From Psychroflexus salarius (GTDB lineage: Bacteria; Bacteroidota; Bacteroidia; Flavobacteriales; Flavobacteriaceae): a DNA stretch of 64,000 nucleotides. The notes beneath the pieces were generated by a model. The model saw only the letters and a program-made list of their open reading frames with translations, made no database searches and had not been told where the DNA came from. Both the position numbers and the translations under genes were made by a program. Shown here in pieces: positions 1-64,000 of this stretch. Numbering within the stretch: the stretch's first letter is position 1; each line of letters begins with the position of its first letter. The DNA lies in contig NZ_FQTW01000001.1 of NCBI RefSeq assembly GCF_900129035.1, positions 248,001 to 312,000 of the forward strand. The letters are read 5' to 3'.

Positions 1-230
1 GCCTCAAGTTCGATTGGGCTAACTTAGAGGCTTACAATTTATCAACTAATTTTCTGCTTTCGGGAGGAATTTCAGCTGAAGACGCCGTTAAAATTAGTCA
101 AATTCAGCATTCTAAATTAATCGGTGTCGATTTAAATTCAAAATTTGAACTTCAACCTGGATTAAAAGACATCAAACGTTTATCAATATTCACCTCACAA
201 CTCAAAACCTATGAAAACTCCATTGTATAA
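1..230 (+). CDS. trpF: Phosphoribosylanthranilate isomerase, 3' end only (TrpF)
   Basis: This is the C-terminal 75 residues or so of a protein cut by the window edge; the reading frame runs from base 3 to the TAA at 228-230. It keeps the TrpF barrel signatures LLSGGIS (phosphate-binding Gly-Gly loop of strand 7) and the GVDLNSKFE...PGLKD ending typical of the family. TrpF isomerises N-(5-phosphoribosyl)anthranilate to the carboxyphenylamino-deoxyribulose phosphate in tryptophan synthesis. The last 20 bases overlap the start of trpB, so the two are translationally coupled. The start and the upstream trp genes lie outside the window. Confidence 0.9.
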   Translation, partial: LKFDWANLEAYNLSTNFLLSGGISAEDAVKISQIQHSKLIGVDLNSKFELQPGLKDIKRLSIFTSQLKTYENSIV

Positions 231-1410
231 AGAACCCAATTCACTAGGATTTTACGGAAATTTTGGTGGCGCATTTATTCCTGAAATGTTATACCCAAAT
301 GTTCAAGAATTAAATGAAGCTTATACCACAATTTTAGCTAGTAACGACTTTAAAAAAGACTTTAATAAGTTGTTGCGCGATTATGTTGGTAGACCAACAC
401 CGCTTTATTTTGCAGAACGCTTAAGCGAACGCTACCAAACTAAAATCTATCTCAAACGAGAAGACTTATGCCACACAGGCGCTCACAAAATAAATAATAC
501 CGTTGGGCAAATTTTAATGGCCAAGCGCTTAGGCAAAAAACGAATTATAGCCGAAACTGGAGCTGGGCAACATGGCGTAGCTACGGCCACTGTTTGTGCC
601 TTAATGGGTATAGAATGTGTGGTTTATATGGGCGCTGTAGATATTAAACGACAAGCCCCAAATGTGTCTCGAATGAAAATGCTAGGCGCAACTGTTAAAC
701 CTGCAACATCAGGAAGTCAAACACTAAAAGATGCTACAAACGAAGCGATAAGAGATTGGATTAATAATCCAACAGACACGCATTACATTATTGGCTCAGT
801 AGTTGGGCCTCATCCCTATCCAGATTTAGTCGCCAAATTACAAGCAGTGATTTCTGAAGAAGTTGAACAACAATTATTTGAAAAAGAAGGGACAAAAGTT
901 CCGGATCATGTCATAGCTTGTGTTGGCGGTGGTAGTAATGCCGCTGGTATTTATTATCAGTTTTTAAATAATCCTGAAGTAAACATTATTGCCGTTGAAG
1001 CTGAAGGAAAAGGCATTTTAACTGGTGAAAGCGCCGCCACAACTCGACTAGGAAGATCAGGAATCATACATGGCAGTAAAACATTGTTAATGCAAAATAA
1101 AGATGGGCAAATTACTGAACCTTACTCAATTTCAGCGGGCTTAGACTATCCAGGCATTGGTCCGATGCATGCTAACTTGTTTGAAAGCAAACGGGCTGAA
1201 TTTATAAGCGTTACCGATGAAGATGCCATGAAAGCTGGGCTAGAGTTAAGCCAAACTGAAGGCATTATTCCCGCGATTGAAACCGCACATGCTTTTGCTA
1301 TTTTTAAAGAACGCCAATTTAATCATGATGAAATTTTGGTATTTAACTGTTCTGGACGTGGCGATAAAGATTTACAAACCTATACTGACTACTTTAAACT
1401 TATTGACTAA
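211..1410 (+). CDS. trpB: Tryptophan synthase beta chain
   Basis: The beta subunit joins indole to serine with pyridoxal phosphate to give tryptophan. The 399-residue length is normal. The PLP lysine lies in the KREDLCHTGAHKINN segment (about residues 80-95), the phosphate-binding glycine loop CVGGGSNAAG is near residue 235, and the conserved SAGLDYPGIGP loop is near residue 310. The ATG lies inside the end of trpF (20-base overlap), and the stop TAA shares its last A with the ATG of trpA, so trpF-trpB-trpA is one transcript. The subunits are expected to form the usual alpha2beta2 complex that channels indole. Confidence 0.98.
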   Translation: MKTPLYKEPNSLGFYGNFGGAFIPEMLYPNVQELNEAYTTILASNDFKKDFNKLLRDYVGRPTPLYFAERLSERYQTKIYLKREDLCHTGAHKINNTVGQILMAKRLGKKRIIAETGAGQHGVATATVCALMGIECVVYMGAVDIKRQAPNVSRMKMLGATVKPATSGSQTLKDATNEAIRDWINNPTDTHYIIGSVVGPHPYPDLVAKLQAVISEEVEQQLFEKEGTKVPDHVIACVGGGSNAAGIYYQFLNNPEVNIIAVEAEGKGILTGESAATTRLGRSGIIHGSKTLLMQNKDGQITEPYSISAGLDYPGIGPMHANLFESKRAEFISVTDEDAMKAGLELSQTEGIIPAIETAHAFAIFKERQFNHDEILVFNCSGRGDKDLQTYTDYFKLID

Positions 1411-2180
1411 TGCAAAATAGAATACATCAACGCTTACAACAACCTGAAAAAATAGTCTCTATTTATTTTACAGCAGGTTATCCTAAACGTGACGACACCT
1501 TAGAAGTTATTCAAGAATTGGTTAACAATGGTGTTGATATGATTGAAGTTGGCTTACCATACAGTGATCCCTTAGCCGATGGACCAACGATTCAACAGAG
1601 TTCTACACAAGCTTTAAAAAATGGAATGAGCTCTCAACTTTTGTTTGAGCAATTAAAAGATTTAAGGCAAATCACATCAGTTCCTGTTATTGTAATGGGT
1701 TATTTTAATGCGATGTTGCAATATGGTGTTAAAGCCTTTTGTGAATCTTGCGAAAAATGTGGCATTGACGGCATAATAATGCCTGACTTGCCAATAGATA
1801 TCTATCAAGCTGAATACCAAAGTATTTTTGAACAACATCAACTCAGTTTTATTAGTCTAATTACACCACAAACTTCTGATGAACGTATTAAACAGCTTGA
1901 TGAAGCTAGTAATAGCTTTATCTACATGGTAAGTTCAGCCAGTACTACAGGAAGTCAGGCAGGTTTCGGTCAAACTGAACTTGATTATTTTAAACGTATT
2001 CACGACATGAGACTTAAAAATAAACTTATTGTTGGATTTGGAATTAAAGACCAAACAAGTTTTGACCAAGCCGCTCAATACACAAGTGGCTGCATTATTG
2101 GCAGTGCTTACATTAAACATATCACTGAGCATGGTTTAAGGCAAACCAAGCCGTTTATAAAGTCACTCAAAGAACAATAG
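1410..2180 (+). CDS. trpA: Tryptophan synthase alpha chain
   Basis: The alpha subunit cleaves indole-3-glycerol phosphate to indole and glyceraldehyde 3-phosphate. The 256 residues form a TIM barrel with the catalytic Glu in MIEVGLPYSDPLADGP (about residues 45-60), the catalytic Asp in GIIMPDLP and the phosphate-binding GFGI loop near residue 210. The start overlaps the trpB stop by one base. This is the last gene of the trp operon: a strong hairpin terminator follows 27 bases after the stop. Confidence 0.98.
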   Translation: MQNRIHQRLQQPEKIVSIYFTAGYPKRDDTLEVIQELVNNGVDMIEVGLPYSDPLADGPTIQQSSTQALKNGMSSQLLFEQLKDLRQITSVPVIVMGYFNAMLQYGVKAFCESCEKCGIDGIIMPDLPIDIYQAEYQSIFEQHQLSFISLITPQTSDERIKQLDEASNSFIYMVSSASTTGSQAGFGQTELDYFKRIHDMRLKNKLIVGFGIKDQTSFDQAAQYTSGCIIGSAYIKHITEHGLRQTKPFIKSLKEQ

Positions 2181-2206
2181 TTTAGTTAGCTATTGATGTT
2201 GATTGT

Positions 2207-2245
2207 AAAAGCCTCTAGTTTTTTAAAAACATAGAGGCTTTTTGT
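2207..2245. terminator. Bidirectional terminator between trpA and pyc
   Basis: An 11-bp perfect stem (AAAAGCCTCTA at 2207-2217 with its complement at 2232-2242) encloses a 14-nt loop. The A-run on the left arm and T-run on the right arm give a U-tract in both directions, which suits the convergent trpA (+) and pyc (-) genes. Confidence 0.88.
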
Positions 2246-2262
2246 TAATAATAATATCTTGC

Positions 2263-5200
2263 TTAACTTAGTTCCAGGACTAAATCATCGGCATATACCA
2301 TTTTACCCACATCAATTAAAACAGCATCTACTTGTCCATTAATATTAGCAGTTACCGTTGTTTCCATTTTCATGGCTTCGATAATAAATAAAGGCTGATT
2401 TTTCTTCACTTGATCGCCTTTCTTAACCAAAACCTGACTTAAAGAACCTTGTAAAGGTGCGCCGATTTGATGATGATCAGACTTATCAACTTTTTGATGC
2501 ACAACTGTTTCAACGGCAATACTTTCATCCTTTACTAAAATGTTTCTTGTTTGTCCATTGACTTTAAAAAAGACCGTCACTAAACCTTCGGCATCAGCTT
2601 CACTGATAGAAAGCAAAGTGATTAGTAATGTTTTACCACGATCTAATTCAACGACAATTTCTTCTCCTAAATCCATGCCATAGAAGAAATTCTTTGTTGG
2701 TAGGTTAGTCACATTTCCATACTTTAAATGCGCATCATAAGCATCTGTAAATACCTTTGGATATAGTTTGTAGGATAAGAAATCAGTAAAATCAAGCTCT
2801 CGATCTAAATCAGTCGAAAATTCAGATTTAAACTCGGTAAACTCTTTATCAAAGTCAATTGGTTGTAAGTGCGCGTTTGGTCGATCAGTATAAGGCTTTT
2901 CACCTTTTAATATAATATCTTGTATATCTTTGGGGAAACCGCCAACTGGCTGACCCAAATCACCTTTAAAGAAACTCACTACTGACTGTGGAAACGAAAT
3001 TGTTTCGCCTTTTTCAAGTATATCAGCAATAGTATAGTTGTTACTAACCATAAACTGCGCCATGTCTCCTACTACTTTAGAACTTGGCGTCACTTTAATA
3101 ATATCGCCAAATAATTGATTGACTTGGGCGTACATATCGGTAATTTCATGAAAACGATCAGCTAAGCCTAAAGATTCTGCTTGTGGTTTTAAATTAGAAT
3201 ATTGTCCACCAGGAATTTCATGCTTATATACTTCTCCACTACCCGACTTTAAACCCGATTCAAATGGGTAATAATAAGTACGAACTTGTTCCCAGTAAAT
3301 AGAATAATCATTTAATTGTTCAGCATCAAAATAATTGGCACGTTTGTGATGTTTTAATACATTATTAACCGAGTTGAAGTTAGGCTGAGAGGTTAAACCT
3401 GAGAGACCTCCTAAAGCAACATCAATTACATCTACACCTGCATCAACCGCATTGAGATAAGTTGAAGCTTGCATAGATGATGTATCGTGCGTGTGTAAGT
3501 GAATTGGAATTGAAACTTCAGACTTTAAAGCAGAAATTAATTCGGTTGCGGCTAAAGGTGTTAATAAGCCAGCCATGTCTTTAATAGCTAATATGTGTGC
3601 ACCAGCATTTTCAATATCTTTTGCCAGTTGAAGATAATAGTCTAAAGTATATTTAGACCTGTTTTTATCGAGAATATCTCCTGTATAACACATCGAGGCT
3701 TCAGCTAAGCCATTGGTGTTTTTTCGGACATGCTCAATACATGGTGCAATAGATTGCATCCAGTTTTGAGAGTCAAAAATCCTGAAAATATCAACTCCAT
3801 TTTCCCAAGCTTCAGCGACAAATCGTTCAATTAAGTTATCAGGGTATGCGGTATAACCAACAGCGTTAGAACCTCGCAATAACATTTGCAACAAAATGTT
3901 AGGCATTGTTTTTCTAATTTGTCTTAAACGATCCCAAGGATTTTCTTTTAAAAACCGCATGCAGACATCAAAAGTAGCGCCACCCCAAACCTCAGCACTA
4001 AATAATTGCGGAAAGCTTTTAGCATAAGCTTCGGTTACTTTAAGCATATCATAAGTTCGCATACGCGTTGCTAGTAAACTTTGGTGTGCATCCCTTAAAG
4101 TGGTGTCTGTATACTGAATTTTAGATTCGTTTTTCAGCCATTTAGCAAAGTCGTCTGGTCCTAACTCTGTTAACAAATCTTTTGTACCTTTTGCAAAACC
4201 AAGTGATTTATCAAATGAAGGTATGTCAGGTTTTAAAAATTTAGGATTACTGATGCTGTTTTTAACATCAGGGTTACCGTTAACAGTAATATTGCCAAGA
4301 TACTGGACTAATTTTGTAGCGCGGTTTCGAGGTTTTTTAATGTTGAATAAATGCGGATTATTTTGAATATAATTAACAGTGATTTTACCATCTCTAAAGT
4401 TATCGTCTTTAAGAAGGTTGTCTAAAAAACCCATATTGGTTTTTACGCCACGCACGCGAAATTCGGCTAAAGCACGGCGCATTTTCTTACAAGCATCATC
4501 TAATGTTCGGCTACTGGCTGAAACTTTTACTAACATAGAATCGAAAAACGGAGAGATTTTAACACCTTGATAAACACTTCCTGCATCTAAGCGAATACCA
4601 AAACCCGAAGCACTTCGGTAAGTTGAAATAATCCCGTAATCAGGTTTAAATTCGTTTTCAGGATCTTCAGTGGTAATTCTACATTGTACGGCATAGCCAT
4701 AAGTAGAAACATGAGCTTGACTGCCTAAATTTATTTCAGGTGCTGAAAGTTGATAGCCAGATGCAATATAAATTTGTGTTTTAATCAAATCAACTCCTGT
4801 CACTTCTTCAGTTACCGTGTGTTCTACTTGCACACGTGGGTTAACTTCAATAAAAAAGATGTTTTCTTCAGCATCGACTAAAAACTCGACCGTACCAATA
4901 TTGTTATAATTAACGGCGCTACAAATTTTAATGGCATAGTCGTATAAGGCTTGTTTGGTTGTATCACTTAAACCTAAAGATGGTGCAAACTCAATAACCT
5001 TTTGGTAACGGCGTTGTACAGAACAATCACGCTCAAATAAATGCAACATATTACCATGATTATCGGCTACAATTTGAATTTCTATATGTTTAGGGTTTTC
5101 GACATATCGTTCTAAAAACACTGTTTCGTCTCCAAAGGCATTTTTAGCCTCACGCCGCGATTCGCTATAAGCTTTTTTTAGTTGTTCTTGGTCACGAATC

Positions 5201-5715
5201 ACACGCATGCCACGACCACCACCGCCAGAAGCGGCTTTTAACATTAATGGGTAACCTATACGATCAGCCTCATTTAAAGCAATTTCAAGAGAATTAAGTG
5301 GATCTTGATTACTTTGAATGATTGGAACTTCAGACTTTAAAGCAACGCTTTTTGCCGTGACTTTATCGCCTAATGATTGGAGCACGGAAACCTTTGGACC
5401 AATAAAAATAATGCCATGGTCTTCACAAGCTTTTGCAAACTGAGCGTTTTCAGAAAGAAATCCATAACCTGGATGTATAGCATCAACACCATTTTGTTTT
5501 GCAACCCTTATGATTTCATCTATATTGAGATAAGGTTTTAATGGGTCTTGGTCTTCGCCAATTTGGTAAGATTCGTCTGCCTTGTAGCGGTGAAGTGAAT
5601 AACGATCTTCATAGGTGTAAATACCAACGGTTCGCAAACCGATTTCAGTACAAGCTCTAAAAATTCTAATGGCAATTTCTCCTCGATTAGCAACGAGGAC
5701 TTTTTTGATGTTCAT
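2263..5715 (-). CDS. pyc: Pyruvate carboxylase
   Basis: This biotin enzyme carboxylates pyruvate to oxaloacetate to refill the TCA cycle. The 1150 residues match the usual single-chain length. Domains in order are biotin carboxylase with ATP grasp (about 1-455; glycine-rich KAASGGGGRGMR near 160), a carboxyltransferase barrel (about 535-800; DTTLRDAHQSLLATRMRT, metal-binding HLHTHDTS), a conserved carboxylase domain, and C-terminal BCCP with biotinyl Lys1116 in EAMKMET. Together these mark pyruvate carboxylase rather than a split acyl-CoA or oxaloacetate enzyme. It is a single gene, convergent with trpA. I saw no clear -7 box directly upstream. Confidence 0.97.
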   Translation of the reverse strand: MNIKKVLVANRGEIAIRIFRACTEIGLRTVGIYTYEDRYSLHRYKADESYQIGEDQDPLKPYLNIDEIIRVAKQNGVDAIHPGYGFLSENAQFAKACEDHGIIFIGPKVSVLQSLGDKVTAKSVALKSEVPIIQSNQDPLNSLEIALNEADRIGYPLMLKAASGGGGRGMRVIRDQEQLKKAYSESRREAKNAFGDETVFLERYVENPKHIEIQIVADNHGNMLHLFERDCSVQRRYQKVIEFAPSLGLSDTTKQALYDYAIKICSAVNYNNIGTVEFLVDAEENIFFIEVNPRVQVEHTVTEEVTGVDLIKTQIYIASGYQLSAPEINLGSQAHVSTYGYAVQCRITTEDPENEFKPDYGIISTYRSASGFGIRLDAGSVYQGVKISPFFDSMLVKVSASSRTLDDACKKMRRALAEFRVRGVKTNMGFLDNLLKDDNFRDGKITVNYIQNNPHLFNIKKPRNRATKLVQYLGNITVNGNPDVKNSISNPKFLKPDIPSFDKSLGFAKGTKDLLTELGPDDFAKWLKNESKIQYTDTTLRDAHQSLLATRMRTYDMLKVTEAYAKSFPQLFSAEVWGGATFDVCMRFLKENPWDRLRQIRKTMPNILLQMLLRGSNAVGYTAYPDNLIERFVAEAWENGVDIFRIFDSQNWMQSIAPCIEHVRKNTNGLAEASMCYTGDILDKNRSKYTLDYYLQLAKDIENAGAHILAIKDMAGLLTPLAATELISALKSEVSIPIHLHTHDTSSMQASTYLNAVDAGVDVIDVALGGLSGLTSQPNFNSVNNVLKHHKRANYFDAEQLNDYSIYWEQVRTYYYPFESGLKSGSGEVYKHEIPGGQYSNLKPQAESLGLADRFHEITDMYAQVNQLFGDIIKVTPSSKVVGDMAQFMVSNNYTIADILEKGETISFPQSVVSFFKGDLGQPVGGFPKDIQDIILKGEKPYTDRPNAHLQPIDFDKEFTEFKSEFSTDLDRELDFTDFLSYKLYPKVFTDAYDAHLKYGNVTNLPTKNFFYGMDLGEEIVVELDRGKTLLITLLSISEADAEGLVTVFFKVNGQTRNILVKDESIAVETVVHQKVDKSDHHQIGAPLQGSLSQVLVKKGDQVKKNQPLFIIEAMKMETTVTANINGQVDAVLIDVGKMVYADDLVLELS

Positions 5716-5833
5716 GGTCTAAAAGTGTTTGTTGTGTCTATTAAAAAGCTGTTAATGGCTATGAAAGTAGAGGATTTTATGTAGTTTTGCAAATTATGTA
5801 GTTAATCTGTATTGTTTATAGATAGCTAGATTT

Positions 5834-5913
5834 GCGTTAGGGATTGATGCGGCATCCTTTTTGTGCTTTTGTAAATGGCACAAAAAGATACAGCGGAAAG
5901 CCCGCTCGAACGC
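5834..5913. repeat. Cloverleaf-like structured repeat upstream of tmRNA
   Basis: This GC-richer 80-base patch can fold into three hairpins closed by an outer stem. GCGTT (5834-5838) pairs with AACGC (5909-5913). Inside are GATG-CGG-CATC (5846-5856), a 10-bp stem CTTTTTGTGC (5857-5866) with GCACAAAAAG (5878-5887), and AGCGG-AAAGC-CCGCT (5892-5906). An exact -7 type box TAGATTTG (5827-5834) abuts the left edge. From memory, similar intergenic elements recur in Flavobacteriaceae, but I cannot verify copy number. It is not part of pyc or the mature tmRNA. It could be a MITE- or REP-like repeat, or a small RNA. Confidence 0.55.
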
Positions 5914-5957
5914 CATAATAATGTTCATTGAAATAGTATTTTACTATTCAATTACTT

Positions 5958-6356
5958 GGGGTCGATTTGGTTTTGACAGCAAGAACAATTGAGGAGTAAG
6001 CACGTCGAGCGCTGGGATACAGCTCGTAAATATCATATTTCACACTTTTTTAAACGGCGAGAATAACTACGCCATGGCTGCATAATCTGAATTATAGTAG
6101 GATTATCTTAGCCGCTACAAGGTAGTGGGCCATGATGTCTCGTAAAGGCCTTGATTTACGGCATTTACATATAAGGCACCGGTAAAGTAAATATAGCTTG
6201 TGTAGGGTCTTGATGCGCAAGTGAAATTTAATTGAGAATAAGGTTAATGTAGGTTGTTTTTGGCCAGCATTAACTCGACAACCTAAGTAAAAACTAAGCG
6301 TGTAGAAAACTGCTGAATTGCTTGTTTGGACGGGAGTTCGAGTCTCCCCGACTCCA
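5958..6356 (+). ncRNA. ssrA: Transfer-messenger RNA (tmRNA)
   Basis: tmRNA rescues stalled ribosomes together with SmpB, whose gene is also in this window (52094). The 5' end GGGGTCGATTTGGTTTTGAC forms the tRNA-like acceptor with CGACTCC at the 3' end; a T arm GGGAG-TTCGAGT-CTCCC (from 6332) precedes it and discriminator A is at 6356. CCA is not encoded. The tag reading frame begins at GGC (6056) and ends at TAA (6083-6085), giving GENNYAMAA. The exact 5' and 3' ends are inferred from pairing. A terminator follows directly. Confidence 0.95.
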
Positions 6357-6366
6357 CTATTAAAAG

Positions 6367-6396
6367 CCTTTGCGAATTTATTGCAAAGGTTTTTTT
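6367..6396 (+). terminator. Terminator of tmRNA
   Basis: CCTTTGC (6367-6373) pairs with GCAAAGG (6383-6389), and seven T residues follow. It lies about ten bases after the tmRNA 3' end and is a standard intrinsic terminator on the plus strand. Confidence 0.85.
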
Positions 6397-6425
6397 GTAT
6401 TTAATGCAAAAGGTTAAACTCTGAT

Positions 6426-6445
6426 GTTTAATTAATTGATTAAAC
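6426..6445. promoter_or_regulatory. Candidate operator palindrome upstream of laminarinase
   Basis: GTTTAAT (6426-6432) and its exact complement ATTAAAC (6439-6445) are separated by six bases, forming a 20-bp dyad 73 bases before the laminarinase ATG. Its size and symmetry suit a dimeric repressor or activator. No regulator gene is adjacent, and the AT-rich background lowers the weight of the match. Confidence 0.35.
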
Positions 6446-6518
6446 CTATAATTCACTTAAATTAAAGCTTTAACATTTATAGATATTAATTACAATTTAA
6501 TCTCATTATAATTGAAGT

Positions 6519-8126
6519 ATGAAAAATAAAATATTACAAATAATTTCAGTTTTATTTCTAAGTTATACTGTTCAAGCTCAAACTGATATTATAGAAGATT
6601 TTGAAACCACAACTCCAAACTACAATTGGGTTGGTGATGATTGTAATGTTGATACACATTTCGCTAATCCATTCATAACTTCTCAAAATAATTCGACTTT
6701 TGTTTTAAAATATAATGACGATGGCGGTGATTATGCCAATGTAAGATTTGATTATGGCGAAAACTTCGATTTATCAGGTTCACATGCGTTTAATATGATG
6801 ATTTATGTGCCTTCATCGAGCCTAACAGGAAATTCACCAAACCAAATTTCATTAAAACTACAAAACGCTAACCTACCAGAACCTTGGTCTACTCAAACCG
6901 AAATTATTAAACCGATTACTCTTGATCAATGGCAAACTGTTAGCTTTAACTTTAATCAAGATAACTACATAAATCTAGACCCGAATTCACCTGCACCGCA
7001 ATTAAGGACAGATTTTAATCGTGTGCTGATCCAAATTAATGGAGAAGCTAACACAGATGAAGTTACGGCTTATATTGATAATTTTACCTACACATGTACA
7101 ACCACCACAACGCCAACCACGCCAATATTTGATGAATTGGTTTGGCAAGATGAGTTTAACTATTCGGGTGCTGTTGATTCTGAGAAGTGGTTTCATCAAA
7201 CACTTTTACCTAACGGAAATTCATGGTTTAATGGTGAAATACAACATTACACCGATCGCCTAGAAAATGCTGAAGTCTCGAATGGCACATTAAAAATTAG
7301 AGCTAAATCTGAAGTTTTTACAGATCAAGGTGTAACAAAAACGCACACTTCAGCCCGGTTAAATTCAAAATTTGCTTTCACCTATGAGCGTGTTAAAATT
7401 AGAGCCAAACTGCCTACAGGTATTGGTACATGGCCAGCACTTTGGTTATTGGGTCAAAATATAAATGAAGATGGTGCTTACTGGGATAATCAAGGTTTTG
7501 ACACAACTGCATGGCCAGCTTGTGGCGAGATTGATATAATGGAACATTGGGGCAATAATCAAGATTATGTATCAAGTGCCATTCATACACCGTCAAGTTT
7601 TGGTGGCACAGTTAACTATGGTGGCCGTATGCTTCCTAATGCTTCAAATGCTTTTCATGATTATGAAATGATTTGGACACCTGATTATATAGAATTTAGA
7701 GTTGATGGTGTAAGCCATTACACCTATGAGCCTGAAGTAAAAAACAGTAGTACCTGGCCTTTTGATGCTAACCAATACCTACTTTTAAATGTTGCCATTT
7801 TACCAAGTATTAGTCCGTCGTTTACAGAGAGCAGCTTAGAAATTGATTATGTACGTATTTACCAAAATAGCACTTTAAATCAAGCTGAAGTTAATCGACT
7901 TAATGAAGTTAGCATCTACCCTAATCCTGCTAAGCATTTAGTGAATTTAAACCGTGCTAAACAAGTTTCTAATTATATTATTTACAATCAGTTAGGTCAA
8001 GTTGTTAGTAAAGCAGCTTTAGTAAAAACACAGATTAATGTGAGTGACTTAGCAAAGGGTGCTTATAGCATAAAACTAATCGATGCTCAGCAAAACACAA
8101 GAACAATGAAGTTAGTTATTCAATAA
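6519..8126 (+). CDS. Secreted GH16 beta-glucanase (laminarinase-type) with T9SS sorting domain
   Basis: This is predicted to hydrolyse beta-1,3 or mixed-linkage glucan (algal laminarin) outside the cell. A signal peptide occupies residues 1-20 (cleavage after YTVQA). Residues about 22-190 form a beta-rich, probably carbohydrate-binding domain, followed by a Thr/Pro linker near 194-203. The GH16 domain covers about 205-450 with catalytic motif EIDIMEHWG: Glu337 nucleophile, Asp339, Glu342 acid/base. The C-terminus (about 463-535, beginning SIYPNPAKHLVNLN) is a type A T9SS sorting domain, so export should go through the type IX system. It is a stand-alone gene with no SusC/SusD pair nearby. The exact substrate is inferred from family membership. 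Confidence 0.9.
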   Translation: MKNKILQIISVLFLSYTVQAQTDIIEDFETTTPNYNWVGDDCNVDTHFANPFITSQNNSTFVLKYNDDGGDYANVRFDYGENFDLSGSHAFNMMIYVPSSSLTGNSPNQISLKLQNANLPEPWSTQTEIIKPITLDQWQTVSFNFNQDNYINLDPNSPAPQLRTDFNRVLIQINGEANTDEVTAYIDNFTYTCTTTTTPTTPIFDELVWQDEFNYSGAVDSEKWFHQTLLPNGNSWFNGEIQHYTDRLENAEVSNGTLKIRAKSEVFTDQGVTKTHTSARLNSKFAFTYERVKIRAKLPTGIGTWPALWLLGQNINEDGAYWDNQGFDTTAWPACGEIDIMEHWGNNQDYVSSAIHTPSSFGGTVNYGGRMLPNASNAFHDYEMIWTPDYIEFRVDGVSHYTYEPEVKNSSTWPFDANQYLLLNVAILPSISPSFTESSLEIDYVRIYQNSTLNQAEVNRLNEVSIYPNPAKHLVNLNRAKQVSNYIIYNQLGQVVSKAALVKTQINVSDLAKGAYSIKLIDAQQNTRTMKLVIQ

Positions 8127-8198
8127 ATTATATTTCAAAATATTCGTTATCCTTTGTTATACTTTATTTAAATAATGTACTTTATATTAAAATTGCAT

Positions 8199-8206
8199 TA
8201 ATTTTG
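8199..8206 (+). promoter_or_regulatory. -7 promoter box for the HNH gene
   Basis: TAATTTTG matches the Bacteroidota -7 consensus TAnnTTTG exactly and lies 13 bases before the ATG at 8220. No good -33 TTG is visible. AATGTAC at 8174-8180 resembles one unit of the TGTACA array near the convergent HU gene. Confidence 0.5.
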
Positions 8207-8219
8207 AAATAAAAAACCA

Positions 8220-8765
8220 ATGATTCGCAATTTCCCCAACGAACAATGGAAGACAATTGTCTTTGACGATAAAATTTCTGAAACCGAGCACTATAAAATC
8301 TCTAATTTTGGGCGTATTATTAACTGTAAAAGCACAGATGAATTTTTAATGAAAGAGTCTTACATTAACGGTTACCAAAATTTACGCTTAAAACAAAAGC
8401 ATAATGGCAAACAGACCAGTCGCTATGTGCATAAACTTGTTGCGCAACATTTCTTAGAACAAGGTGATGGTATTTACGTGATCCATATTGACTATGACAA
8501 AACTAACAACCACGTTGATAACCTTAAATGGGCAACTAAACGTGAAAAAGAGCTACATCAATTTAATGGTCCGAATTTTAAAGCCATGAAAGGTATAAGA
8601 CGGTATTCTAAACTTACAGAAACCCGCGTTAAATTAATTAAACGTAAACTAAACGATCCCAACCGACGTACAAGAATGAAAATGATTGCCAAACAATTTG
8701 GTATTTCTGAAATGCAATTATACCGTATAAAATCTGGTGAAAATTGGGGCTCAGTAGAACCTTAA
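8220..8765 (+). CDS. NUMOD4 and HNH endonuclease-family protein
   Basis: This 181-residue protein has the architecture of homing-type HNH nucleases. An N-terminal NUMOD4 motif (about 4-50; W10, then YKISNFGRI) is followed by an HNH core with His71 (VHKLVAQHF), His89 in VIHIDYDKTNN, Asn97 and NLKWAT. The C-terminal helix-turn-helix (about 150-175, MIAKQFGISEMQLYRIKSG) probably binds DNA. Free-standing genes like this are common in Bacteroidota and phages; whether this one still cuts DNA or only binds it is unknown. Its last four bases overlap the convergent HU-like gene. Confidence 0.85.
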   Translation: MIRNFPNEQWKTIVFDDKISETEHYKISNFGRIINCKSTDEFLMKESYINGYQNLRLKQKHNGKQTSRYVHKLVAQHFLEQGDGIYVIHIDYDKTNNHVDNLKWATKREKELHQFNGPNFKAMKGIRRYSKLTETRVKLIKRKLNDPNRRTRMKMIAKQFGISEMQLYRIKSGENWGSVEP

Positions 8766-9178
8766 CCCTCTAATTCAGCGTACTTACTCTTAGCTTTAGG
8801 GTCTATTTTAAAATCGGTTGTATTGCTTAAGTAGCGTTTAAACTCTTTAGTTGGTTGATAGTTAACCTTTACACGCCTAATATCTTTCTTTGAGCACTGC
8901 TCTGGGTTAGCATGTGCTTTTGTTTCTGTCGCTATTTTAAAACTACCTAACCAACCTAATTCTACTTTTTGACCGTTTTGAAGTTGGTATCTAACTTCAG
9001 AATTTAGGGCTGATAAACAAGCCACGACATCAGCAGGCGTTAAACTACATGCCTTGCTAATGCGAACGGCGAGTTCATCCATTGTAACAGTCGAATCATA
9101 AATTGGTTTTAGGTGGTAATGCGAAGCTTGACTAGATAAGCCTTTGCCGCGCTTAGATATGGTAAAATTGACAGCCAT
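8762..9178 (-). CDS. HU-family DNA-binding protein (HU-HIG type)
   Basis: This 138-residue protein contains an HU/IHF fold with the extended N-terminus and C-terminal tail of the Bacteroidota HU-HIG group. A basic N-terminal strand (TISKRGKG) is followed by helices around 35-60 (TMDELAVRISKACSLTPADV), LGWLGSFKI and a basic RRVKVNYQPTKEFKRYL arm; the tail (about 120-138) is charged. HU proteins bend and compact DNA. The upstream region is unusual: a -7 box at 9229-9236 backed by four evenly spaced TGTACA sites. The 3' end overlaps the convergent HNH gene by four bases. Confidence 0.9.
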   Translation of the reverse strand: MAVNFTISKRGKGLSSQASHYHLKPIYDSTVTMDELAVRISKACSLTPADVVACLSALNSEVRYQLQNGQKVELGWLGSFKIATETKAHANPEQCSKKDIRRVKVNYQPTKEFKRYLSNTTDFKIDPKAKSKYAELEG

Positions 9179-9228
9179 AATTGGTATGTTTTTAAATACT
9201 TTAGTTAAGTTTAAAACTTCTTAAGTTA

Positions 9229-9236
9229 CAAATCTA
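9229..9236 (-). promoter_or_regulatory. -7 promoter box of the HU-like gene
   Basis: On the minus strand the sequence is TAGATTTG, an exact TAnnTTTG match, predicting a leader of about 45 bases before the ATG at 9178. Instead of a clear -33 TTG, the first TGTACA unit (9244-9249) begins eight bases upstream, which suggests control through the array. Confidence 0.55.
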
Positions 9237-9243
9237 CAATTAA

Positions 9244-9314
9244 TGTACAATAAATTTAAAATAATGTACAATAAATACATAAATTATGTACATTAAAATA
9301 ATAATTGATGTACA
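9244..9314. repeat. Phased array of four TGTACA palindromes
   Basis: TGTACA occurs at 9244-9249, 9265-9270, 9287-9292 and 9309-9314, so spacings are 21, 22 and 22 bp, about two helical turns each. The flanks are conserved as (A/T)ATGTACA(A/T)TA. All sites would face the same side of the helix, as expected for cooperative binding of a dimeric protein. The array sits directly upstream of the HU-gene promoter. The remaining bases to the UPF0173 gene (9315-9511) are AT-rich, and I see no gene, RNA or clear terminator in them. Confidence 0.7.
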
Positions 9315-9511
9315 TTAAACTTATAATTAATGAGTTTATACAATAATAATTAACCTATGTATTTAAAAAGTTCTATTAAGATAAGTCTATTAAAGACTTT
9401 AAAAGCATTTAAATACAGTGAATAAGAGCTTATTCCTCAAAATTTCAAATAAATAAAAAAGCTAACATCAGATTGATGCTTAACTTAATTAAAATAAAAC
9501 GATGACAGACT

Positions 9512-10189
9512 TTATAATGCCATATCTTCACCAATATCAAGTAAGATCAACTCTTTTTTATGCTTAGTAAATTCTTGCTTAGCTTGGTCATGGTCAATTT
9601 CTATAAAACCAAAAGTATCATAATGGCAGCCTAAAACACGGTTACATTCTACAAAATCACTCGCTACAATAGCTTGCTCAACACCCATCGTAAAATTATC
9701 ACCTATGGGTAAAATGGCTAAATCAAGGTTCCAAAATTGGGGAATCAATTTCATATCCATAGTCAAAGCCGTATCACCAGCAATATAGATGCATTTATCG
9801 TCGGCCTCTAAGATAAAACCTCCAGGTTGACCACCATAACTACCGTCGGGAAAAGATGAGGTATGAATAGCATTCACATAAGTCACTTTGCCAAAATCAA
9901 AATTCCATGAACCGCCATGATTCATCGGATGCACTTTAAAGCCTTTGTTTTCATAATGCGTCGCAATTTCAAAGTTAGAAACAATTATTGCGCCAGTTCG
10001 TTTTGCAATTGCTTCAACATCTAGAATATGGTCTTGATGCGCATGCGTTACCAAAATATAATCAGCTTTTAAGTCATTAATATCTATAGCACTTGCCTTT
10101 TCATTTCCAGTTATAAATGGGTCTACAATTAAGTTAGCTTTTTCAGTTGCAATGCCAAAACTCGCATGGCCATAAAATGATAGCTTCAT
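9512..10189 (-). CDS. UPF0173-family metal-dependent hydrolase
   Basis: This 225-residue protein has a metallo-beta-lactamase fold. It carries HASF near the N-terminus, the dinuclear metal motif THAHQDH (HxHxDH, about residues 48-54), AGDTALTMDM for the bridging Asp, and a C-terminal HYDTFGF histidine. The N-terminal MKLSFYGHASFGI and DPFITGN match UPF0173 (YtkL-like) proteins. The physiological substrate is unknown. It is probably cytoplasmic, since no signal peptide is visible. It is divergent from the SDR gene; an exact -7 box TATTTTTG (10226-10233, minus) precedes it. Confidence 0.88.
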   Translation of the reverse strand: MKLSFYGHASFGIATEKANLIVDPFITGNEKASAIDINDLKADYILVTHAHQDHILDVEAIAKRTGAIIVSNFEIATHYENKGFKVHPMNHGGSWNFDFGKVTYVNAIHTSSFPDGSYGGQPGGFILEADDKCIYIAGDTALTMDMKLIPQFWNLDLAILPIGDNFTMGVEQAIVASDFVECNRVLGCHYDTFGFIEIDHDQAKQEFTKHKKELILLDIGEDMAL

Positions 10190-10225
10190 AGGTTTTTTGT
10201 TTTAAATTCAATTTCACTAAACATA

Positions 10226-10233
10226 CAAAAATA
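10226..10233 (-). promoter_or_regulatory. -7 promoter box of the UPF0173 gene
   Basis: Minus-strand TATTTTTG matches TAnnTTTG exactly, 36 bases before the ATG at 10189. It overlaps the first possible ATG (10233) of the divergent SDR gene, which favours the later SDR start. Confidence 0.45.
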
Positions 10234-10253
10234 TGTACATTAGTCCAAAAAAA

Positions 10254-11021
10254 ATGAATTCTAATAAAACTGCACTTATTACAGGCGCTACAAGCGGTAT
10301 CGGCTTAGCGACAGCAAAGTGTTTTGCTGAACATAACTTCAACTTAGTACTTTGTGGAAGAAATACCGAGAAATTACAAGTTTTATCTACTACTCTAGCA
10401 ACATCTGTACACACTTTATGTTTTGATGTTCGCGATAAAACTGAAGTATCTCGCCAACTTGAGTCACTTCCGCCTAAATTTTCAGCCATTGATGTTTTAA
10501 TTAATAATGCGGGTAATGCTCACGGACTCGATTATATTCAAGATGGCAGTCTAGAAGATTGGGATGCGATGCTAGATATTAATGTGAAAGGACTGCTGTA
10601 TGTTGCCCAACCGATTATTAAGAAAATGATCGCCCAAAACAGCGGTCATATTATTAATATTGGTTCTACAGCTGGCAAAGAAGTTTACCCGAAAGGTAAT
10701 GTTTATTGCGCCAGTAAACATGCTGTTGATGCTTTAAATCAAGCTATGCGAATGGATTTAAATGCGCATGGCATTCGTGTTGGTGCCATTAATCCAGGTC
10801 TTGTTGAAACTAATTTTAGTCATGTGCGTTTTAAAGGAAATGAACAAAAGGCAAAACCAGTTTATGAAGGATACAAGGCTTTACAAGCCGAAGATATAGC
10901 CGATATTATATTATTTTGTGTCACTAGACCTTATCACGTTAATATTGCTGATTTAGTAGTGATGCCAACTGCTCAGGCCAGTAGTACCATTATTAATAAA
11001 ACTCAAGCAGGAGATTTGTAA
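10254..11021 (+). CDS. Short-chain dehydrogenase/reductase
   Basis: This is a classical SDR of about 255 residues. The NAD(P) motif TGATSGIG sits at residues 9-16 from the ATG at 10254, NNAG follows, then the active-site Ser in INIGSTAG and YCASKHA with catalytic Tyr and Lys. NPGLVETNF completes the fold. RN after strand 2 (CGRNTEK) hints at NADP. An in-frame ATG at 10233 would add MYISPKK, but it overlaps the divergent promoter box, so the later ATG is preferred. It resembles the YdfG group acting on 3-hydroxy acids, but the substrate is not provable. Its 3' 114 bases recur at 13937-14050. Confidence 0.9.
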   Translation: MNSNKTALITGATSGIGLATAKCFAEHNFNLVLCGRNTEKLQVLSTTLATSVHTLCFDVRDKTEVSRQLESLPPKFSAIDVLINNAGNAHGLDYIQDGSLEDWDAMLDINVKGLLYVAQPIIKKMIAQNSGHIINIGSTAGKEVYPKGNVYCASKHAVDALNQAMRMDLNAHGIRVGAINPGLVETNFSHVRFKGNEQKAKPVYEGYKALQAEDIADIILFCVTRPYHVNIADLVVMPTAQASSTIINKTQAGDL

Positions 11022-11179
11022 ATTTTATTGAGTTTATATTATCAACAATATCATAATAACATAAATGACTTATCAATAAGTTTGAAAGAAGATACATCAT
11101 ATTGTAAATAATTGTTAATTCTAATAAAAAAGGAGTTGTAAAATCCTAATAACTATAAATTACAATAAAATTAATATTT

Positions 11180-11539
11180 ATGATAAAAAATTATTGTTAC
11201 ATCTTAGTACTGATAAGTTTAGTTTTAAGTTGTTCTGAAGCTGTAATTGAAGATACTGAAGCAGAACCTGTTGTAGAAACTGTTTTTTATAATCCAGATA
11301 TAAAATCTGTTGTAGATAATTTTTGCATCAGCTGCCATAACGATGTTTCTGCAAACTCTGGTCTAAATTTATCTAATTACGATTTAGTAAAAGATGCCGC
11401 TGAAAATGGCAATCTAATTTTAAGGATAAATGATGTTCAAAACCCTATGCCGCCAAGTGGGCTTTTGCCATCATCTGAAAGAGCACTTTTTGATAAATGG
11501 GTTGCAGACGGATTCCCAGAAAATGAAAACGAGGAGTAA
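11180..11539 (+). CDS. Small lipoprotein cytochrome c
   Basis: This 119-residue protein has a lipoprotein signal (LVLSC lipobox, Cys18) and a single haem c site CISCH at about residues 49-53. A candidate distal Met ligand lies in NPMPPSG (about residue 92), and the ending resembles the planctomycete-type cytochrome c domain. It should sit on the periplasmic side of a membrane and carry electrons. It is the first gene of a tight four-gene operon; YceI starts one base after its stop. The operon lies in a block bounded by duplicated SDR 3' ends. The partner is unknown. Confidence 0.85.
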   Translation: MIKNYCYILVLISLVLSCSEAVIEDTEAEPVVETVFYNPDIKSVVDNFCISCHNDVSANSGLNLSNYDLVKDAAENGNLILRINDVQNPMPPSGLLPSSERALFDKWVADGFPENENEE

Positions 11540-11540
11540 A

Positions 11541-12083
11541 ATGAAAAATATATTATTATTAGGAATTCTATTAATTGCTTATACAGTAAAAGCACAAAAG
11601 TATTTTACAAAAACTGGTTTTACAGAATTCAAGGCTTCTGTTGAAGCATTTGAGCCGGTAGAAGCAAAAAATAACAGCACTACTGTCATACTAGATACTG
11701 AAAATGGTGAAATTGCTTCTTTACTTTTTATAAAAGCCTTTAATTTTAGAGTGGCTTTAATGCAGGAGCATTTTAATGAGAATTATATGGATTCTAATGA
11801 ACATCCAAAAGCTACGTTCAAAGGAAAACTATTAGATTTTAATTACAAATCCATTGAGAATTCTAAGACATTTAAACTTCAAGGTGTGTTAACTATTAAA
11901 GGCAAACCAAAAACTATAGACACCACAGCAACACTTAGTAAGAATGGAGAAAATTTGATCCTCGAGTCTAATTTTAACGTGTCACCTTCAGATTTTGATA
12001 TTGAAATACCCAATGTTGTTAGAAAAAAAATAGCAGAAACAGTTGATGTAAACTTATCTTATGAGCTTGTCAAAAAAAGCTAA
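11541..12083 (+). CDS. YceI-family periplasmic protein
   Basis: This 180-residue secreted protein begins with a signal peptide ending KAQ (residues 1-19), so the ATG at 11541 is chosen rather than an in-frame ATG upstream inside the cytochrome gene. YceI proteins are lipocalin-like barrels that bind polyisoprenoid or quinone-like lipids. The pattern FRVALMQEHFNENYMDSNEHPKATFKG is characteristic, followed by LTIKGKPKTI near residue 115. A GAGGAG run sits just before the start. Next to a cytochrome c it may carry a lipid-soluble redox cofactor, which is inference. The 3' end overlaps the next gene by 23 bases. Confidence 0.88.
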   Translation: MKNILLLGILLIAYTVKAQKYFTKTGFTEFKASVEAFEPVEAKNNSTTVILDTENGEIASLLFIKAFNFRVALMQEHFNENYMDSNEHPKATFKGKLLDFNYKSIENSKTFKLQGVLTIKGKPKTIDTTATLSKNGENLILESNFNVSPSDFDIEIPNVVRKKIAETVDVNLSYELVKKS

Positions 12084-12450
12084 AATAAGCCTTGGGCTCT
12101 TTGTAGTCCTATTAGTTGTTGGCTTTATCAGTTATAAATATGTAATGAAGCCACCAGCGGTAATTGAGGACAGAAATGTTTCATTTGAAGGTACTAGTCA
12201 GGATGTATTTGAAAAAGTACAGGGAAATCCTAGAGGGTGGCAAGATAAAGTTGTTTTAATATCAGGAACAATTACTTCTAAAGATGATAAAGGACTTTCA
12301 TTAAATAACAATATCTACTGTCAACTCAAAGAAAAGCAATATATAAGTATCAATGAAAACATCAGATTAAAAGGAAGAATAATCGGATATGATGATTTAT
12401 TAGAAGAATTAAAATTAGACCAATGCATAATTATTCAAAACTATGATTAA
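12061..12450 (+). CDS. Membrane-anchored OB-fold (tRNA_anti-like) protein
   Basis: This 129-residue protein has one N-terminal membrane segment (about 8-28, AKISLGLFVVLLVVGFISY) and a periplasmic OB-fold like the tRNA_anti-like family. The segment VVLISGTITSKDDKGLSLNNNIYCQL followed by RLKGRIIGYDDLLEELKLDQCII has the typical alternating beta pattern with the closing KLDQC. Such proteins have no known enzymatic role. It overlaps YceI by 23 bases and the DUF5777 gene by eight, so all four genes are coupled. The family call is moderate. Confidence 0.7.
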   Translation: MSLSKKAKISLGLFVVLLVVGFISYKYVMKPPAVIEDRNVSFEGTSQDVFEKVQGNPRGWQDKVVLISGTITSKDDKGLSLNNNIYCQLKEKQYISINENIRLKGRIIGYDDLLEELKLDQCIIIQNYD

Positions 12451-13309
12451 AATAAAAAATATTATCTTTATATTAACGATGGTTGGTAATTTTATTTGCT
12501 TCTCTCAAGATGACTTGTTAGCTGAATTAGAGTCAGAAGCTGAATATACTTCTTATGAATTACCAGCTTTTAAAACTATGACCATTGTTAATCTGCAATC
12601 TACGAAAATTGCAGCAAAAAAAGAGTTTTACTTTTTTGTATCTCACAGATTTGGTTCTGTTAAAGATGGTTTTGAAACTCTTTTTGGACTCGATAATGCC
12701 AATACAAAAATCCAATTCGTTTATAGTTTTTTTGAAGGTGTTCAATTTAGCCTAAGTAGAGAGTCATGGCGACAAACTTATTCAGGATCCGTAAAATATA
12801 ACATTGTAAAACAATCTAGTGAATTTGGTTTAAATTTGGTAGGATTCCACATTGCCAACATTAATGCAGAAATTAATGAAGACTTATTTCCTGAATTAGA
12901 AACCTCAGACCGCTGGAGCTTTGCACATCAATTATTAATATCAAGACGATTTTCAGAAAAGTTTTCATTCCAATTGGCACCTACATATATCAGAGAAAAC
13001 TTACAGGATCTGAGGGCTGTTGCTGAAGCTAATTATAATCAATTTGCACTTGGTGGTGGAGGCAGATTCAAATTGAGTAAACGAATAAGCATAAATGCAG
13101 ATTATGTTTACAATTTTAGCAGAGACGGAAATAATATTTATAATAACCCACTATCCATTGGTGTTGATATTGAAACTGGTGGTCATGTTTTTCAAATATT
13201 GTTTTCTAATGCTCAATCTACCAACGAACCAGGTTTTATAAGTAACGCAGGTGGTGACTGGTCCGAAGGTGATATTTTTTTTGGCTTTAATATTGTTAGG
13301 GTTTTTTAA
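12443..13309 (+). CDS. DUF5777-family outer-membrane beta-barrel protein
   Basis: This 288-residue protein has a signal peptide (cleavage after ICFSQ, about residue 21) and a long series of amphipathic strands ending in aromatic Phe (NIVRVF), as in outer-membrane barrels. FYFFVSHRFGSVKDGFETLFGLDNANTKIQF and the later GGHVFQILFSNAQ fit the DUF5777 family. Function is unknown; the position as last gene after cytochrome c, YceI and an OB-fold protein suggests an outer-membrane partner of that redox set. No terminator is visible after the stop. Confidence 0.78.
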   Translation: MIKIKNIIFILTMVGNFICFSQDDLLAELESEAEYTSYELPAFKTMTIVNLQSTKIAAKKEFYFFVSHRFGSVKDGFETLFGLDNANTKIQFVYSFFEGVQFSLSRESWRQTYSGSVKYNIVKQSSEFGLNLVGFHIANINAEINEDLFPELETSDRWSFAHQLLISRRFSEKFSFQLAPTYIRENLQDLRAVAEANYNQFALGGGGRFKLSKRISINADYVYNFSRDGNNIYNNPLSIGVDIETGGHVFQILFSNAQSTNEPGFISNAGGDWSEGDIFFGFNIVRVF

Positions 13310-13918
13310 TAAACTTAATTATGTTTCTTACTTTTAATTAATTAGAATCTATTGAAATCTAATACAAAATTAACGAATTTGAAAATTAGTGAATCAGTTT
13401 TTTATATGATTATATTATTAATTACGTAGCTTAATTATTATTTATGAGATTATCTACGAAGTATCTTTAGATAAATCTCGGTGTATATCTAACTGAAAAT
13501 TATTCAAATTAAAATTAGTAAAGTTACTAAAGAAAAATTAGCAATTTCTCTCATAAGTTTCGTGCTTAAGTAAGATGTAGCTTTGATAAATAAATTGTGA
13601 ATCCAGAGTGATAATATAATTGTATTTAGTAATCTTGATTCTAAAAAAATGTATGCCTATAAACACCAATCAACCAAACCTTGATAGTTAACAAGATTTT
13701 GTTAAAAATAGAAAAAAAATTGACAATTGACAAAAGAAATTTAATTGTTGAATTCTAAAATTATGGCGTTTTTATCAAATCTGAAACCTTATTTCTCTTG
13801 TTCTATACTTTAAATAGTAATCTATGAGTTTTAATGCTTTAGAAAAAAATCTACCACAAGTCTGTTTCTGATTTATAAATTAATAATTCAAATAACATTC
13901 ATATAAGGAATTTACAAA
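13310..13918. other. Long AT-rich non-coding stretch inside the putative island
   Basis: About 610 bases without a convincing reading frame on either strand, strongly AT-rich, with many short A/T runs. I found no tRNA, terminator, clear promoter or insertion-sequence ends. It runs directly into the SDR 3' remnant. In a window where most gaps are under 200 bases this is unusual and may be decayed coding or insertion-junction DNA. Confidence 0.6.
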
Positions 13919-14056
13919 GGGTACCAAGCTTCAAAAGCCGAAGATATAGCCGATATTATTTTATTTTGCGTTACTAGACCATATCATGTAAATATTGCCG
14001 ATTTAGTAGTGATGCCTACTGCTCAGGCTAGCAGTATGATTATTAATAAAAATTAA
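13919..14056 (+). pseudogene. Detached 3' end of an SDR gene
   Basis: The frame reads GYQASKAEDIADIILFCV and continues to SSMIINKN and a stop (TAA 14054-14056), matching the C-terminus of the intact SDR (10254-11021). Over 114 aligned bases (13937-14050 against 10887-11000) there are 12 differences without indels. Ten of the 11 changed codons are synonymous; the exception is Thr to Met. There is no start, Rossmann fold or catalytic Tyr, so it cannot be a functional SDR. It overlaps the convergent symporter stop by four bases, the normal spacing for an ancestral gene end. Confidence 0.9.
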
Positions 14057-15534
14057 GATGATGGCTTATAAATTTTACTCACCAGCACACCAACTAACAT
14101 GGCTAAGACAAATGAAGGAAAAAGAACATCAATTTTTTCGAAGTAGACACCATAAGTTGGTAACTCCTGAAATACAAACTTGAATAAAGCAACAGATAAG
14201 AAACCAGTAATCATTGAAGCGATTGCACCAGCAGCATTATAAGCTTTCCAAAAAATAGCTAAGATAATTACAGGACAAAAGCTTGCGGCTATTCCTGACC
14301 AGCCAAAAATAATAACCCAAAATACTTGGCGTTCTGGTGATGTAATGGCAATAAGCATGGCAATACCTAAAGCTAAAAAAGCCATAATTAAGGTAACCCA
14401 TCTTGAGGTTTTTGTCAAACTTGCATCAGTTAATTTTGGTCTAAATATTTTTTGATAAAAATCTCGTGTTACGGCACTTGAAGCTAGGACTAATAATGAG
14501 TCTATAGTAGACATAATAGCCGAAAGTACAATGGCAATATAAATTGCGGTTAATGCGAGTGGTAAAAATTGTTCGGTCATTAAGCCTAAAACATCTGCAC
14601 CTCCAACACCAAGTATATCTTCAGCATTTTGACCAGATTCTGTAAAAATGACCCGAGCTAAAACACCAATTGTAACCGCTGCGGCATCTGTAAGAAATGT
14701 GAAAATAACAGCAACCCAACGGCCTTTGTTAATTTCGGCCTCATTTTTAATCGACATGAACCTAACATAAACTTGTGGCGAACCTAAAAAGCCTAAACCA
14801 ATCATAGAAAAGCCTAAAATTGTGGCGACATTAAGCCATGTATTATCGCTGCCACCCCAAATATGCGTTAAATAAGGATCGATTTGATGTAACTGCGTGT
14901 AAATACTTTCATGATGACTAATACTGAAATAAACCACAATTGGCAGAGCGACCAGACCTAGAAACATTAAAAAACCTTGAAATAAATCTGACCAAACCAC
15001 TGCCACATAACCACCTACAAAAATATAAGCCAATACAATTAAAAAGCCTAAAATAGCACCATAAAAATAGTTAAGGCCAAGCATCGATTCAAAAGCAATA
15101 CCAGTAGCATCAATCTGTGAACTCACATATATAACAACAAATACCGATAAAATTGTGGCTGAAATTGCCCGCAAAAAGGGCTTGGTGGTTTTAAAATGGC
15201 TTTCAAGAAAATCAGGAATAGTAATCGATTGGTAACGATCGCTTAGCCGTTTAAAGGGTTTAGCCATAAAAAACCAAGATAAAGCAACGCCAAGAACTTC
15301 ACCAACAACCACCCAATAAGCAGATAGTCCCGCCATAGCACCCATTCCGGTTAAGCCAATTAGTATCCATCCAGATTCGCCTGTAGCTCGCGCTGAAAAA
15401 GCAACAGCCCAATAGCCTATTTTTTTACCTCCAACATAAAAGTCTGATATGTTTTTAATTCGTTTAGAAGCAACTATGCCGATGGCAAATAGTATTAATA
15501 CATAAATAACAAGTGCCGTAATTTTAACAATCAT
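14053..15534 (-). CDS. Sodium:solute symporter (SSS family, PutP-like)
   Basis: This 493-residue inner-membrane protein has about 13 hydrophobic segments. The GGKKIGYWAVAFSARATGESGWILIG region (about 35-60) and IAIVLSAIMSTIDSLLVLASSA (about 330-350, second sodium site Ser/Thr) are SSS signatures. It imports a solute with sodium; PutP-like similarity points to proline or a related amino acid, but the substrate is not decided by sequence alone. It is convergent with the SDR 3' remnant, with a four-base overlap. No adjacent catabolic genes refine the substrate. Confidence 0.88.
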   Translation of the reverse strand: MIVKITALVIYVLILFAIGIVASKRIKNISDFYVGGKKIGYWAVAFSARATGESGWILIGLTGMGAMAGLSAYWVVVGEVLGVALSWFFMAKPFKRLSDRYQSITIPDFLESHFKTTKPFLRAISATILSVFVVIYVSSQIDATGIAFESMLGLNYFYGAILGFLIVLAYIFVGGYVAVVWSDLFQGFLMFLGLVALPIVVYFSISHHESIYTQLHQIDPYLTHIWGGSDNTWLNVATILGFSMIGLGFLGSPQVYVRFMSIKNEAEINKGRWVAVIFTFLTDAAAVTIGVLARVIFTESGQNAEDILGVGGADVLGLMTEQFLPLALTAIYIAIVLSAIMSTIDSLLVLASSAVTRDFYQKIFRPKLTDASLTKTSRWVTLIMAFLALGIAMLIAITSPERQVFWVIIFGWSGIAASFCPVIILAIFWKAYNAAGAIASMITGFLSVALFKFVFQELPTYGVYFEKIDVLFPSFVLAMLVGVLVSKIYKPSS

Positions 15535-15612
15535 AATTTAAAAATGTATAAAATGAAACTTGACCAAATTACAAAAACTAAATTGAAAGCACTTCAAAGC
15601 CGAATTAATCAT

Positions 15613-15620
15613 TATTTTTG
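15613..15620 (+). promoter_or_regulatory. -7 promoter box of the terC operon
   Basis: TATTTTTG is an exact TAnnTTTG match 22 bases before the terC ATG. The nearest TTG (15583-15585) is 27 bases upstream, too far for a good -33. No Mn riboswitch-like structure is seen in the 108-base gap. Confidence 0.45.
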
Positions 15621-15642
15621 AATTTAATTTTAATCGAGATTT

Positions 15643-16425
15643 ATGGTTGAATTACTCGCTAATCCAGATGCTTGGATTGCCTTAATTACACTCACATTTT
15701 TAGAAGTTGTTTTAGGGATAGATAATATTATATTTATTTCAATTGTAACAGGTAAACTTCCTGAAAAAGAGCGCAAAAAAGCCACACGCGTTGGTTTAAT
15801 TTTAGCTATGCTTATGCGAATAGGTTTACTTTTAGGGATTACTTGGCTTATTGCAATGAAGGCTTCAATTTTTAGTCTTCACCTATCATGGATTGACTTA
15901 GATTTATCTGGACAAGGCTTAATTTTACTCTTAGGTGGTTTATTCTTAATTTACAAAAGCACAAAAGAAATTAGTGAAAAGGTTGACCATAAAGGCGAAG
16001 AAGCACATCAATTAAAATCGACTGCCAAACGCAGCTTCACCCAAGCTATTATTCAAATATTGGTCATTGATATGATATTTTCAGTAGATAGTATTTTAAC
16101 TGCTGTTGGTATGACAAACGGTGTTGATGGTGCATTATATATCATGATTACAGCTGTAATTATTTCAATTTTAATCATGCTTATTTTTGCTGTTCCGGTG
16201 GGGACATTTGTTAATAAAAACCCATCTATTCAGGTGCTAGGTTTAGCTTTCTTAATATTAATTGGCTTTATGCTTATCACTGAAAGCATGCATTTATCTC
16301 ATGCGCAAATATTTGGTCAAGAAGTTGGTGCAATCCCTAAAGGTTATTTGTATTTTGCCATCGCTTTTTCGCTTAGTGTCGAATTTATTAATATGAAAGT
16401 CCGTAAATCTAAAACCATTGAATAG
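15643..16425 (+). CDS. TerC-family integral membrane protein
   Basis: This 260-residue protein has about seven membrane spans. FLEVVLGIDNIIFISIVTGKLP (about 18-40) and VIDMIFSVDSILTAVGM (about 142-158) are the paired acidic motifs of TerC proteins. Relatives in Bacillus (MeeF/MeeY) and E. coli Alx export manganese and help load metal into secreted enzymes; the name came from tellurite resistance. It is the first gene of an apparent operon with two DUF368 genes; the next gene starts within its last eight bases. Metal export is inferred from the family. Confidence 0.88.
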   Translation: MVELLANPDAWIALITLTFLEVVLGIDNIIFISIVTGKLPEKERKKATRVGLILAMLMRIGLLLGITWLIAMKASIFSLHLSWIDLDLSGQGLILLLGGLFLIYKSTKEISEKVDHKGEEAHQLKSTAKRSFTQAIIQILVIDMIFSVDSILTAVGMTNGVDGALYIMITAVIISILIMLIFAVPVGTFVNKNPSIQVLGLAFLILIGFMLITESMHLSHAQIFGQEVGAIPKGYLYFAIAFSLSVEFINMKVRKSKTIE

Positions 16426-17335
16426 AACAGCTAAAGAATACGCCTTGATTTTCTTAAAAGGTATTGCCATGGGAGCAGCCGACGTTATTCCTGGCGTTTC
16501 AGGTGGTACTATTGCCTTTATTACAGGAATTTATGAAGAGTTAATTACCAGTATTGGTAATATTAATTTCGGCTTAGTTAAAACCTTTAAATCTCACGGT
16601 GTTAAAGCCTTTTGGCAACAGCTCAACGGTAATTTTTTACTTGCATTGCTTATTGGAATTGGCATCAGTGTATTTAGTTTAATGCGCGTTGCCCATTATT
16701 TAATTGAAGAACATCCTATTAAAATTTGGTCTTTTTTCTTTGGTTTAGTTATAGCAAGTGTTTGGTTTATTGGCAAGCAAATATCAAAAATTACACTAGC
16801 CAATGTATTTATCTTTGTTATTGGTGCATTGATTGCCTTTGGAGTTACAAAAATTACACCTGCACAAGGTACAACAAACGAATTTTATTTATTATTGTGT
16901 GGTGCCTTAGCCGTTTGCGCTATGATTTTACCGGGAATTTCTGGTGCGTTTATTTTGTTACTCCTAGGCGCATATCAAACTATTTCTGAAGCCGTTAGCA
17001 GTTTCAACTTTAAAACGATAGCTTTAGTAGGTTTAGGTGCTATTATAGGGCTATTAAGCTTTTCGAAACTTTTAAAATGGCTGTTTAAACATTATAAAGA
17101 TTTAACTTTAGCATTACTTTCAGGTTTTATTTTAGGCTCATTAAATAAAATATGGCCCTGGAAAGAGGTCTTAAAAACGAAAGTGATTAAAGACAAAACT
17201 ATTGTTTTAGCCGAGCAGTCTATATGGCCAAATCAGTTTGAAGGTGAAAATCACTTTTGGCTTGCAGTGGGTTTAATGCTTATAGGTTTTATAAGTATCA
17301 TTATACTCGAAAAAATAGGTGAAAGTAACAACTAA
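16418..17335 (+). CDS. DUF368 membrane protein (PopT-like), copy 1
   Basis: This 305-residue polytopic protein has the DUF368 signature repeated as in inverted halves: GIAMGAADVIPGVSGGTIAFITG (about 11-33) and CAMILPGISGAFILLLLGAY (about 167-186). DUF368 includes PopT, reported as an undecaprenyl-phosphate translocase that recycles the lipid carrier for cell-wall and LPS synthesis. The start is TTG at 16418, inside the end of terC (eight-base overlap). No ATG lies near, and the conserved N-terminal KGIAMGAAD needs this start. The next gene begins at the base after its stop. Confidence 0.88.
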   Translation: MNRTAKEYALIFLKGIAMGAADVIPGVSGGTIAFITGIYEELITSIGNINFGLVKTFKSHGVKAFWQQLNGNFLLALLIGIGISVFSLMRVAHYLIEEHPIKIWSFFFGLVIASVWFIGKQISKITLANVFIFVIGALIAFGVTKITPAQGTTNEFYLLLCGALAVCAMILPGISGAFILLLLGAYQTISEAVSSFNFKTIALVGLGAIIGLLSFSKLLKWLFKHYKDLTLALLSGFILGSLNKIWPWKEVLKTKVIKDKTIVLAEQSIWPNQFEGENHFWLAVGLMLIGFISIIILEKIGESNN

Positions 17336-18349
17336 ATGCAGCAACAACGAACATTTATAGACCAATTTTACCTGTTTATAAAAGGTTTAGCAATGGGAGC
17401 GGCCAATAAAGTTCCTGGTGTTTCTGGTGGCGTTGTGGCTTTTGTTGCTGGCTTTTATGAAGAGTTTATTTATTCTCTACAAAAATTTAATTTTAAATCT
17501 CTTTTGCTTCTTTTTAATGGCCGATTTAGAAGCTTATATCAATATTTGAATTTACGCTTTTTGGGTGTTTTAATTTTAGGAATGGTCTTTAGTTATTTCA
17601 GTGTATCTAAAGTACTAGATTATTTTTTAGAACACTTTGAAATAAAAGTATGGGCTTTGTTTTTCGGTATGATTATTGGGTCTATTTACTATATCTCCAA
17701 AGATTTTAAATTTGAATCTAATGCACAAAAATTGACGATGATTTTTGGAGTTTTAGGTGGCATAGGCATCAGCTTACTAGAACCTGCAACACAAAATGAT
17801 AATTTATGGTTTGTGTTTTTGTGTGGTATTATTAGTGTCTCTGGTATGACATTACCAGGGCTTTCAGGCTCTTTTATACTTATTTTATTAGGGAATTATG
17901 TATTGCTACTGGTCGACTCAGTCAATGCTTTATATGATACGGTAAGCGAATTAGTTAGACTCGATTATAGCTTTTTAAAAAATAGCAACCGCATACGCTT
18001 ATTAAAAGTATTAGGTGTTTTTACAGCGGGTTCTCTGTTTGGCTTAGTGAGTTTATCTCATGCGCTTGGATACTTGTTAAAACATTTTAAAAATCATACT
18101 TTTTCTTTTATCATTGGTTTTATAGCTGGTAGTTTAGGCGTTGTTTGGCCTTGGAAAATTAAAGTATTCAAATTAAATGAGGCTAATGAAATTTTAAAAG
18201 ATCAAAACGGAAACTTTATTATTGAAACTTACCAGCGATATTTACCTGATTTCACAAGTTTAATAACTTGGGTTGAAATTGGCTTCATATTGATTGGTAT
18301 TTCAATTGTATTAGCTTTAATTTGGTTTCCTAAACGTAATAAAACTTAA
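17336..18349 (+). CDS. DUF368 membrane protein (PopT-like), copy 2
   Basis: This 337-residue paralogue of the preceding gene carries KGLAMGAANKVPGVSGGVVAFVAG (about 14-37) and SGMTLPGLSGSFILILLGNY (about 178-197). In copy 2 the first motif has AANKVPG where copy 1 has AADVIPG. The pair may act together or have divided roles in undecaprenyl-phosphate flipping; that is inference. It is longer than copy 1, mainly in the loop near 265-300. The ATG follows the copy 1 stop with no gap, and aroE starts three bases after its own stop. Confidence 0.88.
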   Translation: MQQQRTFIDQFYLFIKGLAMGAANKVPGVSGGVVAFVAGFYEEFIYSLQKFNFKSLLLLFNGRFRSLYQYLNLRFLGVLILGMVFSYFSVSKVLDYFLEHFEIKVWALFFGMIIGSIYYISKDFKFESNAQKLTMIFGVLGGIGISLLEPATQNDNLWFVFLCGIISVSGMTLPGLSGSFILILLGNYVLLLVDSVNALYDTVSELVRLDYSFLKNSNRIRLLKVLGVFTAGSLFGLVSLSHALGYLLKHFKNHTFSFIIGFIAGSLGVVWPWKIKVFKLNEANEILKDQNGNFIIETYQRYLPDFTSLITWVEIGFILIGISIVLALIWFPKRNKT

Positions 18350-18352
18350 ATT

Positions 18353-19081
18353 ATGGATGCGTACGGACTTGTGGGTAAAGACATAGATTATTCGTTTTCA
18401 AAATCATATTTCACAAAGAAATTTCAAAAAGAAGACATCAAAGCAAGCTATAAGAATTTTGATATAGCCGATTTAACTCAACTTAGCGAGATACTTAAGA
18501 GCCATCCAGATTTAAAAGGTTTCAATGTTACAATTCCTTATAAAACTGCTATTATTCCTTTCTTAGACGAGATAGACAGTCAAGCCAAATCGATTAATGC
18601 AGTAAATACCGTTAGAATTGAAAATAAACGATTAAAAGGTTACAATACAGATGTTTACGGTTTTACAAAATCCATGTTTCCTTTAATCGAAAATCATCAC
18701 GAAAGCGCATTAATATTAGGTACTGGCGGCGCTTCTAAAGCTATTAAAAAGTCACTTAGTTCTATTGGTTTTGAAACGCAATTAGTTTCCAGAAAAAAGT
18801 CACCAAACATTATTACTTACAAAGAACTCGACCAAGATATTATACAGTCGCATCAAGTCATCGTCAATTGTACACCATTAGGCACGCATCCTAAAATTGA
18901 TGATCATCCACCGATTCCATATCAATTTTTAACCGACAAACATTTGTTATACGATTTAGTATATAATCCGCCAATTACTACCTTCTTAGCTTTAGGAAAA
19001 GAACATGGTGCTAAATTTTATAATGGTCAAAAAATGTTAGAATTTCAAGCCGAAAAGGCATGGGAAATATGGAATTCGTAA
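18353..19081 (+). CDS. aroE: Shikimate dehydrogenase
   Basis: This enzyme reduces 3-dehydroshikimate to shikimate with NADPH in aromatic amino-acid synthesis. At 242 residues it is slightly short for the family but complete. GLVGKDIDYSFSKSYF gives the shikimate-binding Ser pair, FNVTIPYKTAI contains the catalytic Lys (about residue 65), NTDVYGF the Asp partner, LGTGGASKAI the NADP loop (about 122-131) and VNCTPLGTHP a conserved loop. It closes the terC-DUF368 gene run, three bases downstream of it. Confidence 0.95.
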   Translation: MDAYGLVGKDIDYSFSKSYFTKKFQKEDIKASYKNFDIADLTQLSEILKSHPDLKGFNVTIPYKTAIIPFLDEIDSQAKSINAVNTVRIENKRLKGYNTDVYGFTKSMFPLIENHHESALILGTGGASKAIKKSLSSIGFETQLVSRKKSPNIITYKELDQDIIQSHQVIVNCTPLGTHPKIDDHPPIPYQFLTDKHLLYDLVYNPPITTFLALGKEHGAKFYNGQKMLEFQAEKAWEIWNS

Positions 19082-19267
19082 AATCGATAAGAATGTAATA
19101 AATTTTTCGGTTTTAAAATTAAGAGCATTATTACCAAGTAGTTCTAATAGATTTCAGTCTGAAATGGATAATTAGACTCTTAAATTCAACTAAAATTTTA
19201 AATACTTTGTGTATGTGATGACATGTTAGTATATTTCGTGCTCATACGAACCTTAACATTGAAAGAT

Positions 19268-21346
19268 ATGTCTGACCAGAACAAACCTACTCAGGAAAAC
19301 AACGAAAAACCAATCGAAAACACATCAAACCAACCTGCTGAAAAAACTGATGTGTCTTCTCAAAATAATAATCCTCAAGAAGACCACTCACCCGAAGAAT
19401 CTCTTGAAAATGCAATGGTTGAAGAATCTACACAAGACTCCAGCCAATCAACTTCAGTAGAAAACTCTTCAGAAAAAGAAGAATTTTCAAGTAATGCTAC
19501 TCAGGATGGTTCTGATGAAAAGTCCGAATCAGGAGACCAAACATCTTCTAAAGAAGACGAACATCAAAAAAGTATTGATGAAGCTAATGCTGAAGAAAAT
19601 GAAGATGATGACAACGCAAAACGTCATGATATATTGATGAAAGAATATGAAACCATGTCTATCGATGAATTGGTTTTAGAACTTAAAAAACTACTGAAAG
19701 AAGAGAAAGTTCAAAATATTCGTGACCATGTTAACCAAATAAAAACTGAATTTGATAAGCAATTTAATGCCATTGTTGAAGAAAAGAAAGAAGAGTTTAT
19801 TGCTGAAGGCGGCAATATTATAGATTTTCACTATTCGTCACCAGTCAAAAAAGAATTTTACGAAACTTACTTTAATTATCGAGAAAAACGCGATAATTAC
19901 TACTCACAACTCAAGAAAAATTTAAACCAAAACCTTAGCGTTCGTTTAGGTATTATTGAAGAATTAAAAAATATGATCGGTTCTGGTGAAAGTATGTCGG
20001 CTAGCTTTCAGCAATTTAAAGAATTGCAAGAACGTTGGCAAAATGCAGGTCCAGTACCAAAAGCTGATTATTCTACTTTGTGGAATAATTATCACCATCA
20101 TGTAGAGCGTTTTTACGATTTCTTGCATTTAGACCGTGAGTTTAGAGATATGGATTTTAAATATAATCTCGACCAAAAGTTAAAATTAATTACACGAGCT
20201 GAAGAATTAGTTGAAGATGATGATGTTAATCGTGCCTTTAGAGAGTTACAATTACTGCACAAAATGTGGAAAGAAGAACTTGGTCCCGTTGCAAAAGAAT
20301 ACCGCGATGATATCTGGGAAAAGTTTAGTGAAGCCACCAAAAAAATTCATGATAAACGCCATGAATATTTTGACAAGTTAGATGAAGAGCGAGAAGACAA
20401 CTTAAAAGTTAAGCTTGATGTCATTGAGCAAATTCAAAAAATTGCCGATAAAGACATTAAATCTCATAATGATGCCCAACAAAAGATTAAAAACATAGAG
20501 AAATTACGTGACATCTTTTTTAAAGCTGGTAAAGTTCCACGTAAAGACAATGAAAAAACTTGGGACCAATTTAAGTCGGCAACAAGAAGTTTTAATAAAA
20601 AGAAAAACAACTTCTATAAAAACTTAAAAAAAGAGCAATTTGAAAATCTCGAGAAAAAACGCGAGTTAATCAAAATTGCTAATGAACATAAAGACAGTAA
20701 TGATTTTGATGCTTCAACGCCTTTGATGAAGAAAATTCAAAATGAGTGGAAACAAATTGGTCACGTTCCTAGAAAAGATAGCGACAAAATTTGGAAAGAA
20801 TTTAAAGATGCTTGTAATCACTACTTCAACCGTTTCCATGAACATAAACGCGAAGACAATAAAGAAGAATTTGAAGCATTTAATCAGAAAAAAGACCTTG
20901 TTGCAGAGTTGAAACAAGTTAATTTAACTGGCAGCGATGAAGAAAAAATAAATCAAGTTAAGGCATTTATTGAAAAATGGAATGAGCTTGGAAATGTCCC
21001 TAATCATAAACGCTATATTGAAGGTAAATTTTATAAAGCCCTTGACCAGCTATTTAAAGATATCGATATTTCTCGCAAAGAAGCTGAACTTATTAAGTAT
21101 GAAAACAAGCTTCAAGACCTTGATGAGACAACCGATACTCGCAAAATCAAGCGTGAAGAAACCTTCTTAAGAAAACGTATTGATGAAACAGTTTCAGAGA
21201 AAAATCAATTAGAAAACAATTTGCAATTCTTTTCATCAGATAATAAAGACAACCCAGTTGTTAACGACGTTAGAAATAAAATTAAAAAATTAGAAGAAGA
21301 TTTAGATATGTGGAAAACTAAACTCGATAAAATTAGAAGGTTATAG
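19268..21346 (+). CDS. DUF349 repeat protein with acidic disordered N-terminus
   Basis: The ATG at 19268 gives a 692-residue protein starting MSDQNKPTQ; a frame-open ATG at 19223 would add a weakly hydrophobic stretch unlike the rest and is less likely. Residues about 1-120 are Ser/Glu/Gln/Asp-rich and probably disordered. From about 130 to 660 there are repeated DUF349 helical units recognisable by LW..Y/F...... and WKQIGHVPRKDSDKIWKEFK-like sequence, ending in a coiled coil. No enzymatic motif is seen and the function is unknown. The methyltransferase gene begins four bases after the stop. Confidence 0.85.
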   Translation: MSDQNKPTQENNEKPIENTSNQPAEKTDVSSQNNNPQEDHSPEESLENAMVEESTQDSSQSTSVENSSEKEEFSSNATQDGSDEKSESGDQTSSKEDEHQKSIDEANAEENEDDDNAKRHDILMKEYETMSIDELVLELKKLLKEEKVQNIRDHVNQIKTEFDKQFNAIVEEKKEEFIAEGGNIIDFHYSSPVKKEFYETYFNYREKRDNYYSQLKKNLNQNLSVRLGIIEELKNMIGSGESMSASFQQFKELQERWQNAGPVPKADYSTLWNNYHHHVERFYDFLHLDREFRDMDFKYNLDQKLKLITRAEELVEDDDVNRAFRELQLLHKMWKEELGPVAKEYRDDIWEKFSEATKKIHDKRHEYFDKLDEEREDNLKVKLDVIEQIQKIADKDIKSHNDAQQKIKNIEKLRDIFFKAGKVPRKDNEKTWDQFKSATRSFNKKKNNFYKNLKKEQFENLEKKRELIKIANEHKDSNDFDASTPLMKKIQNEWKQIGHVPRKDSDKIWKEFKDACNHYFNRFHEHKREDNKEEFEAFNQKKDLVAELKQVNLTGSDEEKINQVKAFIEKWNELGNVPNHKRYIEGKFYKALDQLFKDIDISRKEAELIKYENKLQDLDETTDTRKIKREETFLRKRIDETVSEKNQLENNLQFFSSDNKDNPVVNDVRNKIKKLEEDLDMWKTKLDKIRRL

Positions 21347-21350
21347 TTTC

Positions 21351-22025
21351 ATGACAAATCATTCATCAAAAAAAAGCTTTACCAAGCCATGTAAATTATG
21401 CTCAGGTAAAGCTTTTTATTTTACTGAAACTCATAAGAGAACCTATTATCGATGTAGTAACTGCAGCTTAATTTTTTTAGACTCTAATTTTTATGTTAGC
21501 CCTAAAACAGAGCAAACCCGATATGAAACCCATAACAATGACGTTACTGACGTTCGTTATCAAAACTTTGTTTCACCAATAACAGATGCTGTAGCGTCCA
21601 AGTTTTCTTCAAATTCTGTTGGCTTAGATTACGGATGTGGTACAGGTCCAGTAGCTACCTTCGTGCTTCAAAATAAAGGTTTTAAAAACATCAAGCTATA
21701 TGACCCATATTTTGAACCACATGAAGCTTATCTGACCTCCAATACTTACGATTTTATCATTTGCTGTGAAGTGATGGAACACTTCTACGAACCTTTTAAA
21801 GAGTTTAAAGGTTTAAGCCGTTTACTAAAACCAGACGGTGTTTTATACTGTAAAACCAAACTGTTTAGTGAAAAGAAAAACACCGCTGATTTTGAACAAT
21901 GGCACTACAAAAATGATGAAACGCATGTTTGTTTTTTCAACCGAAAAAGTTTAGAATTTATCGCACAGCAATTCTCTTTAAAACTTGATAGAAAAGACAA
22001 TCAATTAATTAGTTTTATAGCTTAA
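21351..22025 (+). CDS. Class I SAM-dependent methyltransferase with zinc-ribbon N-terminus
   Basis: In this 224-residue protein an N-terminal four-cysteine knuckle (CKLC and CSNC, about residues 14-37) precedes a Rossmann methyltransferase. Motif I is GLDYGCGTGPVATF (about 91-104), followed by YDPYFEP and CCEVMEHFYEP. The layout matches methyltransferase type 11/12 proteins annotated near DUF349 genes in this group. The substrate is unknown. It is probably co-transcribed with the DUF349 gene (four-base gap). The end overlaps the convergent TPR gene by 11 bases. Confidence 0.83.
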   Translation: MTNHSSKKSFTKPCKLCSGKAFYFTETHKRTYYRCSNCSLIFLDSNFYVSPKTEQTRYETHNNDVTDVRYQNFVSPITDAVASKFSSNSVGLDYGCGTGPVATFVLQNKGFKNIKLYDPYFEPHEAYLTSNTYDFIICCEVMEHFYEPFKEFKGLSRLLKPDGVLYCKTKLFSEKKNTADFEQWHYKNDETHVCFFNRKSLEFIAQQFSLKLDRKDNQLISFIA

Positions 22026-23418
22026 TATGATGTTTTTCTAAAACACTTACAACATGACCATCAACTAACATTTCAGGAAATAATAGGTGGTTATCTTCTA
22101 TACAAGTCGGCTGTAATTGAATGGTTTTAACTAAGTAATCAATAGCCTTAGAAGTTTGACCTAACTGGTAGTAAATCCCTGAAAATCTAAAAAATATTTC
22201 GGCATTGGTAGGAAAAAAATCACTCGCTTGCTGACATGCGATTAAAGCTTCTTGGTAATTTTTTTCCTGAATAAAGGCGTTTATTTGTAATAACCAAACT
22301 TCAATTTCAAAATTACCTAGATTAAGACTCTTCTTTAAACCGTAAGCACTATCTGCTGAATTCCCTAATTCTTGATTAATGATAGCGTAGTGTTTCCAAT
22401 ACAACACGTTTTCTTCATCAATATTAATAGCTTTATTAATGTAATATAAAGCTTGTTTAAAGGATTTTTCTTTAATGTAAAAATCTGATAAAGCTAGCCA
22501 GATTTTATCCATTAATGGGTCTTCATGAACCGCTTGCTTAAAATACTTGAGTGCTTTTTGCTTTTGGCCTAGTGCGTAATAACATTTTCCAATCCGCAAA
22601 TAAGCAAATGCAGTTGGGTCATCAAGCTGTAAAGTTATTGAATACGTATCAATAGCTTCTTTATGTCTGTTTAAGCGTTCTAAAACTTTTGCCTTTTCTA
22701 GATAAGCACCAACAAAATATTCATCTGAAATAATGGCATATTCAAAAGCATTAAGTGCTTTACTAAGCTGATTATCCTCAAAATATAACTTTCCTAATTG
22801 ATGCCAAGCAATTTCAGAATAAGGGTTTTCATTAATAACCGCTTCTAAAAACTGAACCGCTTGTTCGCGTTGATTTAAAAAATCGAAACAATAAATTACA
22901 TTATACAAAGCTGTATAATCTGTTTTATCAATTTTAACGCAAGACATATAGGCCTGCTTAGCTTGTTCAAAATTTTCAATAAACAAGTATTCCATACCTA
23001 ACATGCTGTAAACATCGGCAGCTTCATCGGTACATTTTAAGGCTTGGTTTAAAATTTTTATAGCCGCTTCGTGATCGTCTTTTTTAGATAAAACACTTGC
23101 AATTAGCAGTAAAACTTCATCATTAGTTGGCTCTAATACTTTTAACTCATCTAAAAGTTCTACAGCTTCAGTTAACTTGTCTTCAAGTACTAAAACTTCA
23201 GCTTTTAAAAGGCGTAAATTAGTGGCTAGTGGATGCTGATCAAGACCCATTTTTAGAGCTTTTTTAGCAAGGACTAATTTACCAGTGTCCATATAATGTA
23301 CCACGATATTTTCAAATTCAGCCAAATCAAAAAATAAAACATGATTGGTTTTAAGCATCATTTCAAATTTGTCTATTGGGAAGTTGAAATCATCATGTTG
23401 AAATGGATCTAATTTCAT
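22015..23418 (-). CDS. Tetratricopeptide-repeat protein
   Basis: This 467-residue protein is almost entirely TPR helices. Repeats show A...Y..A and P pattern residues, for example AAIKILNQALKCTDEAADVYSMLGMEYL and KALNAFEYAIISDEYFVGAYLEKA, from about residue 50 to 440. No signal peptide or catalytic domain is visible, so it is probably a cytoplasmic scaffold or adaptor. It lies 84 bases downstream of the aminotransferase gene on the same strand and could share its transcript. The function is not known. Confidence 0.88.
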   Translation of the reverse strand: MKLDPFQHDDFNFPIDKFEMMLKTNHVLFFDLAEFENIVVHYMDTGKLVLAKKALKMGLDQHPLATNLRLLKAEVLVLEDKLTEAVELLDELKVLEPTNDEVLLLIASVLSKKDDHEAAIKILNQALKCTDEAADVYSMLGMEYLFIENFEQAKQAYMSCVKIDKTDYTALYNVIYCFDFLNQREQAVQFLEAVINENPYSEIAWHQLGKLYFEDNQLSKALNAFEYAIISDEYFVGAYLEKAKVLERLNRHKEAIDTYSITLQLDDPTAFAYLRIGKCYYALGQKQKALKYFKQAVHEDPLMDKIWLALSDFYIKEKSFKQALYYINKAINIDEENVLYWKHYAIINQELGNSADSAYGLKKSLNLGNFEIEVWLLQINAFIQEKNYQEALIACQQASDFFPTNAEIFFRFSGIYYQLGQTSKAIDYLVKTIQLQPTCIEDNHLLFPEMLVDGHVVSVLEKHHIKL

Positions 23419-23502
23419 GTAAAAAATTTTTGGTTAAGATAAGCTTGAATTTGAAAACAAAAGACGATTAAATAAAAATCTTATCAACAATTTAATTAAC
23501 AA

Positions 23503-24687
23503 TTAGCGCGATTTATAGTTGTCTAGTATATCAATAATAATGCCACAGCCTTTTTTAATCTCTTCGGTTGAAATGGTTAGCGGTGGAGACATACGTACAG
23601 CACGTTTTTCATAAAGTAGCCAAAACAATATTAACTGCTGATTTTTAGCCTCTAGCACCAGATAATTAGCCATTTCAGGGTTTTTACAAATTATGGCTAA
23701 CATTAAACCTTTGCCTCTTACCTCTTCTATGAGTTCGTGTTGAAGTAAGCTTCTAAAAAGCTGTTCTTTTTCTAAGGTTTGGTCTATTAAGTTTGTTGTT
23801 AAAAGCGTTTCTAGAGTTGCTTTAGCTGCTGCTGCAATGACAGGATGCCCACCAAAAGTGGTAATATGACTCATTTTAGGCTTATCGCTTAAAGTTTTCA
23901 TTAAAGTTTCTGAAGCTACAAACGCTCCTATTGGCATTCCTGAGGCCATTGCTTTTCCGATCACTAAAATATCAGGAATAACCTCATAATGCTCAAAACC
24001 GAAAAGTTTCCCTGTTCGACCGAAACCAGGTTGAATTTCGTCTAAAATCAATAATGCACCTACAGCTTTACAATGTTGTTTTAATAATTTTAAATAGTCG
24101 TTCTTAGGTTCAATAAAGCCTGCGCCACCTTGTATGGTTTCAACAATAACGGCAGCCGTATTTGTGGTAATACAATTAAAACAAGTGGTATTGTTAAATT
24201 CAATATGAGTGATGTCTGGAACTAAAGGCTTAAATGGTGCAGTGCGCTCTTCATAATCCATTAAACTTAATGCACCAAAAGAATTGCCATGATAACAAAA
24301 CTTAGCCGCAATTATTTGCGATCGTCCGGTTGCTCTCCTCGCTAGCTTCATCGAGGCATCTATAGCTTCTGTGCCACTATTAACTAAATAAGTTGTGTTT
24401 AAAGGTTCAGGTAAGTGCTGCGCTAATAATCTAGCATATTCAACAGCTGGCTTTTGTACATATTCTCCATAAACCATCACATGCATATATTGGTCGACTT
24501 GTCTTTTAATAGCCTCGACAACTTCTGGATGCGAATGCCCTAAACCATTGGCTGATACACCAGCAACAAAGTCTAAATGGGCTTTACCATCAGCGGTGAA
24601 AATATAAGAACCTTTGGCGTGTGATATTTCTAAACCTAACGGATGTGGTGTAGTTTGTGCTTGATATTTATAAAAGTCCGATTTCAA
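23503..24687 (-). CDS. Class III (aspartate aminotransferase-family) aminotransferase
   Basis: This 394-residue PLP enzyme of the ornithine/acetylornithine/GABA aminotransferase fold has LVNSGTEAIDASMKLARRAT (about 101-120), the cofactor Asp in LILDEIQPGFGRTG (about 213-226) and Lys245 in IGKAMASGMPIG. No arginine-synthesis genes are nearby, so the amino donor cannot be fixed. It is two bases downstream of the OstA-like gene, so they are co-transcribed; the functional link to LPS transport is unclear. Confidence 0.88.
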   Translation of the reverse strand: MKSDFYKYQAQTTPHPLGLEISHAKGSYIFTADGKAHLDFVAGVSANGLGHSHPEVVEAIKRQVDQYMHVMVYGEYVQKPAVEYARLLAQHLPEPLNTTYLVNSGTEAIDASMKLARRATGRSQIIAAKFCYHGNSFGALSLMDYEERTAPFKPLVPDITHIEFNNTTCFNCITTNTAAVIVETIQGGAGFIEPKNDYLKLLKQHCKAVGALLILDEIQPGFGRTGKLFGFEHYEVIPDILVIGKAMASGMPIGAFVASETLMKTLSDKPKMSHITTFGGHPVIAAAAKATLETLLTTNLIDQTLEKEQLFRSLLQHELIEEVRGKGLMLAIICKNPEMANYLVLEAKNQQLILFWLLYEKRAVRMSPPLTISTEEIKKGCGIIIDILDNYKSR

Positions 24688-24689
24688 AT

Positions 24690-26360
24690 TTAATCGTTTA
24701 TTGGGTTAGACTTTTTAGGCTTTTGCTTATTTGAACTATTGTTTCTTAAAACAGATTTATCATTCAAATTCAATTGAAGTTCAGGTTTTTGGGGTTGTTT
24801 AGAGAATGGTTTGCGATCTTCTTTAAACTCACCTATAATCGGTTTTGATTTATAGGATTTTCGGTTGCTAAATAAATCTTTTTTTGAACGTATTTGTTCT
24901 TCGCCACGCCAATTAAAACCTTTTAGTTTTCTTGCGTTTGGTGGCATTTTAGATTCTGGATAAGTTTTATCATCAGGCTGATTATAGTAATAAATATCAA
25001 CTATTTTTTGGTCTTCAAATATGAGTTTAATGGTTGAAGCTAAAGCCTTATTAATTCCAAATAAATCGCCGTTTTCTTCTCTAATGTAGTAAATGGTTTC
25101 TGTGTTTTTAATGACATTAACCTCATTTAATTCATTATCTTCAAACAAACCGTATAAAAATTTACCTTTAACTTGATTAAAACCTTCTATAGTATCTTTT
25201 TGAATCATAAAACTGTTGTTATACACTTTTAGTGAATCAAGTTTGTTTGTAAGCGTATCATTAATAAGCTGAATTGTATCACCTGTAATTTGCTTATTTT
25301 CAGACCACAAAACAGGATTTCCGATCATTTTGGTAATGCCAGTAACTTCATCTAAATGAAGTGAATCTGATTTACCATTCAAATTTTGTTTGAATAAGCG
25401 AACATCATAATAAGCACTAACTTTTCTAAATTTAGATTTCCCAGTAATTAATAAGGTATCGCTAGCTATAAATAAAGAGTCTTGTTGCTGAAGACTTGCT
25501 ATATAAGGTGTTTTAGTAACGATAATTGAATCTTTATCCTTAAAAACTTCAGCATAATTACCATATAAAGTAGAGGCGTTTGCTGTATCTACAACGCGAA
25601 TATTTTGAGTTGCTGAAGCATAATTTCGTTTACGGTTGAAGTAAATACTGTCACCATATAAATCGCGATTTTCGTATTTAACATTAGCATCTTTCACAAA
25701 ATAGCCTTGGTCCGATTTGGTGTCGTAGTAACCTTTTTTGCAAAAAACGGTGCCAGATTCACTAAGAATTGTTGATGGCCCATACAAATAGGCATGACCT
25801 GTTTCTGGATAAAAGACAATTTGTTCAGAGGTGATATTATAATCTGGATGTGAGACTTCTACTTGTTGTCTAAAACTATATTTTTTGGCTGGCATATCAT
25901 AGTTACCATAAATACTAGTAATCGTACTTACTGAATCTTTCACAGTTCCGCCGCTTCTATAAAATGCATTTTGTTTTTGGCGATCAAAAAAAAGTGAATC
26001 GGTTGTTAAGGTATTGCTTGGTGTTATTAGTTTGACATCATCACTTGCAAATGCAAATTTAGAGTTGCCATCGTACTCGGCGTATTTAGAAAACATTTTT
26101 ATCGTATCACCTTGATTCATTTTTACTTGACCAAAAGCTCTAAAAAAATTATCTTCCTGATAAAAAACAGCTTGATCACACCAAACTTCTATGCCTTCAT
26201 GTTTAAAATATACTTGTTGATTAACTTTGCTAAATAGTAAAGCTTCAGGGTATTTTTGTTGATCCTTACTCGTACGGTCACTCTCATAGTAAATTTCACG
26301 ATTTTGTGAAAAGCTAACTACAGATATTAGAATAAACGAGCAAAAAATAAGATGTTTCAA
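24690..26360 (-). CDS. OstA-like (LptA/OstA N-domain) envelope protein
   Basis: This 556-residue secreted protein has a signal peptide (cleavage near SFSQ, residue 19) and repeated OstA/LptA-type beta-jellyroll motifs: FRAFGQVKMNQGDTIKMFSKYAEYDG, TSEQIVFYPETGHAYLYGPS and NYASATQNIRVV across about 40-390. The C-terminus is Lys/Pro/Asn-rich and probably disordered. It is predicted to act in the periplasmic lipopolysaccharide bridge. The start codon is TTG (26358-26360, minus); no ATG is available before the signal peptide. Promoter elements at 26378-26409 support this start. Confidence 0.85.
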   Translation of the reverse strand: MKHLIFCSFILISVVSFSQNREIYYESDRTSKDQQKYPEALLFSKVNQQVYFKHEGIEVWCDQAVFYQEDNFFRAFGQVKMNQGDTIKMFSKYAEYDGNSKFAFASDDVKLITPSNTLTTDSLFFDRQKQNAFYRSGGTVKDSVSTITSIYGNYDMPAKKYSFRQQVEVSHPDYNITSEQIVFYPETGHAYLYGPSTILSESGTVFCKKGYYDTKSDQGYFVKDANVKYENRDLYGDSIYFNRKRNYASATQNIRVVDTANASTLYGNYAEVFKDKDSIIVTKTPYIASLQQQDSLFIASDTLLITGKSKFRKVSAYYDVRLFKQNLNGKSDSLHLDEVTGITKMIGNPVLWSENKQITGDTIQLINDTLTNKLDSLKVYNNSFMIQKDTIEGFNQVKGKFLYGLFEDNELNEVNVIKNTETIYYIREENGDLFGINKALASTIKLIFEDQKIVDIYYYNQPDDKTYPESKMPPNARKLKGFNWRGEEQIRSKKDLFSNRKSYKSKPIIGEFKEDRKPFSKQPQKPELQLNLNDKSVLRNNSSNKQKPKKSNPIND

Positions 26361-26377
26361 AGACTATATTTTTTTGA

Positions 26378-26409
26378 CAAAATTACACATTTAGCTTGTT
26401 GCAGACCAA
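26378..26409 (-). promoter_or_regulatory. Promoter of the OstA-like operon
   Basis: Minus-strand TAATTTTG (26378-26385) is an exact -7 box; TTG (26407-26409) lies 21 bases upstream as the -33 element. The distance to the TTG start codon at 26360 is 17 bases. Confidence 0.6.
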
Positions 26410-26453
26410 AATTGTATTAATAAATAAGATAATATCTTGTTTAGTAATTTTAA

Positions 26454-26469
26454 TTAAGCAAATCTTAAG
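26454..26469 (+). promoter_or_regulatory. TTAAG-N6-TTAAG direct repeat (putative response-regulator box 1)
   Basis: TTAAG at 26454-26458 and 26465-26469 repeats with an 11-bp period, the spacing of OmpR-family half-sites. It ends 21 bases before the -7 box of the metal-efflux operon, so it covers the place of the missing -33 element, which suggests activation. The same element lies at 34470-34485. Confidence 0.6.
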
Positions 26470-26490
26470 CTAAGGAATTTAAAATAATAG

Positions 26491-26498
26491 TACATTTG
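26491..26498 (+). promoter_or_regulatory. -7 promoter box of the metal-efflux operon
   Basis: TACATTTG matches TAnnTTTG exactly and ends three bases before the first ATG (26502). A second ATG follows at 26505. Transcription would start at or near the start codon, so the mRNA is probably leaderless. No -33 TTG is present. Confidence 0.55.
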
Positions 26499-26501
26499 TA
26501 A

Positions 26502-26885
26502 ATGATGAAGTCTTTATCAACATTTGCTTTAACAGTTTTAGTTAGCTTGCAATCTATCGGAATTTCAGCAGCTAATGTACTGAATTTGTCAAATTTTTAC
26601 GAACACTACGAACTTCATCAAGCGGAGACTAATTGCGATTTTTCAGAATTTTTAGATCTTCATTACGGCAGCCAAAAAGCTCAACATGAAGACGAACATA
26701 AAGAACATGAAAATCTTCCGTTTCAAGAGTGCCATCATCTTTCACATAATTTTTATGTTGAACCTTTACATCCCAACGATTTGGGCATAAGAATTCCTGT
26801 TGAAGTTATTCAGCATAACTTCAATTATTGTCTACTGTTTAATTCATTACGTGAAACTGAAATTTTACAACCACCCAAAATTTAA
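26502..26885 (+). CDS. Small secreted His-rich protein, first gene of metal-efflux operon
   Basis: This 127-residue protein has a signal peptide (about 1-23, ending ISAAN). The mature part is rich in His and acidic residues (HEDEHKEHEN about residues 63-72, then CHH), a pattern of soft metal binding. I recognise no named family. Comparable small His-rich proteins often precede CzcA/CusA genes in Bacteroidota. A periplasmic metal-binding or sensing role is inferred from composition and context. Starts at 26502 and 26505 differ by one Met. The pump gene follows after 44 bases. Confidence 0.7.
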   Translation: MMKSLSTFALTVLVSLQSIGISAANVLNLSNFYEHYELHQAETNCDFSEFLDLHYGSQKAQHEDEHKEHENLPFQECHHLSHNFYVEPLHPNDLGIRIPVEVIQHNFNYCLLFNSLRETEILQPPKI

Positions 26886-26929
26886 ACATTTGTTATCAAC
26901 TTATGTTTAATCTTTCAATTTAAAATTTC

Positions 26930-29900
26930 ATGTTATCAAAACTCATAGAATTTAGTTTAAAATCTAAATTCTTAATTATTTTGTTTGTTATAGGTTTAGT
27001 GGGCTTTGGCTCCTATTCCCTATTCAAGGTTTCAATTGGTGCGGTTCCCGACATTACCAATAATCAAGTGCAAGTCATCACCACATCGCGTAATTTATCA
27101 ACGGCTGATGTTGAGCAATTTATCACTTATCCCGTCGAATTAGAAATGGCTAATTTGCCGGGCGTTAAAGAAATTAGATCGGTCTCTAAATTTGGACTAT
27201 CGGTAGTTACGATTGTGTTTGAAGATGATTTAGGCACGTATTTACCACGCCAACTCATTGCGGAAAAATTAAAAACAGCTGCCGAAAAAATTCCTGCTAG
27301 TTTTGGAACGCCACAAATGGGACCTATTACAACTGGTTTAGGCGAAATTTACCAATACACCTTAGAAACCAAACCTGGCTTTGAAAACGATTATGATGCC
27401 ACAGAGTTGCGTACCATCCAAGATTGGATTGTTAAGCGCCAGCTTTCAGGGATTCCTGGCGTGGTTGAAATAAATACTTGGGGCGGTTTTTTAAAGGAAT
27501 ACGAGGTTAGTATAAACACGCAACAACTGCAAGCTAAAGGGATTAGCATTAATGAGTTGTTTTTAGCATTAGAAAATAATAACTCCATCGCTGGCGGAAG
27601 CTATATTGAAAAAAATGATGAAGCCTATTTTATACGTGGTGAAGGTCTCGTTTCAAGTCTTGAAGATATTGAAAATATTGTGGTGACAGTTCGAGACAAT
27701 CAACCTATTTATATTAAAGATATTGCTGAAGTTGGCTTTGGACATGCAAGACGATTTGGCGCAATTACTGGAAATGGTGAAGGTGAAAAAGTCTTAGGTC
27801 AAGTCATGATGCTCAAAGATGCTGACTCAAAACGAGTGATCGATGCTGTTAAAACTAGAATTTCAGAAATTGAAGACAGTCTGCCAGAAGGTGTTTACAT
27901 TAATGGCTTTTTAGATCGCTCTGAACTTATTGGCCGAACAACTTCTACCATTGCCGAAAATTTAATTTTAGGGTTTCTTGTGGTCGCCTTTATTGTTATT
28001 GTTTTAATTGGTGATTGGCGAGCTGGTTTAGTGATTTCTTCTATTATTCCGTTGAGTTTTTTAAGCGCTATTAGCTTAATGTATGTGTTTGGTGTAGATG
28101 CCAATTTAATGAGTTTAGGTGCTTTAGATTTTGGAATCATCATAGATGGAGCCGTCATTATAGTGGAGTTTGTGGCCTTTAAATTATGGCAACGTTCTAA
28201 CGAATTTAAAGGAAAGACTTCAACTGAAATTGTAAAACTAAAAGATAAAATTACATTTAATGGTGCATCCAAAATGCTAAACTCAGCTATTTTCGGACAA
28301 TTTATAATTTTAATTGTTTTTATTCCCATTTTATCATTAAGTGGTGTTGAAGGCAAGATGTTTAGACCGATGGCATTAACCTTCAGCTTTGCACTAATTG
28401 GTGCCATGATTTTGTGTTTTACTTGGGTTCCTGTCGCTTGTAGCTTAATTTTAAAACCCAATGCTAAAACCTTTACATTTTCAACACGATTAATAGATGG
28501 TATAAAAAAAGCCTATTTACCTTCTATAAAATGGGCTTTAAACCATACAAAAGTTGTGTTGGTTTCTGCCATTTTATTGGTCATCATAGGTGTTTTTACA
28601 TTCTCGAAAATGGGTGGCGAATTTGTGCCTACTTTAGATGAAGGAGATTTTGTAATTCAACCTATTTTAAAAACAGGTAAGTCATTAAAAAGTACCGTTG
28701 AACGCACTACAAAAATTGAAGGAATTTTATTAGAAGAATTCCCAGAAGTTACACAAGTGGTTACACGAATTGGTGCGGCTGAAGTCCCAACAGACCCAAT
28801 GTCTATGCAAGATTCTGATGTCATTGTGCGTTTAAAGCCTAAATCTGAATGGACAAGTGCTGACACGAAAGAAGAGTTGGCTCAAAAAATTAAAGAAGCC
28901 TTAGCCGTGATTCCTGGAATGGATTTAGAATTTACACAACCTATTGAAATGCGTTTTAATGAATTGATTACTGGCGTTCGATCAGACATTGCCATTAAGA
29001 TTTTTGGAGAAGATTTAGATGTTCTAACGCAAAAAGGAAACGAAATTCAAGAATTGATTGAAAATGTAGAAGGTGCGGCTGATATTTCGGTTGAAAAAAT
29101 TGTTGGCTTGCCCCAACTTTCTGTTGAATACAAGCGAAATAAAATTGCACGCTATGGTCTAAATATCAAAGCCATAAATTCAGTGATCACTGCTGGATTT
29201 GCTGGTAAAGCAACAGGCGTTGTTTTTGAAGGTGAAAAACGATTTGATTTAGTGGTTAGATTACAAAAATCTCAACGACAAGGTATTGAAGACTTAAGAA
29301 GTTTAATGATTGACACCCCAAATTCTGGTAAAATTCCGCTTGATGAAGTTGCTGAAATTAACTATGATAAAGGACCTGCCAAAATTTCAAGAGACAATAC
29401 CAAACGCCGTATTGTGGTTGGTGTAAATGTAAGAAATAGAGATTTAGCTTCAGTCGTTGCCGATATTCAAAAGCTCGTTAAAAACAATATCAACTTACCT
29501 GTAGGTTACACCATCAATTATGGTGGACAATTTGAAAATCTTGAAAGTGCAAAAGCTCGTTTAAAAATTGCCGTGCCTATTGCCTTAATTTTAATTTATA
29601 TCATGCTATTTTTTGCGTTAAAAAAACACCGTGACGCCTTATTGATTTTTACAGCCATTCCATTTTCTGCAATTGGTGGTATATTTTTACTGTGGTTACG
29701 TGATATGCCATTTAGTATATCGGCAGGTGTTGGTTTTATTGCTTTATTTGGTATTGCTGTGCTTAATGGTATTATTTTAGTTGAATATTTTAAAGATATT
29801 TTAAAAACACACGACAAGTTAAGTTTACAACACATTATTGATGCGACACAAGATCGCCTACGTGCGGTTTTACTCACAGCAAGTTCAACGGCATTAGGAT

Positions 29901-31252
29901 TTTTACCAATGGCTATTTCAACTGGAGCTGGCGCCGAAGTTCAACGTCCATTAGCTACGGTAGTTATTGGTGGTTTAGTCACTTCTACCCTACTAACTTT
30001 AATTGTTTTACCGGTTTTATATGCTATGAATAATAAAACACCAAAATTAAAATTAAATAGTCCATTAAGCATTTTAGTGATTTTACTGTTAGGAACTTCG
30101 ATATCTAGTTATGCACAAGACGGTGAATTTGAAGCGCTCAAACAAAAGATGTTAGAGAACAATCATAAGCTAAAATCAGCACAACTTCTATCTGAAAGTA
30201 CTAAAGCTGCCGAAGGACAAGCCTTTACGTTCAATAAAATCCAAATCTATCAAAATTATGACCAATCGGAAGCCGATCCTATTGCAAGTCAACCTTTATA
30301 TCAATGGGGAATTGTGCAACAGTTTGATTTTCCGACGGTGTATGCGAACAAGTTGAAGTTGAACAAAGTTAAAACTGAGCTTGCAGAAACCCAACTTAGC
30401 ATCACTGAATTAAAGCAAATTAAAGCCCTTCAAAATAACTATCAAAACTTTTTAGAAGCGCGAGAAAAGCTTAGAGTTTATGATAGTATTTATGAAGTTT
30501 ATAAAGCGTTCTCGCGAATGGCAAAACGCAAATTTGAGGAAGGTGAATCTAATTATTTAGAAAAAATCACAGCTGAATCTAAAGCCAGTCAAATTGAAAT
30601 TGATCGCAGCCAGCTTCAACAAGATTTAGCGAATAGTAAACTTGCAATTCAAGCCTTATTACAAGTTGAAGAACCTTTAATTTTAAAAGGTCGTCAGCTT
30701 AAAAAGCTAGAATTAAAGTCTGTTTTAAAGCAAAATGAAAATTTAAGTATTTCAGCTTTAACCATCGATCAAAAAATGGCTGAGCAAACTTCTAAATTAG
30801 CTAAACACCAACTATTGCCTGGGATTTCAGCCAGTTATTTTATCAGAAGTAATTCAGCTATAGACCAAAACTTTAACGGTTATCAAATCGGCTTAAATGT
30901 ACCATTATTGTTTTTTGGTGATCGATCTAAAATTAAATCGGCACAACTAAAAGCTCGCGCAAAAGAAGCCGAACTTACCGATGCTAAAATAGCGCTTAAA
31001 AAAGGTCAAGAACAACTTATTGAATTGCTTAAGGTTCAAAGCAATACTTTAACTAATTACGAAAATCATCAGCTTAAAATGGCCATTGAAATTTTAAATA
31101 CAGCTAAATTGAGTTATAAAGCTGGTGAAATTGACTTTTTTAGATATGTGCAAAGTATTGAACAAGCACAACGCATTAAACTTGATTATTTAAGCAAATT
31201 GCGTGACTATAATCAAACCATTATTCAATTAAATTACTTCTTATTAAATTAA
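26930..31252 (+). CDS. CusA/CzcA heavy-metal RND pump fused to a TolC-family outer-membrane factor
   Basis: At 1440 residues the protein is longer than the usual 1040 because two proteins are joined in frame. Residues about 1-1035 form an RND transporter of the heavy-metal class with GALDFGIIIDGAVIIVE in TM4 (the HME acidic signature) and 12 spans. Residues 1044-1062 form a hydrophobic stretch ending SSYA-Q, like a signal peptide. Residues about 1065-1440 are a TolC/CusC-type factor with long helices. The product pumps metal cations such as Cu, Ag, Zn or Co; the cation is not decidable. The adaptor follows after four bases. Confidence 0.93.
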   Translation: MLSKLIEFSLKSKFLIILFVIGLVGFGSYSLFKVSIGAVPDITNNQVQVITTSRNLSTADVEQFITYPVELEMANLPGVKEIRSVSKFGLSVVTIVFEDDLGTYLPRQLIAEKLKTAAEKIPASFGTPQMGPITTGLGEIYQYTLETKPGFENDYDATELRTIQDWIVKRQLSGIPGVVEINTWGGFLKEYEVSINTQQLQAKGISINELFLALENNNSIAGGSYIEKNDEAYFIRGEGLVSSLEDIENIVVTVRDNQPIYIKDIAEVGFGHARRFGAITGNGEGEKVLGQVMMLKDADSKRVIDAVKTRISEIEDSLPEGVYINGFLDRSELIGRTTSTIAENLILGFLVVAFIVIVLIGDWRAGLVISSIIPLSFLSAISLMYVFGVDANLMSLGALDFGIIIDGAVIIVEFVAFKLWQRSNEFKGKTSTEIVKLKDKITFNGASKMLNSAIFGQFIILIVFIPILSLSGVEGKMFRPMALTFSFALIGAMILCFTWVPVACSLILKPNAKTFTFSTRLIDGIKKAYLPSIKWALNHTKVVLVSAILLVIIGVFTFSKMGGEFVPTLDEGDFVIQPILKTGKSLKSTVERTTKIEGILLEEFPEVTQVVTRIGAAEVPTDPMSMQDSDVIVRLKPKSEWTSADTKEELAQKIKEALAVIPGMDLEFTQPIEMRFNELITGVRSDIAIKIFGEDLDVLTQKGNEIQELIENVEGAADISVEKIVGLPQLSVEYKRNKIARYGLNIKAINSVITAGFAGKATGVVFEGEKRFDLVVRLQKSQRQGIEDLRSLMIDTPNSGKIPLDEVAEINYDKGPAKISRDNTKRRIVVGVNVRNRDLASVVADIQKLVKNNINLPVGYTINYGGQFENLESAKARLKIAVPIALILIYIMLFFALKKHRDALLIFTAIPFSAIGGIFLLWLRDMPFSISAGVGFIALFGIAVLNGIILVEYFKDILKTHDKLSLQHIIDATQDRLRAVLLTASSTALGFLPMAISTGAGAEVQRPLATVVIGGLVTSTLLTLIVLPVLYAMNNKTPKLKLNSPLSILVILLLGTSISSYAQDGEFEALKQKMLENNHKLKSAQLLSESTKAAEGQAFTFNKIQIYQNYDQSEADPIASQPLYQWGIVQQFDFPTVYANKLKLNKVKTELAETQLSITELKQIKALQNNYQNFLEAREKLRVYDSIYEVYKAFSRMAKRKFEEGESNYLEKITAESKASQIEIDRSQLQQDLANSKLAIQALLQVEEPLILKGRQLKKLELKSVLKQNENLSISALTIDQKMAEQTSKLAKHQLLPGISASYFIRSNSAIDQNFNGYQIGLNVPLLFFGDRSKIKSAQLKARAKEAELTDAKIALKKGQEQLIELLKVQSNTLTNYENHQLKMAIEILNTAKLSYKAGEIDFFRYVQSIEQAQRIKLDYLSKLRDYNQTIIQLNYFLLN

Positions 31253-31256
31253 ACCT

Positions 31257-32408
31257 ATGAAACCTTCTATTATACTATTGTTATTAATTTTTGCAAACTT
31301 AAACAGCTCTTGTGGTGACTCTTCGGAAACTTCAACCGAAGATAAAAACAAGTCAGATGCTGGCCATATTACTCTCAGTCATCAACAATTCAAGTCAGCC
31401 GAACTTCAATTAGGAACACCTGAATTCAAAAAATTTTCAGAACAATTTGAAGTTACAGGTATTATTGATGTGCCACCAAAAAACAGAGCTTCAGTAACTG
31501 CTTATTTTGATGGTTATGTGACCCAAACTGAATTGCTTGTGGGTGATGAAGTTAAAAAAGGTGATGTTTTGGTGAAGTTAAAACATCCTAACTTTATCAA
31601 AATTCAGCAAAACTATGTTGAAGCCTTAAGCAATTTAGAGTACTTAAAATCTGAATTTGACCGTAAACAAAGCCTTTACGAAGATGATGTGATTGCACAA
31701 AAAGTATTTCAATCAACTAAAAACCAATTTTTAAATGCCAAAGCACAATTGGCATCAGCAAAAGAGCAAATAAAGTTGATGAACCTTAGTCCTGCACAAG
31801 TCGCTCAAGGAAATTTCACTTCAGAAATTAATATTTTAGCGCCTATAAGTGGTAAAGTTTCAAAACTAAATGTGGCGCAAGGTAAATTTATAGCCAAATC
31901 TGATATGATTATGGAAATTTTAGATGTAGATCATGTACATTTAGAATTAGAAGTGTTTGAGAAAGATCTTTTAAACATTAATAAAGGTGACACTTTAAGC
32001 TTTATGATTCCTGAAGTAACTAACCAAAAGTTTGAAGCTTATGTGCGATTAATTGGTGCTGAAATTAGTCAAAACAGACGTGTTCGTGTACATGCACATC
32101 CTATAAATGAGAATGTAAACTTTAAAGTTGGTATGTTTGTAAATGCTAGTCTTAAAACTAATGAGAAAAAGATCATTGCTTTGCCGGAAGAAGCTTTTAC
32201 AAGTCTAGATGATCAAACCTTTATTTTACAACTTGATGAAAAAACATCTAATACATATCAATTTTCAAAGTTAAAAATAAAAAGTTCTGTGCCTCAAAAT
32301 GGCTATAAACCAATACTGAATGCTGATGAACTGAATTTAAAAGCACAATATTTAACTAAAGGCGTTTTTGATTTAATTACCAATAGTGGCGGCGGACATA
32401 GTCATTAA
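31257..32408 (+). CDS. RND efflux periplasmic adaptor (CusB/CzcB type) lipoprotein
   Basis: This 383-residue membrane-fusion protein has a signal ending in a lipobox-like NSSC (Cys19), so it is probably lipid-anchored. The barrel-sandwich halves are ASVTAYFDGYVTQTELLVGDEVKKGDVLVK and ILAPISGKVSKLNVAQGKFI, and between them lies a coiled-coil hairpin (about 115-185). The C-terminal tail SGGGHSH may bind metal. It links the pump with the outer-membrane part encoded in the preceding fusion gene. It lies six bases before the response-regulator gene. Confidence 0.92.
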   Translation: MKPSIILLLLIFANLNSSCGDSSETSTEDKNKSDAGHITLSHQQFKSAELQLGTPEFKKFSEQFEVTGIIDVPPKNRASVTAYFDGYVTQTELLVGDEVKKGDVLVKLKHPNFIKIQQNYVEALSNLEYLKSEFDRKQSLYEDDVIAQKVFQSTKNQFLNAKAQLASAKEQIKLMNLSPAQVAQGNFTSEINILAPISGKVSKLNVAQGKFIAKSDMIMEILDVDHVHLELEVFEKDLLNINKGDTLSFMIPEVTNQKFEAYVRLIGAEISQNRRVRVHAHPINENVNFKVGMFVNASLKTNEKKIIALPEEAFTSLDDQTFILQLDEKTSNTYQFSKLKIKSSVPQNGYKPILNADELNLKAQYLTKGVFDLITNSGGGHSH

Positions 32409-32413
32409 TAATT

Positions 32414-33091
32414 ATGAATAAATCAGATTTTAATATATTAATTGCTGAAGATCAACTAGATATTGCAAAATTTCTTAAGCAAGGACTTACAGAAGAAGGC
32501 TATCAATGTAAAGTTGTTAGAAATGGGCAAGCGGTCTTAGAATTTATGAAGTCTGAAAACATCAGTTTAATTTTACTTGACTGGATGATGCCTAAACTTA
32601 AAGGCATTGATGTTTGTAGGCAATTAAGAGCTGAAAACATTTTAACGCCTATCATTTTTTTAACCGCAAAAGATACAGTCGAAGATACTATAGAAGGCTT
32701 AAAAAGTGGTGCTAATGATTACATCAAGAAACCCTTTAATTTTGATGAATTATTAGCGAGAATTGAAGCTCATTTAAGAATTCATTTTAAAATCGACGAA
32801 ATCCTTAACATTGGTGATATTTCAATAAACATAAGTAAACACGAAATTACTAAGGCTGATGAAATGATTAACCTGACCGAAAAAGAATTTAATTTTTTAG
32901 TCCATTTAGTTAAAAATAAAAATCAAGTTTGTGATCGACAATCTATTATAGAGCAAGTTTGGGATATTCATTTTGATTATGATACTGGTGTTCTTGACGT
33001 TTACATGAATGCCATTAGAAAAAAATTAAACCTCCAAAAAAATGAACTTATTAAAACAGTTCGTGGCATTGGTTTTATAGCTCAAGAATGA
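32414..33091 (+). CDS. OmpR-family response regulator (CusR-like)
   Basis: In this 225-residue protein the receiver domain has phospho-acceptor Asp56 in LILLDWMMP, acidic pocket AEDQ (12-13) and Lys in YIKKPF. The C-terminal winged helix (about 125-225) has EKEFNFLVHLV and the RGIGF hairpin. Its gene ends on the ATGA overlap with the histidine kinase. It most likely activates the flanking operons; the shared 11-bp-phased TTAAG repeat upstream of both is the natural binding candidate. Metal specificity is inferred from the neighbouring pump. Confidence 0.93.
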   Translation: MNKSDFNILIAEDQLDIAKFLKQGLTEEGYQCKVVRNGQAVLEFMKSENISLILLDWMMPKLKGIDVCRQLRAENILTPIIFLTAKDTVEDTIEGLKSGANDYIKKPFNFDELLARIEAHLRIHFKIDEILNIGDISINISKHEITKADEMINLTEKEFNFLVHLVKNKNQVCDRQSIIEQVWDIHFDYDTGVLDVYMNAIRKKLNLQKNELIKTVRGIGFIAQE

Positions 33092-34473
33092 AGCTATCCA
33101 TCAAAAATAGAATTGCACTTTATTCAGTCATCGGCATTGCTAGCATTAGTTTATTGGTATTTTTGAGTATTTATTTTACTGTAAAAAAAACCGTTTACAA
33201 TGAGATTGATGATGATTTAAAGTTTGAAGCTAAAAAGCATGTTTTTGAAGTTGTTCAAAAAAAAGACACGCTGTACTTTGCTTACAAAGATGAATGGCTT
33301 GAACGCGAACATGTAGAAATTGAAGTCTACCCATTGTATGTTGAACTTTTTGACAAAAATGGTCTAAGCTTAGACAAATCCCCAAACTTAAAATCTCGTT
33401 CACTTCATGTCAATCCAGAAATTACAAATTCATTTATTTCAAACACAAACCTTGACAATCAAGCATTAAGGCAAATTCAAATTCCGCTTCGTCAGGATGC
33501 AGCGATAAATGGTTTTATAAGTATTGCCGTACCTTTAGGTGATGCAAAATTACTGATTGAAACACTACAGCAAACATTACTAATCATCTACCCTATTTTA
33601 TTAATTATCACTTTTTTTACCTCTAGACTAATTTCTAGAATTACCATAAAACCAGTTACACGCATTGCAAAAACAGTTGAAGATATTAACACGAACGATT
33701 TAACTAAACGCGTAACTAAAATGAGTAATGGTGATGAGTTAGAAACCTTATCTAATGCCATAAATGATTTTCTTGACCGAATTGACGCTGCTATTAAAAG
33801 AGAAAAACAATTTACAGCAGATGCTTCACATCAATTAAGAACACCATTAGCAGTAATTAAAGGAAATTTAGAGGTCCTAATTAGAAAAAATCGCCAACCT
33901 GAAGAGTATGTTGAAGTCATAAAAGCCAATATTATCAAAATAGATGAAATGTCTAGTGCTGTCGAAAAGCTTCTGATTTTAGCTCGATTAAACAGTAATT
34001 CTAATCAGAATATTGAACTTAAAAGCTTGAATGTTTATCAACTAATCGAATCGATATTAACCAACTATAAACTTCATATTTTAGAAAAGCAATTAGCCAT
34101 TTCAATAAGTAATTCTAAACATATCATACTCAACTCAAATAAAATATACCTGAGTTTCATCCTAGATAATTTAATTTCAAATGCTATTAAATATGCAGAT
34201 ACCAATAGCGAAATTAAAGTTACAATTGAAGAATTATCAAGTAAATTTCAAATAAAGGTTTGTAATACAGGTCCTAAAATTCCGCCGACTGAAATCAACG
34301 AAATTTTCAACCCGTTTTTTAGAAATAAAAATCATGAAACAAAACAAGAAGGCTACGGCTTAGGCCTTGCCATAGTTGCAAAAGCAGCAGAATTATTGAA
34401 CATAAAAGTAGAGGTTTCTTCTAATAAACTCACCTGTTTTACACTTACAATTCCGAAAAAAAGCCAAACTTAA
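33088..34473 (+). CDS. Sensor histidine kinase (CusS-like)
   Basis: This 461-residue kinase has two membrane spans (about 9-31 and 163-184) flanking a periplasmic sensor of about 130 residues. It continues with HAMP (about 184-236), HisKA with phospho-accepting His248 in ADASHQLRTPLA, and HATPase with N box LDNLISNAIKYA and GYGLGLAIV. The start overlaps the response regulator by four bases. It presumably senses periplasmic metal for the adjacent pump. The stop codon overlaps the TTAAG repeat at 34470. Confidence 0.93.
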   Translation: MKLSIKNRIALYSVIGIASISLLVFLSIYFTVKKTVYNEIDDDLKFEAKKHVFEVVQKKDTLYFAYKDEWLEREHVEIEVYPLYVELFDKNGLSLDKSPNLKSRSLHVNPEITNSFISNTNLDNQALRQIQIPLRQDAAINGFISIAVPLGDAKLLIETLQQTLLIIYPILLIITFFTSRLISRITIKPVTRIAKTVEDINTNDLTKRVTKMSNGDELETLSNAINDFLDRIDAAIKREKQFTADASHQLRTPLAVIKGNLEVLIRKNRQPEEYVEVIKANIIKIDEMSSAVEKLLILARLNSNSNQNIELKSLNVYQLIESILTNYKLHILEKQLAISISNSKHIILNSNKIYLSFILDNLISNAIKYADTNSEIKVTIEELSSKFQIKVCNTGPKIPPTEINEIFNPFFRNKNHETKQEGYGLGLAIVAKAAELLNIKVEVSSNKLTCFTLTIPKKSQT

Positions 34474-34485
34474 GATTCACTTAAG
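34470..34485 (+). promoter_or_regulatory. TTAAG-N6-TTAAG direct repeat (putative response-regulator box 2)
   Basis: TTAAG at 34470-34474 and 34481-34485; the fuller repeat is CTTAAGAT twice with an 11-bp period (34469 and 34480). It sits between the histidine-kinase stop and the thioredoxin ATG (34548), like box 1 at the efflux operon. Downstream -7 candidates are imperfect: TAGATTTTG at 34499-34507 and TTATTTTG at 34523-34530. Confidence 0.6.
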
Positions 34486-34547
34486 ATATAAAGCAAAATA
34501 GATTTTGAATGCTTTTTTGATGTTATTTTGATGTAAATAATAATGTC

Positions 34548-34976
34548 ATGAAGTTATCACTTTTAATGATTAGTTTGTCTTTAAGCCTTTCTACTTATGC
34601 TCAAAACTGGGTTTATGATTTTAACGAAGCTAAAATTCTAGCTGAACAAGAAAACAAACAAATCCTACTTGTCTTTTCCGGTTCAGATTGGTGTGCGCCT
34701 TGCATCAAGCTAGATCGCCAAATATGGCAAACCAAAGTGTTTAAAAATCACGCAAAAGAAAATTTAGTGCTTTTAAAGGCCGATTTTCCAAAGCGTAAAA
34801 AAAATCAACTTCCAAAAATTCAGCAAGATAAAAACAAGGCTTTAGCCGAAACTTACAACACTAAAGGCTACTTTCCATTTGTAGTTTTACTTGATGCTGA
34901 TGGTCAAGTCATGAATCAACTTGGGTATAAAAATCTAACGCCAACTAAATACATCGAAGCCATCTATGGTCAATAA
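34548..34976 (+). CDS. Secreted thioredoxin-like protein
   Basis: This 142-residue protein has a signal peptide (about 1-18, ending STYAQ). A thioredoxin fold follows with active site CAPC in FSGSDWCAPCIKLD (about 44-57), a later cis-Pro segment GYFPFVVLLD, and no extra domains. The SDWC form resembles Thioredoxin_7/DUF255-type envelope proteins rather than cytoplasmic TrxA. It may reduce or form disulphides in its operon partners, such as the cysteine pair of the DUF4266 lipoprotein. Its 3' end overlaps apbE by 11 bases. Confidence 0.87.
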   Translation: MKLSLLMISLSLSLSTYAQNWVYDFNEAKILAEQENKQILLVFSGSDWCAPCIKLDRQIWQTKVFKNHAKENLVLLKADFPKRKKNQLPKIQQDKNKALAETYNTKGYFPFVVLLDADGQVMNQLGYKNLTPTKYIEAIYGQ

Positions 34977-35949
34977 ATTAATTATTCTACTAGGTTTTGT
35001 ATGGATGTTTAACCTTCAAGGTCAGTCAATTTTTAAGCGTGAAATGGGACTCATGGGATGCCAATTTGATATTACGGTTGTTGCTAGTTCTCAAAATGAA
35101 GCTAATAGTTACATTGACATAGCTGTTGAAGAAATACAGCGAATTGAAACTATGATATCGTCATGGAAAACTAACTCGCAAACTTCAGCTGTTAACCGAA
35201 ATGCAGGCCTAAAACCTGTAAAAGTAGATGATGAATTGTTTCAACTCATTAAACGGTCGATTCAACTTTCAACTATTACAGATGGCGCCTTTGATATCAG
35301 TTTTGCTTCAATAGACCATATTTGGAATTTTAATAAGCAAGAAACCACAATGCCTGATCAAGCTAAACTTTTGTCTTCGGTTGAAGCCATTGGTTATGAA
35401 CATATTCAATTAGATGAAGCTAACTCTACTGTTTTTCTTACCAAAAAAGGAATGAAAATTGGCTTTGGTGCTATAGGCAAAGGCTATGCCGCTGATAAAG
35501 CCAAAGAACTTCTCATAAAAAAAGGGGTTAAATCTGGCATCATCAATGCCTCTGGCGATATGAATACTTGGGGAAAAAAACCAGATGGTAACGCTTGGAA
35601 AGTGGCTATTACCAACCCGATGAATAAAACCAAAAGTTATGGCCTATTTGAAATTAATAACCAAGCTGTAGTTACCTCAGGAAATTACGAGAAATATGTT
35701 CTTATTAACGGTGAGCGCTACTCACATATTATTGACCCTAGAACAGGTCAACCAACAAAAGGTATTTTAAGTGTTAGCGTTTTTGCGCCTAAAGCCGAAA
35801 TGGCCGATGCGCTAGCAACATCCATTTTTGTAATGGGAGTCGATGTTGGTTTAAACCTCATTAATCAACTTCCAAATGTCGAGGCAATTATAGTTAAAAG
35901 TAATGGCAGTTTAGCCACTTCAAACCAAATAAATATTACATCAAAATGA
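34966..35949 (+). CDS. apbE: FAD:protein FMN transferase (ApbE)
   Basis: The 327-residue enzyme attaches FMN to Ser/Thr of periplasmic proteins. The hydrophobic N-terminus (1-19, ending LQGQ) is a signal peptide. Conserved parts are MGLMGCQFDIT, ISSWKTNSQTSAVNRNAG, the FAD-binding FGAIGKGYAADKA (about 167-179), NASGDMNTWGK, and metal-binding DALATSIFVMG near residue 285. No NqrC or RnfG is encoded in the window, so its target may be an operon partner; DUF3570 has an SGAS motif. It overlaps the neighbours on both sides (11 and four bases). Confidence 0.93.
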   Translation: MVNKLIILLGFVWMFNLQGQSIFKREMGLMGCQFDITVVASSQNEANSYIDIAVEEIQRIETMISSWKTNSQTSAVNRNAGLKPVKVDDELFQLIKRSIQLSTITDGAFDISFASIDHIWNFNKQETTMPDQAKLLSSVEAIGYEHIQLDEANSTVFLTKKGMKIGFGAIGKGYAADKAKELLIKKGVKSGIINASGDMNTWGKKPDGNAWKVAITNPMNKTKSYGLFEINNQAVVTSGNYEKYVLINGERYSHIIDPRTGQPTKGILSVSVFAPKAEMADALATSIFVMGVDVGLNLINQLPNVEAIIVKSNGSLATSNQINITSK

Positions 35950-36158
35950 TAAAAACAACTGTTAAACTATCTCTAATCAGCTTATTCTTTACGTCTTGTG
36001 TAGCGGTTAAAGAATATGAGAAGATAAATATTAACGATCCAGACATGGTCTTATCTGAACGCCAATTAGACAAATACAAGTCGACTTTTCAATCTTATCG
36101 TGAAGCAGCAGCAGGCGCCAATGGCGGTAAAACTGGTGGTGGTTGTGGTTGTAATTAA
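35946..36158 (+). CDS. DUF4266 lipoprotein with Cys-Gly-Cys tail
   Basis: This 70-residue lipoprotein has lipobox FFTSC (Cys18), then DPDMVLSERQLDKYKSTFQSYREAAAGANGG and a C-terminal GGGCGCN. This matches the DUF4266 family, whose function is not known. The two C-terminal cysteines (Cys67 and Cys69) could bind metal or form a redox pair; that is inference. The gene starts on the ATGA overlap with apbE and ends 11 bases before DUF3570. Confidence 0.85.
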   Translation: MIKTTVKLSLISLFFTSCVAVKEYEKININDPDMVLSERQLDKYKSTFQSYREAAAGANGGKTGGGCGCN

Positions 36159-36169
36159 ATTAAACAAAA

Positions 36170-37453
36170 ATGAAAAATTATCTTTTATATAGCCTAATTG
36201 CATTAGTTAGCTTAGCAAGCTTTGCACAAGAAGAAACTGAGTATAAAAAACGTGTGCTAGAATCGACTGAAGTCAATTTACTGTCTAGTTATTACACACA
36301 AGACGGCGAAAATGCAGCTGTTACTGGTGGTCGAGGTACAGAAGAATTAAGCGATATTGCACCATCAATAAACGTAGCGATTCCTTTAAATGATGACGAT
36401 ATTTTAGCAATTGACGCGACTGTTTCAGCCTATACCTCAGCTTCATCAAGTAACATAAATCCGTTTGATGGTAATCAAGCAGCTGATCCTTTTGTTGCTT
36501 CTTCTGGTGCTTCTGAAAAAGACACATGGTTTGGCTTAACGGCGTCTTACTCACATTCGTCAGATGACAGAAACACCATTATAAGTGCAAATGTATCTTT
36601 TGCAAACGAGTATGATTATACTTCATTTGGCTTTGGAGGAAGTCTAACCAAATTATTCAATCAAAAAAATACTGAAATACAGCTTAAAGCTAATATTTAT
36701 TTAGACCAATGGAATCCTCAATACCCAATTGAGTTTAGGGAAGGCTTCAATTTAAATGAATATAACTACGAGGGTGAAATTAACTTTTCACCAAACTATT
36801 CGAATTTTGAGTCCCTAAATAGAAATTCATATAGTTTAGGCTTAAGTGTTTCTCAGATACTCTCAAAATCAATACAAACCTCTTTTATAGCCGATTTTGT
36901 AGTACAAGATGGCCTACTTTCAACGCCACATCAACGGGTTTATTTTGGAGATATTGAAGACTCGATGATAGAAAACTTTATGCTTGGCAATGACGTAGAA
37001 CGCTTGCCAAATTCAAGAACAAAATTAGCCATAGGTAACCGTTCGAGTTTTTACATCAATCAAAATTTTGTTGTAAGAAGTTACTACCGCTATTATACTG
37101 ATAATTGGGGAATAGATTCACACACATTTAAAGTTGAATTACCCATCAAGTTTGGTTTAAATTACACCTTATATCCTAGCTATCGTTATTACACGCAAAC
37201 TCAGACTGACTACTTTGGTGAGTTTAATACCATATCGTCAACCGATGAATTTTACACCTCAGATTACGATTTAGCGTCTTATAATGCTAATCAATATGGT
37301 TTAGGCTTTAAATATTACGATCCTTTAAATTCATTTAAAATTGGTGGTTTTGGATTAAAAAGCATACAAATAGAATATAACTATTATGAGCGAACCACGC
37401 AAAATTTTAATGCAAATATAAGCTCGTTAGGATTTACGTTTATAGCTGATTAG
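36170..37453 (+). CDS. DUF3570 outer-membrane beta-barrel protein
   Basis: This 427-residue protein has a signal peptide (about 1-19, ending SFAQE) and the DUF3570 N-terminal sequence STEVNLLSSYYTQDGENAAV. The remainder is alternating aromatic strands ending in Phe, consistent with an outer-membrane barrel. SSGASEKD holds SGAS at residues 112-115, similar to the Ser/Thr-Gly-Ala-Ser/Thr site modified by ApbE. The gene is last in the Trx-ApbE-DUF4266 operon and is followed by a terminator. Whether it carries covalent FMN is unproven. Confidence 0.85.
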   Translation: MKNYLLYSLIALVSLASFAQEETEYKKRVLESTEVNLLSSYYTQDGENAAVTGGRGTEELSDIAPSINVAIPLNDDDILAIDATVSAYTSASSSNINPFDGNQAADPFVASSGASEKDTWFGLTASYSHSSDDRNTIISANVSFANEYDYTSFGFGGSLTKLFNQKNTEIQLKANIYLDQWNPQYPIEFREGFNLNEYNYEGEINFSPNYSNFESLNRNSYSLGLSVSQILSKSIQTSFIADFVVQDGLLSTPHQRVYFGDIEDSMIENFMLGNDVERLPNSRTKLAIGNRSSFYINQNFVVRSYYRYYTDNWGIDSHTFKVELPIKFGLNYTLYPSYRYYTQTQTDYFGEFNTISSTDEFYTSDYDLASYNANQYGLGFKYYDPLNSFKIGGFGLKSIQIEYNYYERTTQNFNANISSLGFTFIAD

Positions 37454-37461
37454 TCATCATT

Positions 37462-37498
37462 AAAAAAGCCATCCAGAAGACCTTGGGTGGCTTTTTTT
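37462..37498. terminator. Bidirectional terminator between DUF3570 and purA
   Basis: The left arm AAAAAAGCCATCC (37462-37474) pairs with GGGTGGCTTTTTT (37485-37497), with one G-T pair. U-tracts run on both strands, serving the convergent DUF3570 and purA genes. Confidence 0.85.
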
Positions 37499-37517
37499 AA
37501 ATAAATAGTTTTAGCTG

Positions 37518-38789
37518 CTAACGCAAAATAGTTTCTTTACGGTCTGGACCAACCGAAACAATACTTATTTTAACGCCTACATTATTTTCTATAAACTTTA
37601 TGTAGTCTTTTAAAGCTTGAGGCAAATCATCAAAGTTCGTTATTGCTGAAATATCTTCTTTCCAACCTTTAAATGACTGATATACTGGTGAAACATTTTC
37701 AGGCGCAATGTCATAAGGTAAATGACTTATTTGCTGACCTTGATAGTTATAAGCGGTACAAATCTTTAAATTTTCAAATCCACTTAACACATCCGCCTTC
37801 ATCATCATTAATTCAGTAACACCATTCACTTGAACAGCATATTTTAAGGCCACCAAATCTAACCAACCACAACGTCTTGGGCGTCCAGTTGTTGCACCAA
37901 ATTCGTGACCAACTCTGGCCATTTGCGCACCATCTTCATCAAACAATTCAGTAGGAAATGGTCCGCTACCAACGCGAGTTGTGTAAGCTTTGAAAATACC
38001 AAAAACTGATTTAATATGATTTGGAGCAACGCCTAAACCTGTACAAGCACCAGCTGCTGTTGTATTTGAAGACGTTACAAATGGATAAGTTCCAAAATCT
38101 ATATCTAATAGTGATCCTTGAGCTCCTTCAGCTAATATTGGTTTTTCATTTTGCTGTGCCTGGTATAAATATTCTTCTGAATCTATAAATTGTAGTGTTT
38201 TTATAACTTTAACAGCTTCAAAAAATTCAGCTTCTAATTCTTTAAGGTTGTACTGAACATCAACATTGTAAAATTCGATCATGGCTTGATGTTTCTTAGC
38301 CAGTTGACGGTATTTTTCTTTCCAATTTTTCAACTCTAAATCACCAACTCTAAGACCGTTACGCCCAGTCTTATCCATATAAGTTGGGCCAATTCCTTTT
38401 AAAGTAGACCCAATTTTTGCTTTACCTTTTGCTGTTTCAGAAGCAGCATCAAGCAGACGATGCGTTGGTAAAATTAAGTGTGCTTTTCTTGAAATCAGTA
38501 AAGATGATTTATAATCAACTTTATATTGATCAAGACCTTCTAGCTCTTTTTTAAAAATTACAGGATCAATCACAACGCCATTACCAACGACATTGGTGGC
38601 GTTTTTATGAAAAATTCCGGAAGGTATCGTGTGTAAGACATGTTTGATACCATCAAACTCTAGAGTATGACCAGCATTTGGACCTCCTTGAAATCGCGCT
38701 ATAATATTGTACTTTTTGGTTAAGAAATCAACAATTTTACCTTTTCCTTCGTCGCCCCATTGGAGGCCTAGCAGTAAATCTACAGCCAT
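37518..38789 (-). CDS. purA: Adenylosuccinate synthetase
   Basis: The 423-residue enzyme joins IMP and aspartate with GTP in AMP synthesis. It begins with the GTP loop QWGDEGKGKIVD (about 9-20), then RFQGGPNAGHTL with the catalytic His (about 40), and later RPRRCGWLDLVALK. Length and start are standard. The Fur-family gene ends on the same base as the purA ATG, so the two are co-transcribed. Confidence 0.97.
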   Translation of the reverse strand: MAVDLLLGLQWGDEGKGKIVDFLTKKYNIIARFQGGPNAGHTLEFDGIKHVLHTIPSGIFHKNATNVVGNGVVIDPVIFKKELEGLDQYKVDYKSSLLISRKAHLILPTHRLLDAASETAKGKAKIGSTLKGIGPTYMDKTGRNGLRVGDLELKNWKEKYRQLAKKHQAMIEFYNVDVQYNLKELEAEFFEAVKVIKTLQFIDSEEYLYQAQQNEKPILAEGAQGSLLDIDFGTYPFVTSSNTTAAGACTGLGVAPNHIKSVFGIFKAYTTRVGSGPFPTELFDEDGAQMARVGHEFGATTGRPRRCGWLDLVALKYAVQVNGVTELMMMKADVLSGFENLKICTAYNYQGQQISHLPYDIAPENVSPVYQSFKGWKEDISAITNFDDLPQALKDYIKFIENNVGVKISIVSVGPDRKETILR

Positions 38790-39247
38790 TACTTTTCTGT
38801 GTTATTTTTAGTACCGTAAAAGTACAGTGAGTGTTTATCTATTGAAATATTAAAAACTTCTTCGATTGTTGTTTTAATTGACTCTATGCGAGGATCACAA
38901 AACTCAATTACTTCACCGGTATCGGTTAAAATAACGTGATCATGTTGCTTATCAAAATAAGATTTTTCGTACTGAGCTTGGTTTTTTCCAAACTGATGTT
39001 TACGAACCAAACCACAATCTAACAATAAATCTATAGTGTTGTAAAGTGTAGCTCTACTTACGCGGTAATTCTTATTCTTCATGGTAATGTAAAGCGACTC
39101 AATATCAAAATGTTCTTGATTTTGATATATTTCTTGTAAAATAGCGAAACGTTCTGGTGTTTTGCGATGACCATTATCTTCTAAAAATTTAGTAAATACA
39201 TTTTTAACGACAGCTTGGTCTTTGTTAATTGTAGAATTGTTTGCCAT
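38789..39247 (-). CDS. Fur-family metalloregulator
   Basis: This 152-residue regulator has a winged helix (about 25-80; [28 protein letters not shown]) and a C-terminal dimer and metal domain with DHxHDH-type QHDHV (102-105) and KHSLYFYG. The usual structural zinc CxxC after HDH is LTDT (107-110), so both cysteines are missing; Cys117 remains in EFCDPR. It is probably Fur- or PerR-like and metal- or peroxide-responsive. A -7 box four bases before the ATG (39252-39259) gives it its own promoter; it overlaps purA by one base. Confidence 0.88.
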
Positions 39248-39251
39248 AATA

Positions 39252-39259
39252 CAAATTTA
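39252..39259 (-). promoter_or_regulatory. -7 promoter box of the Fur-purA pair
   Basis: Minus-strand TAAATTTG is an exact TAnnTTTG match. Only four bases (TATT) separate it from the ATG at 39247, so a leaderless transcript is likely. It lies in the 17-base gap after relA. Confidence 0.55.
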
Positions 39260-39264
39260 TAGTT

Positions 39265-41484
39265 TTATTCTCGTGTTGCCTTATCGATTCCATCAATTTT
39301 TTTAATACGGTCTAAAAGTCTTTGGATTTCGCTGTTGTTTTTTACTTTAACAACTATTCTGCCTTCAAAAACACCGTGATTACTTTCAAATGAAATGCTA
39401 TGCATGTTAACATGTAAATTTTTTGAAATTTCATTGGTGATATCACTAATTAAGCCCAAATTATCTAAACCTGTTAATTTAATACTTGCTTTAAATTCTT
39501 CTTGAGATGAATCTATCCATTTTGCTTTTAAAATCCTATAGGCATAATTACTTTGTAGTTGAATTGCGTTCGGACAGTTTTTTTTATGAACTTTAATTTC
39601 TCCCTTAACGGTTGTAAAGCCAAATACGTCATCACCAGGAATTGGGTTACAACAACTCGCTAAGGTATAATCAAGTTTTTGGTCGTCATCTCCAAATACC
39701 AAAGCATCATAACGCTCTGTAATTTCATCTAAACTTAACGAGTTTTGGGATTTTACAGGTTTTCTAATTTTATTTTTAAGGAATGTAACCAACGCATTAT
39801 TTTTTGAGGAAACATAATCTTTAATAGCTTTATTATCTATGGTTCCTATTCCAACACGGTAAAATAAATCTTTACTGGTTTTAAGTTTGAAATGGTTTAC
39901 CATTTCATTGACTGTTTTTTCGTTGAGTTGTATACGTTGTGATTTTAATTTTCTATTTAAAATCACTTTACCTTCTTCGGCTATTTGCTTTTTCTCTTCG
40001 TTTAAAACCGATTTTATTTTAGATTTAGCACGTGCAGTCTGGGTAATGTCTAACCAGTTTTTAGTGGGTTTAGCTGTTTTTGAAGTAATAATTTCAACCT
40101 GGTCACCACTTTTTAAAACACGACTTAGCGGCACAATTTTTCCATTAACTTTAGCGCCTCTAGTATGCATACCAATATCGGTGTGAATAGAAAAAGCAAA
40201 ATCTAGAACTGTGGCTCCTTTTGGTAGAGATTTTAAGTCACCTTGAGGAGTAAACACAAATATTTCTTTAGCATAGAGGTTCAGCTTAAATTGCTCTACA
40301 AAATCGACCGCATTAAGTTCATTATTTTCTAAAGCTTCTTGGAGACGGTTTAACCAAATATCAATACCTTGGTCTTCAACTTGACTATCGCCATGCTTAT
40401 ATTTGTAATGAGCTGCATAACCTTTTTCGGCTATTTCATTCATGCGTTCACTTCTTATTTGGACTTCAACCCAACGGCCTTTTGGCCCCATAACCGTAAT
40501 ATGTAGAGCCTCGTAGCCTGTTGACTTAGGTGAAGAAATCCAGTCACGTAATCGAGTTGGATTAGGACGATAGTGGTCTGTAACAATAGAATATATCTTC
40601 CAAGCTAGGAACTTTTCAGATTCTAAATCAGATTTGTAAATAATCCTTATGGCAAACTTATCGTATATTTCGTCGAAGGATATATTTTGAGCCGAAATTT
40701 TTTTACGGATTGAGTAAATAGATTTTGGTCGACCCTTAATTTGAAAATCGATTTGTTCTTTTTCAAGCGAGGTTTTAATTGTTGTTGCAAATGATTCTAT
40801 ATAAGCATCTTGTTCTTCTTTACTATCTTGAATTTTACCTAAAATATCATTATAAACTTCAGGCTCTGTATATTTTAAACTTAAATCTTCAAGTTCTGTT
40901 TTTATGTTATATAAACCAATTCTATGAGCTAAAGGTGCATAGATATAAAGCGTTTCAGAAGCAATTTTTACTTGTTTGTCCGGCCGCATAGCATCCATAG
41001 TTTGCATGTTATGTAGTCGATCAGCAATTTTAATGATGATCACGCGGATGTCATCATTAAGTGTTAATAACATTTTTCTGAAGTTCTCAGCCTGAAGTGA
41101 AATATCACCTTCTTTTTTTAAGGATGAAATTTTGGTTAAGCCATCTACAATTCTAGCAATAGTTTCACCAAACATTTGCTCGATATCAGCTAAAGTAAAC
41201 TCAGTATCTTCAACAACGTCATGAAGCAATGCTGCTGTAATAGAAGTGGCGTCTAAGCCAATTTCAGAAGCAACAATTTTAGCTACTGCAATAGGATGAA
41301 ACACATAAGCTTCACCAGATTTACGGCGTTGGTCTTTATGTGCTTCAACAGCAGTTTCAAAAGCCTTACGAATCATTTGCTTATCGTCTTTAGTTAAAAT
41401 ACGATAGCTAACACGTAACAACTCTTTATATTGACGTGCAATTTGTTTATTTTCTTGCTCTAAATAAGCTTCGTTTAACTCCAT
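39265..41484 (-). CDS. Bifunctional (p)ppGpp synthetase/hydrolase RelA/SpoT
   Basis: The 739-residue stringent-response enzyme makes and degrades (p)ppGpp. Domains are HD hydrolase (about 45-200) with ALLHDVVEDTEFT and IKIADRLHNMQT, synthetase (about 240-370) with GRPKSIYSIRKKI and the DEIYDKFAIRII core, TGS (about 400-460, VFTPQGDLKSLPKGATVLDFA), the conserved cysteine element CCNPIPGDD, and C-terminal ACT (about 660-735). Hydrolase histidines and synthetase residues are present, so it should be bifunctional. The M48 gene ends 22 bases upstream and the Fur gene starts 17 bases downstream. Confidence 0.96.
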   Translation of the reverse strand: MELNEAYLEQENKQIARQYKELLRVSYRILTKDDKQMIRKAFETAVEAHKDQRRKSGEAYVFHPIAVAKIVASEIGLDATSITAALLHDVVEDTEFTLADIEQMFGETIARIVDGLTKISSLKKEGDISLQAENFRKMLLTLNDDIRVIIIKIADRLHNMQTMDAMRPDKQVKIASETLYIYAPLAHRIGLYNIKTELEDLSLKYTEPEVYNDILGKIQDSKEEQDAYIESFATTIKTSLEKEQIDFQIKGRPKSIYSIRKKISAQNISFDEIYDKFAIRIIYKSDLESEKFLAWKIYSIVTDHYRPNPTRLRDWISSPKSTGYEALHITVMGPKGRWVEVQIRSERMNEIAEKGYAAHYKYKHGDSQVEDQGIDIWLNRLQEALENNELNAVDFVEQFKLNLYAKEIFVFTPQGDLKSLPKGATVLDFAFSIHTDIGMHTRGAKVNGKIVPLSRVLKSGDQVEIITSKTAKPTKNWLDITQTARAKSKIKSVLNEEKKQIAEEGKVILNRKLKSQRIQLNEKTVNEMVNHFKLKTSKDLFYRVGIGTIDNKAIKDYVSSKNNALVTFLKNKIRKPVKSQNSLSLDEITERYDALVFGDDDQKLDYTLASCCNPIPGDDVFGFTTVKGEIKVHKKNCPNAIQLQSNYAYRILKAKWIDSSQEEFKASIKLTGLDNLGLISDITNEISKNLHVNMHSISFESNHGVFEGRIVVKVKNNSEIQRLLDRIKKIDGIDKATRE

Positions 41485-41506
41485 AAATTAATTTAATAGG
41501 CCTAAA

Positions 41507-42754
41507 TTAAGCATTAGCTTTTAATTTTCTAAATCTTTGTAATAAAGTTGGGTGTGAATAATTGAAAAAAACATACCAAGGATGTGGTGTTAAATTAGAC
41601 AAACTTTTTTTATTGAGTTTTTTTAATGCTGAAATCAAATCATTTTCGTTGAATGTTTTCTTTGCGTAAGCATCGGCTTGATATTCAAAATGTCGTGACA
41701 TCAAATTAATAATGATACTTATGATAAAGCTTACAGGTGAATAAATAAAACCAAAGGCTATTAAACCTATATGAAAATTTGGCTCTTGAACACCAAGTGC
41801 TTGACTAACTTCTGGTTTAACTATAAATAATGAGAGTATAAACATGCTTAAACCTAAACTCAAAATTGAAGTAATTAAATTAAAGACAATATGCTTGTGT
41901 TTATAATGTCCAACTTCATGAGCTAGTACAGCAACTATTTCATGAGGTGTTAAATCATCAATTAAAGTATCATATAAAGTGACTTGTTTTTGAGACCCTA
42001 AACCCGAGAAAAAAGCATTGGCTTTTGTACTTCTTTTTGAACCGTCTATGACAAATATTTTAGATAGATTGAAGTTGACCGTTTTTGCATAATTCTCTAT
42101 TGAATCACGTAATTTACCACTTGGCAATGGAGATAATTTATTAAACAGCGGTAAAATTAACTTGGTATAAAACATATTAATAATAACAATCAAAACACTT
42201 ATTAACACCCAAGCATACCACCAAAAGTTAACACTAAACCAAAAGAATAAATAATAAATTGCACTTAGAAGCAAACCGCCAATAATTATAGTTAGTAAAA
42301 AAGACTTCAACTGATCTAACCAAAAAGTTTTTAGGCTTGTTCTATTAAAATCATATTTTGCTTCGATAACAAAATTCTGATACCAATTTAGTGGTAAATT
42401 CAACAAAAAATTAGCGACAAACAAAACCCCAAAAAACACCAACATGACTATAACCTGATGTTTTATAATAGCTGTGAGATGATAGTGTAAATAAGCAAAG
42501 CCATTAAAAAACAAAAAAGTAATAATCAAAAAAGTACTAAAAGAGTTTGTTAGTATCGAAAACCTAAAATTTTCCCTTTTGTACTTCTGAGAATTTTTAT
42601 AAACCGTATCATCATAAACATCCTCAAGTTCTGGCGGCAATTGGTCATCAAACTTTTTAGCATTTAAGATAGATAATATCAGATCGAAACAATAGTTAAA
42701 TAAAATTAAACCAATTATGATATAAAAAACGGTTTCTGGGTTTAACATGTTCAT
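41507..42754 (-). CDS. M48-family zinc metallopeptidase (Ste24/CAAX-type)
   Basis: This 415-residue inner-membrane protease has about seven hydrophobic segments, zinc motif HEVGH (about 280-284, within AVLAHEVGHYKHKH) and a downstream Glu in the SRHFEYQADAYA segment (about 350). KANAFFSGLGSQKQVTLYDTLI is typical of the Ste24/HtpX-related type. It probably has membrane-protein or lipoprotein quality-control functions. A -7-like TATTTTTA (42768-42775, minus) precedes the start. Co-transcription with relA is likely. Confidence 0.9.
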   Translation of the reverse strand: MNMLNPETVFYIIIGLILFNYCFDLILSILNAKKFDDQLPPELEDVYDDTVYKNSQKYKRENFRFSILTNSFSTFLIITFLFFNGFAYLHYHLTAIIKHQVIVMLVFFGVLFVANFLLNLPLNWYQNFVIEAKYDFNRTSLKTFWLDQLKSFLLTIIIGGLLLSAIYYLFFWFSVNFWWYAWVLISVLIVIINMFYTKLILPLFNKLSPLPSGKLRDSIENYAKTVNFNLSKIFVIDGSKRSTKANAFFSGLGSQKQVTLYDTLIDDLTPHEIVAVLAHEVGHYKHKHIVFNLITSILSLGLSMFILSLFIVKPEVSQALGVQEPNFHIGLIAFGFIYSPVSFIISIIINLMSRHFEYQADAYAKKTFNENDLISALKKLNKKSLSNLTPHPWYVFFNYSHPTLLQRFRKLKANA

Positions 42755-42898
42755 GATTTATTTTGGGTAAAAATACATAATCAGGTGATAAAAATTAAAT
42801 ATATAAATATAAGTCTCTGTAAATAAGGCTAAACTTTTGATTGCCAACAAAAGAAACCTATAAATCATAGAGATTATTAGTAATAAGTACCGAAAGTA

Positions 42899-42929
42899 TT
42901 GTGATATTCAATTAATGATATTAAATTTG
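42899..42929 (+). promoter_or_regulatory. Promoter of the zapA operon
   Basis: TTG (42899-42901), 20 bases, then TAAATTTG (42922-42929), an exact -7 box. The leader to the ATG at 42954 is about 20 bases. This is one of the cleanest -33/-7 pairs in the window. Confidence 0.75.
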
Positions 42930-42953
42930 CCTTAAATGTATCGGAGTTTGTAG

Positions 42954-43244
42954 ATGAGTAATTTAGCAGAAATCGTTGAAAAAGTTGAAATAAAAGTTAG
43001 TAAGCTTTTACAAAAAAATCAACATTTACAACAAGAAAATGCCAAACTCAAACAATTTTTAAAACAAGAAAACGAAGAGGTTGAACAATTAAATCAAGAA
43101 ATTTCTCGTTTAAACCTTGTTAACAAAAATCTAAGAACAGCCAATGCATTGTTAGGCAGTAATGAGTATAAAAGAGAAACAAAACTCAAAATAAATAGTT
43201 TGATTAAGGAAATTGATGAATGTATTGTTCAATTAGCAGAATAA
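42954..43244 (+). CDS. Small coiled-coil protein preceding ZapA
   Basis: This 96-residue protein is almost entirely heptad-like: LVEKVEIKVSKLLQ, then LQQENAKLKQFLKQENEEVEQLNQEISRL. No membrane segment or enzymatic motif is visible. Small coiled-coil genes directly before zapA are a common flavobacterial arrangement, so a cell-division role, perhaps as a ZapB-like partner, is plausible but inferred. It begins the operon behind a clean promoter and is five bases upstream of zapA. Confidence 0.75.
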   Translation: MSNLAEIVEKVEIKVSKLLQKNQHLQQENAKLKQFLKQENEEVEQLNQEISRLNLVNKNLRTANALLGSNEYKRETKLKINSLIKEIDECIVQLAE

Positions 43245-43249
43245 ATTAA

Positions 43250-43543
43250 ATGTCAAATGAGCGCTTAAAAATTAAAATTTCAATTGCAGATCGTGTTTAT
43301 CCGCTAACCATTAAACCAGAACAAGAAGAAGGTTTAAGAAAGGCTGCAAAGAAAATTGAAGAAACAATAAAAAAGTTTGAACAAAGTTACGCAGTTAGAG
43401 ATAAACAAGATGTATTAGCCATGAGTGCTTTACAGTTTGCTGCTGAAACTGAACAAAAAAAATTAAGTGCCGATATTGATGTTGAAGAAGCAAAATACAA
43501 ATTAGAAGAATTAGAACAACGCTTAAACAAACAACTCAATTAA
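43250..43543 (+). CDS. zapA: Cell division protein ZapA
   Basis: In this 97-residue ZapA the N-terminal beta part RLKIKISIADRVYPLTIKPEQEE precedes the coiled-coil helix; the ALQFAAE and EEAKYKLEELEQRL stretch is typical. ZapA crosslinks FtsZ filaments. The gene is followed directly by a 6S-like RNA and then rny, as in E. coli where ssrS lies after zapA. Confidence 0.9.
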   Translation: MSNERLKIKISIADRVYPLTIKPEQEEGLRKAAKKIEETIKKFEQSYAVRDKQDVLAMSALQFAAETEQKKLSADIDVEEAKYKLEELEQRLNKQLN

Positions 43544-43569
43544 GTTCTTTACATAAATAATACAACACT

Positions 43570-43738
43570 GCCTGTATTAGTCGTTAAATTTTGATAAACT
43601 CAACACTTATAATTTAAAAAGGGTTAAGTTTTGGTTGTAAAAGCAAGCTGCCACGTTTTGTGAAGCAGATCCTTGATCAGTCAGACAGCCCTAAACCTGT
43701 TTTAACGGAGTTTTATACAAAACACAACTAATACAGGC
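43570..43738 (+). ncRNA. ssrS: 6S RNA (flavobacterial type)
   Basis: A 12-bp perfect closing stem, GCCTGTATTAGT (43570-43581) with its complement (43727-43738), encloses a long imperfect hairpin with a central single-stranded region, the open-promoter mimic of 6S RNA. A T-run follows the 3' end. Its position between zapA and rny matches the known zapA-ssrS context and the Rfam 6S-Flavo family. Boundaries are inferred from the closing stem. Confidence 0.85.
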
Positions 43739-43757
43739 TTTTTATATTTAAATAACT

Positions 43758-45323
43758 ATGGAAACAGTAATAATTACAATTATAGCAGCAATAATCGGTC
43801 TTGTTATCGGTTTTTTTGTATCAAAAATGCTAGAAAAAAACAGTGCAAAAGGCATTGTATCATCAGCTAACAAAGACGCTGAAAAAATATTAAAAGAAGC
43901 CAAAAAAGAAGGTGAAAGCATTAAAAAAGATAAAATTCTACAAGCCAAGGAGAAATTTATTGAGCTAAAGGCAGAACACGAAAAGGTTATTACCTCACGT
44001 GATAAAAAAATAGCAGACGCCGAAAAACGTACAAAAGACAAAGAGTCTCAGCTCTCTCATGAATTGTCTAAAAACAAAAAGCTTAATGCTTCTTTAGACG
44101 AAAAATTAGAAGATTATACTAACCGAACTGAATATCTAGCTAAACGCCAAGAAGAAATTGATAAAATTTTAAATCAAAAGATAAAACAACTCGAGGTGAT
44201 TAGCGGACTCAGCGCCGAAGAAGCTAAAGAACAGCTAATGGAATCGCTTAAAGAGACAGCAAAATCTGAAGCGATGACACTTATTCAAGATACAGTAGAA
44301 GAAGCTAAACTTACCGCTCAACAAGAAGCTAAAAAAATAATCATAAATACCATTCAACGTATTGGAACCGAGGAAGCTGTTGATAATTGTGTATCTGTTT
44401 TTAACCTTGAAAGCGATGATGTTAAAGGACGTATTATAGGTCGTGAAGGCCGAAATATTAGAGCAATTGAAGCTGCAACTGGTGTTGAAATTATTGTAGA
44501 TGATACACCTGAAGCCATTATCTTATCTTGCTTTGATTCTGTAAGACGTGAAATCGCTAGATTATCACTTCACCGATTAGTAACTGATGGTAGAATTCAT
44601 CCTGCACGAATTGAGGAAGTGGTTAAAAAAACCAGTAAACAAATTGATGAAGAAATTGCTGACATTGGTAAGCGCACAATTATTGACCTAGGTATTCATG
44701 GTTTACATCCAGAACTCGTAAAAGCTGTAGGCCGAATGAAATACCGTTCTTCTTATGGACAAAATCTCTTACAACACTCGCGTGAAGTTGCTAAACTATG
44801 CGGTGTGATGGCAGCCGAATTAGGCTTGAATCCTAAATTAGCCAAGCGTGCTGGTCTACTTCATGATATTGGCAAAGTGCCAGAAACAGAAACAGAATTA
44901 CCTCACGCAATTTTAGGAATGCAATGGGCTGAAAAGTATGGAGAAAAAGACGAAGTTTGCAACGCTATAGGTGCGCACCATGATGAAATTGAAATGAATT
45001 CTCTTTTATCTCCTATTGTCCAAGTTTGCGATGCCATAAGTGGTGCTAGACCAGGTGCAAGACGTCAAGTTTTAGACTCTTATGTAAAAAGACTAAAAGA
45101 TTTAGAAGACATTGCTTTCGGATTTAGCGGTGTTAAAAAAGCCTACGCCATACAAGCTGGTCGCGAATTACGAGTAATTGTTGAAAGTGAGAAAGTAAAT
45201 GATGACCGTGCTGGAAGTTTATCTTTTGAAATCTCACAGAAAATCCAAACTGACATGACGTATCCTGGACAAGTCAAAGTAACAGTTATTAGAGAAACAA
45301 GAGCTATTAATGTTGCTAAGTAG
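43758..45323 (+). CDS. rny: Ribonuclease Y
   Basis: This 521-residue membrane-anchored endoribonuclease starts mRNA decay. Its N-terminal span (about 4-24) is followed by a long coiled coil, a KH domain (about 212-265; [16 protein letters not shown]) and an HD domain with [14 protein letters not shown] (about 370) plus HHDEIEMNS. Length and order are standard for Rny. It follows the 6S RNA and is closed by a strong terminator. Confidence 0.96.
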
Positions 45324-45343
45324 GATTGTTATAAAATTTTTGT

Positions 45344-45380
45344 AAAAAAAGGGAGGATTTTAAAATCCTCCCTTTTTTTT
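45344..45380. terminator. Bidirectional terminator between rny and ndk
   Basis: The perfect inverted repeat AAAAAAAGGGAGGATTTT (45344-45361) and its complement, ending in eight T residues (to 45380), has essentially no loop beyond the central AT bases. It serves the convergent rny and ndk genes. Confidence 0.9.
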
Positions 45381-45397
45381 ATTAAATAAATTGTTTT

Positions 45398-45817
45398 TTA
45401 AAACATCTCTCTACCAGCGAAATGAAATGCTGCTTCAATTTCAGCATTTTCATCACTATCACTTCCATGAACAGCATTTTCACCAATAGAAGCTGCATAT
45501 TTTTTTCGGATTGTTCCTTCAGCAGCATCTTCTGGATTTGTTGCACCAATTAAAGTTCTAAAGTCTTCCACAGCGTTTTCTTTTTCTAACACAGCAGCTA
45601 CAATTGGGCCACGCGTCATATATTCAACAAGTTCGCCAAAAAATGGACGCTCTTTGTGAATTGCGTAAAAAGTTTCAGCGTCTGCTGTCGTCATTTGTGT
45701 TAACTTCATGGCTGTGATTTTAAAGCCTGAAGCTGTAATTTGATTTAAAATTGCACCGATGTGTCCTTTTTCAACAGCATCTGGTTTTAACATGGTAAAT
45801 GTTTTATGTCCTGACAT
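45398..45817 (-). CDS. ndk: Nucleoside-diphosphate kinase
   Basis: The 139-residue enzyme transfers phosphate between nucleoside di- and triphosphates through His117 (NAVHGSDS). [11 protein letters not shown] (about 5-15) and [11 protein letters not shown] are standard. An in-frame ATG at 45835 is rejected because a perfect -7 box (45833-45840, minus) covers it; the start at 45817 gives MSGHKTF, as in homologues. Confidence 0.96.
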
Positions 45818-45832
45818 AATTTTATTTTTTGG

Positions 45833-45840
45833 CAAAAGTA
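45833..45840 (-). promoter_or_regulatory. -7 promoter box of ndk
   Basis: Minus-strand TACTTTTG is an exact TAnnTTTG match, 15 bases before the ATG at 45817, and rules out the ATG at 45835. The following bases CCAAAAAAT resemble leaders of two other genes here. Confidence 0.6.
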
Positions 45841-45877
45841 ATGATTTTAGTAGAATAGCAAAGCAACTTCAGTTAAC

Positions 45878-46885
45878 CTAAAACTGAATTAATTGTTCTT
45901 GTAGTGTTTTACCTGTTTTGGTTGATTTCATTTGCATTAAAACAGAATTGTCATTGAAGTTAAAATCTAAAGTTCCAAAGCTAGTTTGATTAATCACTTT
46001 GCCTACTCTATTTTGATTTGGTTCAGATGTAAAACTTGTGTAAGCATGTGTTAAGCCGCTTGAGGTAAAATCGTTCAAATCATAATTTAAACCATCGACT
46101 TCAACTTTTGAAAATTCTGAAATATGTCGGTCTCCACTCAATAATATTGTATTTTTAACTTGATGCTTAACAAGTAAACTTTTCAACCTTTCAACTTCAT
46201 GTGGAAAATTCCCCCAAGTTTCAAATCCATGTTCGTGTGACAAAAACTGAATACTCGACACAATAATATTAAAATCTGCATCGCTGTTTTGAAGCTCTTT
46301 TTCTAACCATTGCCATTGGACATTACCTAAAATACTTCCATTAGCCTTTTGCCAAGATTCATAGCGTTTGTTTGGGTTGGATGAAGCTTTAAGGCTATCT
46401 CTAAAAAATCGTGTATCTAGCAAATATAATTTAAGATCATAGCTACCTATATTGATGTCTTGAGCATGATAAATACCATCTTGTTGTCGCCGATTTTCAT
46501 CAGTAACGTCTATAAAATCTAAAAAAGCTAATTGGCTCTCTTCTTTGTATTCCCAATCTTTACCGCCATCGTTTAAACCATAATCGTGATCATCCCAAGT
46601 AGCATAAACAGAATAATTTATAGCCTTTAAAAAATCTTGATAATATCGATTTTGCTTTTGAAATTGATACATAGCCTTTAAACTATCCATATTTTTAGTA
46701 TCGGCATAAATATTATCGCCACCCCAAACAAATGCATCAGGCTGCTGTTGCTGAATAATCTGCCAATAAGACTGGTCTAAACGCTGGTTATTACAACTCC
46801 CAAACGCTACCTTATAAGTGTTTTCTTGAGGCTGACAACTCAAAACTAAACTTAGTATGAGTAGTGAAGATATTATTATTTTCAT
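45878..46885 (-). CDS. PhoD-like alkaline phosphatase-family lipoprotein
   Basis: From the ATG at 46885 the protein has 335 residues and a lipobox LVLSC (about Cys17); a frame-open ATG at 46912 lacks a signal start and is less likely. FGSCNNQ, the metal-binding WGGDNIYAD, YATWDDHDYG and LLSGDRHISEFS follow the metallophosphoesterase pattern of PhoD. It should be an envelope phosphatase or phosphodiesterase; the physiological substrate is not known. A TATTTTTA box (46899-46906, minus) precedes it. It is divergent from the DHH gene. Confidence 0.86.
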   Translation of the reverse strand: MKIIISSLLILSLVLSCQPQENTYKVAFGSCNNQRLDQSYWQIIQQQQPDAFVWGGDNIYADTKNMDSLKAMYQFQKQNRYYQDFLKAINYSVYATWDDHDYGLNDGGKDWEYKEESQLAFLDFIDVTDENRRQQDGIYHAQDINIGSYDLKLYLLDTRFFRDSLKASSNPNKRYESWQKANGSILGNVQWQWLEKELQNSDADFNIIVSSIQFLSHEHGFETWGNFPHEVERLKSLLVKHQVKNTILLSGDRHISEFSKVEVDGLNYDLNDFTSSGLTHAYTSFTSEPNQNRVGKVINQTSFGTLDFNFNDNSVLMQMKSTKTGKTLQEQLIQF

Positions 46886-46940
46886 GTTTAATTTTCGGTA
46901 AAAATACAGCATCTATAGCAGAGCAATATTAAGTTTTTAT

Positions 46941-46948
46941 TACATTTG
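46941..46948 (+). promoter_or_regulatory. -7 promoter box of the NrnA-like operon
   Basis: TACATTTG is an exact TAnnTTTG match six bases before the ATG at 46955, so the transcript should start at or very near the codon. The box covers a possible TTG start at 46946, which is therefore not used. Confidence 0.55.
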
Positions 46949-46954
46949 AAGATT

Positions 46955-47965
46955 ATGAAGAAATTTAAATTTGATGGCTTAAAACAAGCTATTTCAACTG
47001 CAAAAAATATGAGTATTGTTAGCCATCGTAATCCAGATGGTGACGCCGTAGGTTCTTCTCTTGCGCTTTATATTTGCCTAAAAGAAATTTATCCTGAAAA
47101 ATCAATTCAGGTTATACTGCCTAACAAATACCCGGCTTTTTTAGAATGGTTGCCTCGTCAAGATGAAATTTTATTTTTTGAACAAAATCCATCAACTTCA
47201 ACTGAAATTTTAGAGCAAAGTGACCTCATTTTTACACTTGATTTTAATGATTTTAGTAGAGCTGGTCATCAAATGGCTGAAGTACTGTCAGCCTTAAGCA
47301 CCGAATTTGTAATGATAGACCATCATCAACAACCGTCAGAATATGCTAAATATTTATACAGTGACACTAGTATTGGCTCTACATGTGAAATGATTTACGA
47401 AAGCTTTGTGTATTTAGGTTTTAAAGACTCTCTTAACCAACAAATTGGTGAGTGCTTATATACAGGAATTATGACAGATACAGGATCTTTTAAATTTCCT
47501 TCAACGAGTAGCAGAACACATCAAATTATTGGTGAATTAATTGATTTAGGAGTTGAAAACTCAAAAATTCATCAAAATACTTTTGATCAAAATTCATTAA
47601 ACCGACTTCATCTATTAGGTGTGGCCATGCAAAATTTACGCGTCATAGAGCAACATCAAGTCGCTTATATCAGTTTAAGTCAGCAAGAACTAGATCAACA
47701 TCAATTTCAAAAAGGTGATACTGAAGGTTTTGTCAATTACGGTTTATCGATTAAAGGAATTAATTTTGCTGCTATTTTCATAGAGAATAAACAAGAACAA
47801 ATTATTAAAATTTCCTTTAGGTCTGTTGGCGATGTAGATGTTAACAAATTTGCAAGAGAACATTTTGATGGTGGCGGACACAAGAACGCAGCTGGAGGAA
47901 AAAGCAACTTGAGTTTAGAAGAAACAATTCGTAAGTTTGAAAAAATTATCAAAAATGACTATTAA
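46955..47965 (+). CDS. DHH-family phosphoesterase (NrnA-like)
   Basis: This 336-residue protein of the DHH/DHHA1 type has SHRNPDGDAVGSSLAL (about 23-38), DFND, IDHHQQP (about 122-128) and C-terminal GGGHKNAAGG (about 310). NrnA degrades short RNA fragments and pAp; that role is likely but not proved. The next gene, gldI, overlaps by 11 bases, which matches gliding-bacteria gene order. Confidence 0.92.
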   Translation: MKKFKFDGLKQAISTAKNMSIVSHRNPDGDAVGSSLALYICLKEIYPEKSIQVILPNKYPAFLEWLPRQDEILFFEQNPSTSTEILEQSDLIFTLDFNDFSRAGHQMAEVLSALSTEFVMIDHHQQPSEYAKYLYSDTSIGSTCEMIYESFVYLGFKDSLNQQIGECLYTGIMTDTGSFKFPSTSSRTHQIIGELIDLGVENSKIHQNTFDQNSLNRLHLLGVAMQNLRVIEQHQVAYISLSQQELDQHQFQKGDTEGFVNYGLSIKGINFAAIFIENKQEQIIKISFRSVGDVDVNKFAREHFDGGGHKNAAGGKSNLSLEETIRKFEKIIKNDY

Positions 47966-48512
47966 ACAATTCTTGGCTTCTGCTTTTGTAATCGTGTTGG
48001 TATTTTCATGCAAAACGCCAGAAGCTAGAAAACCTATAAGCAAAAGTTCAGATTCATTTATAAAGCAATCTATTAACATCAACAAAGCCGTTGTTAAACG
48101 TGAAGAAAGCTTAATAAAAGCCATTATAAAAAAAGACAGTTCAAGAACCTATTTTGCTTCTAAAAATGGATTTTGGTATTCTTACGACCAAAAAAACAGC
48201 ACTGATACGCTTCAACCTAGTTACGGTGATGAAGTTGAGTTTAATTACAATATCATAAGTCTGGACAACGATACCATTTACAGCCGAACTGAACTAGGTG
48301 AACGTGCTTTAATTATTGATAAAGAAGACATATTTTCTGGATTACGTCAAGGTTTAAAACTCATGAAAGAAAATGAAACAGTTACCTTTTTATTTCCTTC
48401 TCATAAAGTTTATGGCTATTATGGCGATAATCAGCGCATCGGAAAAAACATTCCTGTAAAATCTGTAGTAACATTAAATAAAATAAATACTAATGAAACA
48501 CTTACAAACTAA
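47955..48512 (+). CDS. gldI: Gliding-motility FKBP-type peptidyl-prolyl isomerase lipoprotein GldI
   Basis: The ATG at 47955 (185 residues) gives a lipoprotein signal ending VFSCK (Cys16). An FKBP domain (about 60-180) shows YGDEVEFNYNI, GLRQGLKLMKENETVTFLFPSHKVYGYYGD and VKSVVTLNKI. GldI assists folding of exported gliding and T9SS proteins. An in-frame ATG at 47937 gives no better signal. It is embedded between nrnA (11-base overlap) and the cyclophilin gene (20-base overlap). Confidence 0.85.
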   Translation: MTIKQFLASAFVIVLVFSCKTPEARKPISKSSDSFIKQSININKAVVKREESLIKAIIKKDSSRTYFASKNGFWYSYDQKNSTDTLQPSYGDEVEFNYNIISLDNDTIYSRTELGERALIIDKEDIFSGLRQGLKLMKENETVTFLFPSHKVYGYYGDNQRIGKNIPVKSVVTLNKINTNETLTN

Positions 48513-49542
48513 ATTTTTAGCAATTGCTATTTTTACTTTATCACTGGTCAGTTGTAGTGAATATGCCGATTTAAAAGATGGAATTTATGCGGTATTTATG
48601 ACCAATAAAGGTGAAGTAGTCGTTAACTTACATTACAAGAAAAAGCCCATTACAGTTGGTAACTTTGTAGCCTTAGCTGAAGGAACACATCCAGAAGTTG
48701 ATGAAAAATATAAAGGTAAACCTTTCTATGAAGGATTAACTTTTCACCGTGTTATCGATAATTTCATGATTCAAGGTGGCGATCCGCTTGGAAACGGTCA
48801 AGGCGGACCTGGCTATAAATTTACAGATGAGTTTGATGATAGTTTAACACATGACAAAGGTGTAATTTCTATGGCCAATTCAGGACCAAACACAAACGGT
48901 AGTCAATTTTTTATTACTGTGGCACCTACAAAACATCTGGATGGTAAACACTCAATTTTTGGTAAAGTAGTTATTGGGCAAAACGTAGCAGACTCAATTG
49001 CTAAGGTTGAAACAGCTAATGCCAACCGCCCTAAAGAAGAAGTTATTATTGAAAAGTTAAAAATTGTTCGTAAAGGTAAAGAGGCTAAACAATTTGATGC
49101 TGTTGAAGCTTACAAAAACGGTATTGCTAAAATTGAAGCAAAAAATGAAGCCAAACGCGAAGCATTTGAAGCTCGGTTAGATGAAATGATGGCTAATATG
49201 TCTAAAACTGATTCTGGCTTAATGTACAGAATTACAGAACCTAACCCAGAAGGTGAATCTCCTGAGAATGGTAATACTGTTCGTGTACATTATGCTGGTT
49301 ACCTAACTGATGGCACTAAATTCGACTCTTCATTTGACCGAAATACTCCTATCAGCTTCAAATTAGGGACTGGTCAAGTTATTACTGGTTGGGATGAAGG
49401 TATAAGTTTACTGAAAACTGGAGAAAAAGCAGAGTTACTCATACCGCCAAATTTAGCTTACGGCTCAAGACAACGCGGTCCAATTCCTGCTAATTCTACA
49501 TTATACTTCGAGGTAAAACTCGTAGAAGTGATTAAAAATTAA
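48493..49542 (+). CDS. Cyclophilin-FKBP fusion peptidyl-prolyl isomerase lipoprotein
   Basis: In this 349-residue lipoprotein (LVSCS lipobox, Cys21) residues about 30-195 are a cyclophilin domain (FHRVIDNFMIQGGDP, GSQFFITVAPTKHLDGKHSIFG). A charged helical linker (about 200-240) leads to an FKBP domain (about 245-349; VRVHYAGYLTDGTKFDSSFDR, GWDEGISLLKTGEKAELLIP). Dual-family isomerases like this are known in flavobacteria (cyclophilin-FKBP, CFBP). It probably folds envelope proteins together with GldI, whose gene it overlaps by 20 bases. A terminator follows. Confidence 0.94.
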   Translation: MKHLQTKFLAIAIFTLSLVSCSEYADLKDGIYAVFMTNKGEVVVNLHYKKKPITVGNFVALAEGTHPEVDEKYKGKPFYEGLTFHRVIDNFMIQGGDPLGNGQGGPGYKFTDEFDDSLTHDKGVISMANSGPNTNGSQFFITVAPTKHLDGKHSIFGKVVIGQNVADSIAKVETANANRPKEEVIIEKLKIVRKGKEAKQFDAVEAYKNGIAKIEAKNEAKREAFEARLDEMMANMSKTDSGLMYRITEPNPEGESPENGNTVRVHYAGYLTDGTKFDSSFDRNTPISFKLGTGQVITGWDEGISLLKTGEKAELLIPPNLAYGSRQRGPIPANSTLYFEVKLVEVIKN

Positions 49543-49546
49543 TTTC

Positions 49547-49575
49547 AAAAAGGCTGCAAATTGCAGCCTTTTTTT
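49547..49575 (+). terminator. Terminator after the cyclophilin-FKBP gene
   Basis: AAAAAGGCTGCAA (49547-49559) pairs with TTGCAGCC and following T residues (from 49561). It is a hairpin with a one-base loop in the duplex drawing and a good U-tract, ending the nrnA-gldI-PPIase operon. Confidence 0.88.
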
Positions 49576-49592
49576 ATGTCCACTTATAAATT

Positions 49593-50681
49593 ATGGTTAA
49601 GCCTATTTATAAAATTTTACTAAGTGTAATTAGTTTAATATCTCTATTGAGCTGCACAGCATTTAAAGTCGATTCTAAAAATAATGATCTCATCACTTAT
49701 TTAGATGATTTTGTCATCACTGAAAACCCTGAAGATTTCAATGATTTTGGTGGAATTTCTGGAATAGACCAAATAAATGATTCTACTTATATTTTAGTGG
49801 CTGATTCACCTACAAATCCTCGATTATATAGCATTCGTTTAAAAGTTGAAAACAAAAAATTTAATGAAGTTGAATTGTTACGAAAACATCAACTTCAAAA
49901 TTTAGATAACAACAAGTTTTATGATCTTGAATCGATTAGATATGGTGAAGCTAATAACAATTACTGGTTGAGTAGTGAAGGAAATATTAAGCAAAAACAA
50001 CCCGCTTTTATAGCTAAACTTTCAACAAATTTTAAAGCCGTAGAACACATCGAGTTTAAACCGCCTTACACTATTGAAAACAGTCAACATAACGGCATGT
50101 TTGAAGGTTTAGATATTGCAAAAGATGGTTTTTGGTTTGCGAATGAGCTACCTTTAAAAACTGACGGTAATAAACCAAGGCTTGTTGATAATTATTCACC
50201 GGTAAGATTAGCTTTTTATAATTTTAAAACAAAAAATATCAGTAATGCATATGCTGTTAATTTAAGCCGAGTAAAAAAAATACCTCTTCTACCCTATTTT
50301 GTCAACGGCGTCACAGAAATTCTTCAACTTAGTGAAACCAATTTTTTATGGTTAGAACGTTCTTACTCAGCTGGTCACAAAAGCAAAGGAAATAATGTTT
50401 TTTTATGGTTAGTAACAACCAAAAATGCAACAAATGTTGCTAAGGTGAAATCATTAAAAAATCACAAAAGCAAAATAAAACCCGCTAAAAAAGAGTTACT
50501 ATTTGATTTTAATTCAATTAAGCCTCAACTCAAACAAAATATCGTAGACAATATTGAAGGCATCAGTTTTGGACCTCAACTCAGCAATGGCAACCGCAGT
50601 TTAATTCTTGTTTCAGACAATAATTTTAATAGCTTTGCGCCACAAATAAACCAACTTATTCTTTTAGAACTTAAGCTATGA
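49593..50681 (+). CDS. Esterase-like activity of phytase-family lipoprotein
   Basis: This 362-residue lipoprotein has lipobox LLSC (Cys21). A beta-propeller-like body has FGGISGIDQIND, YDLESIRYG, NGMFEGLDIAKDGFWFANE and DNIEGISFGPQL, matching the esterase-like phytase family (PF13449). Substrates in the family are poorly known. It ends on the ATG of the histidine phosphatase gene (four-base overlap). Confidence 0.75.
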   Translation: MVKPIYKILLSVISLISLLSCTAFKVDSKNNDLITYLDDFVITENPEDFNDFGGISGIDQINDSTYILVADSPTNPRLYSIRLKVENKKFNEVELLRKHQLQNLDNNKFYDLESIRYGEANNNYWLSSEGNIKQKQPAFIAKLSTNFKAVEHIEFKPPYTIENSQHNGMFEGLDIAKDGFWFANELPLKTDGNKPRLVDNYSPVRLAFYNFKTKNISNAYAVNLSRVKKIPLLPYFVNGVTEILQLSETNFLWLERSYSAGHKSKGNNVFLWLVTTKNATNVAKVKSLKNHKSKIKPAKKELLFDFNSIKPQLKQNIVDNIEGISFGPQLSNGNRSLILVSDNNFNSFAPQINQLILLELKL

Positions 50682-51250
50682 AACGTTTTTTATATTTACT
50701 ACCATTATTAATCATTACAGCTTGCCAAAACTCGAAGCCAACAAGTCATGAAAATACTTTTTGGTATGATTTACCAAGCGAAAATGCCAAAAAAACAACT
50801 TATTATTTTATACGCCATGCAGAGAAAAACAGAAATAATCCTGAAGAAAAAGATCCTTTTTTAACCGAAAAAGGCTTAAAACGAGCTAATCATTGGGCCA
50901 AATACTTTGAAGAAAAAAATATCGACCAAATTTTTAGTAGTAATTACACACGTTGTATTCAAACGGCCATTCCTTCTGCTTCATTAAATCAACTAAAAAT
51001 TAACGATTATGATGTTAAAAAAGATACTCTCTTTACAGACAATTTTTGGAAAAAAACTTATGGAAAGACAAATCTAATTATAGGACATTCTAACACAACA
51101 CCTCAGTTTGTAAACCAAATATTGAATAATAAAAAATATGAAATGATTAATGACAGTATTAATTATAAACTATTTAAGGTTGAAATCAGTAAAGAGTTAA
51201 AAATAAAAGATACTGTCCTTGATGTAAAGTTAGCATTTGAGTTGGACTGA
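50678..51250 (+). CDS. Histidine phosphatase-family lipoprotein
   Basis: This 190-residue lipoprotein has lipobox IITAC (Cys16). The phosphoglycerate-mutase superfamily signature is YYFIRHAEKNR (RHG-type, with RHA, about residue 41), and the second His is in LIIGHSNTTPQF (about 135). It is probably a periplasmic phosphatase; a substrate is not identifiable. It overlaps the esterase-like gene by four bases and the convergent DUF6503 gene by 21. Confidence 0.86.
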   Translation: MKRFLYLLPLLIITACQNSKPTSHENTFWYDLPSENAKKTTYYFIRHAEKNRNNPEEKDPFLTEKGLKRANHWAKYFEEKNIDQIFSSNYTRCIQTAIPSASLNQLKINDYDVKKDTLFTDNFWKKTYGKTNLIIGHSNTTPQFVNQILNNKKYEMINDSINYKLFKVEISKELKIKDTVLDVKLAFELD

Positions 51251-51979
51251 ATTTATGCTGGGATTTTCAGTTTTAATTTCGGATACTAATTCTAACTTAT
51301 TATTATGAAAAAGTTGAAGCAAATCTTCAAGTTCAACTTGCTTTGATTTTGGTTTGTAATTATCATAATCTATAAACTGTGTACCATTTATAAACTGCCT
51401 ATTTTTTGCAACACGAAAACGATAACCACCACGATTAACATGAAATTCATAAGCTAAATAGTCTAATGAATAATTTTTTTGATTAAACCAATACAAATAA
51501 GTGTCGTTAAAATCTTGACCACCATTTTCTTGCTTAAAATTTACCTCGACAACATAATAATCCTGATTGTTAAAACTTTGATTAGGTAAGCGTCTCAAAT
51601 TTACAGCTTGGTCTGTTAAACGATAGGGAAGCTGAACAAAATAATGCACCGAATTAATAGATTCACTATAAACATTTTCCAGACTATCGTTAACTTCAAC
51701 TGGTATTGAATCTATAAAGCGTTTAAATTTTCCACTGTAAAGGACATCAATTGTATCGCCTTTTTGTCGGCTAAGCTTCATTCCGTTACAAGTGGCTTCA
51801 GAGCGGTAATGTAAATTTCTAAAATCAAATTTTATCACACTATTATCTACAGCAGAAGTTCCACTAAATTCAATAGCTTGATTTACGATTTCCTTTGCTG
51901 AGACAGATTTTGAATTTTGTGAATTCTGGCATGAAATTGTCAAACTCAAAAAGAATAAGGAAGCTAATAATTGACGCAT
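51230..51979 (-). CDS. DUF6503-family lipoprotein
   Basis: This 249-residue lipoprotein has lipobox TISC (Cys17). KEIVNQAIEFSG, RKGDTIDVLYSGKFKR-like sequence and TYLYWFNQKNYSLDYLAYEFHVNRGG match DUF6503 proteins, which have an LolA-like beta shape and no known function. It lies opposite the histidine phosphatase gene, with a 21-base overlap at the 3' ends. Confidence 0.72.
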   Translation of the reverse strand: MRQLLASLFFLSLTISCQNSQNSKSVSAKEIVNQAIEFSGTSAVDNSVIKFDFRNLHYRSEATCNGMKLSRQKGDTIDVLYSGKFKRFIDSIPVEVNDSLENVYSESINSVHYFVQLPYRLTDQAVNLRRLPNQSFNNQDYYVVEVNFKQENGGQDFNDTYLYWFNQKNYSLDYLAYEFHVNRGGYRFRVAKNRQFINGTQFIDYDNYKPKSKQVELEDLLQLFHNNKLELVSEIKTENPSINSVQLKC

Positions 51980-52067
51980 AAAATAAAATTTATTGCAATT
52001 TCGCTATAAAATTACGGCTTAATAGCGGTTTAAATAAATAATTAAGAATTAATCGAAAGTAGTATTG

Positions 52068-52075
52068 TATTTTTG
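52068..52075 (+). promoter_or_regulatory. -7 promoter box of smpB
   Basis: TATTTTTG is an exact TAnnTTTG match 18 bases before the ATG at 52094. No matching -33 TTG is seen. Confidence 0.5.
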
Positions 52076-52093
52076 AATTAGAATTTAAAGAAA

Positions 52094-52555
52094 ATGGGGA
52101 AAGCAAATACTGTGAATATACAAAATAAAAAAGCTAGATTTCAATATGAAATCTTAGATAAATATACAGCTGGAATTGTTTTAGCAGGAACTGAAATTAA
52201 AGCTATTCGAGAAGGAAAAGCCAATATTGCAGAAAGCTTTTGTGAGTTTAATGAAAAAGGTGAATTATTTGTGATTAATATGGATATTCAAGAATACTCT
52301 CATGCAACACACTTTAATCACCAACCTAAGTCTGAACGTAAACTTTTACTCAATAAAAAAGAATTACGGAAGTTACACAAACAAGTTAGAAATACAGGAT
52401 TAACTATTATTCCACTTCGAATGTTTTTAAATGATCGTGGTTATGCCAAATTACAAATTGCGCTAGCCAAAGGTAAAAAACTATACGATAAAAGAGAAAC
52501 TATTAAAGATCGTGACACAAAACGTAAACTCGACCGAATTAAAAAAAGTTTTTAA
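52094..52555 (+). CDS. smpB: SsrA-binding protein SmpB
   Basis: In this 153-residue protein the OB fold has NKKARFQYEILDKYTAGIVLAGTEIKAIREGKANIAE; KLYDKRETIKDRDTKRKLDR forms the C-terminal tail that enters the ribosomal A site. SmpB works with the tmRNA at 5958. It is a single gene ended by a hairpin terminator. Confidence 0.97.
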   Translation: MGKANTVNIQNKKARFQYEILDKYTAGIVLAGTEIKAIREGKANIAESFCEFNEKGELFVINMDIQEYSHATHFNHQPKSERKLLLNKKELRKLHKQVRNTGLTIIPLRMFLNDRGYAKLQIALAKGKKLYDKRETIKDRDTKRKLDRIKKSF

Positions 52556-52557
52556 AC

Positions 52558-52588
52558 AAAAAACCTTGAGTTATACTCAAGGTTTTTT
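52558..52588. terminator. Bidirectional terminator between smpB and the carboxylase operon
   Basis: AAAAAACCTTGAG (52558-52570) and CTCAAGGTTTTTT (52576-52588) form a 13-bp stem with a five-base loop. It serves the convergent smpB (+) and acyl-CoA carboxylase (-) genes. Confidence 0.9.
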
Positions 52589-52606
52589 ATTTAGTAGGTA
52601 ATTTTT

Positions 52607-54148
52607 TTACAAAGGAATATTACCATGCTTACGTTCTGGTCTGTTAACTTGCTTATCAGCTAGCATTGTAAAAGCCTTAATCAATTTACGCCGTGTATTT
52701 TTTGGTTCAATCACTTCATCTATAAAACCACGTTGAGCAGCCTTAAATGGATTGGCAAAAGCACCGGCATATTCTTTTTCTTTTTCAGATAATTTTAACT
52801 GCGGATCATCAGCAGATTGAATTTCTTTTCTAAAAATGATTTCTGAAGCACCTTTAGCGCCCATTACTGCAATCTCTGCAGTAGGCCAAGCAAAATTGAA
52901 ATCGGCACCGATGTGTTTAGAATTCATTACATCGTAAGCACCGCCATAAGCTTTTCTTGTAATAACACTAATTCTTGGCACTGTAGCTTCACTTAAAGCA
53001 TAAAGTAATTTAGCACCATGTAAAATTATACCATTCCATTCTTGGTCGGTACCTGGTAAAAAGCCTGGCACATCAACCAAAACTAAAAGCGGAATATTAA
53101 AGGCATCACAAAAGCGCACAAAACGAGCCGCTTTTTTTGAAGCATCAACATCAAGTACACCCGCTAAACTCATAGGTTGGTTAGCGACAACGCCAATACT
53201 TCTGCCTCCAATTCTTGAAAAACCAACAATGATGTTATCTGCATAATTTTTATGAATTTCATAAAATGAATCTTCATCAACAATTCCACTGATAACTTCA
53301 TGCATATCGTAGGGTTTGTTAGCATTTTCAGGCACTAAACCTTCGAGTTGTTCACGAACTTCATCCTGAAGTTTTACAGGAGTCAATTCTGGTTTTTGCT
53401 TATTGTTTTGCGGAATATAACTGAGTAATGTTTTAATATTTTCTAAACATTCAATATCGTTAACAGCAGTTAAGTGGGTAACACCTGATTTAGTTGAATG
53501 CGAACTTGCGCCACCTAGCTCTTCTGAAGTTACTTCTTCATTAGTTACAGTTTTTACGACATTAGGTCCAGTAACAAACATATAGCTTGTATTTTCAACC
53601 ATAATGGTGAAGTCTGTCATTGCTGGTGAATAGACAGCACCACCTGCACAAGGTCCCATGATAGCTGAAATTTGTGGGATAACACCTGAAGCTTGTACAT
53701 TTCTGTAAAAAATATCAGCATAGCCACCTAATGAACGTACACCTTCTTGAATACGAGCACCACCAGAATCGTTCAGCCCAATAATTGGAGCACCAACTTT
53801 CATGGCGTGATCCATAACTTTACAAATCTTTTCGGCATGGGTTTCTGATAACGCACCACCAAAAACTGTAAAATCTTGAGCATAAATGTAGACCAATCTA
53901 CCATTTACTGTGCCATAGCCTGTAATTACACCATCACCGTAAAACACTTGGTCTTGCATGTTAAAATCGGTTGTTCTATGGGTGACTAACATACCTATTT
54001 CTTCAAAAGAGCCTTCATCTAAGAAATAGTTGACACGTTCTCGAGCTGTTAATTTTTTCTTTTCATGCTGTTTATCAATGCGTTTTTGGCCACCACCTAA
54101 TTTGGCAGCTTCAACTTTTTTCTGTAAATCATCTCGTGTTGAACTCAT
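52607..54148 (-). CDS. pccB: Acyl-CoA carboxylase beta (carboxyltransferase) subunit
   Basis: The 513-residue carboxyltransferase is typical of propionyl- or methylcrotonyl-type enzymes. [24 protein letters not shown] and [17 protein letters not shown] (oxyanion glycines) are followed by [17 protein letters not shown] and [16 protein letters not shown]. Length and motifs favour propionyl-CoA carboxylase, producing methylmalonyl-CoA. It is the third gene of a biotin carrier-biotin carboxylase-beta operon, two bases downstream of the biotin carboxylase gene. The symbol is assigned by type. Confidence 0.88.
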
Positions 54149-54150
54149 GC

Positions 54151-55596
54151 TTACTCTGTTTCTGGAATTCTTAATTGTTTTTGATCTTCTAAATATTGTT
54201 TTAAAGCAATTTTGGCCGCCAATTTAGCTTCAGCTTTTTGTTCAGCCTCTAATACTTCTGGCGTATAATGATGTTTTACAAAATGCGTATCAAAATTTCC
54301 ACTTCTAAAAGCTTCGTGTTTACAAACAAATTTACCAAAGGCTAAAGTTGTTGAAACCCCTTTTATTTGATAATTATCGATAGCTTCAATCATACGCTGA
54401 ATGGCTGCCTCACGATTTTCAGCATAGGTCACTAATTTTGATATCATTGGGTCATAATAAATAGGAACATCCATGCCTTCTTCAAAACCATCATCTACAC
54501 GAATTCCTTCGCCCTTAGGTGCTTGATATTGCTCGAGTTTTCCAACACTTGGTAAAAAATCATCAGTTGGGTCTTCAGCATAAACGCGCAATTCTACGGC
54601 ATGACCATTAATTTGCAGATCATTTTGGCTAAAATTTATTTTTTCACCTCTTGCTATTTTGATTTGTTGCTCTACTAAGTCAATACCTGAAATTAATTCA
54701 GTAACTGGATGCTCAACTTGAAGACGTGTGTTCATTTCAAGAAAATAAAATCTTTTTTGTTCATCCATTAAAAATTCAACTGTACCAGCGCCTACATAAT
54801 TGCACGAACGTGCCACATTAACGGCGGCTTCTCCCATTTGTTTTCTAATTTCAGGCGTTAATAAGACCGATGGTGCTTCTTCTACTACTTTTTGGTGTCG
54901 GCGTTGAATAGAACATTCGCGTTCAAATAAATGTAAGACATTACCATGCCTATCAGCAAGCACCTGAATCTCGATATGACGTGGTGAACCGACGTATTTT
55001 TCTATAAATACTGCGCCATTACCAAAAGCAGATTTAGCTTCGCTGATGGCGCGTTTCATTTGGTTTTCAATTTCTTTGTCAGATTCTACAACACGCATGC
55101 CTTTTCCGCCGCCACCAGCTGAAGCTTTTATCAAAATTGGATAGCCAATTTCTTCAGCAATTGCCTTAGCTTTTTCAATATCTGTGATAGCTTCATCAAT
55201 ACCTGGCACCATTGGTATATTATAAGCTTTTACGGTTTCTTTAGCAGATAATTTATCACCCATCACCCGAATGGCGTGAGATTTTGGACCAATAAATGTG
55301 ATGCCACTTGCTTCAACTTTCTCGGCGAATTCAGCATTTTCACTTAAAAATCCGTAACCTGGATGAATACCGTCAACATTAAGTTTTTTGGCCTCTTCAA
55401 TAATTTTATCACCTAATAAATAGGATTCGTTTGAGGCTGCTTTTCCTAAACAAATCGCTTCATTAGCAAACTTTACATGAGGTGAATTTCTATCGACTTC
55501 AGAATAAACGGCAACGGTTTGTATGCCCATTTTCTGTATCGTCTTCATGACTCTTAAGGCAATTTCGCCTCTATTTGCAACTAATATCTTTTTCAT
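54151..55596 (-). CDS. Biotin carboxylase subunit of the acyl-CoA carboxylase
   Basis: This 481-residue ATP-grasp carboxylase has [17 protein letters not shown] at the start, [16 protein letters not shown] (about 155-170), [18 protein letters not shown] and [14 protein letters not shown]. It ends without a biotin carrier, so it is the separate-subunit type, carboxylating the carrier protein encoded 11 bases upstream. It could serve acetyl- or propionyl-CoA carboxylase; the operon context suggests the latter. Confidence 0.92.
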
Positions 55597-55607
55597 TTAA
55601 AACTGAT

Positions 55608-56093
55608 TTATTCCATTTCAATTAGTAATTGACTTTTGGTCACTGTGTTGCCTTTATCAATTTTTATTGACTTTATAACGGCGTCGCGAGGCGCAGTGAT
55701 AGCGTTTTCCATTTTCATTGCTTCAAGAACAAGCAATTGATCGCCTTCTTTAATCTCTTGACCTTCTTCTACATTAACATCGAGAATTAAACCTGGCATT
55801 GGTGCTTTTATGTCGTTAACTAAAGTAGACGCAGCAAGGCTTAAACCCATTTCTTTGATGAGTACATCTAAATCGTTAGAGATTTTAACTGTGTAAGTAT
55901 TAGCATTGATTTTAATGCTATAGGTTTTGTTTAAAAAATCAGTTTCAACAATGGTAGCTGAAGCTGATTTTTGATTTTCGAGAATGTGAAGTTGATTGTG
56001 ATTCGTAGATTGGGTGTCTAAAGCTTTGATTTGATCTTCGGTAAATTCAAATTCGAATGTATCATTAACTTTAGCCTTTAAATGTTGTTTCAT
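55608..56093 (-). CDS. Biotin carboxyl carrier subunit
   Basis: This 161-residue carrier has a biotinyl domain (about 90-161) with IKAPMPGLILDVNVEEGQ and biotin Lys127 in LEAMKMEN. The N-terminal part is less conserved. It is the first gene of the three-gene operon; a -7-like TATATTTA at 56115-56122 (minus) and an A-rich leader precede it. It is separate from the fused carrier of pyruvate carboxylase at 2263. Confidence 0.92.
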   Translation of the reverse strand: MKQHLKAKVNDTFEFEFTEDQIKALDTQSTNHNQLHILENQKSASATIVETDFLNKTYSIKINANTYTVKISNDLDVLIKEMGLSLAASTLVNDIKAPMPGLILDVNVEEGQEIKEGDQLLVLEAMKMENAITAPRDAVIKSIKIDKGNTVTKSQLLIEME

Positions 56094-56308
56094 AGCCTAA
56101 ATTAAATGTTTTCGTAAATATAGGCATATGAAATTAAAACGATAAATCTATAAAGCTAAAATGCTATAGTTATAATATGGTCTATATTTTATTAAGCTCA
56201 TAAATAAAAGTAGTTTTAACTATCAAGTTTTACTTTGAAAGTCTTTAAAATTTGACAAAAAACCACCTATTTCAGCTTAAAATTGTATTATTGATTAAAT
56301 TTTTAATT

Positions 56309-57208
56309 ATGAATATTAGTATTTCTAACCTTAATAAATCCTATGGCCATCAGCAGGTTTTAAAAAATATTAATTTAAAAATTCATACGGGTGAAATTGT
56401 TGGTTTACTTGGCCCAAACGGTGCGGGAAAGTCAACTTTAATGAAGTTGTTAACCGGTTATTTAGAATTTACAGACGGTAAAATAAATATCGGAAATTTC
56501 AACCTAGATTCAAATAAATTAGATATTCAAAAGCATTTAGGATACTTACCAGAACAAAATCCACTTTATGAAGACATGTATGTTCGTGAGTTTCTTCAAT
56601 TTAATGCCTCTATTTTCAAAATTAGCAAAGAACGCATTGAAGAGGTTATTAAGCTTACACAACTTTCTCCAGAAGCTAATAAAAAAATACACCAACTCTC
56701 TAAAGGTTACAAACAACGTGTTGGGATTGCTACCGCATTACTTCATGACCCAGAAATTTTAATTTTAGATGAACCAACAACAGGTTTAGATCCCAACCAG
56801 CTTATTGAAATTAGAAGTTTGATAAAAGATATCTCAAAGCACAAAACGATTTTGCTTTCAACTCACATAATGCAAGAAGTTGAAGCGATTTGTGATCGGG
56901 TGGTAATCTTAAATAAAGGAGAAATTTTAAGAGATAATTTATTACACGAATTAAACCAAGACCACCAACAGCAAGTCATAGAAGTAGAATTTAATTATAG
57001 AATTGAAGAGGTTGCGTTGCAGAACTTACCTGGATTATCAAAAATAAGTAACCCAAATGGCTTTATATATAAGCTCTACTTTAATTCTGACGTTGATAAG
57101 CGCAGTGATGTGTTTGATTTTGCACATGACAATGGTCTTAAGATACTTAACCTCAACAAAGTAAACCAAAGCCTTGAAGATATATTTACTGAATTAACAC
57201 AACAATAA
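56309..57208 (+). CDS. gldA: ABC transporter ATPase, probable GldA
   Basis: The ATG at 56309 (299 residues) gives MNISISNLNKSYGHQQVLKN; an earlier in-frame ATG at 56252 adds a hydrophobic stretch and is unlikely. Walker A GPNGAGKSTLMK (about 34-45), signature LSKGYKQR, Walker B ILILDEPTTGLDPNQ and the His switch are present. GLDPNQLIEIR plus overall length fit GldA, the ATPase of the gliding ABC transporter. gldF and gldG are not in the window, so the assignment rests on similarity. Confidence 0.78.
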   Translation: MNISISNLNKSYGHQQVLKNINLKIHTGEIVGLLGPNGAGKSTLMKLLTGYLEFTDGKINIGNFNLDSNKLDIQKHLGYLPEQNPLYEDMYVREFLQFNASIFKISKERIEEVIKLTQLSPEANKKIHQLSKGYKQRVGIATALLHDPEILILDEPTTGLDPNQLIEIRSLIKDISKHKTILLSTHIMQEVEAICDRVVILNKGEILRDNLLHELNQDHQQQVIEVEFNYRIEEVALQNLPGLSKISNPNGFIYKLYFNSDVDKRSDVFDFAHDNGLKILNLNKVNQSLEDIFTELTQQ

Positions 57209-57209
57209 A

Positions 57210-58556
57210 ATGATAATGAAAACCAAACTTTTTTTTATTTCGCTTCTTTGTGCTTTTACATTTACCAAAGCGCAACAAGATCCTAAAATTTATGACATTA
57301 TTGAAAAAGTTAATGCTACTCAACTTGAAAAAAATGTTCAAAGCTTAGTTGATTTCGGAACCCGCAATACATTTAGTGATACGATTAGTAACACAAGAGG
57401 TATTGGAGCAGCAAGGCGCTGGATAAAATCTGAATTTGATCAAATATCAAAACAATGTAATAATTGCCTAGATGTCTTTTTTCATAGAACGATGTTAACA
57501 ACCGACATGGGAAGTAGAATACCAAAAGATGCTGAAGTTGTAAATGTGGTTGCTATACAAAAGGGCAAGAAATATCCTAATTCATATATCATAATGAGCG
57601 GTGATATTGACTCTAGAGCTTCTGATACTGAAGACTACACAACTGATGCGCCTGGCGCAAATGATAATGCCACAGGAATTGCTGGAACAATTGAAGCTGC
57701 TCGTGTTTTATCACAATATAAATTTAATCATAGCATTGTATATGTTGGTCTGAGCGGAGAAGAACAAGGTCTATGGGGTGGCAAGTTTTTAGCCGAGTAT
57801 GCTAAAAAGAATAATTGGAATATAGTTGGTGTTTTAAACAACGATATGATTGGAAATATTCAAGGTATTGATGGTGTTATTGACAACCGAAGTTTTAGAA
57901 TTTTTAGTGAAGCACATAACCCAACGGAAACGAAAAGAGAGCGAACATTGAAACGCTTTTATGGTGGCGAAATTGATGGAAACTCGAGACAGCTAGCTAG
58001 ATATGTTCATAAAACTGTAAAAACCTACATGCCAGAAATGAATCCTATTATGATTTATAGACTTGACCGTTTTGGACGAGGCGGACATCATAGGCCATTT
58101 AATGATTTAGGGTATGCTGGCGTTAGAATTATGGAAGCTCACGAAAATTACAATTGGCAACACCAAGATATAAGAACCGAAAACGGCATTGCTTATGGCG
58201 ATGTGATTGAGCATGTTAAGTTTCCTTATGTTAAAAAACTAACAGCGGTTAATGCCATTACTATGGCTAATCTAGCTTGGGCGCCAAAAGCGCCAACAAA
58301 TGTCGAAATTGGTGGTGCTGTTCAGCCATCCGTAAAATTACGTTGGAAAGGCACTAATGATGAGGATTTGAGAGGCTATAAAATTTATTGGCGTGATACC
58401 ACTTCTCCAACTTGGGATTATAGTCGTTTTGTAGGAAAAGTTAATGAATTTACACTTGAAGGAATTGTGATTGACAATTATTTATTTGGTGTTGCCGCGG
58501 TGGATAAAAATGGACACGAAAGTGTGGTTGTTTTTCCATCTGGAGTCATGCGATAA
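57210..58556 (+). CDS. Secreted M28-family peptidase with C-terminal Fn3-like domain
   Basis: This 448-residue protein has signal peptide KTKLFFISLLCAFTFTKAQ (the second Met, at 57216, may be the true start). The M28 catalytic region has SGDIDSRASD (about 130-140), PGANDNATG, GLSGEEQGLWGGK and a later HHRPFND. The first zinc ligand usually written GHxDS is Asp here (GDIDS). A C-terminal domain (about 375-440; PTNVEIGGAVQPSVKLRW) is fibronectin-like. It is probably an aminopeptidase. It lies one base after gldA, so it is co-transcribed. Confidence 0.85.
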   Translation: MIMKTKLFFISLLCAFTFTKAQQDPKIYDIIEKVNATQLEKNVQSLVDFGTRNTFSDTISNTRGIGAARRWIKSEFDQISKQCNNCLDVFFHRTMLTTDMGSRIPKDAEVVNVVAIQKGKKYPNSYIIMSGDIDSRASDTEDYTTDAPGANDNATGIAGTIEAARVLSQYKFNHSIVYVGLSGEEQGLWGGKFLAEYAKKNNWNIVGVLNNDMIGNIQGIDGVIDNRSFRIFSEAHNPTETKRERTLKRFYGGEIDGNSRQLARYVHKTVKTYMPEMNPIMIYRLDRFGRGGHHRPFNDLGYAGVRIMEAHENYNWQHQDIRTENGIAYGDVIEHVKFPYVKKLTAVNAITMANLAWAPKAPTNVEIGGAVQPSVKLRWKGTNDEDLRGYKIYWRDTTSPTWDYSRFVGKVNEFTLEGIVIDNYLFGVAAVDKNGHESVVVFPSGVMR

Positions 58557-58587
58557 AAATTGAAACTATTCAATATTAAACATAAAA

Positions 58588-58610
58588 AAAGCCCTGAAAA
58601 TCAGGGCTTT
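58588..58610 (-). terminator. Terminator of tRNA-His
   Basis: AAAGCCCTGA (58588-58597) and TCAGGGCTTT (58601-58610) form a 10-bp stem. On the minus strand it is followed by a run of T, so it ends the tRNA-His transcript; in plus orientation it also follows the M28 gene, with a weaker AATTTT tail. Confidence 0.8.
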
Positions 58611-58617
58611 AATTTTG

Positions 58618-58692
58618 GGTGACTGATGGGGTTCGAACCCACGACCCTCGGATCCACAAACCGATACTCTAACCAACTGAGCTACAGTCACC
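58618..58692 (-). tRNA. tRNA-His (anticodon GTG)
   Basis: Minus-strand GGTGACTG opens the acceptor and pairs with CAGTCACC; the first G is encoded G-1 opposite C73, the tRNA-His identity pair. D stem GCTC/GAGT, anticodon GTG (complement at 58655-58657) and T arm GTGGG-TTCGAAC-CCCAT are regular. The innermost anticodon-stem pair (31:39) is T-T, a mismatch. CCA is not encoded. Confidence 0.96.
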
Positions 58693-58746
58693 ATTAGCGG
58701 TCGCAAATTTAAACAATTTCATCAATTTGCAAAACAAAAGATGAAA

Positions 58747-59463
58747 TTATATTAAATCAAAAATTGAATCAACAGCAGCGTAACGTTCTACCGTAAAACC
58801 TTCAGCATGATCTACGCCAATTATTCTTCCTAAATCACGAGCGCGATAAGTAACACTATCTAAAAAATTTTGACTCGAAATTGGTGTTTTGGGTTCTTTG
58901 TTAGTTGGGTCAAAAAACTGAGTTTTATACGCTTTTACGGCTTCTACTTTTTGGTTGATATAACCAGAAATATCTACTACAACATCTGGTGTGATATCAT
59001 ACCATTGAATATAATGGTAAACATGTTTTGGCCTCCAAACTTCTTGTGATTTTGAATCATCAATCGTTTCGATTTTTCTCAATCCGCTTAAAAAACATGC
59101 ATCGCCTACTAGCTGACTTCCTTTAGAGTGATCAATGTGGCGATCATGTATGGCATTACAAAAAACAATTTCAGGTTGGTACTTTCTAATAAGCTTAATA
59201 ATTTCAAGTTGGTGTGCTTCATCATTTTGAAAAAATCCATCTCTAAACTTAAGATTCTGTCGCATTGCTAAGCCCATAATTTCAGCTGCTTGACGAGCTT
59301 CTTCAGTTCTTGTTTCGGCATTTCCACGTGTTCCTAATTCGCCTTGAGTTAAATCGACTACGCCTACACGTTTTCCTTTAGTTGTTTCTTTTATCAAAGT
59401 CCCTGCACAACTCAATTCAACATCATCTGGATGAGCACCGATGGCTAAAATATCTAATTTCAT
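58747..59463 (-). CDS. bshB1: Bacillithiol biosynthesis deacetylase BshB1
   Basis: This 238-residue protein of the LmbE-like zinc deacetylase family has metal motif GAHPDDVELSCAG (about 8-20), DLTQGELGTRG, and the second metal site HDRHIDHSKG (about 108). BshB1 deacetylates GlcNAc-malate to GlcN-malate in bacillithiol synthesis, a thiol also present in many Bacteroidota. The gene ends about 55 bases from tRNA-His and lies 21 bases downstream of nhaC. Confidence 0.93.
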   Translation of the reverse strand: MKLDILAIGAHPDDVELSCAGTLIKETTKGKRVGVVDLTQGELGTRGNAETRTEEARQAAEIMGLAMRQNLKFRDGFFQNDEAHQLEIIKLIRKYQPEIVFCNAIHDRHIDHSKGSQLVGDACFLSGLRKIETIDDSKSQEVWRPKHVYHYIQWYDITPDVVVDISGYINQKVEAVKAYKTQFFDPTNKEPKTPISSQNFLDSVTYRARDLGRIIGVDHAEGFTVERYAAVDSIFDLI

Positions 59464-59484
59464 AACTTATTATCTGTTTATATT

Positions 59485-60942
59485 TTATTTGGTTATCATT
59501 TTTATTTTATAACCAATTGCAGCAAAAAGCAAGGTCATAAACGGACTCAAATAACTAAACATTGCATATACAAAGTAATCTACAACAGGTACACCTAAAA
59601 CACCACTGTGGTAGGCTCCACAGGTATTCCAAGGAATTAAGACTGAAGTCACTGTTCCAGAATCTTCTAAAGTTCGGCTTAAGTTTTCGGGAGCTAAACC
59701 TTTGTCTTTATAAGCTTTAGCAAACATTTTACCAGGAACAACAATAGCCAGATATTGATCTGAAGCTGTGGCATTTAAAGCCAAGCAACTTGCAACTGTA
59801 CTGGCAAACAACCCGAAAGTTGAATGAAACAAGTTTAACAAAGCTTTACTTATCGCTTCTAATGCACCAATTGCATCCATTATTCCACCAAATACCATCG
59901 CACAAATAATTAACCATATCGTACCAAGCATGCCTTTCATACCACCTGCCGAAAATAAATCTTGTAAATTTTTGTTATCCGTAGGTATGGTAATATCAGT
60001 TGTTATAGCGTTCATTAATCCAACATAGGCATTTTTAAAATCTAATTGGGTGCCGCCACTTATAAATTGAACTAAATCTGGTTGAAAAATCAATGCAAAA
60101 ACAGCAGCTAATAATGTTCCTAAAAGTAAAGCAATTAATGGTGGTGTTTTCTTTATAATTAAACCAATCACTACTAAAGGCACTACAAATAACCAGGGTG
60201 AAATATGAAAAGAAGCTTTTATATCTGCTAAAATGACATGAGCTGAAACTTGCCCACTGGTATCTAAGGTGAGACCAATAATAATAAATACGATTAATGT
60301 TATAATTATTGTAGGAACAGTTGTTATAGTCATATAACGAATATGAGTAAATAAATCTGTTCCAGCCATTGCTGGCGCTAAATTAGTTGTATCACTCATA
60401 GGTGAAAGCTTATCACCAAAGTAAGCACCAGAAAGTACAGCACCAGCCGTCATTCCTAGAGAAACATCAAGCGCATTAGCAATTCCTATTAAAGCAATAC
60501 CTACGGTTGCAGAGGTAGTCCAGCTACTGCCAGTAGCGATAGATATCACAGCACAAATCACCACGCAAGCTGCTAAAAATATCGTCGGATTTAAAACTTG
60601 TAAGCCATAATAAATCATGGTTGGAATCACACCACTTAACAACCAAGTTCCAGCTAGTGCGCCAACCATAAGCAAAATTAAAATCGGTCCAGTAGTGGCT
60701 TTTATATTTTTAGAAACCTCTTCAACCATTGACTCATAATTTACACCATTAACTGCTCCAACAATAGCTGCAACAGCTGCACCCAAGAGTAAAATAAATT
60801 GATTTGAACCGCCTAATGCATCATCTTCATAAACAAATACATTATAAGCTAACATTCCTACTAACCCAAATACAGGAATCATAGCTTTTAAAATAGACAA
60901 TTCAGGCTTAGTTGAAGTTGAATTTTGACTTGGTTGACTCAT
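59485..60942 (-). CDS. Na+/H+ antiporter of the NhaC family
   Basis: This 485-residue inner-membrane protein has about 11-12 spans. STATVG-like SSWTTSATVGIALIGIANA, SGAYFGDKLSPMSDTTNLAPAM (about 165-190) and FGGIMDAIGALEA are NhaC-type motifs. It exchanges sodium for protons for pH and salt homeostasis, which fits a marine lifestyle. The C-terminal half has LEDSGTVTSVLIPWNTCGAYHSGVLG. It is probably transcribed with bshB1. Confidence 0.9.
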   Translation of the reverse strand: MSQPSQNSTSTKPELSILKAMIPVFGLVGMLAYNVFVYEDDALGGSNQFILLLGAAVAAIVGAVNGVNYESMVEEVSKNIKATTGPILILLMVGALAGTWLLSGVIPTMIYYGLQVLNPTIFLAACVVICAVISIATGSSWTTSATVGIALIGIANALDVSLGMTAGAVLSGAYFGDKLSPMSDTTNLAPAMAGTDLFTHIRYMTITTVPTIIITLIVFIIIGLTLDTSGQVSAHVILADIKASFHISPWLFVVPLVVIGLIIKKTPPLIALLLGTLLAAVFALIFQPDLVQFISGGTQLDFKNAYVGLMNAITTDITIPTDNKNLQDLFSAGGMKGMLGTIWLIICAMVFGGIMDAIGALEAISKALLNLFHSTFGLFASTVASCLALNATASDQYLAIVVPGKMFAKAYKDKGLAPENLSRTLEDSGTVTSVLIPWNTCGAYHSGVLGVPVVDYFVYAMFSYLSPFMTLLFAAIGYKIKMITK

Positions 60943-61061
60943 ACATTAAAATTGTTCGTAATGTTACAATTTTGATTTAACTTTTACAATAAATTTACAT
61001 ATCAATGCAAAAATAAACAGGTCTGAAGAATTCAAATTAGAAGCTTTTTAAAGTGGATTTA

Positions 61062-61092
61062 TTGGTGGTTAAATTATATATCAGTAATTTTG
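61062..61092 (+). promoter_or_regulatory. Promoter of lpd
   Basis: TTG (61062-61064), 20 bases, TAATTTTG (61085-61092): an exact -33/-7 pair with the same spacing as the zapA promoter. The box lies downstream of an early in-frame ATG (61053), so the ATG at 61125 must be used. Confidence 0.72.
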
Positions 61093-61124
61093 TTTACAAT
61101 CAATATTCAAACAAAAATTTATAT

Positions 61125-62525
61125 ATGGATTCATACGATGTTGCCGTAATTGGCTCTGGACCTGGCGGATATGTTGCAGCGATTAGATGTGCTCAATTAG
61201 GCATGAAAACAGCAATTATAGAGAAATATGCTACTAAAGGCGGAACATGTTTAAATGTAGGTTGTATTCCTTCAAAAGCACTCCTAGATTCTTCGCATCA
61301 TTTTGAAGATGCTACAAAACATTTTGAAGAACATGGCATAGATATTTCTGGCGAGGTAAAAGTGAATCTAAAAAACATGATGAAACGCAAAAGTCAAGTG
61401 GTTGAGCAAACCACAAAAGGAATTGACTTTTTAATGGATAAAAATAATATTACATCTTATCAAGGTGTTGGTTCGTTTAAAGACAAAACACATATTACAA
61501 TTGAAGGAGAACAATCAATTGAAATTGAAGCAAAGCATAGCATTATTGCTACTGGTAGTAAGCCAGCTTCTCTCCCATTCATAGACATAGATAAAGAACG
61601 TATTATCACTTCAACTGAAGCCTTGTCATTAAAAGAAATCCCAAAACACCTAGTTGTTATTGGCGGTGGCGTAATTGGTCTTGAACTAGGCCAAGTTTAT
61701 AAACGTCTTGGCGCTGAAGTTACAGTTGTTGAATACATGGACCGAATTATTCCTGGTATGGATAAAGCTCAAAGTAAAGAATTAATGAAGGTCATGAAAA
61801 AGCAAAAAGTAAAATTTGCACTTTCTCACAAAGTTAAATCAGTTGATCGTAATGGTAACGAAGTCATTATTAAAGCTGACGATAAAAAAGATAAAGAAGT
61901 TGAATTTAAAGCTGATTATTGCCTTGTGTCTGTTGGGCGTAAAGCTTATACTGAAGGCCTTGGTTTAGATAATATTGGTATCGAAACTAATGATAAAGGT
62001 CAAGTAAAAGTTGATGCCCATCGGAAAACTTCAGTAGATAATATATATGCTGTTGGTGATGTTGTTGATGGTATTATGTTAGCACACAAAGCTGAAGAAG
62101 AAGGTGCCATGGTTGCTGAAATTCTAGCAGGCCAAAAACCTCATATCGATTATAATTTAATTCCTAATGTTGTCTATACTTGGCCAGAAGTTGCTTCAGT
62201 TGGTAAAACTGAAGAACAGCTAAAAGAAGACAAAATTGAATATAAATCTGGACAATTTCCTATGCGAGCGCTTGGCCGTTCACGCGCAAGTGGAGATATT
62301 GATGGATTTGTAAAAATACTTTCAGACAAGTCTACTGATGAAGTGCTTGGTGTACATATGGTTGGTGCACGTGTTGCCGATTTAATTGCTGAAGCAGTTA
62401 CAGCAATGGAGTTTAGAGCTAGTGCCGAAGACATTGCTCGTATGAGTCATGCTCATCCAACTTACGCAGAAGCTGTTAAAGAAGCAGCCTTAGCAGCCAC
62501 TGATAATCGTGCTCTGCATGTGTAA
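61125..62525 (+). CDS. lpdA: Dihydrolipoyl dehydrogenase
   Basis: From the ATG at 61125 (466 residues) the protein begins DVAVIGSGPGGYVAAIRCAQ (FAD site), then the redox disulphide GGTCLNVGCIPSK (about 39-51), NAD site VIGGGVIGLELG and C-terminal HAHPTYAE with the catalytic His-Glu. It is the E3 subunit of pyruvate, 2-oxoglutarate or branched-chain complexes; no complex genes are adjacent. An earlier ATG at 61053 is excluded by the promoter. Confidence 0.96.
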   Translation: MDSYDVAVIGSGPGGYVAAIRCAQLGMKTAIIEKYATKGGTCLNVGCIPSKALLDSSHHFEDATKHFEEHGIDISGEVKVNLKNMMKRKSQVVEQTTKGIDFLMDKNNITSYQGVGSFKDKTHITIEGEQSIEIEAKHSIIATGSKPASLPFIDIDKERIITSTEALSLKEIPKHLVVIGGGVIGLELGQVYKRLGAEVTVVEYMDRIIPGMDKAQSKELMKVMKKQKVKFALSHKVKSVDRNGNEVIIKADDKKDKEVEFKADYCLVSVGRKAYTEGLGLDNIGIETNDKGQVKVDAHRKTSVDNIYAVGDVVDGIMLAHKAEEEGAMVAEILAGQKPHIDYNLIPNVVYTWPEVASVGKTEEQLKEDKIEYKSGQFPMRALGRSRASGDIDGFVKILSDKSTDEVLGVHMVGARVADLIAEAVTAMEFRASAEDIARMSHAHPTYAEAVKEAALAATDNRALHV

Positions 62526-62544
62526 CATCTGCTAAAAGTTTAAT

Positions 62545-62579
62545 AAAAAGCCATTTCTAGTTATGGAATGGCTTTTTTT
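62545..62579 (+). terminator. Terminator after lpd
   Basis: AAAAAGCCATT (62545-62555) pairs with AATGGCTTTTT (62567-62577) and a T-run follows, ending the lpd transcript. Confidence 0.86.
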
Positions 62580-62615
62580 ATAGGCTACAGTTTAGGTATT
62601 ACGTTGAATATATGC

Positions 62616-62623
62616 TAAGTTTG
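62616..62623 (+). promoter_or_regulatory. -7 promoter box of the sterol-desaturase-family gene
   Basis: TAAGTTTG is an exact TAnnTTTG match 15 bases before the ATG at 62639. It overlaps the region of an earlier ATG (62612), arguing against that start. Confidence 0.55.
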
Positions 62624-62638
62624 CGAAAAAGCCCATTA

Positions 62639-63523
62639 ATGCAAAAAGAAACGCTTAGCTTAGAAGAAATTTCAAACTACGATTTTACGACTATTATTTG
62701 GTTTGCAGCGCCGGTTATGTTTATACTGGTTGCTTTAGAAGCTTACTTTAGTTATAAACAAAACAAACACCTTTACCATACAAAAGATTTTTTTGCGTCA
62801 TTATCTATTGGGATTGGCAATCTTCTTTTAAACGGTGTATTAAAGTTAGGTGTTTTTGCTTTTTTCTTATTCTTTTATAATTGGACACCTTTAAAAATCC
62901 CACACACTTGGTGGTCTTATGTATTATGCTTTTTCGCTCTTGATTTTTTCAGATATTGGTCACACCGTTTAGCACATGAACAACGCTTTTGGTGGTCGAC
63001 TCATGTTGTACATCATAATTCAGAATATTACAACTTATCAACTTCATTTCGGTTATCTTGGACTCAAAATTTAAAGATTATTTTCTTCTTACCTGTTATA
63101 TTAATGGGTTTTCATCCTTTTGTGTTTTTGGTTGTTCACCAAATTGAAGTTTTATATCAATTTTGGATTCATACTGAATATATTGGTAAATTGCCAAAAC
63201 CAATAGAATATATCTTCACAACGCCTTCACACCATCGTGTGCATCATTCTAAAAATGAAAAATACCTTGATAAGAATTATGGCTCTACTTTAATCATCTG
63301 GGATAGAATGTTTGGTACATTTCAAGAAATGGAAGAAAAACCGGTTTATGGTATCACTAAACCTATAAAGACATACAATCCTATTAAATTGGTTTTTCAT
63401 GAATGGCAAGCTTATTTTAAAGACATGTTCAAAGCAAAATCATTAAAAGATGTTTGGCAAATTAACTTTGGAAGTCCAGTAGATTATCACAAAGAAGAAT
63501 TAGAAAAATCGGCTAAACAGTAA
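62639..63523 (+). CDS. Sterol desaturase/fatty acid hydroxylase-family protein
   Basis: This 294-residue membrane protein (start at 62639 by the promoter; 62612 is possible) has di-iron histidine boxes HRLAHE (about 110), HVVHHN (about 122) and HRVHHS (about 200), with four or five hydrophobic segments. Family members hydroxylate or desaturate membrane lipids, including carotenoids and fatty acids; the substrate is not deducible here. It is a single gene between the lpd terminator and the DUF4199 gene. Confidence 0.88.
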   Translation: MQKETLSLEEISNYDFTTIIWFAAPVMFILVALEAYFSYKQNKHLYHTKDFFASLSIGIGNLLLNGVLKLGVFAFFLFFYNWTPLKIPHTWWSYVLCFFALDFFRYWSHRLAHEQRFWWSTHVVHHNSEYYNLSTSFRLSWTQNLKIIFFLPVILMGFHPFVFLVVHQIEVLYQFWIHTEYIGKLPKPIEYIFTTPSHHRVHHSKNEKYLDKNYGSTLIIWDRMFGTFQEMEEKPVYGITKPIKTYNPIKLVFHEWQAYFKDMFKAKSLKDVWQINFGSPVDYHKEELEKSAKQ

Positions 63524-63698
63524 GCTGAATTTAAAGACAATCAAACCTTAATTGAAGCTAATTTAGTCAATAATTATTTGTATTTACTACTTAAATCAGT
63601 TATTTAATTAAACCTAGTTTAGTGGGAAATAATTTAAGTATCCTATATTTACTAAGTTTAATCGAAATAATCAATTATTGACTTAATTATATCTTCAA

Positions 63699-64000
63699 AT
63701 GAAAAAATATTCAATTGAATTTAAGTGGGCATTCATTTTTATTTTTATGAGCTTAGTTTGGATGCTGCTTGAAAGACTAACTGGTTTGCATGACGAAAAC
63801 ATAGATCAACACGCCATTTACACTAATTTAATAGCAATACCTGCTATTTTGATCTATTATTTTGCAATTAAAGAAAAGCGTGATCGTTTTTACAAAGGCC
63901 AAATCAGCTTCAAACAAGGATTTAAAAGCGGCTTAATTATCAGTATAATGGTCACTTTAATTACACCACTTAGTCTTTATATTTCAACTAAGTTTATTTC
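63699..64000 (+). CDS. DUF4199-family membrane protein, 5' end only
   Basis: About 100 residues are visible, from MKKYSIEFKWAFIFIFMSLV to the window edge. Two membrane segments (about 10-26 and 44-62) and KEKRDRFYKGQISFKQGFKSG match the start of DUF4199 proteins, whose function is unknown. The start at 63699 is the first ATG. The rest of the gene is beyond the window. Nothing else is seen in the 175-base gap upstream. Confidence 0.75.
   Translation, partial: MKKYSIEFKWAFIFIFMSLVWMLLERLTGLHDENIDQHAIYTNLIAIPAILIYYFAIKEKRDRFYKGQISFKQGFKSGLIISIMVTLITPLSLYISTKFI

Follow-up and report, generated by a model that had tools for sequence, protein, structure and literature searches.

A predicted OmpR-family operator shared by a heavy-metal efflux operon and a DUF3570 flavinylation cassette in Psychroflexus salarius

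Why does the same short direct repeat stand before a heavy-metal efflux operon and again before an operon encoding thioredoxin, ApbE, DUF4266 and DUF3570 proteins? The question arises from a 64,000-nucleotide stretch of the Psychroflexus salarius genome (the window; Table 1). A preliminary description had noted a TTAAG-N6-TTAAG repeat with an 11-bp period at 26454–26469 (TTAAGCAAATCTTAAG) and at 34470–34485 (TTAAGATTCACTTAAG), and had taken the gene between them for an OmpR-family regulator; the repeat is the same at both sites, and the domains of the gene product bear out its assignment. Regulator and kinase genes belong to the same operon as the pump. We consider it very likely that both repeats are operators of the regulator encoded between them. 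This reading is strongly supported because the box is conserved at orthologous loci and, on the thioredoxin side, co-occurs with the regulator.

Table 1. Predicted sites, promoter elements and genes of the locus (positions within the window).
Feature	Position	Strand	Remarks
Box 1, predicted pump-operon operator	26453..26469	-	Minus strand CTTAAGATTTGCTTAAT; plus strand ATTAAGCAAATCTTAAG
Pump -7 element TACATTTG	26491..26498	+	21 bp after box 1
Pump-operon gene 1, small His-rich protein	26502..26885	+	Signal-peptide-like start judged by eye
CzcA/CusA-family heavy-metal RND pump fused to OEP domain	26930..31252	+	ACR_tran, OEP, TIGR00914
Periplasmic adaptor, CusB/CzcB type	31257..32408	+	Domain/family profile matches
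OmpR-family response regulator	32414..33091	+	Response_reg and Trans_reg_C; proposed binder of both boxes
Sensor histidine kinase	33088..34473	+	EWxEREH motif in predicted periplasmic part
Box 2, predicted thioredoxin-operon operator	34469..34485	+	CTTAAGATTCACTTAAG
Relaxed -7 element TTATTTTG of thioredoxin operon	34523..34530	+	37 bp after box 2
Thioredoxin_7 protein	34548..34976	+	Pfam domain
ApbE flavin transferase	34966..35949	+	Pfam domain
DUF4266 small lipoprotein-like protein	35946..36158	+	C-terminal CGC
DUF3570 protein	36170..37453	+	One SGAS flavinylation-type motif

Box 2 reads CTTAAG-N5-CTTAAG and is legible on both strands; box 1 departs from this form by a single mismatch. Two direct half-sites at a period of about 11 bp are the form of OmpR/PhoB-family tandem operators, and a regulator gene of that family lies nearby. 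The first gene of the pump operon, for a small His-rich protein, had no match in Pfam or NCBIfam.

Rarity was a poor guide. The earlier estimate of fewer than one such repeat by chance in 64 kb was about right, at 0.84 expected strand-matches, but is weak as evidence: the window holds three strand-matches of TTAAG-N6-TTAAG (two sites), a count reached in 5 of 100 shuffles. A whole-genome count, proposed earlier as a possible refutation, went against the motif, with 26 strand-matches of the bare word versus 21 for the reversed control; TTAAG-N6-TTAAG is thus no rarer than chance in the window or in the whole genome. The fuller CTTAAG-N5-CTTAAG is confined in the genome to site 2 and one tandem-repeat stretch (control matches, 0). 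Exact boxes elsewhere in the genus were inspected in 14 stretches of ~6 to 13 kb and at five places in the P. salarius genome, leaving out sites in genomes G059, G033 and G055. Those set aside lay in a tilS-like frame (one site), in another frame (one site) and in repeat-rich intergenic stretches (names assigned by eye). The word CTTAAGGGAAACTTAAG is present in ten genomes, and its context was examined in G001 only. Since counts of the bare motif are uninformative, we took orthologous loci as the deciding evidence.

Box 2 is exact directly after the kinase gene in all 11 regulator-bearing genomes of the genus (P. salarius included), the regulators of the other ten being 58–77% identical to the local one. 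Box 1 recurs at the matching place with 0–2 mismatches in six of those ten, and in three of the 11 the pump-side box departs from the word by 4 mismatches or more. The bare repeat was found in none of 18 less similar regulator loci (36–45% identity; up to 1.5 kb on each side). Further afield, we compared 80 named Bacteroidota loci, three of which are also in the 11-genome set. The 17-bp word occurred there 27 times exactly and 61 times with one mismatch, and gaps of 3, 4, 6 or 7 gave no exact and 1–3 one-mismatch places. Some control words were frequent too, with 1 exact and 50 one-mismatch places for CAATTG-N6-CAATTG, 26 for CAATTG-N3, 1 and 25 for CAATTG-N7, and 23 for GAATTC-N6. Word counts alone are therefore no proof, which comes instead from promoter windows and an open scan. 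With boxes accepted at ≤2 mismatches in 200-bp windows, the box preceded the thioredoxin gene in 22/25 of the named loci, the regulator in 35/55 (20 regulator-first windows lacking it) and the pump in 26/30, against shuffle means of 0.7, 0.75 and 0.5 and maxima of 4, 9 and 10 for other gaps between 1 and 10. Random windows from the same loci contained it in 57 of 2400 cases, true boxes included. The open scan, covering every direct-repeated 5-mer at periods 7–20, ranked CTTAA at period 11 first, in 42 of 95 collapsed windows (best in five shuffles, 5), the relatives compared being related species and not independent of one another. The box recurs across several genera of related bacteria; absence from orthologous loci, earlier named as a result that would count against the motif, did not occur.

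The geometry of the promoters is also conserved. The -7 consensus is TAnnTTTG, and the pump promoter has no TTG between box 1 and its -7 element, in agreement with the earlier observation that a -33 is lacking. The distance from box end to TAnnTTTG was 21 bp for all seven Psychroflexus pump boxes with ≤2 mismatches and for 14 of the 26 such boxes in the named loci. On the thioredoxin side, 8 of 9 Psychroflexus boxes lie 37–38 bp from a relaxed -7 element, and 8 of 22 boxes of the named-locus set lie at that distance from an exact one. The thioredoxin-side box stands 16–17 bp further upstream than the pump-side box, and in opposite orientation.

Does the box follow the regulator? Before the thioredoxin cassette it does: it was present in nine of the 12 regulator-bearing genomes of an order-wide sample, leaving three without it, and in none of the 14 lacking the regulator (Fisher 7e-5). 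Because the cassette often lies next to the regulator gene, their joint loss is in part physical. A box at ≤1 mismatch was missing from six of 29 order-wide regulator loci (searched within 1.5 kb), and none of 42 loci of other OmpR-type regulators had one nearby at that threshold. G003 and G017 have a perfect box 2 despite a cassette reduced to a remnant or gone. In some Flavobacterium a box separates a divergent sulfatase-superfamily gene from the regulator or cassette.

Within Psychroflexus the pump-side box does not, at first sight, track the regulator: nine regulator-less genomes retain it at 0–3 mismatches, five of them with the 21-bp spacing, and that of G001 is perfect. The pump box might then be bound by another regulator, either alone or alongside the local one; two other OmpR-family regulators are encoded in all 11 genus genomes examined. 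We find this quite improbable. A tree of 22 pumps, prompted by this pattern, requires six changes in regulator presence, so the regulator comes and goes repeatedly, and among regulator-less Psychroflexus mismatches rise loosely with branch length, from none at 0.019 (G001) through one at 0.048 (G008) to three at 0.10–0.14 (G005, G021, G026); the G004/G013/G024 group, with 1–2 mismatches on a shared branch of 0.13, is the exception. Moreover, the core regulators are without such a box (≤1 mismatch, within 1.5 kb), and ten more distant pumps (nine from outside the genus and that of G023), from genomes with no close regulator ortholog, show no box below 4 mismatches. That the local regulator binds both boxes but mainly represses one operon, or is a dual regulator, seems unlikely, if less so: box orientation and distance to the -7 element are not alike in the two promoters, and exact boxes stand before TonB-dependent receptor genes as well in four Flavobacterium genomes, 66–94 bp from a -7 element. 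Against repression, the pump box occupies the place of a -33 that is not there, the usual layout of promoters dependent on OmpR-family activators.

Two explanations dispense with a regulator altogether. A chance repeat, or A+T-rich promoter composition, would agree with the near-chance count in the window and with the genome count resembling that of the reversed control, but is hardly credible given the conservation, the spacing and the specificity for period 11 in loci independent of this one. A hairpin or a coding constraint is very improbable too. The hexamers of box 2 can pair into a 6-bp stem (−3.8 kcal/mol in RNA), and relatives do have a CTTAAG-armed hairpin of −17.0 kcal/mol between rpsB-like and tsf-like genes (named by eye), an exact match that was set aside. 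The box 2 stem, however, is short, with no pairing beyond it in the flanks, and the fold of box 1 is weak (−1.4). As to coding, box 2 shares its first five bases with the end of the kinase frame, an overlap with the stop codon that recurs in 7 of 11 genus genomes and makes box 2 partly coding as well; in the other four the box lies outside the frame. In other genera the same box precedes different first genes, and one-mismatch forms are common, which argues against both.

With the boxes taken as operators of the local regulator, the following course may be proposed. The sensor kinase would detect periplasmic metal, or envelope stress caused by metal, and phosphorylate the regulator, whose dimer would then occupy two half-sites, spaced 11 bp, in head-to-tail fashion. 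In the pump promoter, the box would take the place of the missing -33, 21 bp upstream of the -7 element, allowing activation from a -41.5-like position; as regulator and kinase genes lie in the pump operon, activation would also raise their own expression. At the second promoter the same regulator would turn on the flavin-based electron-transfer cassette.

Which metal is involved is suggested by the pump. CusA carries a methionine triad, M573/M623/M672, in place of which the local pump has Q, D628 and E678 (alignment read by eye), a departure from the Cu/Ag pattern. At the positions of the ZneA acidic residues D602, E610, D654 and D658 it has D, D, M and E, and its fourth-helix DFGIIIDGAVIIVE resembles the CzcA motif. 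The pump thus looks CzcA/ZneA-like rather than Cu/Ag-type, and copper or silver, put forward earlier among the candidate metals, is the less likely signal.

Tentatively, the locus may represent a widespread metal or envelope-stress regulon of Bacteroidota, in which a PmrA-type operator is read by a non-PmrA regulator, with metal export and the DUF3570 cassette as its core targets; if so, the cassette would possibly act in metal handling or in repair of metal-damaged envelope thiols. What is new is the proposed link between metal export and this functionally unexplained cassette. Sharing a conserved, probable operator with a metal pump places the cassette in a concrete context open to experiment, that of periplasmic sensing of metal stress, and a predicted operator with its promoter geometry is now on hand for work in Bacteroidota. 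Among the matches listed in a search of the open-licence literature we found no report of this box in Bacteroidota and none of DUF3570 with metal efflux, DUF3570 being named in a single paper retrieved by one of the searches.

The cassette has the same four genes, Thioredoxin_7, ApbE, DUF4266 and DUF3570, as the DsbD-type flavinylation clusters described in the available part of PMC8238504, where the DUF3570 family is flavinylated, the cassette occurs in hundreds of gene clusters and its purpose is called uncertain. A link with metal is already noted there, 25 clusters having a VIT1 iron transporter, and that part of the text names no metal-efflux regulator; the local cassette differs in bearing the predicted operator of a metal-type two-component system. 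Its DUF4266 protein has a CXC motif and its DUF3570 protein an [S/T]GA[S/T] motif, one SGAS where the same text describes two; such a motif is found at least once in 30 of the 34 DUF3570 proteins compared. A DsbD_TM protein is encoded elsewhere in the genome.

The two-component system resembles CzcRS, CopRS and CusRS in that regulator and kinase score best with TIGR01387 and TIGR01386 and their genes lie in a pump operon, but the scores fall short of the cut-offs (195.4 versus 279.2 bits and 196.5 versus 292.55 bits). Among NCBIfam models the CzcR/CopR-type one, at 195 bits, is level with MtrA and above PmrA (154, versus a PmrA cut-off of 330), so the regulator is not a PmrA ortholog. For copper in a Flavobacteriaceae species, the accessible text of PMC11213822 names CusR-like regulators, and no such box was found there; PMC2653508 offered nothing useful on the QseB/PreA box. 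The Helicobacter pylori HP1043/HsrA box, given in part of PMC5253667 as TTTAAG-N5-TTTAAG, shares the direct repeat, N5 gap and 11-bp period of both our boxes. HP1043/HsrA itself differs, being an orphan regulator reportedly active without phosphorylation (PMC8345958, in part) whose targets include translation genes (PMC5253667, same part).

A close likeness is to the PmrA/BasR box, described in the available portion of PMC3973317 as CTTAAG and XTTAAT half-sites with a 5-bp gap, bound head-to-tail. Box 1, read on the minus strand, fits this fully and box 2 in all but the last letter; the Escherichia coli K-12 sites before pmrR and eptA (CTTAAGGTTCACTTAAT, CTTAAGGTTGGCTTAAT) agree with site 2 and minus-strand site 1 in 15 of 17 letters each. 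The box is not a new kind of site but one of the known PmrA/BasR type. PmrB senses metals, Fe3+ and Al3+ according to the part of PMC1804205 at hand. BasR and the local regulator have 68 identical positions. The six PmrA residues named as DNA contacts in the accessible section of PMC4660055 are half kept (T187, V192, R210), with N188, H195 and N196 replaced by G, N and A; the DNA-reading helix is nearly invariant across 81 regulators (N199 and R202–K204 in 81/81). It may be asked how regulators that share only part of their contact residues have come, in distant phyla, to recognise almost the same word. Where the PmrA regulon includes lipid A enzymes, the predicted targets in the window belong to a metal pump and a flavinylation cassette.

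We found both of the direct repeats named in the preliminary description, box 1 ahead of the pump operon and box 2 at the end of the kinase gene. Its estimate of fewer than one such repeat by chance in 64 kb also held for the bare word TTAAG-N6-TTAAG (0.84 strand-matches expected, 3 found). Rarity as evidence fared worse: genome-wide the bare word has 26 strand-matches vs. 21 for the reversed word, and the number of matches alone is unremarkable. The longer word CTTAAG-N5-CTTAAG occurs at two places in this genome, with no control matches; the second is a tandem repeat amid polysaccharide-type genes (identified by eye), and similar repeats occur in other relatives.

The pump operon encodes, in order, a small His-rich protein, an RND pump with fused outer-membrane efflux domain, an adaptor, an OmpR-family regulator and a kinase, so that the OmpR-family gene placed earlier between the boxes is a member of this operon. 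Downstream of the kinase lies a cassette of Thioredoxin_7 (Trx), ApbE, DUF4266 and DUF3570 genes.

Features located in this analysis; L-numbers are extracted loci
Feature	Location	Detail
Box 1	window 26454-26469	TTAAGCAAATCTTAAG
Box 2	window 34470-34485	TTAAGATTCACTTAAG; read from 34469, CTTAAGATTCACTTAAG
RND pump fused with outer-membrane efflux protein	window 26930-31252	single chain, 1440 residues
Kinase, predicted periplasmic part	window 33088-34473, about residues 47-75	conserved E47, H51, E54, EWxEREH
Intergenic 11-bp tandem repeat	own genome C19, L041:7919-7945	TTAAGTATGGC
Second pump-type box	L035:5099-5115	genome G014; 21 bp ahead of a -7 element
Regulator/DUF3570 junction	L207:7562-8655	genome G020
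Regulator-like remnant	L210:9420-9746, minus	genome G013; 40% over residues 96-214, directly after adaptor gene
Exact boxes before TonB-dependent receptor genes	L241, L248, L242, L243, L245, around position 1501	four Flavobacterium genomes
Sulfatase-superfamily membrane protein gene	L246:1595-3016 (Pfam); L247, L240, L244 (similar starts)	Flavobacterium; divergent across box from regulator/cassette
AATCGCTTAAG-N5-CTTAAGCGATT	L151:5517, L152:6577, L153:6123, L160:2133, L147:6328, L159:6720	several Psychroflexus, between rpsB-like and tsf-like genes

The comparison of orthologous loci bears the repeat out. Among 60 genomes surveyed (own included), a clear regulator ortholog was present in our genome and 10 others, all Psychroflexus (58–77% identity), and all 11 carry the exact longer word directly after the kinase. 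The bare repeat is absent from all 18 regulator loci of lower similarity (36–45%). In seven of the 11, box 2 has a five-base overlap with the kinase stop codon, and in the other four it lies outside the kinase frame. Detected genes are collinear in nine; the other two (G003 and G017) lack the cassette and keep box 2, G003 retaining a DUF3570 remnant. The pump box has 0–2 mismatches in seven of the 11 genomes, 3 in one and at least 4 in three. After the second pump-type box of G014, the next clear frame lies ~200 bp on and encodes a small membrane-type protein with no Pfam match.

Beyond the genus, we took the best 80 of at least 569 confirmed candidates from a scan with the regulator, in Flavobacterium, Hymenobacter, Confluentibacter, Flavilitoribacter and others; three loci (L045–L047) duplicate genus genomes G003, G014 and G012. 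These best 80 of 569 gave 27 exact and 61 one-mismatch places for CTTAAG-N5-CTTAAG, and 0 exact and 1–3 one-mismatch for the same hexamers at gaps 3, 4, 6 or 7. Certain unrelated control words also score high there (CAATTG-N6, 1 exact and 50 one-mismatch), so promoter windows were examined separately (200 bp, ≤2 mismatches, against shuffles and other gaps from 1 to 10). Again among the best 80 of 569, the box was found far above shuffle means, in 22/25 Trx windows (shuffle mean 0.7; other gaps at most 4), 35/55 regulator-first windows (0.75; 9) and 26/30 pump windows (0.5; 10). Collapsing similar windows to 95 left 22/24, 28/47 and 20/24. An open scan of these 95 for every direct-repeated 5-mer at periods 7–20 ranked CTTAA at period 11 top (42/95), then TTAAG at 11 (26); five single-letter shuffles reached at most 5. 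Many Flavobacterium have the order box, Trx-ApbE-DUF4266-DUF3570-regulator-kinase, box, pump; others have the box upstream of the regulator gene itself, and several show an additional half-site 11 bp further up. One locus, L057, titled a Klebsiella pneumoniae metagenome bin, holds a Bacteroidota-type cassette, regulator and kinase (41–59% identity) with an exact box, and is probably a mis-binned contig.

Ahead of Trx, the box also goes with the regulator. An order-wide sample of 296 genomes has the regulator (E 1e-60) in 30, own included, and ApbE matches in 64. Among the 30 ApbE loci listed, 26 have a recognised Trx gene (the four Trx-less loci were left uncounted), and a box of ≤2 mismatches within 300 bp precedes Trx in 9/12 genomes with the regulator vs. 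0/14 without (Fisher 7e-5; 8/11 vs. 0/14, 1.5e-4, with our genome removed). A ≤1-mismatch box lies within 1.5 kb of 23/29 order-wide regulator loci; other OmpR-type regulator loci have such a box in 0/42 and a two-mismatch place in 7/42. Across 27 genomes of the genus, not all of them complete, DUF4266 is found in 9/11 with the regulator vs. 0/16 without (Fisher 1.2e-5), but here the two genes are neighbors.

The -7 element has the consensus TAnnTTTG. It begins 21 bp from the pump box end in 7/7 Psychroflexus boxes of ≤2 mismatches and in 14/26 of those in the best 80 of 569 loci. For Trx boxes the distance is 37–38 bp in 8/9 Psychroflexus cases (relaxed -7) and, to an exact -7, in 8/22 from the best 80 of 569; for regulator-first boxes it is 55–57 bp in 19/35. 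No TTG occurs between box 1 and its -7, in agreement with the missing -33 reported earlier. Most Psychroflexus pump-box spacers are the reverse complement of the Trx-box spacers; the box therefore has opposite orientations relative to the two promoters.

On the pump side one result goes against a link with the regulator: nine Psychroflexus genomes with the pump and without a regulator ortholog retain the pump box, with 0, 1, 1, 1, 2, 2, 3, 3 and 3 mismatches. Five of them keep the 21-bp distance to the -7, three have 19, 22 or 32 bp, and in one no -7 was found. A second protein might, though with low probability, also bind the pump box. These nine hold only two core regulators of 32–37%, plus one more weak match in G008. 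On a tree of 22 pumps, including two outgroup rows without regulator, regulator presence requires six changes, and pump-box mismatches increase loosely with branch length, except in the G004/G013/G024 group (0.13 branch, only 1–2 mismatches). In two sister pairs, G001/G016 and G020/G000, the regulator seems to have been lost recently. In the sister genome G020, regulator residues 1–32 are almost directly joined to DUF3570 residues 99–427, a deletion that removed the kinase, box 2, Trx, ApbE and DUF4266 and retained the pump box. G013 has a regulator-like remnant and no intact regulator. No box of fewer than 4 mismatches precedes any of ten pumps at greater distance; their genomes lack a close regulator ortholog, and some of these contain 36–44% matches.

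The pattern CTTAANNTTNGCTTAAG occurred at 10 places in 7 of 15 genomes from the wider set, with no control places. Of these 10, five are found at the regulator or the cassette, and the remaining five, in four Flavobacterium genomes, are upstream of TonB-dependent receptor genes (three called by Pfam, two by similar protein starts), 66–94 bp from a -7. One receptor type follows a gene judged by eye to be 2-oxo acid dehydrogenase E2-like; another adjoins a DUF4198 gene. The repeat between rpsB-like and tsf-like genes is likely an RNA hairpin separate from the operator, judging from the folded L152 copy.

In the regulator, the putative reader of the boxes, the DNA-reading helix is near-invariant across 81 sequences (W183, I185, F187, Y189, D195, V196, N199, R202, K203 and K204, all 81/81). 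In the kinase, with three genomes counted twice, E47 is kept in 88/89 and EWxEREH in 73–85/89 per position; these, with H51 and E54, are possible metal ligands. At the positions we take to be those of three CusA methionines the pump carries Q, D and E (alignment read by eye), and its fourth helix reads DFGIIIDGAVIIVE, resembling what we take to be the CzcA motif. Its best solved relative is ZneA, by a small margin (605 vs. 590 bits). Divalent metals are the likelier predicted substrate or signal, over Cu/Ag.

Known boxes are similar. Passages of PMC3973317 give K. pneumoniae PmrA half-sites as CTTAAT and CCTAAG, bound head-to-tail, and Salmonella PmrA boxes as CTTAAG, 5 bp, XTTAAT; a passage of PMC5253667 gives the HP1043 target as TTTAAG-N5-TTTAAG. 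E. coli K-12 has CTTAAGGTTCACTTAAT upstream of pmrR and CTTAAGGTTGGCTTAAT upstream of eptA, each identical to a window box at 15/17 letters. By its sequence, however, the window regulator is not PmrA, with a lower PmrA model score and 3/6 contact residues altered. With a PmrA-like word and a non-PmrA regulator, the boxes are therefore of PmrA type in kind, and membership of a PmrA regulon is not implied. By analogy, we predict that they would work like a PmrA-type operator.
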